A stretch of 36,374 nt of DNA from the NCBI GenBank assembly GCA_024276495.1, contig JAJRXC010000108.1, positions 1 through 36,374 of the forward strand, written 5' to 3'. Every line of letters starts with the position of its first letter. Position 1 is the stretch's first letter. Shown here piece after piece: positions 1-36,374 of this stretch. The position numbers and the translations under genes were made by a program. The notes under the pieces were generated by a model. The model saw nothing but the letters and a program-made list of their open reading frames with translations, made no database searches and was not told the origin of the DNA. This DNA comes from Actinomycetes bacterium (GTDB taxonomy: Bacteria; Actinomycetota; Acidimicrobiia; Acidimicrobiales; Aldehydirespiratoraceae).

Positions 1-2
1 CG

Positions 3-101
3 GACGGTTTCCATCCCAAGCAGCCCGGTCGGGTGATCATGGCCGAGTTGATCGCGGACGCCATCTTCCCGAACTGGGTTCCGCTCGAGGACGAGAGCTG
101 A
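3..101 (+). CDS. SGNH/GDSL-family hydrolase, C-terminal end only
   Basis: Only the last 32 codons lie in the window, ending in TGA at 99-101. The peptide opens with DGFHPKQPGRVIMAELIAD. A D-x-x-H motif followed by P and G-x-x-x-M-A is the hallmark of block V in SGNH/GDSL esterases, where the Asp and His complete the catalytic triad. The rest of the gene lies to the left of the window, so substrate and localisation cannot be judged. It converges on the aldehyde dehydrogenase, with 96 bases between the two stop codons and no clear terminator hairpin there. The call rests on one short motif, so confidence is moderate. Confidence 0.55.
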   Translation, partial: DGFHPKQPGRVIMAELIADAIFPNWVPLEDES

Positions 102-197
102 TCGTCCCGGTCGCCGCCGTGCCGTGCGGCCTTCACCTCGAAGGACCTCCGCGGGTTCGGCTCGTCGGCTCCCTCGTTCCGTCCGAGCCTCGAACGG

Positions 198-1559
198 TTA
201 GTTCACGACCACCGTCTTCGCGTTGAGGAACTCGCGCATGCCGACGTGTGAGAGCTCACGGCCGTAGCCGGAGGTCTTGATCCCGCCGAAGGGCAGCCGC
301 GGGTCGGACGCCACGAAGGCGTTGACGAAGCAGGAGCCCGCCTCGATCTCGTCCCGTGCGATCCGCTCACCGCGTGCGAGATCCCGGGTGAACACGGCGC
401 CCCCGAGACCGAAGACCGAGTCGTTGGCGACGGCGATGGCGTCCTCTTCGTTCGCCACCGTGATGACGCTCGCGACCGGGCCGAACGTCTCCTCGTGGTA
501 CACGGGCATCGACCGGGTCACGTTCGTGAGCACGGTCGGCGGGTAGAACGCACCGGGGCCGTCGGGAACGACCCCGCCGGTGACGAGCGTCGCCCCGGCG
601 TCGACGGAACGCCGGACCTGATCGTGGAGCTCGTCGCGCAGGTCGACGCGCGCCATCGGCCCGATCTCGGTGTCCTCGTCGAGCGGGTTCCCCATCTGGT
701 AGCTCTCCATGGCCTCGACGAGCCTGCCGGTGAACTCCTCGACCACGGCCTCGTGCACGATGAACCGCTTCGCGGCGATACACGATTGGCCGCCGTTGAG
801 CAGCCGGCCGGTGGTGCACGCACGCACCGCGAGGTCGAGGTCGGCGTCCTCGAGGATCAGGTACCCGTCGGATCCGCCGAGTTCGAGCACGGTCTTCTTC
901 AGTTCCGTGCCCGCCTTGGCCGCGACGGCCCTTCCTGCGAGGTCCGAGCCGGTCAGCGTCGCGGCGACGATCTCGTGGCTCTCGATGACGCCGGCGACGC
1001 GTGACGAGGAGATCACGAGCGTCCGGAACAGCCCGTCGGGGAAGCCGGCGTCCACGATCATCTCGTCGATCGCGAGCGCGCAGCCCGTCACGTTCGACGC
1101 GTGCTTGAGCACACCACCGTTGCCCGCCATGAGCGCGGGTGCGGCGAAGCGCATCACCTGCCAGAGCGGGAAGTTCCAGGGCATGACCGCCAGGATGACC
1201 CCGAGCGGCCGGTAGGCGACGTAGCTCTTCGTGCGCCCGGCCTCGATGTGCTCGTCGGCGAGGATCGCCTCCGCCTCATCGGCGTAGTACCGGCACACCC
1301 AGGCGCACTTGTCGGCCTCGGCGCGGCCCTGCGTGACCGGCTTGCCCATCTCGCGGGCCATCAGATCGGCGAGTTCCTCGCGGCGGTTCTCGAGGATGTC
1401 GGCGAGACGCAGCATGTGCTCACGTCGCACACCGAGGGGTGTGCGCGCCCACTCCTTCTGGAGCCGTCCTGCGGTCTCGAGGTGTCGGGCGACCTCCTCG
1501 GCGGTCGTTTCCGTGTAGGTGGCGATGATCTCGCCGGTGGTTGGATCGACGGAGTTCAC
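198..1559 (-). CDS. NAD(P)-dependent succinate-semialdehyde dehydrogenase (aldehyde dehydrogenase family)
   Basis: 453 residues, the usual length of the short Sad/GabD1-type succinate-semialdehyde dehydrogenases, which oxidise succinate semialdehyde to succinate in the cytoplasm. Visible motifs are the PWNF cofactor loop (about 127-130), the general-base motif ELGGSD (Glu226) and the catalytic GGQSCIAAKRF (Cys260). The cofactor-site stretch reads LKHASN rather than the commoner LKHAPN. The start is GTG at 1559, preceded by AAAGGAG with a 5-base spacer. A possible -10 box (TAATGT, 1615-1620) implies a leader of about 45 bases. It appears monocistronic: no GABA transaminase lies beside it, so the substrate could be another semialdehyde. 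The family assignment is firm and the substrate is inferred. Confidence 0.88.
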   Translation of the reverse strand: MNSVDPTTGEIIATYTETTAEEVARHLETAGRLQKEWARTPLGVRREHMLRLADILENRREELADLMAREMGKPVTQGRAEADKCAWVCRYYADEAEAILADEHIEAGRTKSYVAYRPLGVILAVMPWNFPLWQVMRFAAPALMAGNGGVLKHASNVTGCALAIDEMIVDAGFPDGLFRTLVISSSRVAGVIESHEIVAATLTGSDLAGRAVAAKAGTELKKTVLELGGSDGYLILEDADLDLAVRACTTGRLLNGGQSCIAAKRFIVHEAVVEEFTGRLVEAMESYQMGNPLDEDTEIGPMARVDLRDELHDQVRRSVDAGATLVTGGVVPDGPGAFYPPTVLTNVTRSMPVYHEETFGPVASVITVANEEDAIAVANDSVFGLGGAVFTRDLARGERIARDEIEAGSCFVNAFVASDPRLPFGGIKTSGYGRELSHVGMREFLNAKTVVVN

Positions 1560-1643
1560 GGCTGCTCCTTTGTCTGTGGATCAGGGTGGTCGTGATGGTG
1601 CGGCAACACGGGTCACATTAGACCCAGCGCGACGCCCGGATGC

Positions 1644-2276
1644 TCAGGCCGACAGCAGCCCGCGGACCTCGTCGTCCGTTGTCTGGGTGAAGTCCGAGTA
1701 GTGCCAGCCCACCGCGTAGAAGGGCTCCGGTGTGGCGAGGGCGATCATCGCATCGGCGATACCGGCGAGCTCCTCGGTGGTCGACCGCGGTGCCACGGGT
1801 ACGGCGACGGTGATCGATGCGGCCCCGCTCGAGCGCACGGCCTCGATCGCGGCGCGCATCGACGCCCCGGTGGCGATGCCGTCGTCGACCAGGATCACGT
1901 GCTTGCCCTCGAGGTCGAGCGGTGGGCGGTCGCCGCGGTAGGCGCGCTCGCGCCGCTCGAGCTCGATGAGCTCACGCTCGGCGACGGCGGCGATGGTCGC
2001 CTCACCGATGTCGAGGTTCCGGACGGCGACCTCGTTGAGGACCCGGACGCCCCCCGAGGCGATCGCCCCCATGGCGTACTCCTCGTGCCCGGGCACGCCG
2101 AGCTTTCGCACGAGGTAGACGTCGAGCGGGAGCCCGAGGTGCCGGGCGACGGCCGCGGCGACGGGGACCCCACCGCGCGGGAGCCCGAGGACGATCCCGT
2201 CGTCGACCTCACCGAGCTCGCGAGACAGGTGCTCCCCGAGGAGCTCGCCCGCCTGAACACGATCGCGGAACTGCAT
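1644..2276 (-). CDS. Phosphoribosyltransferase-family protein
   Basis: About 210 residues of type I phosphoribosyltransferase fold. The PRPP-binding loop VDDGIATGAS lies at about 130-139, and an N-terminal GLPRGGVPVAAAVA stretch is typical of the stand-alone PRTase-domain proteins often annotated only as phosphoribosyltransferase. There is no recognisable hood domain of a known purine or pyrimidine enzyme, so no substrate is assigned. Two in-frame ATG codons exist, at 2285 and 2276. I prefer 2276 because a GATAAT -10-like box lies 7 bases upstream, matching other apparently leaderless genes here. The gene lies downstream of the M20 peptidase on the same strand with about 77 bases between them, so it may have its own promoter. 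Confidence 0.75.
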   Translation of the reverse strand: MQFRDRVQAGELLGEHLSRELGEVDDGIVLGLPRGGVPVAAAVARHLGLPLDVYLVRKLGVPGHEEYAMGAIASGGVRVLNEVAVRNLDIGEATIAAVAERELIELERRERAYRGDRPPLDLEGKHVILVDDGIATGASMRAAIEAVRSSGAASITVAVPVAPRSTTEELAGIADAMIALATPEPFYAVGWHYSDFTQTTDDEVRGLLSA

Positions 2277-2283
2277 CCCCCTC

Positions 2284-2289
2284 ATTATC
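2284..2289 (-). promoter_or_regulatory. Candidate -10 box for a leaderless phosphoribosyltransferase mRNA
   Basis: GATAAT on the minus strand ends 7 bases before the ATG at 2276. The spacing matches the leaderless pattern seen at several other genes in this window. No clear -35 is visible. Confidence 0.35.
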
Positions 2290-2353
2290 GCGCCGGGACC
2301 CGGGCGTGTGGCGTCGAGTCGCGCGGTACGTCGCGGGCCACGACGCCGGACGC

Positions 2354-3838
2354 CTACGAGGCGTTGCGGATGAGGCGGCAGAAGAAGGAGACCGCTGCTT
2401 CGGCGTCCGAGGTGCGGATCCGTTCCCCCGTGCCGTGGATGGCCCCGAAGGTGTCCTCGACCTCGCCCGTGAACGGAGCGAACCCGTAGACGTCCCCCGC
2501 GATGTCGGCGAAGTACCGCGAGTCGGTCGCACCGGTGAGCGTCCAGGGAGCGACGACCGCGTCGGGGAACGTCTCCTCGATGCTCGTCGCCAGGACGTGC
2601 CAGGTGTCCGAGTCGGTGGAGGAGACGCCGCTCGGTTCGGCGCGCATCTCCCCGTACGGCTCGATGCCGATCCCCTCTCCGACGACCCGACGCACGTGCT
2701 CGACGGTGCTCGCGATGGTGTCACCGGGGAGGATCCGGAAGTTGACGACGGCGCGGGCTTCCTGGGGGAGGACGTTCGGCTTGACGCCACCGGAGATCAT
2801 CGTCACTGCGGTCGATGTGCGGATCGTCGCGTTCGTGCTCGGCTTGGCGCTCATCATCTTCGCAACGGCGGGACCGGTGATGGCGAGGTTCGTGAGGATC
2901 GGACGCAACATGGGACCGAGCGCCGGCCCGAGGGCCTCGAACATCGGTGCGAGGATCGCCACCCGGGCCGGGACCGGGTTCGTCTCGAGGGCGTGGATCG
3001 CCGCGGCGAGCGTTCCGATCGCAGTCGTCGGTTGCGGGACCGAGGAGTGGCCGCCCTCGCCCGTCGCGGTGAGCTCGAGATCGACGTACCCCTTCTCCGC
3101 GGTCTTGACCAGCGCGACACGACTGTCGGTGAGCGGCGGGAGCGAGTCGGCGACCGCTCCGCCCTCGTCGACCACGAACCACAAGCGAACCCCCAGGTCG
3201 GTGAGGAGCCGTGCGAGGTGCGCGGCACCCTCGGCCCCGCCGAGCTCCTCGTCGTGGCCGAACGCGAACATCACGGTCCTGGAGGGCTCGAAACCGGTGT
3301 CGAGGAGATGCTCGACGGCCTCCATGACGGCGATCAGCGGGCCCTTGTCGTCGAGGGCGCCCCGGCCCCAGAGGAAGCCGCCACGGGTGTCCCCGGCGAA
3401 CGGGTCGACGTCCCAATCGCCTTCGGTGCCGGGCTCGATCGGGACCACGTCCATGTGGGCCATGAGCAGGATCGGGTCGGCGTCGGCATCGGTTCCCGGC
3501 CAGGTGTAGAGCAGCGAGAGGTCGTTGACGGTCTCGATGGTGCACCGCTCGTGGATGAGGGGGTAGGTCTCGCGCAGGAACGCGTGGACGGCCAGGATGT
3601 CGCCGGGGTCGTTGCGTTCACGCTCGACGTGCACGACGGTCTCGAGCCGGATGGCCTCGGCGAGATGCCCGAGGAACGCAGCGCCGTCGACGTCCGGCTC
3701 GATCGCGGCCGGGGCGCGTTCGCGTGTCTGCGATGGTCGGTCGCCGGAGCGTCGTCTGCCCACGGTCGCTCCGACCACGCCGGCGACGGCGGCGCCGACC
3801 GCCGCGGTCGTGACGGCGATCGTCGTAGATCTCTTCAC
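2354..3838 (-). CDS. M20-family metallopeptidase, membrane-anchored (carboxypeptidase S / PM20D1-like)
   Basis: 494 residues from a GTG start at 3838. The start is chosen because GGAGG sits 6 bases upstream; a longer frame reaching 3949 would run into the preceding gene and adds only Arg/Pro-rich sequence. The N-terminus has a hydrophobic Ala/Val segment (about 6-27), either an uncleaved signal anchor or a signal peptide. Dizinc-site motifs follow: MAHMDVVP (His128, Asp130), GRGALDDKG (Asp163), GHDEELGG (Glu197/Glu198 as base and ligand) and a C-terminal IHGTGER carrying the last His. The ELGG/EGA and EKGYVDLEL stretches resemble the carboxypeptidase S/PM20D1 branch, which cleaves peptides or N-acyl amino acids. 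It follows the luciferase-like oxidoreductase by 82 bases and is probably cotranscribed with it. Confidence 0.85.
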   Translation of the reverse strand: MKRSTTIAVTTAAVGAAVAGVVGATVGRRRSGDRPSQTRERAPAAIEPDVDGAAFLGHLAEAIRLETVVHVERERNDPGDILAVHAFLRETYPLIHERCTIETVNDLSLLYTWPGTDADADPILLMAHMDVVPIEPGTEGDWDVDPFAGDTRGGFLWGRGALDDKGPLIAVMEAVEHLLDTGFEPSRTVMFAFGHDEELGGAEGAAHLARLLTDLGVRLWFVVDEGGAVADSLPPLTDSRVALVKTAEKGYVDLELTATGEGGHSSVPQPTTAIGTLAAAIHALETNPVPARVAILAPMFEALGPALGPMLRPILTNLAITGPAVAKMMSAKPSTNATIRTSTAVTMISGGVKPNVLPQEARAVVNFRILPGDTIASTVEHVRRVVGEGIGIEPYGEMRAEPSGVSSTDSDTWHVLATSIEETFPDAVVAPWTLTGATDSRYFADIAGDVYGFAPFTGEVEDTFGAIHGTGERIRTSDAEAAVSFFCRLIRNAS

Positions 3839-3920
3839 GCTGGGCCTCCTCGGACGTTTCGGCGTCGACGACAGGGTACGGCGCGCCACGATGTGACGCC
3901 GGGAACGCCGGGGAGGGGCT

Positions 3921-4943
3921 TCACCCCCGACGGACCACGTCGGCGACATCCGTGCCGAGGAGCTCGATCGAGCGGAGGACCCGGTCGTGGGGCATGGTGC
4001 CGACGCTGATGTGGAGCATGAACCGGGAGATGCCGAGAACCTCCCGCCACCGGAGGATCTTCCGGGCGACCCGTTCGGGATCCCCGAGCACGAGGGACCC
4101 CTCCGGTCGCCGCATCGCGTCGAACTGCGGACGCGTCATCGGTCCCCAGCCGCGTTCGCGCCCGATGCGGCTCATGGCTCGTACGTAGGACGGGTAGAAG
4201 TCCTCGGCCGCTCGATCGGGGTCGTCGGCGACGTAGCCGTGCGCGTGGACGGCGAGCGGGATCGAAGCCGGATCGAAACCCGAGTCCTCCAGGGTGCGGC
4301 GGTACAGATCGGCGAGCACCGCGAAACGGTCGGGGCTCCCGCCGATGATCGCGAGGGCGACGGGCAGGCCGCGCCTCGCGGCACGCACGATCGAAGCCGG
4401 TGTGCCGCCGACGCCGACCCAGACGGGGAGCGGATCCTGGATCGGTCGCGGGTAGACGCCGATGTCGTCGATCGGCGACCGGAACCGTCCCGACCAGGTG
4501 ACGTGCTCGGAGTCGCGCACGGCGAGGAGGAGGTCGAGCTTCTCGGAGAAGAGCTCGTCGTAGTCCTCCAGGGAGTACCCGAAGAGGGGGAACGATTCGA
4601 TGAACGAGCCGCGCCCGACCAGCAGCTCGGCCCGACCGTTGGAGAGGAGGTCGAGGGTCGCGTACCTCTGGAACACGCGGACCGGATCGTCCGACGACAG
4701 GACGCTCACGGCCGGGCTGAGGCGGATCCGCTCGGTGCGGCTCGCGATGGCGGCGAGGACCACCGACGGGGCCGAGGATGCGAAGTCGGGCCTGTGGTGT
4801 TCCCCGATCGCGTAGACGGCGAGCCCGACCCGGTCGGCGAGCGCGGCCTCGTCGACCACCCGGCGGAGGCGTTCCCCCGCATCGGGCGTGTCGCCGCCCG
4901 GGTCGGGGATCAGCTCGGCGAAGGTGGTGAGGCCGAGTTCCAC
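3921..4943 (-). CDS. LLM-class flavin-dependent oxidoreductase (bacterial luciferase-like)
   Basis: 340 residues of luciferase-like TIM-barrel fold using FMN or F420. Visible family marks are AIGEHHRPDF (about 45-54), the RIRLSPAVSVLSSDDP stretch after the second barrel strand, NGRAELLVGRGSF near 100-115, and PLPVWVGVGGTP at mid-protein. The tail LGISRFMLHISVGTMPHD is typical of the class. The start is GTG at 4943 with GAGGAGA 5 bases upstream. A TAGCCT at 4974-4979 could be its -10 box. It heads a likely two-gene unit with the M20 peptidase. Substrate is unknown; many paralogues occur in actinomycetes, and the sequence alone does not separate FMN from F420 use. Confidence 0.85.
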   Translation of the reverse strand: MELGLTTFAELIPDPGGDTPDAGERLRRVVDEAALADRVGLAVYAIGEHHRPDFASSAPSVVLAAIASRTERIRLSPAVSVLSSDDPVRVFQRYATLDLLSNGRAELLVGRGSFIESFPLFGYSLEDYDELFSEKLDLLLAVRDSEHVTWSGRFRSPIDDIGVYPRPIQDPLPVWVGVGGTPASIVRAARRGLPVALAIIGGSPDRFAVLADLYRRTLEDSGFDPASIPLAVHAHGYVADDPDRAAEDFYPSYVRAMSRIGRERGWGPMTRPQFDAMRRPEGSLVLGDPERVARKILRWREVLGISRFMLHISVGTMPHDRVLRSIELLGTDVADVVRRG

Positions 4944-5119
4944 GATGTCTCCTCGTCGGGTGTTGGGGGATCGAGGCTACCGTCGGTCACAGGCTCGCCC
5001 GACGGCGCCGTCGGGCGACCGGACCCGCACGGTGTCGCCGTCGGCGACGCTTCATCGTTCACCAGAATCCGGAGGTGTTCGACGCAACCGCCGTACCTGT
5101 TCGGATCCAGATCGACGGG

Positions 5120-5148
5120 TTGACACTGAGTGAACGATCATTCATAAT
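5120..5148 (+). promoter_or_regulatory. Near-consensus sigma-70-type promoter of the SDR-TetR operon
   Basis: TTGACA at 5120-5125 and CATAAT at 5143-5148 are separated by exactly 17 bases, the best match to the housekeeping consensus in the window. Transcription would start near 5155, giving a leader of about 30 bases before the ATG at 5186. Confidence 0.75.
5127..5145 (+). promoter_or_regulatory. Operator copy 1, imperfect palindrome
   Basis: TGAGTGAACGATCATTCAT is an imperfect palindrome of the TGAnTGA..TCAnTCA type typical of TetR-family operators. It fills the spacer between the -35 and -10 boxes. Confidence 0.7.
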
Positions 5149-5166
5149 GAGTGAGCGTTCATTCAT
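5148..5166 (+). promoter_or_regulatory. Operator copy 2, tandem repeat of copy 1
   Basis: TGAGTGAGCGTTCATTCAT matches copy 1 at 17 of 19 positions and lies exactly 21 bases (two helical turns) downstream, over the -10 edge and the expected transcription start. Confidence 0.7.
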
Positions 5167-5185
5167 CAACGGAGAGCGAGTGACC

Positions 5186-6127
5186 ATGGCGTGGACGACG
5201 GATGAGATCCCCGATCTCTCGGGGAAGGTCGCCGTGATCACCGGCGCCAACAGCGGGCTCGGTCTCGAGAGCGCCGGGGCGCTGGCGCGCGCGGGCGCGC
5301 ACGTGGTCATGGCCGTGCGCGACGTCGAGCGGGGTGGCGCGGCGATGGAGGCGATCATCGCCGACGACCCGGCGGCGTCCCTCGAGGTCGTGCACCTGGA
5401 CCTGGCGTCGATGGCCTCCATCAAGACGGAGGCGGCGTCGATCCTTCGGACGCACCCCACCGTCGACATCCTCATCAACAACGCAGGCCTCATGGCGCTC
5501 CCGCAGCAGCGAACCGAGGACGGGTTCGAGATGCAGCTCGGCGTCAACCACCTCGGACACTGGGTCCTCACCGCGAAGCTCCTCCCCGGGATCGTCGCGT
5601 CGGACGCAGGACGCGTGGTCTCGGTCACGAGCATCGCCAGGCTCATCGGCAAGCCGGTCGATCCCGACAACCCACACCTCGAGGGCAGGTACGACCCGTG
5701 GCGGGCGTACGGGCAGTCGAAGCTGGCCAACTACCACTTCGCCCTCGGTCTCCAACGGGCGTTCGAGGAGCACGGCGTTCGGGCGGTCAGCACAGCGGCC
5801 CATCCCGGGCTGTCGAGGACGAATCTCCAGGCACGCACCGTCGAGGAGGGAGGCGCCGGCACGTCGGGATCGGTGTCGGCGTGGCTCGCGGACACGACCG
5901 GCTCGGACCCCGCCGAAGGCGCGCTCCCGCAGCTCCGGGCGGCGACCGACCCCGGGGTGCTCGGAGGTGAGCTCTTCGGCCCCCGATGGGTGTCGAAGGG
6001 GCCCCCGGTGCGCAGGCCCCTCGTGCGGCGCCGCAGCCTCGATGCGGCCGTCGAGCGACTGTGGGACGTGTCGACCACCGAGACGTCGGTGTGGTTCGAC
6101 TTCGATGCGGCGATGGCGCGGTCGTGA
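5186..6127 (+). CDS. Short-chain dehydrogenase/reductase (retinol dehydrogenase-like SDR)
   Basis: 313 residues. This is a classical-type SDR with Rossmann motif TGANSGLG (19-26), NNAG (98-101), catalytic Ser149, Tyr175 and Lys179 (Y-x-x-x-K), and HPGLSRTNL after the active site. Length and the DNPHLEGRYDPWRAYGQSK loop fit the retinol dehydrogenase/protochlorophyllide reductase-like branch; the substrate is unknown. ATG 5186 is preferred over GTG 5180 because GGAGAG at 5171-5176 is 9 bases from the ATG but only 3 from the GTG. It is the first gene of an operon with the TetR regulator (TGATG junction, one shared base), behind a promoter carrying two operators, so it is probably induced by a ligand of that repressor. 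Confidence 0.88.
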   Translation: MAWTTDEIPDLSGKVAVITGANSGLGLESAGALARAGAHVVMAVRDVERGGAAMEAIIADDPAASLEVVHLDLASMASIKTEAASILRTHPTVDILINNAGLMALPQQRTEDGFEMQLGVNHLGHWVLTAKLLPGIVASDAGRVVSVTSIARLIGKPVDPDNPHLEGRYDPWRAYGQSKLANYHFALGLQRAFEEHGVRAVSTAAHPGLSRTNLQARTVEEGGAGTSGSVSAWLADTTGSDPAEGALPQLRAATDPGVLGGELFGPRWVSKGPPVRRPLVRRRSLDAAVERLWDVSTTETSVWFDFDAAMARS

Positions 6128-6705
6128 TGAGCCCGGCCACCCGGGTGGACAGGCCGGCGGCGATCCGGCGTGCGATGCGTGAACTGGTCGCCGAACAGGG
6201 GTTCCACGGGGCGTCGATGAGCGCCGTCGCGCAAGCGGCAGGTGTCGCCACCGGCACCGCGTACGTGCACTACGACTCCAAGGAGGCCCTGGTGTGCGCG
6301 GCGTACGCCGAGGCGAAGCAGGAGATGAGCCGGGCCGTCGTCGCTGCGGTCGACCCGCACGCCCGACCGGAGGAGCGGTTCAGGCAGATGTGGCGCGCTG
6401 CGTACGAGTACATGACGTCCAACCCCGGCCAGGCACGGTACCTGATGCAGGTGGATGTGTCCCCCTACGCCGATCGGGCGCGCAGCAAGGTGAAGGAGGG
6501 CAACGACCCTCTCGTCATCGAGGCATCGAGGCCCGATATCGTCGGCCTGCTCGTTGCGCTGCCCATCGACGTGGTGTACTCGCTGAGCCTCGGCCAGGCG
6601 GTTCGCCTCGCGGCGGGCGGCATCGAGCTGAGCGACGACGAGGTCGATACGGTGATCGATGCCTGCTGGCGGGCGATCACGAGACCTTCGGCGGCCTCCC
6701 CCTGA
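6127..6705 (+). CDS. TetR/AcrR-family transcriptional regulator
   Basis: 192 residues. The N-terminal helix-turn-helix lies at about 10-55, with MSAVAQAAGVATGTAYVHY as the recognition region and the following SKEALV typical of TetR regulators. The C-terminal ligand domain is not assignable. The ATG at 6127 overlaps the SDR stop by one base (TGATG), which suggests translational coupling and rules out longer upstream starts as needed. The gene is cotranscribed with the SDR from the promoter carrying two TGAGTGA-type palindromes, so the simplest model is that it represses its own operon (inference). It converges on the MFS gene, 30 bases away. Confidence 0.88.
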   Translation: MSPATRVDRPAAIRRAMRELVAEQGFHGASMSAVAQAAGVATGTAYVHYDSKEALVCAAYAEAKQEMSRAVVAAVDPHARPEERFRQMWRAAYEYMTSNPGQARYLMQVDVSPYADRARSKVKEGNDPLVIEASRPDIVGLLVALPIDVVYSLSLGQAVRLAAGGIELSDDEVDTVIDACWRAITRPSAASP

Positions 6706-6735
6706 CGGGCGGCCGTACCGCGTCGGCCCACCGCA

Positions 6736-8022
6736 TCAGGTGATGCAGGCGCCCTCGGCCCCGTGACGGGGATCTCGCAGGAGGAGCGCAGCGACGACCG
6801 CACCGGCCATGGCGACGACGTCGACGACGAGCACGAACGAGATGGGGACCCAGGTGACCACGACACCGATGGCGAGGGGAACCAGTGCGATGGGTGCCAG
6901 GAGCGTCCCGAGCAGCGCGACGCAGGTCGCTCGCAGGTGGTCGGGCGCCATCTCGAGGATGATGTTGGAGTAGCCCAGCCGCACCCCGCTCATCGTCGCC
7001 CCGACGAGGAAGAACGTGAGGAACAACGGCAGCGGCCCGACGACGAACGCGGCGATGCCCGCGAGCACGGCGCCGAGACCCGCCAGGGACGTGCCGACGA
7101 TCACGGTCCGGTTGCCGAGCCGGTCGCCGAGGTAGCCCCACAGGAGGTTCGACAGCGCAGCCCCGGTCATCTGCGCCGCGAGATAGAGACCGACGGACGC
7201 CGGGGGAACGCCGATGTCGTTGAGCGCGAACAGGACGAAGAAGGGCGCCGACAGCACCATGACGGCGGTCAGGCCCCGTGCGGTGATGAGTCGCCGGAAG
7301 TTCCGGTTCACCTTCGTCAGGTGCACGGCCCTCACGAGGGAGTCCCGGAAGGACTCCGTCTCGCGTTCGTGGGTCGAGGGTGGTTCCCGGACCAGGGCGA
7401 TGCCGCCGAACGCGACCAACAGGAACGCCGAGGCGAGCGCGAAGATGAGCGCGAAGTTCATCGGGTAGGGGATGCGTTCGGGATCAGAGAGGATCCATGC
7501 GACCACCCAACCGGCCCCGATGGCGAGCGTGTAGCCGATCAGCTGTTTCCATCCGATGAACCTGCCCCGCCGTTCGGTGGGGATCGCCTTCGCGAACACG
7601 TCGGCGTACACCACCGACCCGACCCCGCCTGCGAGGGAGAACGATGCGAACAGTGCGACGAGGAGGATGAGAACGACGCGGGGTGCGTCGAGGGCGAACA
7701 GTGAGGTGACGACGGCGAGGAGGCCCCACGACACCCAGCGCATCGTGATGATCCACATCAGGATCGGCTTCTCGTACCGCCGGGCCTCGACGTGGTAGGC
7801 CGTGAACAGTTGCGGGACCACCTCACCGATCTGCTGGGCGACCACCATCAGGCCGATGACGACCGTCGAGGCCGTCAGCGTCGCGATGAAGGACGGCAGC
7901 ACGGTGTTGATGTTCGAGAACGCTTCCGAGAGCTGGAAGAACACGCCGTGGATGAGGCCACCGGTGAAGTTCCTCCGGTAGTCCGCCGGCGGGGCGGTGT
8001 CCTGGAGCGGCGGTGACTGCAT
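6736..8022 (-). CDS. Major facilitator superfamily transporter
   Basis: 428 residues with about 12 hydrophobic segments arranged in two halves around a charged central loop (about 205-235, ending in DSLVRAVHL). The intracellular loop between helices 2 and 3 carries a GEVVPQLFTAYHVE stretch rather than the classic GxLaDrxGrr. The second half has LLWGYLGDRLGNRTVI, a good match to the signature loop. Most likely a proton-coupled exporter or importer in the inner membrane; no substrate can be named. There is no Shine-Dalgarno sequence. TACCCT at 8030-8035 lies 7 bases before the ATG, so translation is probably leaderless. It is convergent with the TetR gene and shows no operon partner. Confidence 0.87.
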   Translation of the reverse strand: MQSPPLQDTAPPADYRRNFTGGLIHGVFFQLSEAFSNINTVLPSFIATLTASTVVIGLMVVAQQIGEVVPQLFTAYHVEARRYEKPILMWIITMRWVSWGLLAVVTSLFALDAPRVVLILLVALFASFSLAGGVGSVVYADVFAKAIPTERRGRFIGWKQLIGYTLAIGAGWVVAWILSDPERIPYPMNFALIFALASAFLLVAFGGIALVREPPSTHERETESFRDSLVRAVHLTKVNRNFRRLITARGLTAVMVLSAPFFVLFALNDIGVPPASVGLYLAAQMTGAALSNLLWGYLGDRLGNRTVIVGTSLAGLGAVLAGIAAFVVGPLPLFLTFFLVGATMSGVRLGYSNIILEMAPDHLRATCVALLGTLLAPIALVPLAIGVVVTWVPISFVLVVDVVAMAGAVVAALLLRDPRHGAEGACIT

Positions 8023-8029
8023 ACCCCCC

Positions 8030-8035
8030 AGGGTA
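8030..8035 (-). promoter_or_regulatory. -10 box for a leaderless MFS mRNA
   Basis: TACCCT (TAnnnT) on the minus strand, 7 bases upstream of the ATG at 8022. No clear -35 is seen. Confidence 0.45.
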
Positions 8036-8070
8036 CCGACATCTCCCCCCCACCGACAGGCGTCTCGGGG

Positions 8071-9891
8071 TCACGGCGGGGGTGGGATCGCCGTGGCGAG
8101 CGAGTCGAGGATCGCCGCGGCGAGGGCGTCGGCTTCCTCTGCGGTCGTCCTCAACACGGGGTCGTCCTCGGGTCGTGCCTCCGGCCACTCGATCGGGTCC
8201 GGGAGGAACGCGATCCGTGCGTTCAGGGGGAGGTCGGGGTGCGTCGCGTGGTACAGGATCACACCGCTCGCAGGGTCGGCGTCGGTCCACACCATCCAGC
8301 CGTTGTCCCAGCCCACGGCGTTCGCATCGCAAACGTCGCACCCGGGGGTGTCGTCCCAGCGGTAGTACCACGTCACCGAGAGCACGTCTGCGTTCCCGAG
8401 CGACACCTCGAGGAGTTCCTGGATCGGGACGTCCCCGGCCATGGTCGCCCGGTACAGGTACGGCCTCCAACCGTCGGGGGGAAGGTTCGCGAGCACGGCG
8501 CGGACCATGGCGTTCGACAGGGTCGGCGCCTCACCGCCCGCACGCACCGAGCGGATGATCGCTCCGGGGTCCTCATCGTCGACCGTGACCCACGACGGGC
8601 TGACGATCTCGTCGGTGATCTCCGGCTGGTCCCCGATCCCGGAACCCGAAGCCGGGGAGACGACCGTCGTGGTGGTCGCGAGCCCGTCCTGTGCGTCCGG
8701 GGGCGGGACGGTCGTCGTCGGGGCCCGATCCGGGTCGCAGGTGCTTCGCTGGATGATCTCGAGCATCTGTGCGGCTTCCTCGACCGTCGGTAGGCTCCCG
8801 TCCGAGCGCACCGACGTGGCTGCGTCCTCTTCGAGGTACCGCTCGGCGAGGACGACGAGGTCGGGGTCGTCCGCCGAACAGAGCTCGATGAACCGCTCAC
8901 CCCATACGAGCGGGGAGGTCTGTGTGAGCCCGAGGCCGTTGACCCAGGTGGACGTCTGTCCCGCGAGGTCCGTCCCGGCCCGCACACCGTACGTCTCTGC
9001 GCACGCCACGATCTGGATCACGCGTGGTTCCACGTCGCCGTAGGTGCCGCCGGCGATGATCCCGCCGTCGAGACCCCACCAGAACGGGTCCCCCTCCTCG
9101 ACAGTCGTGACGCCGGGAACCGCCATGAGGGCATCGAGGAGGTCGGAGGGAGGTTGGCCGGTGACCGGGATCGTGCGCGTGAGGTAGACCCCGGGTGAGC
9201 AGTCGAGTCGCCCGATGCTCGAGGCCCAGCCCACGGGCGCGGCCGTGGGGTAGCGATCGCGTCGCTCGAACGTGAGCGTGACCGCGTCGGTGGTCCACGT
9301 CATCGTGTCTCCGTCGATGGTGAGGCCGACGCCGTCCGAGCCGGTCTCGAGTGCCGCGAGCACGGCGGGTTCGGGTGTCTCGTCGACGCACCCTGCGGCT
9401 TCGACGACGATCTCGCCGAACACCAGGCGGTCGCCGTCGGAGAGCGCCACCGTGGTCGGGCTGACCCCGTTGCACCCCGTGTAGCCGGTGAGGGTGTCGC
9501 CGCTGATCTCGATCCACGCAGGGACCCGGCCGTTCGCGGTGAGCGCCGCCTCGTCCACCGCTTGCGTCGTGTCGTTGGAGGTGTAGGCGGCAAGTACCCA
9601 GATCCCCTCCACGGACGGCTCGGAGGTGGTCGTCGTGACCCCCGGTCCGGCCACCCCGTCGGAGTCGGTGACGTTCGACCCGATCAAGGATGCGATGCCG
9701 ACCACCAGGAGCGTGACGGCGGCGGCAGCGGCGAGGATCACGATCGGCCGCCACCGCGTGAGCGGGGGCTCGACGCGTCGCAACGTTGCGTACCCGGCGG
9801 TGATGGACCGCAGGCTCGGGGCTTCCGGGGCGAGCTCGACGAGGTCGTCGAGGGCGCGTCTGGCCTCGTGGATCAGGTCGTCTTCATGCAT
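8071..9891 (-). CDS. Single-pass membrane protein with extracytoplasmic META (HslJ-like) domain, probable sigma-factor regulator
   Basis: 606 residues. An acidic cytoplasmic N-terminus of about 45 residues is followed by one membrane helix (about 48-70), a Thr-rich linker, and a META/HslJ-like domain (about 95-215) marked by GTWVL-like GIWVLAAYTS, TGYTGCNG and a second Cys. The rest, about 390 residues, is an exported region I do not recognise, with a Thr/Pro-rich segment near its middle. The ATG at 9891 overlaps the ECF sigma-factor stop by 8 bases. The geography (short cytoplasmic head, one helix, long outer part, coupled to a sigma gene) is that of anti-sigma factors, but no ZAS zinc motif is visible, so that role is inferred. 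Confidence 0.7.
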   Translation of the reverse strand: MHEDDLIHEARRALDDLVELAPEAPSLRSITAGYATLRRVEPPLTRWRPIVILAAAAAVTLLVVGIASLIGSNVTDSDGVAGPGVTTTTSEPSVEGIWVLAAYTSNDTTQAVDEAALTANGRVPAWIEISGDTLTGYTGCNGVSPTTVALSDGDRLVFGEIVVEAAGCVDETPEPAVLAALETGSDGVGLTIDGDTMTWTTDAVTLTFERRDRYPTAAPVGWASSIGRLDCSPGVYLTRTIPVTGQPPSDLLDALMAVPGVTTVEEGDPFWWGLDGGIIAGGTYGDVEPRVIQIVACAETYGVRAGTDLAGQTSTWVNGLGLTQTSPLVWGERFIELCSADDPDLVVLAERYLEEDAATSVRSDGSLPTVEEAAQMLEIIQRSTCDPDRAPTTTVPPPDAQDGLATTTTVVSPASGSGIGDQPEITDEIVSPSWVTVDDEDPGAIIRSVRAGGEAPTLSNAMVRAVLANLPPDGWRPYLYRATMAGDVPIQELLEVSLGNADVLSVTWYYRWDDTPGCDVCDANAVGWDNGWMVWTDADPASGVILYHATHPDLPLNARIAFLPDPIEWPEARPEDDPVLRTTAEEADALAAAILDSLATAIPPPP

Positions 9892-10318
9892 CGAGCACCC
9901 CCTCGAGCTTGCGCTTGGCGAGGTGGAGGTACCGCCGGACCGTGGCCGGTCGGCACCCCATGTACCGTGCAGCCTCGTCGCTGGTCATCCCCACCCAGTA
10001 CGACAGGTAGATCGCCGCTCGCTGCTGGATCGGGAGCCCGACGACGGCGTCGAAGACGTCGGGCCGGGCGTCGGCGGGCTCGACGGCCTGGTCGACCAGC
10101 GGGAGCATCCGCCTCTGCCGCTTGCGGTCCATCGCCTCGTGGAACACGGACTTCATCAGGTACGGGCGGGGCGCCTCGAGGTCCGAGAGCGTCCGTCCGG
10201 ACCTGTACACCCGTGCGATCACCGTTGACAAGACATCCTCCGCGTCCGACGGTCCAACCAGGACGGTCGCATACCGGATCAGGTCGCCTTTGAGCTCCCT
10301 GTAGATCGTTTCGTCCAT
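9884..10318 (-). CDS. ECF-type RNA polymerase sigma factor
   Basis: 144 residues from ATG 10318; a second ATG at 10333 would add five residues. Region 2 spans about 8-70, with DAEDVLSTVIARVYRS as the core-binding part and RPYLMKSVFHEAMDRKRQRR as the -10 recognition helix. Region 4 spans about 92-140, with a helix-turn-helix in MTSDEAARYMGCRPATVRR followed by YLHLAKRKLEG. The size fits small ECF factors of the SigE-like groups of actinomycetes. AGGGG lies just upstream of the chosen ATG. Its stop overlaps the META-domain membrane protein, which is probably its regulator and is cotranscribed with it. Confidence 0.85.
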   Translation of the reverse strand: MDETIYRELKGDLIRYATVLVGPSDAEDVLSTVIARVYRSGRTLSDLEAPRPYLMKSVFHEAMDRKRQRRMLPLVDQAVEPADARPDVFDAVVGLPIQQRAAIYLSYWVGMTSDEAARYMGCRPATVRRYLHLAKRKLEGVLDA

Positions 10319-10426
10319 CCCACCCCTAAACACGGTTGGAACCCCGTTTCTGTTGCACGCGATCTCAGGATCTCTCGTCGAGGGCGTGGCCGATGCTAGG
10401 GACTCGGGTACCCGGCGGGTGTCCTG

Positions 10427-11446
10427 TCAGGTCGCGTGGAGCTCGAGGATGTCGCCGTCCTCGACGACGTGGTCGCGTCCGACCTGCTGGGCGTCGAAGT
10501 CGGCGGCGCCCCACAGGCGTGCGTACCGGAACCCTTCGGCGATCTCGCGGTGTACGAGCCGTGCAACGTCGAGCACGGTCGCACCGTGCCGGACCGTGTA
10601 GGGCCGGTCCAGGTCCGGATCCTTCCCCGGGATCTTCGTGTACACCCGCACGACGCCGAGATGTTCGAAGAGCCACTCACCGAGTTCGTCGATCCCCTGC
10701 CCGGTCTCGGCCGACACGGCGAGGCACGGGTAGCTCACCTCGGCGAGCTCCTCGAGGATCGCCAGTTCCTCGCTCGGGTCGGACCGGGCGTCCGACTTGT
10801 TCGCCACCAGCAGCGTCGGCAGGACCTTCGTGAAGAGCTCGGCCTCCTGTTCGTCGGCGACGTCGCCGTCACCCGGCCAGCGATCGGTCAGTTCGACACG
10901 GCGCTCTCGGAGCAGTTCGTGGAGGACGACGACACGCTCCACGCAACCGGGCTTCGAGAGGTCCACGACGAGCAGGCACCCGTCCGCAGGTTGCAGCGCG
11001 TTGGAGATCCACGGGATGGGGTGCTCGACGGCGATGGGAGGCAGGTCGACGAGTTGGATCGACACGTCGCGCACCGGCATCATCCCGGGGAGCGGGAACT
11101 GGGTCGTGAACGGGTACGGGCCCGTCTGGGCGTGTGATCCGGTCGCCCGCACGTGGAGCGTCGACTTGCCGGTGTTCGGTGGTCCCAGCAGAGCGATCTG
11201 CCCTGCCCCTTCCGACTTGACGACGGTGGCAGGCCCGGTCCTCGCGCCGCCCTTCGCGGGCCCCGCCAGCTCCTCGGTGAGCTCCTTGATCTTCGCCTTG
11301 ATGTCGGATTGGAGGTGCTCGGTCCCCTTGTGCTTGGGGATCGTCCGCAGCATCTCCCTGAGGGCGTCGAGACGTTCGGCGGGTTCCTTCTCGCGGCGGT
11401 AGCGCTCCTCGGCGGCCTTGTAGGCGGGGGTCAGGTTCGCCGGCAT
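10427..11446 (-). CDS. DRG-like GTPase with C-terminal TGS domain
   Basis: 339 residues of the Obg/DRG superfamily. The N-terminal helical region (1-75) with IPKHKGTEHLQSDIKAKI resembles the DRG helix-turn-helix. The G domain has P-loop GPPNTGKST (88-96), NKSD (216-219) and SAETG (G5). The C-terminal TGS domain covers about 262-339 and ends in VEDGDILELH. The G3 motif reads DLPP instead of DxxG, which is unusual, and the strand after the P-loop has HVRATGS. DRG proteins act on ribosomes, and this one is probably a translation-associated GTPase (inference). It lies downstream of tRNA-Gly on the same strand with 56 bases between. Confidence 0.83.
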   Translation of the reverse strand: MPANLTPAYKAAEERYRREKEPAERLDALREMLRTIPKHKGTEHLQSDIKAKIKELTEELAGPAKGGARTGPATVVKSEGAGQIALLGPPNTGKSTLHVRATGSHAQTGPYPFTTQFPLPGMMPVRDVSIQLVDLPPIAVEHPIPWISNALQPADGCLLVVDLSKPGCVERVVVLHELLRERRVELTDRWPGDGDVADEQEAELFTKVLPTLLVANKSDARSDPSEELAILEELAEVSYPCLAVSAETGQGIDELGEWLFEHLGVVRVYTKIPGKDPDLDRPYTVRHGATVLDVARLVHREIAEGFRYARLWGAADFDAQQVGRDHVVEDGDILELHAT

Positions 11447-11502
11447 GGCGTCACATCACCCGGCCGTTCGCCGTGTCGGGATCGAGACGTGGGGACACAT
11501 CG

Positions 11503-11576
11503 TGGAGCGGGTGAGGGGAATCGAACCCCCGTATTCAGCTTGGGAAGCTGATGTTCTGCCATTGAACTACACCCGC
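11503..11576 (-). tRNA. tRNA-Gly (anticodon CCC), CCA encoded
   Basis: The minus strand folds into a full cloverleaf. The acceptor GCGGGTG pairs with CACCCGC, the D arm contains GTTCAATGGCAGAAC, the anticodon stem TCAGC/GCTGA closes the loop TTCCCAA (anticodon CCC), and the T arm is GGGGG-TTCGATT-CCCC-like. The discriminator is U, followed by an encoded CCA at 11503-11505. A TAGACT -10 box lies at 11586-11591. It reads GGG codons. Confidence 0.95.
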
Positions 11577-11585
11577 GCGGCGACA

Positions 11586-11591
11586 AGTCTA
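11586..11591 (-). promoter_or_regulatory. -10 box of tRNA-Gly
   Basis: TAGACT on the minus strand, 9 bases upstream of the mature 5' end. The same hexamer serves the catabolic operon at 33642-33647. Confidence 0.45.
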
Positions 11592-11604
11592 CCCCACCCT
11601 CTTT

Positions 11605-11666
11605 CTCAGGGGTTCTGGCGTGGCTCGCGGGAACATGTTCCCGGCAGCCACGCCAGAACCCCTGAG
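11605..11666. repeat. 62-bp near-perfect palindrome (copy 1 of a pair)
   Basis: Inverted repeat with 31-base arms and two mismatched positions, centred at 11635/11636 on GGGAACATGTTCCC. The outer arm contains TTCTGGCGTGGCT and its complement. It lies between the minus-strand tRNA promoter and the plus-strand methyltransferase promoter, so it is not placed as a terminator. It shares 10 of 13 bases in that arm segment with the palindrome at 12294-12347. Confidence 0.9.
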
Positions 11667-11676
11667 AGGGCTCGGC

Positions 11677-11682
11677 TAGGCT
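11677..11682 (+). promoter_or_regulatory. -10 box for a leaderless methyltransferase mRNA
   Basis: TAGGCT (TAnnnT), 7 bases before the ATG at 11690. No good Shine-Dalgarno spacing is available. Confidence 0.5.
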
Positions 11683-11689
11683 CGGAGTC

Positions 11690-12295
11690 ATGAAGCACGA
11701 GTTCGAGGATCACTCGTGGGTGGCGTTCATCGAGGCCACGGCGACCCGAGGTCCGTACGAGTTCTTCCACTCGGCGATGGAGTTCGTCGACGGGAACCGT
11801 GGTGCGGGCCGACAGGCCATCGACCTCGGATGCGGCGGTGGCGCCGACACCAGGAACCTCCTCGCTCGGGGATGGCGGGTGCTCGCCGTCGATGCCGAGC
11901 CGCACGCCCGGGTCGCCCTCCTCGAGCACACGACACCGGCCAACCTCGAACGGCTCGAGATCGCCATCGGCATGTTCGACGAGGTCGAGCTCCCCGAAGC
12001 CGACCTCGTGTACGCCCAGTTCTCGTTGCCGTTCGCGGGTGACCGGCTCGGTGCCTCGACGCGCAACGCGCTCGCGGCGATCGTCTCGGGTGGTGCGTTC
12101 GTCGGGCAGTTCATCGCTGCCGAGGACGATTGGGCGTCGGACCCGAACGTCGCGGTGGTCGACCGTGCATGGATCGAGCGAACGTTCGAGCCGTTCGCGA
12201 TCCTCGACATCGACGAACGCAAGCACCACGGCGCCGGCGGGCCCGACGGCGCCACGAAGCACTGGCACTACTTCCACATCCGCGCCCGCCGCTAG
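11690..12295 (+). CDS. Class I SAM-dependent methyltransferase
   Basis: 201 residues. The SAM-binding motif I is AIDLGCGGGADTRNLLARG (about 43-61), followed by the acidic strand LAVDAEP and a motif II/III region with DLVYAQFSLPF. The protein is short, with a minimal Rossmann core and a KHWHYFHIRAR C-terminal strand, as in the TehB/UbiE-like small-molecule methyltransferases; the acceptor is unknown. The start ATG lies 7 bases after TAGGCT, implying a leaderless mRNA. The gene is exactly bracketed by two related long palindromes, and its TAG stop overlaps the right-hand one. It converges on the beta-lactamase-fold gene. Confidence 0.85.
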   Translation: MKHEFEDHSWVAFIEATATRGPYEFFHSAMEFVDGNRGAGRQAIDLGCGGGADTRNLLARGWRVLAVDAEPHARVALLEHTTPANLERLEIAIGMFDEVELPEADLVYAQFSLPFAGDRLGASTRNALAAIVSGGAFVGQFIAAEDDWASDPNVAVVDRAWIERTFEPFAILDIDERKHHGAGGPDGATKHWHYFHIRARR

Positions 12296-12347
12296 GCGTC
12301 TGGCGTAGATTCCGGCGATATATCGCCGGAATCTACGCCAGACGCCT
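12294..12347. repeat. 54-bp perfect palindrome (copy 2 of the pair)
   Basis: Perfect inverted repeat with 27-base arms, centred at 12320/12321 (CGATATATCG in the middle). The arm segment GTCTGGCGTAGAT resembles the 11605-11666 copy. It exactly fills the gap between two convergent genes: its first bases lie in the TAG of the methyltransferase and its last base is in the TGA of the hydrolase. A hairpin would form in both transcripts, but no T tract follows on either side. Confidence 0.93.
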
Positions 12348-13204
12348 CAGGGGACCTGGAGGGTGAGGAGGTCGTGGGCGGGGATGACGGTACCGGGGAA
12401 CGATCCCCCGGCGCGGGCGACCATCTCGGCGACGGCCTCGTCGGACTTCTCGCGGACATGGGTGAGCACCAGCGTCCCGACCCGGGCCTCGTCTGCGATC
12501 GCGACGGCCTGGGGCACACCGGCGAGCACGTTCGTGGTGAGGAACTCCTCGTACGGCGACGCGATCTCCTCCTCGGAGAGGTACGCGCACATCACCAACA
12601 CATCGGCGTCCGCGGCGAGGAGGCCCAGATCCCTGCCGGAGACGGCATCGCCGGAGATCGCAACGCTGTGTCCGTCGGCTGTGACGCGGAACCCGATGGC
12701 CGACCACTCGTCCGCCGACAGGTCGAGGGCGGTCGCTCCGTGCTCGACCTCGCCGACCATCACCCGGACCCCGCGTTGAAGGGTGACGTCTCCGGCGATG
12801 ATGTCTCGTACCTCGACCATCGACGCAGGAGACTCGAGCTTGCGCGACAAAGCCCACTCCTCGACGATCCGGAAGGTGATGTCCCTCGCGTACACGTGAG
12901 AGAACAGCGCGTCGACGATCTCAACGGTCCCCGGCGGCCCGTGGATGGGGAGGGGTTCGGTGCGCCCGTTGTTCCACATCGCCATGAGCAGGTCACCGAG
13001 GCCGCCGATGTGATCGAAGTGGTGGTGGGTGATGAACACGGCATCGAGATCGACGACGTCGATGCCGCTGCGCACGAGTTGCGTGGAAACTCCCCGGCCG
13101 GCGTCGAAGAGGAGGCGCAGGCCCGCGGCTTCGACGAGCGTCGCGGGGCCCTGGCGTGTGGGGTCGGGTCGTGGTCCCCCGGTTCCGAGGAAGGTGATGC
13201 GCAT
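12347..13204 (-). CDS. Metallo-beta-lactamase-fold hydrolase (RNase Z / arylsulfatase-like)
   Basis: 285 residues. The zinc motif H-x-H-x-D-H is at 60-65 (THHHFDHIGGLGDLL), preceded by the MRITFLGTGGP N-terminus typical of the RNase Z/arylsulfatase/PqsE-like branch. A GDAVSGRDL stretch supplies the bridging Asp, and LVLTHV plus a C-terminal PAHDLLTLQVP strand supply further His ligands. No exosite arm of true tRNase Z is obvious, so it is more likely a general phosphodiesterase or esterase-type hydrolase. TAGGGT ends 6 bases before the ATG, so it is probably leaderless. It lies 40 bases downstream of nfuA on the same strand but seems to have its own promoter. Confidence 0.83.
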   Translation of the reverse strand: MRITFLGTGGPRPDPTRQGPATLVEAAGLRLLFDAGRGVSTQLVRSGIDVVDLDAVFITHHHFDHIGGLGDLLMAMWNNGRTEPLPIHGPPGTVEIVDALFSHVYARDITFRIVEEWALSRKLESPASMVEVRDIIAGDVTLQRGVRVMVGEVEHGATALDLSADEWSAIGFRVTADGHSVAISGDAVSGRDLGLLAADADVLVMCAYLSEEEIASPYEEFLTTNVLAGVPQAVAIADEARVGTLVLTHVREKSDEAVAEMVARAGGSFPGTVIPAHDLLTLQVP

Positions 13205-13210
13205 CCCATC

Positions 13211-13216
13211 ACCCTA
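13211..13216 (-). promoter_or_regulatory. -10 box for a leaderless hydrolase mRNA
   Basis: TAGGGT on the minus strand, 6 bases upstream of the ATG at 13204. Confidence 0.45.
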
Positions 13217-13244
13217 GAACGGGGAGCGACGCCCGGGGTCGGCG

Positions 13245-13877
13245 CTACTTCTTGGACTGCTCGTAGTAGGGGTTCTCGCCGGCGTTGTGGTCGGTGACGT
13301 CGATCACCTGAAGCACATCGGGCACCATCGCGACGATCGTCGCCTCGATGCCCTGCGAGAGCGTGACCCCGGCGAGCCCACAGCCCTGGCACCCACCGCC
13401 GAGGCGCACGTACGCGACGGACCCTTCGACCGCGACGAGTTCGACGAACCCCCCGTGTGAGGCGATCGCCGGGTTGATCTGGGTCTGGATGACCTGCGCG
13501 ACCTGCTCGGCCGCCGGCCCCGACAGATCCGGCGGCGGCCCGTCCCCGAGGATCTGGGGTGATGGGGAGTTCGGGTTCTCGATGCTCATCCCGGGCTGGA
13601 GCAGGTTCTTGGACATGTCGAGGACGGCGCCGGTGAGGTTCGTCACGCTGCTCGTCGGGATCGCCACCGGGAGGTCGCCGTGGTGCTCGACGACGTCCTC
13701 GGGATCGAGTTGGTCGAGCGGCGTCATGTGCATCGCGTACGTGAACTCGGTGCCCTTGGCTCCCGAGATGGCGAGCACGAGTGCGAGGCTCTCCGCGTCG
13801 GGTTCTGCCGAGCGGATCTCGAGCAGCTTGGTGAGCGCGGCATCAGTGATCGTGAGGATGCGAGAATCAGTGGTCAT
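13245..13877 (-). CDS. nfuA: Fe-S cluster carrier NfuA-like (degenerate A-type domain + NifU domain)
   Basis: 210 residues in the two-domain NfuA layout. The N-terminal HesB/IscA-like region (about 8-100) lacks the three ligand cysteines of true A-type carriers. The C-terminal NifU domain (about 121-198) has GGGCQGCGLAGVTL with Cys163 and Cys166, which bind a bridging [4Fe-4S] cluster at a dimer interface. Function: cytoplasmic delivery of Fe-S clusters. TAGGCT at 13885-13890 lies 7 bases before the ATG, indicating a leaderless mRNA. It is divergent from the ATP-grasp gene, and the two start regions lie very close or overlap. No suf or isc genes are in the window. Confidence 0.87.
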   Translation of the reverse strand: MTTDSRILTITDAALTKLLEIRSAEPDAESLALVLAISGAKGTEFTYAMHMTPLDQLDPEDVVEHHGDLPVAIPTSSVTNLTGAVLDMSKNLLQPGMSIENPNSPSPQILGDGPPPDLSGPAAEQVAQVIQTQINPAIASHGGFVELVAVEGSVAYVRLGGGCQGCGLAGVTLSQGIEATIVAMVPDVLQVIDVTDHNAGENPYYEQSKK

Positions 13878-13884
13878 GACTGCG

Positions 13885-13890
13885 AGCCTA
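13885..13890 (-). promoter_or_regulatory. -10 box for a leaderless nfuA mRNA
   Basis: TAGGCT on the minus strand, 7 bases upstream of the ATG at 13877; the same hexamer and spacing as the methyltransferase gene. Confidence 0.5.
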
Positions 13891-13962
13891 TCGTCCGGTG
13901 CGTTGGGTCAACCCAGCGATGATACGGACGCGACACCGCGAAGGAAACGGAAATCTCTCATC

Positions 13963-15201
13963 GTGCTGGTGATCCCCTCGGGGAGCTACCGCACGGCGGA
14001 CTTCGTGGCGGCGGCGAGAGACCTCCGCGTCGACATCGTCGTGGCGTCCGACGGCGACCTTCCCATGGGCGGGATCGGCAAGGCCAGGACGATCACGATC
14101 GACTTCGGTCGGCCCGAATGGTCGGCGGCGCGCATCGCCAACCTGACGCCGTCGCCCGACGCGGTCATCTCGGCCGGGGACCGGGGGGTGACGATCGCAG
14201 CGATGGCGTCGCGCATCCTCGGTGTTCCGGCGAACCCCGTCGGTGCGGTCGCGGCGACCCGCGACAAGGGACACATGCGCGGCCTGCTCGACGGCGCCGA
14301 CGTGCCGCAGCCCCGGTTCCGACTCGCCGCCGCGGGGGAGGTCGAGCGTCGGGCGGACGAGCTCGGATATCCCTGCGTGGTCAAACCGAGGGGGCTCTCG
14401 GCGAGTCGAGGCGTCATCCGGGTCGACGCACCCGGTGAGGCGTCCGCCGCCGAGCGGTGGGTGCGCGACATCGTGACGACGGCCGGCGGAGACGCCGACG
14501 AGTCGCTGCTCGTCGAAACGTTCGTGCCCGGCGAGGAGGTGGCACTCGAGGGCATGCTGATCGACGGCGACCTCGTCGTGCTCGCCCTGCTCGACAAGCC
14601 CGACGCCCTCGACGGCCCGTTCTTCGAGGAGACGATGTTCGTGTCGCCGTCCCGTCACGGCGCCGCGACGCAGCGTGAGATCGTATCGGTCGTCCGGGCG
14701 GCGACACGTGCGCTCGGCCTCGTCACCGGACCCGTCCACGCCGAGGTGCGGTGCGGCCCCGACGGTGTGTTCCTGATCGAGGTCGCCGCCCGCTCCATCG
14801 GCGGCCTGTGCGGGCGTGCCCTCACGTTCGGGCTGCTCGGGGAATCGCTCGAGTCGGTCATCATCCGCAGTGCCCTCGGGATGCCGGGCAGGGACCTCGA
14901 CGCGGGTGCTCACGCCACGGGCGTGCTGATGCTGCCGATCCCGCACGACGGTGTGCTCGTGTCCATCGACGGCGTCGAGGACGCCCTCCGGGTCGACGGC
15001 GTCACCGAGTTCGATCAGACGATCCCGGACGGACGGCGTGTGCTCCCCCTCCCCGAAGGCGACCGCTACCTCGGGTTCCTCTTCGCCAGAGGGGTGACCC
15101 CCGACGCGGTCGAGGACGCCCTGCGGGCAGCCCACGAGCACCTCGTGATCACGATCGATCCCGACATCGACCCCGACGCCGCGTCCCCCGTCTGTCGCTG
15201 A
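13963..15201 (+). CDS. ATP-grasp domain enzyme (carboxylate-amine ligase-like)
   Basis: About 412 residues. An N-terminal pre-ATP-grasp Rossmann-like region (LVIPSGSYRTADFVAAARDL) leads to the ATP-grasp core: CVVKPRGLSASRGV (phosphate-binding Lys and Gly-rich loop), LVETFVPGEEVALEGML (adenine hinge and acidic strand) and EVAARSIGGLCGR (the Mg-binding E-x-x-x-R-x-G-G). Members of this family join a carboxylate to an amine through an acyl phosphate. The C-terminal domain is like that of biotin-carboxylase or CarB-type ATP-grasp proteins. The start is uncertain: GTG 13963 begins the conserved strand, TTG 13903 follows TATCGT by 8 bases, and ATG 13876 would overlap nfuA. The substrate cannot be named. 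Confidence 0.78.
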   Translation: MLVIPSGSYRTADFVAAARDLRVDIVVASDGDLPMGGIGKARTITIDFGRPEWSAARIANLTPSPDAVISAGDRGVTIAAMASRILGVPANPVGAVAATRDKGHMRGLLDGADVPQPRFRLAAAGEVERRADELGYPCVVKPRGLSASRGVIRVDAPGEASAAERWVRDIVTTAGGDADESLLVETFVPGEEVALEGMLIDGDLVVLALLDKPDALDGPFFEETMFVSPSRHGAATQREIVSVVRAATRALGLVTGPVHAEVRCGPDGVFLIEVAARSIGGLCGRALTFGLLGESLESVIIRSALGMPGRDLDAGAHATGVLMLPIPHDGVLVSIDGVEDALRVDGVTEFDQTIPDGRRVLPLPEGDRYLGFLFARGVTPDAVEDALRAAHEHLVITIDPDIDPDAASPVCR

Positions 15202-15272
15202 GCCACACGCGCGGCGCCCGTCCGCTCGCGAGCCGCCGCCGAACTGTCGCCGGGGAATCGTGGGAGTGGGGA

Positions 15273-15488
15273 TCAGGTGAGGAGGCTCGCGGCGCCCCAC
15301 ACGGAGATGAGGAGGCCGACGCCCAGGAGCCAGTAGGCGCGGACGGCGCGGAACTCTCCGGTCGCCTCTCTGGGTGTGACGCCCCGGCGGTGCTGGATGA
15401 TCGCGAAGAGGTTCCCGAGCACCATCGCAGCCCCGAAGGCCAGGGCCATCTGTTTGACGAGCAGGTCGAGGTCGATGAGCTGTTCCAC
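15273..15488 (-). CDS. Small conserved-looking membrane protein, two helices
   Basis: 71 residues from GTG 15488, with two hydrophobic helices (about 11-34 and 51-69) joined by a basic loop (IQHRRGVTPREATGEFRAVR). Longer upstream reading to 15629 is Arg/Gly-rich and overlaps the neighbouring gene and its promoter, so it is rejected. TAGGTT lies exactly 7 bases before the GTG, the leaderless spacing seen elsewhere. I do not recognise a family. It is divergent from the next membrane protein, and the two promoters are back to back. Confidence 0.65.
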   Translation of the reverse strand: MEQLIDLDLLVKQMALAFGAAMVLGNLFAIIQHRRGVTPREATGEFRAVRAYWLLGVGLLISVWGAASLLT

Positions 15489-15495
15489 GGCGCCC

Positions 15496-15501
15496 AACCT
15501 A
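15496..15501 (-). promoter_or_regulatory. -10 box for the small membrane protein
   Basis: TAGGTT on the minus strand, 7 bases upstream of GTG 15488. It lies 30 bases from the oppositely oriented -10 at 15532-15537, so both promoters share the DNA between them. Confidence 0.45.
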
Positions 15502-15531
15502 CCCGGTGTGGGCGTAAACCAGCGACCCGAT

Positions 15532-15537
15532 ACGCTC
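15532..15537 (+). promoter_or_regulatory. -10 box for a leaderless membrane-protein mRNA
   Basis: TACGCT, 7 bases before the ATG at 15545. Confidence 0.5.
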
Positions 15538-15544
15538 AGCGACC

Positions 15545-16462
15545 ATGCCGCAGAAGCCCATCCCCGTCCCGACCCTCCACCCGCGAAAGGGTGCGCTGTC
15601 CGTCGCCCTGTGGGCGTTCGGCCTGGCAACGTCGCTGTTCCTCATCGGCATGTGGGGGCGCACCGTCAGCGTCGACTCGGCGACGGTCGAGGAGTCCGCG
15701 CGGGTGGTCATCGACGCCGAACTCGCAACCGAGCGGATCAACTCCTGGTTCGAGGACGGACTCGCGGCGGCCGCCGCCACCGACTCCGAGACCGTGCACG
15801 CGGTCGCCGAGGAGATCCGTGCCACGCCCCAGTACGAAGCCGCGGTCCAGGCGATCATCGCACAGTTCATCGACAGCCTCTTCGCCGTCGACGGTGATGG
15901 GGCCGTCCTCGACCTCGAGGACACGCTGACGCCGCTCGTGCCCATCGTCGTCGCCGAGTTCGAGCAGCGCGATCTCCCGGTCGATCCCGAACGGGTCGAG
16001 AGGGTGCTCGACGCGGCGGCAGCCGTGGAACTCGACGCCGGGGAAGCCGCCTCGGTCGCAGCGGTCGTCGAGGATGCTCGAGTCTTCCTCACCCAGGTCG
16101 TGCTCGTCGCGCTCGCCGCGTTGCTCGTCACGGGGACGATCGCCGTGTACCTGTCCGAAGAGCGCTTCGCGATGGTGCGCACGCTGGCGACGCGCGTCGT
16201 GATGTCGGCACTGTCGTACGCCGTCATCTTCCGGCTGGCGTCCTGGGCGTTGGATCCGACCAGAGGCCGTTCCCCCGTCGCCGGCGGTGGATCGGTCCTG
16301 CTCGGCTCGAACGGGCACGTCTTCGTGTGGCTCGCGTCCGTCGCGGCGGTGATCGCGATCGGTGGCGCGGTGGTCGCTCGACGACGCCGGCAGGCCGCCG
16401 CGCGGTCCACCGCGGCGATCGACACGTCGGACGACGACACCCGCGAGATGGTCGCGGTCTGA
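15545..16462 (+). CDS. Uncharacterised membrane protein with long extracytoplasmic loop
   Basis: 305 residues. A short basic N-terminus is followed by a membrane helix (about 20-38), then a long acidic, Ala-rich, largely helical soluble segment (about 40-175) whose first part (SATVEESARVVIDAELATERIN) looks like a four-helix or coiled-coil sensor region. Two more hydrophobic segments follow near 178-200 and 215-235, and a last one near 258-280 with a basic tail ARRRRQ. Net topology would place the acidic segment outside. No family is recognised. The mRNA appears leaderless. It ends at the convergent 321-base structured gap. Confidence 0.7.
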   Translation: MPQKPIPVPTLHPRKGALSVALWAFGLATSLFLIGMWGRTVSVDSATVEESARVVIDAELATERINSWFEDGLAAAAATDSETVHAVAEEIRATPQYEAAVQAIIAQFIDSLFAVDGDGAVLDLEDTLTPLVPIVVAEFEQRDLPVDPERVERVLDAAAAVELDAGEAASVAAVVEDARVFLTQVVLVALAALLVTGTIAVYLSEERFAMVRTLATRVVMSALSYAVIFRLASWALDPTRGRSPVAGGGSVLLGSNGHVFVWLASVAAVIAIGGAVVARRRRQAAARSTAAIDTSDDDTREMVAV

Positions 16463-16512
16463 GGCCCGGAACGTCTCTCGAGAAATCCGTTCCCTTTCGC
16501 CTGCCCATCGCG

Positions 16513-16518
16513 TAGAGT
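16513..16518 (+). promoter_or_regulatory. Candidate -10 box for a non-coding RNA
   Basis: TAGAGT (TAnnnT) would start a transcript near 16525 that runs through both hairpins. The -35 is weak. Confidence 0.3.
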
Positions 16519-16524
16519 GGGCGG

Positions 16525-16752
16525 CCACGGCGATCCCAACGCGGAGCCTCGGGAAGGGAGGATCCGAACATCGCCGCTACCGGCGCCTCGCTGTGTGCGT
16601 CGCGGCTCGTGACCGGGTCCCCTCCCGGAGACCCACGACCACGCACACGGGGCATCCACCCCGGTAGCGACGGGTTGACTCGCCGAACACGGTCGGCCTG
16701 ACCCGGGCGGCAGGAACGTGATGAGCGACGCACTCCTGCCGCCTCCGACCGT
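16525..16752 (+). ncRNA. Candidate structured non-coding RNA
   Basis: The rod-like element pairs CGCTACCGG (16575-16583) with CCGGTAGCG (16661-16669). Inside it are a 10-pair helix around GTGTGCGT/ACGCACAC (16591-16600 with 16641-16650), a TCGTG/CACGA helix (16607-16611 with 16634-16638) and a CCGGG/CCCGG tip (16613-16617 with 16624-16628). An upstream GGCGAT/ATCGCC pairing (16529-16534 with 16569-16574) may close a further arm. The second hairpin follows. Strand is uncertain; plus is chosen because of the TAGAGT box. It does not match SRP RNA, tmRNA, RNase P or a cobalamin riboswitch as I know them. Confidence 0.4.
16689..16752. terminator. Strong hairpin, possible bidirectional terminator or ncRNA 3' end
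   Basis: ACGGTCGG (16689-16696) pairs with CCGACCGT (16745-16752), and inside it GGCGGCAGGA (16706-16715) pairs perfectly with TCCTGCCGCC (16734-16743). There is no T tract. It lies 31 bases beyond the sulfotransferase stop, so it may end that operon. Confidence 0.5.
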
Positions 16753-16783
16753 TCCCTCCGGATCGATCTCCCCGACGCGAGCA

Positions 16784-17503
16784 TCAGACGATCGAGAACT
16801 CCAGGAGACGCTCGTATAGCGGAACGCATCGATCCCGCAAGGCCACGAGGTCGTCGGACACGGTCGTCGGGCGAGCGGGCGTCGGCTCGAACCCGGTCGT
16901 GGCGTGGAGGCGTGTGTACCAGTGCTCCCCCCAGACACCGTCGTAGGGCTTCGGTCCCGCCGGCCACGACAGCATCACCGGGTCGAACGGCACGCCCAGC
17001 GCGTCGCAGAGTTCCCTGAGCACGTGTTCGGGGTCGTCGAGGACGTTGCGGGAATCCACGACGACGGGCCGGCGGCCGGAAGCGATGATCCGCTCGACGA
17101 TCTGTACCTGGAGGTCGTAGCCGCTGTCGGCCATCGTGGGTGTTCGACCGAGACCCCTCGCGAGGGACGGCAGCATCTCGGAGGGATCGCGGGTGAGGAG
17201 GAAGTTGTCCATCGCATCTACGATCCCGATGTCGATGCCGACGAGGTGGTGCGCCATGTTCTTGTAGAACACGATCGGAGTCCCCCACCGCCCGCGGGTC
17301 ATGGTCTCGACGATCTCGTGGGCGTCGGTCGGCATCGCCTCTACGATCTCGTCGCGCATGGGATGGTCGACACCCGAGACCACGAGGTAGTTCCCGTACA
17401 TCGGCTCGTCCCATACCGTGGTGTCGTCGCGCTGGGCCCAGGCGTACATCATCGCGGTCGAGATGTTGCGCGGCGACGCCCACATGTTGACGATCGTGGT
17501 CAC
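16784..17503 (-). CDS. Sulfotransferase-family protein (P-loop, PAPS-dependent type)
   Basis: 239 residues. The N-terminus VTTIVNMWASPRNISTAMMY contains the 5'-phosphosulfate loop (ASPRNIST, 9-16) of PAPS-dependent sulfotransferases. A second motif region has VVDSRNVLDDPEHVLRELC, resembling the 3'-phosphate-binding stretch. The family transfers a sulfonate group from PAPS to an alcohol or amine; the acceptor is unknown. The GTG start overlaps the aminotransferase stop in a GTGA, so the two are translationally coupled. It is the last gene of the cysDNCQ-type operon, which would make PAPS for it. I recall plant proteins in which this sulfotransferase-like domain is fused to a class IV aminotransferase; that would support a functional link. 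Confidence 0.75.
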   Translation of the reverse strand: MTTIVNMWASPRNISTAMMYAWAQRDDTTVWDEPMYGNYLVVSGVDHPMRDEIVEAMPTDAHEIVETMTRGRWGTPIVFYKNMAHHLVGIDIGIVDAMDNFLLTRDPSEMLPSLARGLGRTPTMADSGYDLQVQIVERIIASGRRPVVVDSRNVLDDPEHVLRELCDALGVPFDPVMLSWPAGPKPYDGVWGEHWYTRLHATTGFEPTPARPTTVSDDLVALRDRCVPLYERLLEFSIV

Positions 17504-18297
17504 GGCGTGTCCTCGGGAGCACCCGCCTCGGCAGCGAAGGCCCGTGCGCGGGCCTCGATCAGCGCGGCGGTGACCGGGCCCGGCGTTCCTGTGCCGATCG
17601 TCCGGCCGTCCACCTCGACGACGGGTGTGAGTCCGCCGTACGTTCCGGTGACGAACGCCTCGTCGGCCGCGTAGACGTCCTCGAGCGTGAAGTCGCGTTC
17701 GCCGGCGGCGATACCCGCCTCGCGGGCGAGCTCGAGGACGAGGGTGCGGGTGATGCCGTTGAGGCAGAACTCCCCGCGCGATGTCCACACCTCGCCCCCC
17801 GTCACGATGAAGAAGTTCGTCGAGTTGCAGGTCGCGACGTGACCGTTCGGATCGAGCATCAGTGCCTCGTCGGCGCCGTCCTCGATCGCTTCGAGGAGCG
17901 CGACCACCTCATGGATCTTCGAGTGGCAGTTCCATCGCTGGTCGATCGTGTCGGGAGGTGGTCGACGGACCCGTGATGTCGCGAGCCGGATGCCGTCGGC
18001 GACCGCGGCGGGGTCCGGCTTCTTGTGTTCGGCGATGATGACGATCGTCGGCCCTCCATCGACCAGGCGCGGATCCTGAAGGGGTGTGTGCTTCCTCCCT
18101 CGCGTGATCATCAGACGCACGTGAGCGTCGGTCGTCATGGTGTTGCGGTCGACGATCTCGTGGAGGAGTTCCGTGATCTCGTCTCGAGATCTCCCGACGT
18201 CCATCCGCACACCTGCCGCCGAGGCGAACAGGCGGTCGAGGTGTCGGTCGAGGTGCACGAAGACGCCTTCGTGGAACCGTCGCTCAGGGAGACCCAT
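17500..18297 (-). pseudogene. Class IV PLP aminotransferase (BCAT/D-amino acid type), N-terminus missing
   Basis: About 265 residues of class IV (branched-chain or D-amino acid) aminotransferase fold. Recognisable parts are HLDRHLDRLFASAAGVRMD, QRWNCHSKIHEVVALLEAI with the PLP Lys, ADEALMLDPNGHVATCNSTNFF, and LNGITRTLVLELAREAGI. Normal family members have roughly 45-60 further N-terminal residues with the DHGxxxGDGVFE strand. Here homology begins only around 18258-18276, and the frame upstream is cysQ read out of phase. ATG 18297 could start a shortened protein (MGLPERRFHEG...), but it would lack the first strands, so activity is doubtful. Its stop overlaps the sulfotransferase start (GTGA). 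Confidence 0.72.
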
Positions 18298-18953
18298 CCG
18301 CCGGCTGCGACGACCAGCGCCGCGCCGGCGGCGAGGTCCCACTCGTGCTTGGGGAGGAGCGTCCACGTAGCGTCGAGGCGCCCCGCAGCGACGAGCGCCA
18401 GCTTGTAGGCGACCGACCCGGTCGGGACGATGTGATGTACCGAACCCTCGAACCGGCTCCACTCACCTCTGCGGACCTCGGAGCGGCTCGCGCACACCGA
18501 TGCGTCCAGGAGGGAGGTGCCCCGCGACGGGCATCGAGCTCCTTCGTACGTCACCCCGACACCGACGGCCCCGACGATCCGTTCACCGGTCGCCGGGTTG
18601 TGGATCCCGCCGGCAACGGCCGTGCCGTCGACCACGAGCCCGATCGAGACCGTCCATTCCGGGATCCCCTCGACGAACTCCCGCGTGCCGTCGATGGGGT
18701 CGACGATCCACACCCTGGATCTTCCGAGTCGATCGCGAGAGTCCGCGGTCTCCTCGGACAGCCAACCGTCGCCGTCCAGCGGAAGCGAACGGCGTAGAGC
18801 GTCGTCGACGGTGACGTCGGCGACGGTGACGGGGTCGTCGCCGTCCTTGTAGGTCGTCGCGAGGTCCCGGTCGCCCAGGCGTGTGAGCACGTCGACGGCG
18901 GTGTCGAGTCCGGCCTCGATTCGAGCCAGATCGTCGTCGATGCCCACGATCAC
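18135..18953 (-). pseudogene. cysQ: CysQ-like 3'(2'),5'-bisphosphate nucleotidase, C-terminus lost at a junction
   Basis: Residues 1 to about 227 are a good inositol-monophosphatase-fold PAP phosphatase: SEET (Glu67/Glu68), WIVDPIDGTREF (Asp85, Asp88) and HEWDLAAGA (Asp206) are the metal ligands. It would convert PAP to AMP and so relieve product inhibition of the sulfotransferase. After GGWVSLSDGS (codon 227, near 18273) similarity ends and the frame continues as low-complexity Ser/Thr/Arg-rich sequence to 18135. Relatives carry about 35-45 more residues. The GTG start overlaps the cysC stop (GTGA). Either a deletion in the organism or an assembly join explains this; the core metal site is intact, so residual activity is possible. 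Confidence 0.72.
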
Positions 18954-19531
18954 CCGATGAGCGACAGGACGGCGGCGGCACCCTCGTCGAGGGTCATCAC
19001 CGAGGTGTCCACGGTGAGGTCGGGATGCTCGGGGGCCTCGTACGGTGCGGAGATCCCGGTGAAATCGGGGACCTCACCGGAGCGAGCCTTCGCGTACAGG
19101 CCCTTGGGGTCTCGCGCCTCGCAGACGGGGAGCGGGGTCGCCAGGTACACCTCGAAGAACGGGATCCCGGCAGCATCGTGTGCGGACCTGACCGCCGCCC
19201 GATCCGCCGAGTACGGGGAGATCACCGGGACGAAGACGGTCAACCCCGCATCAGCCATGAGCCGGGCCGTCTCGCCGACCCTTCGCACGTTCTCGGCCCG
19301 ATCCTCGGGTGTGAAACCGAGGTCGGCGTTGAGACCGTGGCGCAGGTTGTCACCGTCGAGGCAGTACGCAGCACGTCCCGAAGCGACGAGCAGGGCCTCA
19401 CAGCGGAACGCCAGGCTCGACTTGCCGCTCGCCGACAGGCCCGTCATCCAGACGGTGCACCCCTTCCCGGTGATCGACTCCCGGGCGGCCCGATCGGTCT
19501 CGCCCCCGTGCATGCTCACCGCAGGACTCAC
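18950..19531 (-). CDS. cysC: Adenylylsulfate (APS) kinase
   Basis: 193 residues. P-loop GLSASGKSS, then LDGDNLRHGLNADLGFTPED, ENVRRVGE and a KGLYAKAR-x-G stretch are textbook CysC motifs. It phosphorylates APS with ATP to give PAPS. All key residues seem present and the length is usual for a stand-alone APS kinase. GTG 19531 overlaps the cysN stop by four bases (GTGA), and its own stop overlaps the cysQ start in the same way. An internal ATG (MHGGETDRAARES) could be an alternative start. It is the central enzyme of a PAPS-forming operon that lacks any PAPS reductase. Confidence 0.93.
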   Translation of the reverse strand: MSPAVSMHGGETDRAARESITGKGCTVWMTGLSASGKSSLAFRCEALLVASGRAAYCLDGDNLRHGLNADLGFTPEDRAENVRRVGETARLMADAGLTVFVPVISPYSADRAAVRSAHDAAGIPFFEVYLATPLPVCEARDPKGLYAKARSGEVPDFTGISAPYEAPEHPDLTVDTSVMTLDEGAAAVLSLIG

Positions 19532-20793
19532 AGTGCCAACCCACCGATGATCCCGGCACCGACGGTGCGGTTCGTGCCCTCGTCGATGAGGATGAACGAC
19601 CCGGTTTCGCGGTTCTTGCGGTACTCGTCGAAGAAGAGCGGGGCCGTCGTGCGCATCGTGACCCTGCCGATCTCGTTGAGTCCGAGGTCGGTTGCGTCAT
19701 CGACGCGGTGCAGCGTCTCGATGTCGAATCGGTACTGCAGGTCGCGGATGAGCGCCCGGGCGGATCTGGTCGTGTGCTTGATCCCGTACTTGGCTCCGGG
19801 ACGGAGTCGCACCGTCTCGGACATCCAGGTGACGATCGCGTCGATGTCCTGTCCGACCTGCGGGCGATTGTTCGGCCTGCAGATCATGTCGCCGCGCGAG
19901 ACGTCGATGTCGTCCTCGAGGGTGATCGAGACCGAGAGGCCGGCGGGGGCCTCGTCGACGGAGCCCTCGAACGTGTCGATCGACGCGATCGTGGACGAGA
20001 AACCGGACGGGAGGATCATCACCTCGTCACCGGGACGCAGGACACCGGAGGCGATCCTGCCCGCGTAGCCGCGGTAGTCCTGGTGCTCCATCGTGTGCGG
20101 CCGGATGATGTACTGGACGGGGAAGCGAGCGTCGATCAGGTTGCGATCGGACGCCACGTGGATCGTCTCCATCGTCTCGAGCAGGGTCGAACCGTGGTAC
20201 CACGGCATGGCTTCGGACCCCTCGACGACGTTGTCCCCCTCGAGCGCTGAGACCGGGACGAATCGCAGATCGGCGATGTCGAGACGCGCAGCGAAGCTTC
20301 GGAACTCGTCCATGATCTCGTCGTAGACCTTCTGCGAGTAGTCGACGAGGTCCATCTTGTTGACACACAGGACGAGGTGGGGCACCCGCAGCAGCGAGGA
20401 GATGAAGGCGTGACGCTTCGTCTGCTCGAGGACCCCCTTGCGGGCGTCGACGAGGACGAGGGCGATGTCGGCCGTGGAGGCTCCCGTCACCATGTTGCGC
20501 GTGTACTGGACGTGTCCGGGAGTGTCGGCAAGGATGAACTTGCGCTTCGGTGTGGCGAAGTACCGGTACGCCACGTCGATCGTGATCCCCTGCTCACGCT
20601 CGGCCCGAAGCCCGTCGGTGAGCAACGCGAGATCGACGTAGTCCGAGCCGCGACGCCGTGACGCGTCCTCGATCGCCTCGAGCTGATCCTGGAATACCTG
20701 TTTGGTGTCGTACAGGATCCTCCCGATGAGCGTCGACTTGCCGTCGTCGACCGACCCGGTGGTCGCGAGGCGGACGAGTTCCATCTGGTGCAT
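19528..20793 (-). CDS. cysN: Sulfate adenylyltransferase subunit 1 (GTPase subunit)
   Basis: 421 residues, EF-Tu-like. Motifs: GSVDDGKSTLIGRIL (P-loop), REQGITIDVAYRYF (switch I), DTPGHVQYTRNM (G3) and NKMD (G4), then two beta-barrel domains. CysN couples GTP hydrolysis to adenylation of sulfate by CysD. There is no fused CysC domain, since cysC is separate downstream. ATG 20793 overlaps the cysD stop by one base (TGATG). If cysD is truly truncated by its internal TAG, CysN would lack its catalytic partner, and TGATG coupling to cysD would also be lost. Confidence 0.93.
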   Translation of the reverse strand: MHQMELVRLATTGSVDDGKSTLIGRILYDTKQVFQDQLEAIEDASRRRGSDYVDLALLTDGLRAEREQGITIDVAYRYFATPKRKFILADTPGHVQYTRNMVTGASTADIALVLVDARKGVLEQTKRHAFISSLLRVPHLVLCVNKMDLVDYSQKVYDEIMDEFRSFAARLDIADLRFVPVSALEGDNVVEGSEAMPWYHGSTLLETMETIHVASDRNLIDARFPVQYIIRPHTMEHQDYRGYAGRIASGVLRPGDEVMILPSGFSSTIASIDTFEGSVDEAPAGLSVSITLEDDIDVSRGDMICRPNNRPQVGQDIDAIVTWMSETVRLRPGAKYGIKHTTRSARALIRDLQYRFDIETLHRVDDATDLGLNEIGRVTMRTTAPLFFDEYRKNRETGSFILIDEGTNRTVGAGIIGGLAL

Positions 20794-21698
20794 CAGAGGT
20801 ACCCCTCCCGCTTGCGATCCTCCATGGCGGCCTCGGCGGCCCTGTCGTCGGCCCGCGAGGCGCCGCGCTCGGTGATCCTCGTTGCGGACACCTCGGCGAT
20901 GATCTCCTCGACGGTCGCGGCCGTGGATGCGAACGCGCCGGTACAGGACATGTCGCCGACGGTGCGGAACCGGACGGTGGCTTCGAACACGTCCTCGTCG
21001 TCCCTCCGGGTGATGTACCGTGAGTCGGCCATCAGCAACCCGTCGCGCTCGAACACCTTGCGCCGGTGAGCGAAGTACACCTCCGGGAGGTCGATGCCTT
21101 CGCGTGCGATGTACTGCCACACGTCCATCTCCGTCCAGTTGGAGATGGGGAACACGCGGATGTGCTCGCCGTTGCGGTGACGTCCGTTGTAGAGGCTCCA
21201 CAGTTCGGGTCGCTGGTCCTTGGGGTCCTACTGGCCGAACTCGTCCCGGAAGGAGAACACGCGCTCCTTGGCCCGGGCCTTCTCCTCATCGCGACGTGCG
21301 CCTCCGAAGACGGCGTCGAATCGGTTCGCCTCGATCGCCCGCAGGAGCGGTTCGATCTGGAGCCGGTTGCGGGAGGCGTCGGCTCCCGTCTCCTCGACGA
21401 CCCTCCCCTCGTCGATCGCATCCTGCACGGAGGCCACGATGAGGTCCACACCGAGCCGTGCCACGGTCCGATCGCGGAACGCGAGCACTTCGGGGAAGTT
21501 GTGGCCGGTGTCGACGTGCATGACGGGGAACGGGAGGCGGGCCGGGTGGAACGCCTTGACCGCGAGGCGGAGGAGGAGCGCGGAGTCCTTCCCTCCGGAG
21601 AAGAGGAGGACCGGCCGCTCCGACTCCGCGACGGCCTCCCTGATGATGTGGATGGACTCCGACTCGAGCGCGTCGAGGTGCGTGATCTGATAGCTCAC
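20793..21698 (-). pseudogene. cysD: Sulfate adenylyltransferase subunit 2 with an in-frame TAG at codon 157
   Basis: 301 codons from GTG 21698, the normal CysD length (about 300). Family parts are all present: LLFSGGKDSALLLRLAVKAF (PP-loop), HVDTGHNFPE, GGARRDEEKARAKERVFSFR and, beyond the stop, RVFPISNWTEMDVWQYIAREG. The TAG at 21228-21230 falls in FGQ-TAG-DPKDQRPELW, where relatives have Trp, so one base (TGG to TAG) explains it. The reading frame continues intact on both sides. Either a real nonsense mutation or a base-call error; nothing else is damaged. TACGAT lies 7 bases before the start, the leaderless pattern. It is the first gene of the operon. Confidence 0.9.
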
Positions 21699-21996
21699 GG
21701 CGTGAATCGTAGCCGTGCCGGTGTCCGGCGGGACGGTGGGCGGTTCCGGCGGCGTCGGGTCGATGCATCGACCACGGCCGCTGCCACCTCGCGGGGTGGA
21801 GCCGCGCTCACTCCCGTTTCGAAGAGGGCCGATGTGCCCCTCCGGCGCCGGTGATCGACGAGTACGGTTGACGGTGAAGGTGTCGGCGTGCCGGGGGTGG
21901 AGCGTCTCGATGGACGGCGTTGTCGCGATGTCCGCCCCGTGCGCACCGGTCGGTCGCCGAACGTGCGACGAGGGATCCTGGGAGGGGATGAACGGT
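21699..21996. other. Divergent intergenic region between cysD and the protease
   Basis: 298 bases with no convincing gene. It holds the cysD -10 and, on the plus strand, a TACGGT at 21863-21868 that could be the protease -10, giving a leader of about 120 bases. No operator-like palindrome was recognised. Confidence 0.45.
21706..21711 (-). promoter_or_regulatory. -10 box of the cysD operon (leaderless)
   Basis: TACGAT on the minus strand, 7 bases before GTG 21698. No clear -35 is seen. Confidence 0.5.
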
Positions 21997-24072
21997 ATGC
22001 GATGGCACGTCTCGAAGCTCGTGATCGCGATCGGCCTCGTGGCTTCGGTGGCGAACCCCACCGCGGCGGCAGCCGACGACGTCGGCCCCTTCGCCGACCA
22101 GGTCGTACCGGGTGCGCCGATCGGGTCGGGTGACGTCGTGGTCCCCGTCCCCGACCGTGGGAACCGGGACGACTTCGAAGCCAACATCTTCGGCGGGTCG
22201 ACCGTCGGGCCCGGGGAGTTCCCGTTCATGGTGCGTATCGCGCAGCGCGCCGTCGCGGACGCCCGGGACGCGGGCTTCTGTGGGGGATCGTTGATCAGCC
22301 CATCGTGGGTCCTGACGGCAGCGCACTGCACGGATGTCTTCTCCCCGTCCGAACTCGACGTCGTCGTCGGCGAGCGCGATCTCTCGTCGGTCGCCGCCGT
22401 CAACCGCATCCCGGTCGCTGCGATCTACGAGCATCCGGGGTACGTGCCCGGGTCCAACGGTGGCTCGTTCGTGCCGGCGATCAACGACATCGCCCTCATC
22501 TTCCTGGCGAGGCCGGTGTACATCAACATCGAGGTCGATCGCGACATCGACGCCGCCCGGGTCCTCAGCCTCGGAGCGTCGTTCGGGGATCCGTACATGG
22601 CCGGGTGGGGCTCGATCGACGCCGCGGGGACCGTACCGGACGTCCTCCAGGCCGCCGCCATGTTCATCGGCACCGACGCCGAGTGCACCGCGCTCCTCGG
22701 GTCCGACTACGACCCTGCGACGAACCTGTGCGCCGTCAACCAGGGGATCGGCACGGCGTGTCCGGGTGACAGCGGGGGACCGCTCGCCGTGTTCGATCAG
22801 GAGTACGCCTACCACGTCGGTGTCACGGGTTGGGTCACCGACGGCAGGTGCCGGATCGATGGCGTGACGGTGTTCACCTGGGTGTACGCGTACCTCGATT
22901 GGATCCGTGCGAGGGTCTGGGAGCCCAACGACGTGGTGAGCGACCGGACGGTCATCGCGTCGGTCCCGTACCTGACCCAGCAGCTCACGACCGGGGCGAC
23001 CCGCGACGCATGGGAGCTGTCCTCGGTGACCTGCGACGGGCGATCGGTGCCGATCGATGCGACGGTCTGGTACGAGGTCGTCCCGACGTTCACCGGGACG
23101 ATGTTCGCCAGCACCTCGACGAGCGACTACGACACGGTGCTCGTGGTGAACCGTCTCGAGGGGAACTCCGTGGTCGCGTACGCGTGCAACGACGACGTGA
23201 GTTCGGGCGATGCGACGTCGGGAGTCGCGTTCGACGTCGTCGCCGGGAACCGGTACTTCCTCCAGGTCGCCGGGTACGCCGGTGCGAACAGCCGTGGGAG
23301 CCTCAGCCTGTTCGTCGATCGACTCACGGGATCGGTCCCCGCGCCGCCACCCGACTCCCCCTACGGCAAGGGCGACCTCGTCGGTCTCGTCGACACGTCG
23401 GCGGGCAGGTGGCACCTGCGCCACGGCTCGGGAACGGTGTCGTCCTTCTACTTCGGGAACCCGGGGGACTACCCGATCATGGGTGACTGGGACGGGGACG
23501 GGGTCCGTACTCCGGGCATGTACCGCCAATCCGACGGGTACGTGTACCTGCGCAACTCCAACACCCAGGGTGTCGCCGACCTGCGGTTCTTCTTCGGGAA
23601 CCCCGGCGACGTCCCGATCGCCGGTGACTTCGACGGGGACGGGTTCGACACGGTGTCGATCTACCGTCCGTCGAACCAGACGTTCTACATCATCAACGCG
23701 CTCGGCGCCGACGACGGCGGGTTGGGTGCTGCGGAGTTCTCGTACGTGTTCGGGAACCCCGGCGACAAACCCTTCGTGGGGGACTTCGACGGTGACGGCA
23801 TCGACACGGTCGGGTTGCATCGCGAGTCCACGGGGTTGGTGTACTTCCGGAACACCCACACGCAGGGGATCGCCGACAACCAGTTCATCTTCGGAGACCC
23901 GGGCGATCGGCTGATCGCCGGTGACTGGACCGGCAACGGCGTCTCGAGCCCGGCGTTGTTCCGCCCGTCGAACACGACGATGTACTTCCGGTACACCAAC
24001 ACGCAGGGCAACGCCGACGACTGGCTCCCGATGGGCATGTCCGGCTGGATCCCCGTCATGTGGTCCCCCTGA
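21997..24072 (+). CDS. Secreted trypsin-like serine protease with C-terminal FGNPGD-type repeats
   Basis: 691 residues from ATG 21997, which has GGAGGGG 9 bases upstream and opens directly on a signal peptide (MRWHVSKLVIAIGLVASV..AAAADD, cleavage near 26). A longer frame upstream encodes no signal and is rejected. The peptidase S1 domain spans about 65-305, with His110 (TAAHC), Asp164 (INDIALI) and Ser259 (CPGDSGGP); Cys pairs suggest disulfides. A beta-sandwich, probably PPC-like, covers about 310-440. Then come four repeats of about 47 residues (from about 23448) built on FGNPGDxPIxGDWDGDGxxT-x-x-x-YR, an FG-GAP/VCBS-like pattern with Asp-rich calcium-type loops. Likely an exported or surface protease. 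No neighbouring partner. Confidence 0.9.
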   Translation: MRWHVSKLVIAIGLVASVANPTAAAADDVGPFADQVVPGAPIGSGDVVVPVPDRGNRDDFEANIFGGSTVGPGEFPFMVRIAQRAVADARDAGFCGGSLISPSWVLTAAHCTDVFSPSELDVVVGERDLSSVAAVNRIPVAAIYEHPGYVPGSNGGSFVPAINDIALIFLARPVYINIEVDRDIDAARVLSLGASFGDPYMAGWGSIDAAGTVPDVLQAAAMFIGTDAECTALLGSDYDPATNLCAVNQGIGTACPGDSGGPLAVFDQEYAYHVGVTGWVTDGRCRIDGVTVFTWVYAYLDWIRARVWEPNDVVSDRTVIASVPYLTQQLTTGATRDAWELSSVTCDGRSVPIDATVWYEVVPTFTGTMFASTSTSDYDTVLVVNRLEGNSVVAYACNDDVSSGDATSGVAFDVVAGNRYFLQVAGYAGANSRGSLSLFVDRLTGSVPAPPPDSPYGKGDLVGLVDTSAGRWHLRHGSGTVSSFYFGNPGDYPIMGDWDGDGVRTPGMYRQSDGYVYLRNSNTQGVADLRFFFGNPGDVPIAGDFDGDGFDTVSIYRPSNQTFYIINALGADDGGLGAAEFSYVFGNPGDKPFVGDFDGDGIDTVGLHRESTGLVYFRNTHTQGIADNQFIFGDPGDRLIAGDWTGNGVSSPALFRPSNTTMYFRYTNTQGNADDWLPMGMSGWIPVMWSP

Positions 24073-24139
24073 TCAGACGACGGGGCCACCCTGTGGCGAG
24101 CCGGAACGGTGCGGCGTGGGCGGAACCGGGCGGTGCGGC

Positions 24140-25294
24140 TCAGTCGCCGGCGACGGCCCGCGCGATGCGCTCGATGCCCTCGACGATGTCCTCCTCGGCG
24201 GCAGCGAGGGCGACCCGCACGGCACCCTCACCGCGTGTCCCGAAGGTGGCCCCGGGGGCCACGGCGACGTGGTGCTCGCGGACCAGGCGATGGCAGAACT
24301 CCATGGAGTGGTCGGCCGGCCCGCCGAGCGGCAGCCAGAAGTAGAAGGCCCCTTCGGGGGCGACGTGCTCGAGGCCGAGACGTGTGGCCGTCTCGACGGC
24401 GGTGTTGCGTCTACGGGCGTAGACCTGCCGACGCTGCTCGACGTAGTCCTGGGGCCCGGTGAGGGCGGCTACGGCGCCGTGCTGGGCGACACCGTTGACA
24501 CAGGCGATCGTCGCTTCCTGCATCTTCGTCATCGTCGCGATCGCCGGTGCCGGGCCGGACACGTACCCGACGCGCAGGCCCGTCATCGAGTAGGTCTTGG
24601 AGAAGCTGTGGATCGTGAGCACCTGGTCGCTTCCGCCGGGCAACGCCGCCGGACTCACCGCGGGATCTCCGAACGTGATCTCGTCGTAGCACTCGTCCGA
24701 GATCACCCATAGATCACGATCGGCGGCCAGGGTGAGGATCGCCTCGTGGTCGGAGCGATCGAGCACGACACCCAGGGGGTTGGAGGGGCTGTTGACGAGA
24801 ACGGCCCGGGTGCGGTCCGTCACCAACGCCGCCAACTCGTCGATGTCGGGGCGGTAGGCGAGTTGCGGCTCGAGGGAGTAGGGAACCGGGCGCACGGATG
24901 CGAGCCGGCACGCCATCTCGTAGTTCGGCCATCCCGGGTTCGGGACGAGGAGTTCGTCGCCGGGGTCGCACAGAGCACCGATCGCAACGGAGATGCCCTG
25001 CATCGCCCCCGCGGTGATCAGGACACCGTCGAGGTCGACGTCGATGTTGTTGACCCGGGCGAGCTTTCCGCCGCACGCTTCCCGGAGCTCCGGGATGCCG
25101 GCGTTGGGCGTGTAGGCGGTCTCACCGTCTTCGATCGCACGGATCATGGCGTCCATCACGTGCTCGGGTGGAGTGGCGTCGGGCTGTCCGACCTCCAGCC
25201 GGATCACGGGATCCGGCGAAGCCCATACGAGATCCATGATCTCACGGATGCCGGATCTCGGGATCCCCGTGGCGCGTTGCGGTAGGTTCGGCAC
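24140..25294 (-). CDS. Class I/II PLP-dependent aminotransferase
   Basis: About 384 residues of aspartate-aminotransferase fold type I. Visible are LEVGQPDATPPEHV, TAYTPNAGIPELREA (cofactor phosphate region), NPGWPNYE, NSPSNPLGVVL, SDECYDEITF, the PLP-Lys motif SFSKTYSMTGLRVGY, and the C-terminal AVRVALAA with the carboxylate-binding Arg. GTG 25294 is preferred, since GAAGGA ends 6 bases upstream; GTG 25300, which overlaps the previous stop as GTGA, is also possible. It is the last gene of the nine-gene operon. Family members transaminate amino acids, but beside KDG kinase and KDPG aldolase it might act on an amino-sugar acid; that is inference. Confidence 0.87.
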   Translation of the reverse strand: MPNLPQRATGIPRSGIREIMDLVWASPDPVIRLEVGQPDATPPEHVMDAMIRAIEDGETAYTPNAGIPELREACGGKLARVNNIDVDLDGVLITAGAMQGISVAIGALCDPGDELLVPNPGWPNYEMACRLASVRPVPYSLEPQLAYRPDIDELAALVTDRTRAVLVNSPSNPLGVVLDRSDHEAILTLAADRDLWVISDECYDEITFGDPAVSPAALPGGSDQVLTIHSFSKTYSMTGLRVGYVSGPAPAIATMTKMQEATIACVNGVAQHGAVAALTGPQDYVEQRRQVYARRRNTAVETATRLGLEHVAPEGAFYFWLPLGGPADHSMEFCHRLVREHHVAVAPGATFGTRGEGAVRVALAAAEEDIVEGIERIARAVAGD

Positions 25295-25296
25295 GG

Positions 25297-26142
25297 TCAC
25301 TCCTTCGGCCAGTCGAGGATCGTCCGGCAGGTGCCGCCGAGGATCGCATCGCGCTCCGATCCGGACAGTCCGGGAAGGTGGTGGTCGACGAGTTCGAGGC
25401 AGGCTCCGTACCCGGGATCGTCGATGATCCACGGGAAATCCGATGCCCACATGAGCCGGTCGGCGCCGAATCGATCGTGGAGTCGCCGAACGGCCTCGCC
25501 GACGTCGGGGTACGGGTACGGATCGTGGGAGAATCCGTACGCACCGCTGAGGATCACGTAGACGTTCGGAAACTCCGCGAGGTCGAGCACGGCGCCCTCG
25601 GTCTCCTGGGGGATCGTGCTGTGGATCCGCGGCCGCCCGTTCTCATCGACGTCGATCCCGGCCTGTGTGAACCCGCAGTGGTTGAGCACGATCGTGAGAT
25701 CCTCGAAGTGCGCGGCGACCGCGGCGACGGTCGGCACGTCTTCGGGCCGTGGGTAGAGCCACAGGACCCGGCCGGTCGCTTCGAGCCGTCGGAGCGTCGG
25801 AAGCCACGGTGCATCCGGGAGCGAGCCGGCGAGTTCGAACATCCGGAGACCGGAGAACCCGCCCTTCTCGAGGCGGGCCTCGGTTCTGCCCGGGTCGGTG
25901 TCGGCCGGGTCGGCGACGGCGATGGCCTGGTACCGACCCGGATCCGCCGCAAGGACACTCGATACGTAGTCGTCCTCGGGGCCGAGTGGCACCAGGACGG
26001 CGCGCTCGACACCGGCCCGACCCATCTCCTCGACGAGGAGCTCCACCGGGGCTCGCCGGTCGGCGGGCGCGAGCGGGTCGACCGTTCGCTGGTGGTCCTC
26101 TGCCGCGGAGAGGAACACGTGGAGGTGCGCGTCGATGATCAC
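25297..26142 (-). CDS. Amidohydrolase-family protein (amidohydrolase 2 / lactonase-like)
   Basis: 281 residues from GTG 26142, which overlaps the aldolase stop as GTGA. It opens with VIIDAHLHVF (His6-x-His8, metal site), contains LNHCGF at mid-protein and WASDFPW near the C-terminus (the Asp of the active site), as in the amidohydrolase 2 family. That family includes sugar-lactone and pyrone lactonases as well as decarboxylases. Beside a sugar-acid pathway, a lactonase is the most natural guess. The longer frame to 26220 would overlap the aldolase by 82 bases and adds only basic sequence. Operon position eight of nine. Confidence 0.8.
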   Translation of the reverse strand: MIIDAHLHVFLSAAEDHQRTVDPLAPADRRAPVELLVEEMGRAGVERAVLVPLGPEDDYVSSVLAADPGRYQAIAVADPADTDPGRTEARLEKGGFSGLRMFELAGSLPDAPWLPTLRRLEATGRVLWLYPRPEDVPTVAAVAAHFEDLTIVLNHCGFTQAGIDVDENGRPRIHSTIPQETEGAVLDLAEFPNVYVILSGAYGFSHDPYPYPDVGEAVRRLHDRFGADRLMWASDFPWIIDDPGYGACLELVDHHLPGLSGSERDAILGGTCRTILDWPKE

Positions 26143-26741
26143 GATCGGCCTCCCAGAACCTGCCGGAGCGCCTCGGGGGATCGGTCGCCTCGCGTCAATG
26201 CGCCGCCGAGACCGACGCACACGGCTCCCGCGTCGAGCCAGGCGGGGACGTCCTCGACCTCGATCCCTCCCGTCGGGATGACGGCGAGGTCGCGGAACGG
26301 TCCGAGCAGCGCCTCGAGGTAGGGGATGCCGAGCGGGCCTGCGGGGAAGAGCTTGACAGCGGTGGCCCCGAGATCGACCGCCCGGGCGACCTCGCTCGGT
26401 GTTGCGACGCCCGGGATCAGGTCGAACCCGATGCTGCGGGCGTGGCGAAGGAGATCAGCGTCGAGATGTGGTGAGACGGCGAACGCGACACCGGCGTCGT
26501 GGAGTCGGTCGACCTGTTCGATCCGCATGACCGTGCCTGCGCCCACGATCGTGTCCTCATCGGCGACGGCGCGGATGGCTTCGATCGCTTCGAACGCGCC
26601 TTCGTGGTCGAGCGTGCATTCGACGGCGCGGACGCCGTCGGCTCTCAGCTTCTCGTAGAGATCGACGGCGACGGCCTCGATGTCGGGCCGGCGCAGGATG
26701 GCGAGGACCGTCGAACGGCGGAGATCGTCGATGAGGGTCAT
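26139..26741 (-). CDS. eda: 2-keto-3-deoxy-6-phosphogluconate (KDPG) aldolase
   Basis: 200 residues, the usual KDPG/KHG aldolase length. The ECTLDHE motif supplies Glu41 as base, VGAGTV follows at 67-72, SPH at 90-92, and AVKLFPAG contains Lys130, the Schiff-base residue; PTGGI lies at 156-160. It cleaves KDPG to pyruvate and glyceraldehyde 3-phosphate. ATG 26741 overlaps the kinase stop as ATGA; the upstream ATG would sit inside the kinase gene and lacks homology. Coupled with a KDG-type kinase directly upstream, this defines the last two steps of 2-keto-3-deoxygluconate breakdown. Confidence 0.9.
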   Translation of the reverse strand: MTLIDDLRRSTVLAILRRPDIEAVAVDLYEKLRADGVRAVECTLDHEGAFEAIEAIRAVADEDTIVGAGTVMRIEQVDRLHDAGVAFAVSPHLDADLLRHARSIGFDLIPGVATPSEVARAVDLGATAVKLFPAGPLGIPYLEALLGPFRDLAVIPTGGIEVEDVPAWLDAGAVCVGLGGALTRGDRSPEALRQVLGGRS

Positions 26742-27703
26742 CGCCGTACCCCACCACGGGCCCCACCCGGCCACGGATCGGTCGTGAGTGCGTCGCCGCT
26801 GAGGCCGTACGACGTGATGGTCGCGTTGAGTGCCCGACGCCCGGCGTCGGCGAGGTTCACGCCGTCGAACTCGGCGAGGAAGGTCCCGAACATGGCGTCA
26901 CCGGTGCCGACCGGGTCGATGACCTGAGCGGAACCCGAGAACCGGTGTTCGCCGTCGTCCCCGGTGACGACGAGCTCGAGGTTGACGCGCCCGTCGGCGG
27001 TGAGGTCCTTCGTCATACCGACCACTGCTGCCAGGCCGAAAGCCTCACGGACGTCGCGATGGGGGTTGGGCCCCTCGAACCCGAGGGCTTCGAGGTCCTG
27101 AGCGCTGGCGGAGAGGATGTCGCAGCGGTCGAGACGCTCGCGCAGCCACGTCGATGCTTCCGATGACGACCAGAGGCTCGGTCGATAGTTCACGTCGATG
27201 GCCACGGTCGCACCGACCTCGAGCGCCACATCGAGCGCCGCATCGAGCGCCTCGCGCGGCCCGGAGCCGACGGCTGCGGAGATCCCGGTCGTGTAGAAGC
27301 AGGTCCCGTCGTCGAGGATCTCGTGCCACGACACCGAGGAAGGGTCCATGACGGCGAAGGACGATCCGGCTCGATCGTAGGTGATGTGCGCCGGACGCGG
27401 CGCTGCGGCGAGTCCCAGGAAGTAGAGCCCAACGCGTCCTCGATCTCGCGACACGATCAACGGATCGACACCGTGCCGCAACGCGTGCCCGGTGATGATC
27501 GCCGACATCGGGTTGTCGGGAAGTGCGCTGACCCACACGCACTGCCGACCTGCGCGTGCAGCAGCGATGAGTCCGTTGAGTTCGGCTCCCCCGACGTAGA
27601 TCAGGAAGCGGTCGGCGATCTCGATCGACTCTCCCACGGGGACCGTGAGTCGCAACATCGCCTCTCCGAAGCCGACGATCCGACGGTACGGATGTACGTT
27701 CAT
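26738..27703 (-). CDS. kdgK: PfkB-family kinase, 2-keto-3-deoxygluconate kinase-like
   Basis: 321 residues. It resembles KDG kinases along its length: GEAMLRLTVPVGESIEIAD, GGAELNGLIAAARAG, WVSALPDNPMS, GLYFLGLAAAPRPAHITYDR, then the ribokinase-family C-terminal motif DPVGTGDAMFGTFLAEF with the catalytic Asp. It phosphorylates 2-keto-3-deoxygluconate, or a close sugar acid, at C6. ATG 27703 overlaps the permease stop by one base (TGATG); the longer open frame to 28630 is the permease read in another phase. Immediately followed by the KDPG aldolase. The exact stereochemistry of the substrate (gluconate or galactonate series) cannot be told. Confidence 0.87.
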   Translation of the reverse strand: MNVHPYRRIVGFGEAMLRLTVPVGESIEIADRFLIYVGGAELNGLIAAARAGRQCVWVSALPDNPMSAIITGHALRHGVDPLIVSRDRGRVGLYFLGLAAAPRPAHITYDRAGSSFAVMDPSSVSWHEILDDGTCFYTTGISAAVGSGPREALDAALDVALEVGATVAIDVNYRPSLWSSSEASTWLRERLDRCDILSASAQDLEALGFEGPNPHRDVREAFGLAAVVGMTKDLTADGRVNLELVVTGDDGEHRFSGSAQVIDPVGTGDAMFGTFLAEFDGVNLADAGRRALNATITSYGLSGDALTTDPWPGGARGGVRR

Positions 27704-28638
27704 CACTGCTCCGTTCTCGAGAAGACCACGACTGCCAGGATGATGAGCACTCCCGAGATGACTCCGGACAGGAGCGGGTCCACTCCCTGGAGGTTCATCG
27801 CGTTGCGCAGGATCGTCAGGAACACGACGCCACCCATCACGCCGAGCACCCGTCCCCGACCGCCGAAGATGGACACGCCGCCGACGACCACGGCAACGAT
27901 AGACAACAGTTCGAGCCCGTCCCCTGCTCGAGGGTCGCCGACACCCTGCCTGAACGCGAGCGCGATGCCCGCCAGGCCGGCCATCGTGGAGCACAGGATC
28001 ATCATCCACATGCGCACCGTCCCCGGCGACACGCCGGCTCGACGCGCCACCTCGTCGTCTCCGCCGACCGCGTAGACACGGCGTCCGAAGCGGGTCCGTG
28101 CGAGGAGCACCCCGATGAGCACGGTGAACACGAGGGTCAGCCACACCGAGTACGGCAGACCGAGCAACTGGGTGCGCGAGAGCCGGGTCAGTTCGGAGGG
28201 GATCCCCCCGATCGGCGTGCGGGTGTAGGCCAGGGAGACACCCTTGAGAAGTGTGAAGGTGATGAGCGTGGCGACGAGCGGATCGATCTTGGCTCGGACG
28301 ATCATCAGTCCATTGAGAACACCCACGAACGCGGAGACCCCGAGCGCGATGGCGACGGCGGGGAGGGCCATCGAGGCTCGATCGTCCATCACCCCGGAGG
28401 TGATGAGGGCGGCCAGCTTCGCGGTGGCGCCCACCGACAGGTCGATCGCGCCGACGAGGATGGCGGCGAGTTGACCGAGCGCTGCGAGCCACAGCGGCGC
28501 CATCTGGCCGCTCAGCGTGGAGAAGTTCCTGGTGGTGAGGAAGAACTCCGACGCGAACGTCGCTTCGATCGCAACGGCGAGCACGAGGAACCAGACGAGG
28601 GTTCCCTGGTCTGCCTGGCGGCGGATCCATGCAGTCAC
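27703..28638 (-). CDS. Ribose-type ABC transporter permease (second permease)
   Basis: 311 residues, RbsC-like (BPD_transp_2 family), with about nine hydrophobic segments. GQLAAILVGAIDLSVGA and the cytoplasmic GDDEVARRAGVSPGTVR (the EAA-like coupling loop of this family) are characteristic. GTG 28638 starts 13 bases after the ATPase stop and has only a weak ribosome-binding site. Together with the other permease (31379-32368) it probably forms a heterodimeric channel served by the single two-domain ATPase. Inner membrane. Confidence 0.88.
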   Translation of the reverse strand: MTAWIRRQADQGTLVWFLVLAVAIEATFASEFFLTTRNFSTLSGQMAPLWLAALGQLAAILVGAIDLSVGATAKLAALITSGVMDDRASMALPAVAIALGVSAFVGVLNGLMIVRAKIDPLVATLITFTLLKGVSLAYTRTPIGGIPSELTRLSRTQLLGLPYSVWLTLVFTVLIGVLLARTRFGRRVYAVGGDDEVARRAGVSPGTVRMWMMILCSTMAGLAGIALAFRQGVGDPRAGDGLELLSIVAVVVGGVSIFGGRGRVLGVMGGVVFLTILRNAMNLQGVDPLLSGVISGVLIILAVVVFSRTEQ

Positions 28639-28651
28639 GCGGCCGCTCGAT

Positions 28652-30193
28652 TCATGCGGCCTCCGAGGTGGCGAGCGTCATGATGGTGTCGGCGACGAAC
28701 TCGTCGTGGTCGAACTCCCCGACGATGCGCCCGTCGCGCATGACGAGGAGCCGGTCGGAGATCTCGAGGAGTTCGGGGAGTTCGGAGGAGATCAGCAGGA
28801 TCGGGAGACCCGCGTCGGCGAGGTCGCGCAACGCGCGGTGGATCTCCGACTTCGCGTTGATGTCGATGCCTCGCAAGGGTTCATCGAGGATCAGGAGTTC
28901 CGGGTCCTTCACGAGCCACTTGCCGATGACGACCTTCTGCTGGTTGCCACCCGAGAGCATGGCCATCGGGACCTCCACGCTTTCGGTCTTCACCCCGAAC
29001 TCCTCGACGACGCGCTCTGCGAGGGAGATCTCGCGACGATGGTTCACGAGACCGAACCGGCTCAGATCGCTCGCCGACGGCAGACCAACGTTGCGGTCGA
29101 TCCCGAAGGGGAGGATGAGGCCGAACTTCTTGCGTTCCTCCGGGACGTACACGATCCCGTTGCGTGCGGACCGGCGCGGGGTGCGAGGCTTGTACGGTTC
29201 GCCGTGGAGGGTCACCTCTCCCCCCGTGGCGGCCTCGAGGCCGATGAGGAATCGGGCGAGCCGGCTCCGACCCGACCCCATGAGACCGGCGACACCGAGG
29301 ATCTCACCGCGATGACAGGTGAAGGAGACGCCCTCGGGTTCGGTTCCAGGAAGCTGGACACCCCGAACCTCGAGGACCGGCTCTCCGGCGACGTGGCGGA
29401 CTCTCTCGGGGTAGACCTCGTCGACGGAACGCCCGACCATCGCACGGACGATCTCGTCGAGGTCGAGTCCTTCGCGAGGGCGGGTCCACACGAGGTCGCC
29501 GTCGCGCAGGACGCTGACCTCGTCGGCGACCGCGAGGACCTCGTCCAAGCGATGACTGACGTACCCGACGGCGACACCCGACGCCGACAGACGACGGATC
29601 ACCTCGAGGAGGTTCTCGCTGTCGTCGGCGGGCAACATGGCGGTCGGCTCATCGAGGATGATGACGAGCGGCTCTCGGGCGAGGACCTTCGCGATCTCGA
29701 CCAGTTGCTGTTGCGCGATCGGAAGATCCTTGACGACCGCTCCCGGGTCCACCGCCTCACCGCCGACCTCGGCGAGAAGTTCCTCGACGATGCTGCGCTG
29801 GGCGTCCCGATCGATGAACCATCGCCTGGTGAGCGGTTGGATGTCGAGCATGATGTTGTCGGAAACGGTCATCTCCGGGAGCAGTGAGAGCTCCTGGTAG
29901 ACGACCCCGATCCCTCGCTCGAGCGCATCGCTCGGAGACGCGAAGGCGATCGGATCACCGCCGAGTTCGAGGTGGCCGTCGTCGGGTTGAAGCGCACCGG
30001 CGAAGATCGCCGTCAACGTCGACTTGCCGGCGCCGTTCTCACCGACGATCGCGTGGATCCGTCCACGATGGAGCGTCAGGTCGACGCCGCGCAGCGCCTT
30101 CGTGGCGCCGAAGTGCTTCGTGATGGCGAAGCCGGCCAGGGCGGGTGGCGCCGCCCCGGCCGACTCGCTCGTCGTCAGCACATCATGCTTCAC
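28652..30193 (-). CDS. Ribose-type sugar ABC transporter ATPase, two-domain
   Basis: 513 residues with tandem ATPase domains, as RbsA/MglA. The first has Walker A GENGAGKST (51-59) and LDEPTA; its signature reads PIAQQQLVE rather than LSxGQQQ. The second has a degenerate Walker A (GLMGSGRSR), the usual signature LSGGNQQKVVIGKWL, and LDEPLRGIDI. This asymmetry is normal in the family. GTG 30193 overlaps the lipoprotein gene by 11 bases, with GAGGGA upstream. It energises uptake by the two flanking permeases. Confidence 0.92.
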   Translation of the reverse strand: MKHDVLTTSESAGAAPPALAGFAITKHFGATKALRGVDLTLHRGRIHAIVGENGAGKSTLTAIFAGALQPDDGHLELGGDPIAFASPSDALERGIGVVYQELSLLPEMTVSDNIMLDIQPLTRRWFIDRDAQRSIVEELLAEVGGEAVDPGAVVKDLPIAQQQLVEIAKVLAREPLVIILDEPTAMLPADDSENLLEVIRRLSASGVAVGYVSHRLDEVLAVADEVSVLRDGDLVWTRPREGLDLDEIVRAMVGRSVDEVYPERVRHVAGEPVLEVRGVQLPGTEPEGVSFTCHRGEILGVAGLMGSGRSRLARFLIGLEAATGGEVTLHGEPYKPRTPRRSARNGIVYVPEERKKFGLILPFGIDRNVGLPSASDLSRFGLVNHRREISLAERVVEEFGVKTESVEVPMAMLSGGNQQKVVIGKWLVKDPELLILDEPLRGIDINAKSEIHRALRDLADAGLPILLISSELPELLEISDRLLVMRDGRIVGEFDHDEFVADTIMTLATSEAA

Positions 30194-31376
30194 AGAGTCC
30201 CTCGGCGACGAGTTCCTCGTCGGTGAGCGGCGTCGGGAGCCAGAGGTCGTCGACGCAGTTGGGTCGGTACCACTCGTCGAGTTCGGTCTTGTCGAAGATC
30301 GGGACCTCGACGTTGACGAACGACGGCACGGTCACACCGCCAAGGATGTCCATCGCCACGTCCAGGCAGACCGACGAGTGCGACGGTGGGTAGCCCACGG
30401 CCACGAAGTCGAACCCTTCCTCGCTTGCGAGGCGAAGGAACCCGTTGAGCGGCTCGCCGGCGAACGGCGGGATATCGCGACCCGCCTCCTTGAACGCCTC
30501 GATCGCACCGACCGCCTGGCCGGCACCGTCGGCCCACACGGCGTCGATCTGGTCGAACTGTGTGAGGAACGTCTGCATGGCGGTCTTGCCTGCCGCTGCG
30601 TCCCAGTTCGTGTACTCGTGTGCGACGATCTCGATGTCGGGGTACTTCTCGAACACGCTCGTGGCGCCCCTGAGACGATCCTCCGCGGTCGGGATCCCTG
30701 CGATGCCCGACAGGGTGACGATCTTGCCGCTGTAGTCGATCGACCGGGCGATCCACTCCGCGCCGATGGCGCCGTTGAGGAAGTTGTCCCGGTCCACCCT
30801 CGTGACGTACGCGTCGGTCTCGGCCGTTCCCGTGCAGAGCACGACCGGAACACCTTGAGCTGCAGCCTCCTCGACGGCACCGCTCACGTCGGTGAGCGGC
30901 GTGATGATGAGGGCGTCGGGCTGCTGGACGAGCAGATCTTCGATCGTGGCGATCTGGCTGTCGGTCTCACCGAGCCCCGTCGGGCTGATGACGAGCTCGA
31001 TGTCGGGGTAGGCCTCGGCTTTGCGGGCCTCGACGGCCTGGTTGTAGGTGGCCGGCCAGCTGAACTCGGGCGCCTGGATGGCGAACGCGATCTTCGGGGT
31101 GCCGTCGATCTTGAACTCGCTCGTGTCCACGTTGACGATCTCGTATGCGTAGTCGGGCGGCTCGATGGGATCGAGGCCGAGGACCTGCGGGTCTTCCCGG
31201 AACGCGTTGACGAGGATGTCGGACTGGTCGGACGCCCCGGCAACCGTCGTGGTCGTGTCCGATCCACCTCCGGCCGCTGCCGTCGTGGTCGTCGTCTCCT
31301 CGGCGGAGCTGCAGGCCACGGCGATCAGGGCGAGGACCGCGACCACCCCGATCAACTTCAGTCTCACATGTTTCAT
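30183..31376 (-). CDS. Sugar ABC transporter substrate-binding lipoprotein (RbsB-like)
   Basis: 397 residues from ATG 31376, with AAAGGA 8 bases upstream. The signal peptide MKHVRLKLIGVVAVLALIA ends in a lipobox AVAC (Cys22), followed by a Thr/Gly-rich linker. The periplasmic-binding-protein fold type I core has PKIAFAIQAPEF, ATIEDLLVQQPDALIITP, GIPTAEDRLRGA and GAIEAFKEAGRDI. It is anchored outside the membrane and delivers substrate to the two RbsC-like permeases. The long Thr-rich linker is typical of actinobacterial lipoproteins. The ligand is inferred only from context. Confidence 0.92.
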   Translation of the reverse strand: MKHVRLKLIGVVAVLALIAVACSSAEETTTTTAAAGGGSDTTTTVAGASDQSDILVNAFREDPQVLGLDPIEPPDYAYEIVNVDTSEFKIDGTPKIAFAIQAPEFSWPATYNQAVEARKAEAYPDIELVISPTGLGETDSQIATIEDLLVQQPDALIITPLTDVSGAVEEAAAQGVPVVLCTGTAETDAYVTRVDRDNFLNGAIGAEWIARSIDYSGKIVTLSGIAGIPTAEDRLRGATSVFEKYPDIEIVAHEYTNWDAAAGKTAMQTFLTQFDQIDAVWADGAGQAVGAIEAFKEAGRDIPPFAGEPLNGFLRLASEEGFDFVAVGYPPSHSSVCLDVAMDILGGVTVPSFVNVEVPIFDKTELDEWYRPNCVDDLWLPTPLTDEELVAEGLCEA

Positions 31377-31378
31377 CG

Positions 31379-32368
31379 TCAGGTTCCTTTCGTCGTCGTT
31401 GCAAGCGTGCGCTTGCCTCTCCATCCGGCTGTCCAGAACGTCGTCGAACCGACCCACCCCGCCGACACCACAGCGAGGAACAGGACGGCCGCCTTGAGGA
31501 TCAACTTGATCGACACGTCCACACCCAGAAGAACGAGGAGGTTGTCGAGCGCGGCGAGTCCGAGGACGGCAACGGCCGTGCCCCAGACGGTGCCCCGTCC
31601 CCCGGCGAGCGATGCGCCACCGAGGACGACGGCGGCGATCGAATCGAGGTCGTACCCGGTGCCGAGCGTACGGTCGTAGAAGCCGACGAACCCCGACAGG
31701 AGCAGCCCGGCGAGCACGGCGAAGAGCGAAGCGAGAACGAAGGTCGATGCCTGGATCGTTCGGACGGAGACTCCGCTGAGATGGCTGGCGTCGGGGTTCG
31801 CACCGCTCGCGAAGAGCCGACGGCCGTACGACGACCGGTGGATGAGGATCCCACAGAGGACCGCCGCCGTGACGGCGATGATCACCGGTATCGGTACCGG
31901 TCCGACCTTGCCGACACCGAGTGGTTTGATGATCTCGGGGACGCGGCCCTTCGAACGACCCTCGGTCACCCACACGGCGACGCCTTCGACGAGGACGAAC
32001 ATCGCGAGCGTCGCGAGGATCGCCGGAACCTTGCGGAAGCCGACCATCAGGCCGTTGAGGATGCCGATGACGAGCCCGGCGGCGACGACCGCGATGAGGG
32101 CGATTACGATGCTGCCGCCCGGTCGCCCGGCGATCTCGACGAGGAGCAGCAGTGTCGTCGTGATGACGGCACCCACCGAGAGGTCGAGGCCCCTCCCGAT
32201 CACCACGATGAGCTGGCCGAGAGCCACGATGAGGAGGAAGGAGGCCTGGCGAGACACGTTCTGGAGGTTGACGGGGTTGAAGAAGGCTCGCTCGAACATG
32301 AGCGCAGCGAGCACGACCAGTACCGGCAGCGCCGCGGGTGCGAGCTTCTGGGCGAGCGAGCGACTCAT
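31379..32368 (-). CDS. Ribose-type ABC transporter permease (first permease)
   Basis: 329 residues, RbsC-like, with about nine hydrophobic segments. GQLIVVIGRGLDLSVGAVITT, LNGLMVGFRKVPAILATLAM and the loop GANPDASHLSGVSVRTIQ are family marks. ATG 32368 overlaps the M20 stop by four bases (ATGA); the longer frame to 32647 is the M20 gene in another phase. Its stop is 2 bases from the lipoprotein start. It differs clearly from the second permease of the operon, so the channel is probably a heterodimer. Confidence 0.9.
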   Translation of the reverse strand: MSRSLAQKLAPAALPVLVVLAALMFERAFFNPVNLQNVSRQASFLLIVALGQLIVVIGRGLDLSVGAVITTTLLLLVEIAGRPGGSIVIALIAVVAAGLVIGILNGLMVGFRKVPAILATLAMFVLVEGVAVWVTEGRSKGRVPEIIKPLGVGKVGPVPIPVIIAVTAAVLCGILIHRSSYGRRLFASGANPDASHLSGVSVRTIQASTFVLASLFAVLAGLLLSGFVGFYDRTLGTGYDLDSIAAVVLGGASLAGGRGTVWGTAVAVLGLAALDNLLVLLGVDVSIKLILKAAVLFLAVVSAGWVGSTTFWTAGWRGKRTLATTTKGT

Positions 32369-33603
32369 GAGCCGCCCCCGAGGAAGCTGCTCGCCACCGT
32401 CCGGTAGACGTCCCGAGCCTGGCCCAGGGCTTCGAGGGAGATCCGCTCGTCGCGACCGTGGGCGTACCGTAGGAGCCCGGGGCCGAGTGCAGGGAGTGCC
32501 GGGATGCCCGAGGCCGCGAACCAACTCGCGTCGGTCGTGGCGGGGAAGAGCCCGATCGGTGGTGCCGAGCCGATGACGGAGGCGAGCGCGTCGGCGGCGT
32601 GACGGACGATGTCGTGGTCGGCGGGGATCGTCATGGGCGGTATCCAATCGCGAACGACGACGCGGGCGTCTGTGTCCCGTGGGGTGACACGCCCGACGAG
32701 TTCACGGATCTCGTCGAGGAGTCTCTCCTGCTCCATCCCGGGGACGAGACGGCAGTCCGAGGCGATGCGGGCGCGTCCGGGGATGACCCCGTAGGTGGTG
32801 CCGCCCTCGATGACGACCCCCGCGTTCATCGTGGGCAGCCACTCGGCCCCGTCGGGAACCGAGGGGGACAGGTCGTCGGCGAGTGCCAGGAGGATGCGCG
32901 CCCCGATCTCGGTTGCCGACGGCAGGCTCAGCGCATCGCGAAGACCCGAGTGCGCCTGTTCGGTGGTCACCTCGACGTCGAAGTTGCAGATCCCGCGGCT
33001 GCCGATGTGGAGCCGGTCCCAGTCGTCGACGATCCCGCCGGGTTCGCCGATGATCATCGCGTCGGCGGACACAGCGCCGTGTTCGGTGAGCAGTCGGGCA
33101 CCGTGGACGGCACCGTTCTCCTCGTCCGCGCAGAAGACGAGGCGGAGCCGTCCCTCGGTCGGTGGGTCGGCGATGAGATCGGTCGCGGCGAGGAGCATGG
33201 CGGCGAGCGCTCCCTTCATGTCGACGACGCCCCGTCCCCGCAACTCACCATCGATCTCGGTCACCGTGAACGGGTCCGTCTCCCAGACGCCGTCACCGAC
33301 GGGCTTGGTGTCGAGGTGGCCACACAGGGCGAGCGTGAGGCCGCCCCCACCGAAGTCGACGTCGATGACCAGGTTGGGACGGTCGTGCAGGCCCACGCGC
33401 CGCGGCGCCGGTAGCGAGAGGTCCCGGCACACGTCGTCGACGACACCGGCGACCCGAAGCTCGTCACCACCCGGGTTGACGCTCGGTGCTTCGACGAGGC
33501 GCCGTGTCACCTCGGCGACGTCGAGGCGAGCGCGGGCCTTCTCCGAGCCCCCCGTCCTCTCGGTGCGGCCATCGGATGTCGTGACGGCGTGGTCTTCGCC
33601 CAT
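32365..33603 (-). CDS. M20-family deacylase/peptidase (ArgE/DapE type), first gene of the operon
   Basis: 412 residues. Dizinc motifs are GHLDTKP (His96, Asp98), GRGVVDMKG (Asp128) and ADEENG (Glu161/Glu162), then a dimerisation domain with TEQAHSGLRDAL and a late FPATTDASWF. It is of the ArgE/DapE/ACY1 group, which removes acyl groups from amino acids, and no membrane anchor is present, so it is cytoplasmic. As first gene of a transport and KDG-degradation operon it probably deacylates or splits the imported compound (inference). Upstream are a TCGACA-17-TAGACT promoter and ATTCCAYAT boxes. Its stop overlaps the permease start. Confidence 0.87.
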   Translation of the reverse strand: MGEDHAVTTSDGRTERTGGSEKARARLDVAEVTRRLVEAPSVNPGGDELRVAGVVDDVCRDLSLPAPRRVGLHDRPNLVIDVDFGGGGLTLALCGHLDTKPVGDGVWETDPFTVTEIDGELRGRGVVDMKGALAAMLLAATDLIADPPTEGRLRLVFCADEENGAVHGARLLTEHGAVSADAMIIGEPGGIVDDWDRLHIGSRGICNFDVEVTTEQAHSGLRDALSLPSATEIGARILLALADDLSPSVPDGAEWLPTMNAGVVIEGGTTYGVIPGRARIASDCRLVPGMEQERLLDEIRELVGRVTPRDTDARVVVRDWIPPMTIPADHDIVRHAADALASVIGSAPPIGLFPATTDASWFAASGIPALPALGPGLLRYAHGRDERISLEALGQARDVYRTVASSFLGGGS

Positions 33604-33620
33604 GGTCCAGTGATTTCACT

Positions 33621-33629
33621 ATGTGGAAT
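33621..33629 (-). promoter_or_regulatory. ATTCCACAT box, downstream operator
   Basis: ATTCCACAT on the minus strand, 31 bases (about three helical turns) from the ATTCCATAT box; both face the same way. It lies just after the expected transcription start. Confidence 0.45.
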
Positions 33630-33641
33630 GACGTGGGGACG

Positions 33642-33670
33642 AGTCTACTGAATATGGAATCGTCTGTCGA
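33642..33670 (-). promoter_or_regulatory. Promoter of the nine-gene catabolic operon
   Basis: TCGACA (33665-33670, 5 of 6 to TTGACA) and TAGACT (33642-33647) on the minus strand are separated by exactly 17 bases. The leader would be about 30 bases. Confidence 0.65.
33652..33660 (-). promoter_or_regulatory. ATTCCATAT box between -35 and -10, probable IclR-family operator
   Basis: ATTCCATAT on the minus strand, in the promoter spacer. The same 9-mer, in the opposite orientation, overlaps the -10 of the nearby IclR-family gene. Confidence 0.5.
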
Positions 33671-33687
33671 GCGGCGATCGAGGTGGA

Positions 33688-34158
33688 TCAGGATTTGTAC
33701 CGGGGAGCCCAATCGTTGCCCTGCCACGTCCAGACGCGTACCGGTCGCAGCCGGAAGAGCCAGCGAGGGGATTCCAGTGTGGGTACGAGGTAGTCCGGAC
33801 CGTGCTCCCCGAGGTATCGCAAGCTCATGCGCCGGGCGATCTCGACCCATCGGCCTCCAACGTTGGGCTCCTCGACGACCTCGGACAGACACTGGGCAAC
33901 GACCTTGCGCTGTGTGTCGACCTCATCGATCGTGACGGCGCACCGGGGCTCGCGCACCAGGTGGGCCGCCCACGCCGACTTCTCGCGCCCGATGATCCAG
34001 AGCCGCTCGTCCTCCCACTCGTGCCAGACGGGGACCACGTAGGGCCACCCTTCGGCGTCCACGGTCGCGAGCCTCGTGAAGACCGGTTCCGCGAGGAACT
34101 CGGCGATCTCGTCGCTACCCATCACACCGACCTTGCCGCGCCAATCGTCCTCAGTCAT
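33688..34158 (-). CDS. Pyridoxamine 5'-phosphate oxidase-like (PPOX-class) flavin/F420-binding protein
   Basis: 156 residues. It has the split-barrel fold signature FTRLATVDAEGWPYVVPVWH, then LWIIGREKSAWAAHL and PRCAVTIDE, typical of the PPOX-class FMN- or F420-binding family. Such proteins reduce or bind small substrates; the substrate is unknown. ATG 34158 has GGAGGAGG about 7 bases upstream. It follows the IclR gene by 38 bases on the same strand and precedes the catabolic operon, whose own promoter lies downstream of it. Whether it belongs to the pathway is unclear. Confidence 0.82.
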   Translation of the reverse strand: MTEDDWRGKVGVMGSDEIAEFLAEPVFTRLATVDAEGWPYVVPVWHEWEDERLWIIGREKSAWAAHLVREPRCAVTIDEVDTQRKVVAQCLSEVVEEPNVGGRWVEIARRMSLRYLGEHGPDYLVPTLESPRWLFRLRPVRVWTWQGNDWAPRYKS

Positions 34159-34196
34159 GCTGTTCCTCCTCCGTCCTCCGTGAATCCGAACGTTCT

Positions 34197-34925
34197 CTAG
34201 AGTCGACTCGTGCACTCGAGGAGAAGCTCCCCGAGCTCGACGATGCGTTCGTCGGTGATCCTGCTGGTAGGCCCCGAGATACTGATGGCCCCGAGGGCCG
34301 AGCCGTCGGCGGTCCGGACGGGGGCTGCTACGCACCGGATGCCGGCCTCGTTCTCCACGTCATCGATCGCGTAGATCCGCGAACGGATGCGGTCGAGTTC
34401 CGAGCGCAAGCGCAGCGGGTCGGTGATCGTGTTGGGTGTCCGCCGCTCGAGGCCGGCGTCGACGACGCGCTCGAGGATCTCGTCCTCTCCGAAAGCCAGG
34501 AGCGCCTTGCCGATCGCGGTCGAGTACATCGGTGAGAGCGCTCCCACTCTCGAGTACATCCGTACGGGGTGCTTGGTCTCGACCTTCTCGACGTACACGA
34601 CCGAGATACCGTCTCGCATGCCGAGGTGGGTCGTCTCCCCGGTCTTCTCGACGATGTCCTCGAGGTAGGGCAGGGCCTCGACGCGCAGGTCGGTCTCGTT
34701 GAGGAACTGGGACCCCAGGGCGAGGCAGTGGCTCCCGAGGTGGTACCGGTGGTCTGTGGTCATGCGGATGAGCTCGAATCGGATGAGGACCTTGAGGAGG
34801 CGATGGGCGGTTGCGTTGGGGATGCCGCTCTCGGCCGCGATCTCCGACAGGTTCAACCCGGGATGGTCGGCGACGAGGTCGAGCAGCGTGAGAGCCTTGA
34901 CGACCGTAGCGGGGATGGAACTCAT
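34197..34925 (-). CDS. IclR-family transcriptional regulator
   Basis: 242 residues. The N-terminal winged helix-turn-helix (about 8-65) has LSEIAAESGIPNATAHRLLKVL. The C-terminal effector domain (about 80-240) has LRVEALPYLEDIVEKTGETTHL, MYSTAIGKALLAF and RCVAAPVR..GALGAISISGP, all characteristic. ATG 34925 follows an AATAAT -10-like box by 6 bases, so the mRNA is probably leaderless, and an ATTCCATAT element overlaps that -10, which suggests autoregulation. Boxes of the same sequence sit in the promoter of the catabolic operon, making this its likely regulator; KDG pathways are often controlled by IclR members such as KdgR (established). The match here is inference. Confidence 0.9.
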   Translation of the reverse strand: MSSIPATVVKALTLLDLVADHPGLNLSEIAAESGIPNATAHRLLKVLIRFELIRMTTDHRYHLGSHCLALGSQFLNETDLRVEALPYLEDIVEKTGETTHLGMRDGISVVYVEKVETKHPVRMYSRVGALSPMYSTAIGKALLAFGEDEILERVVDAGLERRTPNTITDPLRLRSELDRIRSRIYAIDDVENEAGIRCVAAPVRTADGSALGAISISGPTSRITDERIVELGELLLECTSRL

Positions 34926-34931
34926 GGCAGC

Positions 34932-34937
34932 ATTATT
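34932..34937 (-). promoter_or_regulatory. -10 box of the IclR-family gene (leaderless)
   Basis: AATAAT on the minus strand, 6 bases before ATG 34925; no clear -35. Confidence 0.45.
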
Positions 34938-34943
34938 CCATAT
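34935..34943 (+). promoter_or_regulatory. ATTCCATAT box at the IclR promoter
   Basis: Exact copy of the 9-mer at the operon promoter, overlapping the -10 box. It reads as a half of the ideal palindrome ATTCCATATGGAAT, whose TTCCA/TGGAA cores fit known IclR-family sites. Confidence 0.45.
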
Positions 34944-35067
34944 GCTGAGAGCGCACGCAGGTGAATCGCGGGACGGCGGAGTTGGACCGGATGTATCGGC
35001 GAACGATGTGGTCCCGGAGCCCGGGGGCGATCGGATCGTGTCGGTGCGGTTCGGTGCGGCGTGGGGT

Positions 35068-35769
35068 TCACCGTTCGGTGACGCGGATCTCCGTGGAGCC
35101 GAACATCCGGTACACCGCCCACACCATGATCGCCACACCGAGGAACTCGACGGCCTCCTCCACCGCGACGCGGAGCGGGGAGTCGGTGACGATGATCGCG
35201 CCGACGGCGGCGGCGCCGAGCAGGTTCATCGCACCGCCGATCACCACGGCGGGCACGGTCACCGGGTCGGCCCGGAACAGCGCCACGACCCCGGGGGTGA
35301 CCGCGGCGATCAGCGCGATCGTGAGCACGGCCCCGACGACCATCAAGATCGATGGGCCACCCCCGAGCGACGGGAGGGTCTCGCCCGAGCGGAGCGTGCC
35401 GATGATGGTCTCTTTGAAGTCGGCGATCTTGTCGATCGACCAGAACACGGCGACGGCCGCGCCGATGCCGAGTGTCACGGTGGTCGCTCTGCGCCCGGCC
35501 CGGGAATCCCGGACCGCGAGGAGCGCGAGCAACGTGCCGAGGAACAGCAACTGGAACGACGACCACCACGCGGCGACGGAGAACGGACTGTTGATGGCGA
35601 TCCGTTCGCCGGTCTCCCGTCCGGCGCCGATCGGGAGCGCATCGAGGAGGACGAGGAGGCCGATGACGGCGATCAGCGAGACCAGGAGCGTGCGCGGCGT
35701 CGGGCGGGCGATGGTCAGGATCTCGGTCGACCGGTCGGATTCCGTGTCCTGGGTGTGTTGGGGTTCCAT
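35068..35769 (-). CDS. Uncharacterised multi-pass membrane protein
   Basis: 233 residues with a hydrophilic, acidic N-terminal tail (1-25) and about six hydrophobic segments (near 27-45, 65-87, 95-113, 143-163, 172-196 and 202-224). The ATG at 35769 is preceded by GGAGAG about 6 bases away. No domain is recognised. It has no operon partner; the nearest genes are IclR, facing away on the same strand, and the divergent PhzF-like gene. Confidence 0.68.
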   Translation of the reverse strand: MEPQHTQDTESDRSTEILTIARPTPRTLLVSLIAVIGLLVLLDALPIGAGRETGERIAINSPFSVAAWWSSFQLLFLGTLLALLAVRDSRAGRRATTVTLGIGAAVAVFWSIDKIADFKETIIGTLRSGETLPSLGGGPSILMVVGAVLTIALIAAVTPGVVALFRADPVTVPAVVIGGAMNLLGAAAVGAIIVTDSPLRVAVEEAVEFLGVAIMVWAVYRMFGSTEIRVTER

Positions 35770-35936
35770 CGGTGCTCTCCGGCGATCGTCGTTCGTCGCG
35801 CCCGGCCGTGGTCTCGTGGCCGTCGTGGCGTGTCGGGCAGATGTGAACGCCCGGGAGCCTATCCGGCGGCGTCGGATACGATGGAGTGGGTTGCGGGGCC
35901 GTGACCGGTCGACGGGAACGACCGGGTCGGGTCGTC

Positions 35937-35942
35937 TACCCT
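35937..35942 (+). promoter_or_regulatory. -10 box for a leaderless PhzF-like mRNA
   Basis: TACCCT, 6 bases before ATG 35949. Confidence 0.45.
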
Positions 35943-35948
35943 GATCCC

Positions 35949-36374
35949 ATGTCCCGGCCGTGCCACGTCCTTCGCGTGTTCACCCGCGGCGACGAGGGCG
36001 GCAACCATCTCGGGGTCGTCAACGACGTCGTCGGCGTGACCGATGCCCAGATGCAGGCGATCGCCACGGACCTCGGTTTCTCCGAGACGATCTTCGTCGA
36101 CTGGACCGATCCCGACGCCGACCCTGCGGTGCGGATCTTCACCCCGGTCGATGAGTTGCCGTTCGCCGGGCACCCGCTCGTCGGGGCGGCGTGGCTGCTC
36201 GGCGCACTCGGCCCGGTGCCGGCGACCGCGCTGCGCACGAAGGTCGGGACCGTGTCGTGCACCGTGACCGACGACGGGGCGACCGTCGATGCGTTCATCG
36301 ACATCACGGAGTCCGTCGACGACGTGCCCGCCGTGGCCACCGCGGCGGGCATGCCCGTTCCCCGACGTTCGATC
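35949..36374 (+). CDS. PhzF-family isomerase/epimerase, N-terminal part
   Basis: The window holds the first 142 codons and cuts the gene. The N-terminus (HVLRVFTRGDEGGNHLGVV) matches the phenazine-biosynthesis PhzF family, with LGFSETIFV containing the catalytic Glu and RIFTPVDELPFAGHPLVGAAW as the conserved fold stretch. The family is found widely in bacteria that make no phenazine and contains diaminopimelate-epimerase-like isomerases, so phenazine synthesis should not be assumed. The leader is absent: TACCCT lies 6 bases before the ATG. Confidence 0.85.
   Translation, partial: MSRPCHVLRVFTRGDEGGNHLGVVNDVVGVTDAQMQAIATDLGFSETIFVDWTDPDADPAVRIFTPVDELPFAGHPLVGAAWLLGALGPVPATALRTKVGTVSCTVTDDGATVDAFIDITESVDDVPAVATAAGMPVPRRSI

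Follow-up and report, generated by a model that had tools for sequence, protein, structure and literature searches.

We identified an out-of-frame joint between two truncated genes in the window, a stretch of 36,374 bp that forms the whole of contig C100 in an actinomycete draft genome (G000; 111 contigs, 97.4% complete, 4.0% estimated contamination). On the minus strand, a CysQ-type phosphatase gene that has lost its tail runs into a class IV aminotransferase-like gene (AT; AT' for the remnant in the window) that has lost its head. The comparisons below support a single deletion as the origin of both truncations, and with a probability of roughly 0.7 this deletion removed the end of cysQ beyond codon 227 and the start of AT up to about codon 50, in an ancestor that had intervening DNA between the two genes.

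Results

The joint and the two truncated genes

The minus-strand gene order in the window is cysD, cysN, apsK, the CysQ-type phosphatase gene, AT and a Sulfotransfer_5 gene, with the following features:

16784..17503, minus strand: Sulfotransfer_5 (PF19798) sulfotransferase gene; a GTG that is probably its start codon would overlap the AT' stop
17500..18279, minus strand: head-less class IV aminotransferase-like gene (AT'), 48-51 first codons gone; Aminotran_4, 144.8 bits
18135..18272, minus strand: 45 out-of-frame codons and a stop that close the cysQ-type ORF, replacing a lost tail of about 30 residues
18273..18279, minus strand: joint, 7 nt compatible with both the cysQ-type and the AT gene; possible microhomology
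18273..18953, minus strand: homologous stretch (codons 1-227) of the cysQ-type gene, an inositol-monophosphatase superfamily member; Inositol_P, 152.5 bits
18295..18297, minus strand: nearest in-frame ATG, within cysQ, a candidate start for AT'
18950..19531, minus strand: adenylylsulfate kinase gene (apsK/cysC)
19528..20793, minus strand: cysN, 85% identical to the copy in genome G258 and 70% to a second copy on contig C29 of the window's own genome
20796..21713, minus strand: cysD, 83% identical to the G258 copy over residues 22-327

The complete CysQ-type ORF spans 18953..18135 on the minus strand and encodes 272 aa. Pfam Inositol_P (PF00459) covers its residues 28-240 with 152.5 bits against a cut-off of 27, and none of the 46 columns that are invariant in the alignment with relatives is changed, which places the protein in the inositol-monophosphatase superfamily. 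Its SEET, DPIDGT and EWD segments are presumably metal-binding. The two best relatives are 66% and 64% identical, and the alignment reaches about residue 227; the last homologous codons are DGS (18281-18273, the end of codon 227), and the 45 codons beyond DGS, up to the stop at 18135, hold no CysQ homology. The protein resembles CysQ and its superfamily in the Inositol_P domain and in the place of its gene after cysDN-apsK, the latter being the reason for using the name CysQ. It differs from them in the lost tail and in scoring below the cut-offs of the NCBIfam CysQ equivalog (TIGR01331; 90.3 bits against 228.8, which is partly expected for a truncated protein) and of NCBIfam HisN (115.8 bits against 275.15). 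A phosphatase with its tail swapped for 45 frame-shifted residues would be expected to be unstable or inactive.

The homology to AT restarts in a different frame, at the Arg encoded by 18279-18277 (RFHEG). The open AT frame spans 18462 to 17500 on the minus strand (320 aa) and extends upstream through cysQ. Similarity to 46 relatives begins at query residue 5 or 6 in 42 of them, and later in four; the Arg at the joint is residue 6. Aminotran_4 (PF01063) is matched with 144.8 bits against 28.5, over profile positions 7-223 of 223, and the N-terminal part that would complete such a protein is absent by 48-51 residues. The initial annotation had described this out-of-frame joint of a phosphatase that kept its metal ligands and an aminotransferase without its first strands, and the present alignments agree with it on the joint, on both truncations and on the phosphatase keeping its conserved columns. 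Its further statement that AT' retains the PLP-binding lysine was mistaken: the canonical column, which holds Lys in PDB entry 7p3t, holds Asn in all 53 aligned rows, that is, in the window and in its 52 relatives. A family with Asn in this column is not a canonical transaminase even when the gene is whole.

The closest solved sequences to AT' are PDB 7z79 and 9j32, both titled 'Aminotransferase, class 4' (E values of 1.5e-77 and 1e-76). The former carries Asn at the lysine column, as AT' does; the latter carries Lys, unlike AT', and looks like a point mutant. Both possess the head that AT' lacks, the match beginning at residue 58 of 317. A literature search for lysine-less Variovorax proteins yielded nothing. 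The segment N-S-H-S-K/R at the lysine column was also seen in three plasmid-borne AT homologues of Alphaproteobacteria.

Both genes are whole in their relatives. The AT panel was limited to matches with E values of at most 1e-40 that start at the first query residue, which reduced 84 rows to 52 distinct relatives (one row left out starts later, and the others repeated a relative already included or represented the window). All 52 carry a head of at least 48 residues before the Arg of the joint. For the CysQ-type panel, at least 55% identity was asked for and 64 of 116 rows were dropped below that value; the tail continues for 29-56 residues in 32 of the 33 distinct relatives, the remaining one ending at a contig end. 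The same junction was found in none of the 52 AT relatives and in none of the 32 CysQ relatives that could be judged, and sharing with conserved reading frames is what the initial annotation had named as the sign of a functional shortened pair. Within the window, the 20-nt junction string occurs once, allowing up to three mismatches. Relocation of the lost ends within the assembly was considered and rejected, as searches of the window's genome returned, apart from the junction itself, only two weaker paralogues for the AT head (53% and 40%) and three weak matches for the CysQ tail (33-43%).

A colinear relative with DNA between the two genes

The nearest relative of the region is contig C106 of genome G258 (17,246 bp), which carries the sulfotransferase, AT, cysQ, apsK, cysN and cysD in the order and on the strand seen in the window, with identities of 67%, 76%, 64%, 70%, 85% and 83%, respectively. 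We take this contig to be JAMBLJ010000106.1, from the metagenome-assembled Actinomycetes bacterium H2.bin.90. It differs from the window in having whole cysQ, AT and cysD genes, and in the 7,544 bp that lie between its last aligned CysQ base and its first aligned AT base, its alignment with the window breaking off and resuming at the joint. This intervening DNA contains both of the ends that are missing in the window, together with two ORFs on the opposite strand: one encoding a PrsW-family protein of 360 aa, and one of up to 2,144 aa with no Pfam match. The latter (positions 4745-11179 of locus L194) appears by eye to be rich in membrane segments. A PrsW-like query found no match in the window's genome, which is compatible with deletion and with the gene never having been present alike.

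With its colinear flanks and the DNA between them, C106 argues for one deletion as the explanation of both truncations, and it is the one relative found with this arrangement. In the 11 genomes of the G258 family that have both genes, these share a contig only in G258 and lie on different contigs in the other ten, which are fragmented drafts; in genome G356, cysQ and AT each sit at contig ends, so that their neighbourhood is uninformative. The ancestral order proposed earlier, cysQ followed by AT on one strand, is what G258 has; the direct adjacency that went with it is not, given the 7,544 bp and two ORFs in between. The deletion is therefore likely to be larger than the 250-300 bases that had been suggested for adjacent operon genes, judged by the sequence of a single distant relative.

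A small deletion (about 240-260 bp) in an ancestor with cysQ, AT and the sulfotransferase gene in one tight operon is the foremost alternative, yet we regard it as unlikely. The coding sequence lost amounts by itself to only about 50 AT codons and, from cysQ, about 30 codons with the stop; the two genes share a strand, and an operon that combined PAPS synthesis and PAP removal with a sulfotransferase would make functional sense. Against this, cysQ and AT are directly adjacent in none of the 52 AT loci, of which 31 cover at most about 1.5 kb upstream and 4 less than 1 kb; cysQ is found at just one of them, 7.5 kb away. Nor does AT occur in the flanks of any of 80 CysQ loci, covered for up to 6 kb downstream and for less at contig ends. 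From these surveys, the tight cysQ-AT operon was rejected as the common state.

Origin of the contig and integrity of the assembly

The cluster on C100 is not the usual sulfate-activation cluster of the genus, a possibility that was rejected after comparison with G005, a genome of the same genus. G000 carries another cysD-cysN-apsK set on contig C29 that is 85-94% identical to that of G005, whereas the set on C100 is 55-69% identical to G005 and 70-85% to G258. If C100 does belong to it, the genome holds six other matches to the CysQ-type phosphatase family, one of them beside the set on C29. In tetranucleotide composition, four 9-kb pieces of the window correlate with G000 at means of 0.548-0.585, and pieces of G000 itself do so at 0.666-0.758 in 25 of 26 cases and at 0.552 in one. 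For the whole window the correlation with G000 is 0.705, against 0.777-0.870 for 14 stretches of G000. The window correlates at 0.740 with G005 and at 0.409 with G258; the latter value, together with a G+C content of 0.684 in the window as opposed to 0.58-0.61 in G258, argues against an origin of C100 near G258. Either a binning error or the acquisition of an island could account for C100.

An error of assembly or library preparation, with the junction existing in no cell, is slightly less probable than the small deletion. In its favor, the draft genome is split into 111 contigs and its contamination is estimated at 4%, the junction is common to no relative, the composition of the contig deviates from that of its bin, and the nearby cysD, a single frame, is interrupted in frame by a premature stop codon at 21230-21228, which, if it is a sequencing error, counts against the assembly here. 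Composition gives no help here, as it does not separate the two sides of the joint: correlations are 0.598-0.779 for the four cross-joint pairs of pieces and 0.603 and 0.607 for pairs taken from one side, and the lowest value belongs to the pair that adjoins the joint. Against an error, assemblers work with words far longer than 7 nt, and no direct or inverted repeat of at least 14 nt overlaps the joint within 17800-18800. Moreover, G258 has both sides as neighbours, with order and strand unchanged, an outcome that a random chimera would not give; these colinear flanks make a chance chimera less likely.

Beyond cysD, a trypsin-family ORF (21715-24072, 785 aa) was seen by eye to contain four GDWDGDG-like repeated segments after its protease domain.

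Discussion

Taken as a single deletion, the junction would have arisen in an ancestor resembling G258, with the order cysD-cysN-apsK-cysQ, intervening DNA, AT and sulfotransferase, these genes lying on one strand. One deletion, running from just past cysQ codon 227 to about codon 50 of AT, would have joined the genes within the 7 nt that match both, and short shared bases may have guided it, 18273-18279 being a possible microhomology. The lost DNA, judged by G258, would amount to about 7.5 kb and would have included a PrsW-like protease gene and the large opposite-strand ORF. Illegitimate (short-homology) deletion is a cause of gene truncation in bacteria. The window is like such cases in its one joint, two interrupted genes and few bases that fit both, and differs in that the size of its deletion is deduced from one distant relative. 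This distance also counts against a single large deletion: the linkage is seen in one relative only (AT 76%, CysQ 64%, sulfotransferase 67% identical), and the intervening genes may instead be a gain on the G258 side.

So how old is the damage? The mean identity of AT' to 50 other relatives is 0.596, against 0.597 and 0.582 for its two closest whole relatives, and 1 of 62 invariant AT columns is changed. The CysQ part has a mean identity to its relatives of 0.588, inside their own range of 0.567-0.651. With neither remnant evolving faster, the damage is probably young. Continuing constraint on the two remnants would be the alternative, a young deletion being the simpler account. The premature stop in cysD, together with the junction, makes the cys cluster look broken in two places. 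If that stop is real, the two lesions would fit the early decay of a redundant cluster copy. AT' itself probably makes no working protein.

Two readings in which the rearrangement is of use to the cell fare far worse, and the cysD stop lowers the odds of both. It is most improbable that the pathway was rewired, the opposite-strand genes being removed and the sulfotransferase placed directly behind cysDN-apsK-cysQ, with the AT-like partner dispensable or working headless; if true, this would put synthesis and use of the sulfonate donor on a shared transcript. Even less credible is a functional shortened pair, kept by selection, in which the phosphatase does without its tail and the AT-like protein starts at the ATG at 18297: although the identities and the invariant columns (1 of 62 changed in AT, 0 of 46 in CysQ) show no acceleration, a young deletion accounts equally well for the absent decay, the start of AT' would have to lie inside cysQ, the AT head is kept in 52/52 relatives, cysD of the same cluster has its premature stop, and no other genome has the junction.

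Directly 3' of the AT-like gene and on the same strand, a Sulfotransfer_5 gene is present in 51 of the 52 relatives, with no match at one locus. An AT homologue was also found in 20 plasmid records; in the three that were inspected, the neighbours differ. The sulfotransferase had no match in the PDB, and a literature search on the pair returned nothing.

The junction is probably the result of an ordinary deletion that broke two genes. It calls for caution in annotation, as domain searches label both broken genes as normal family members. The kind of damage is ordinary; the second gene comes from an enzyme look-alike family without the usual catalytic residue, and the pairing of the lysine-less AT-like gene with Sulfotransfer_5 deserves study ahead of the junction itself.
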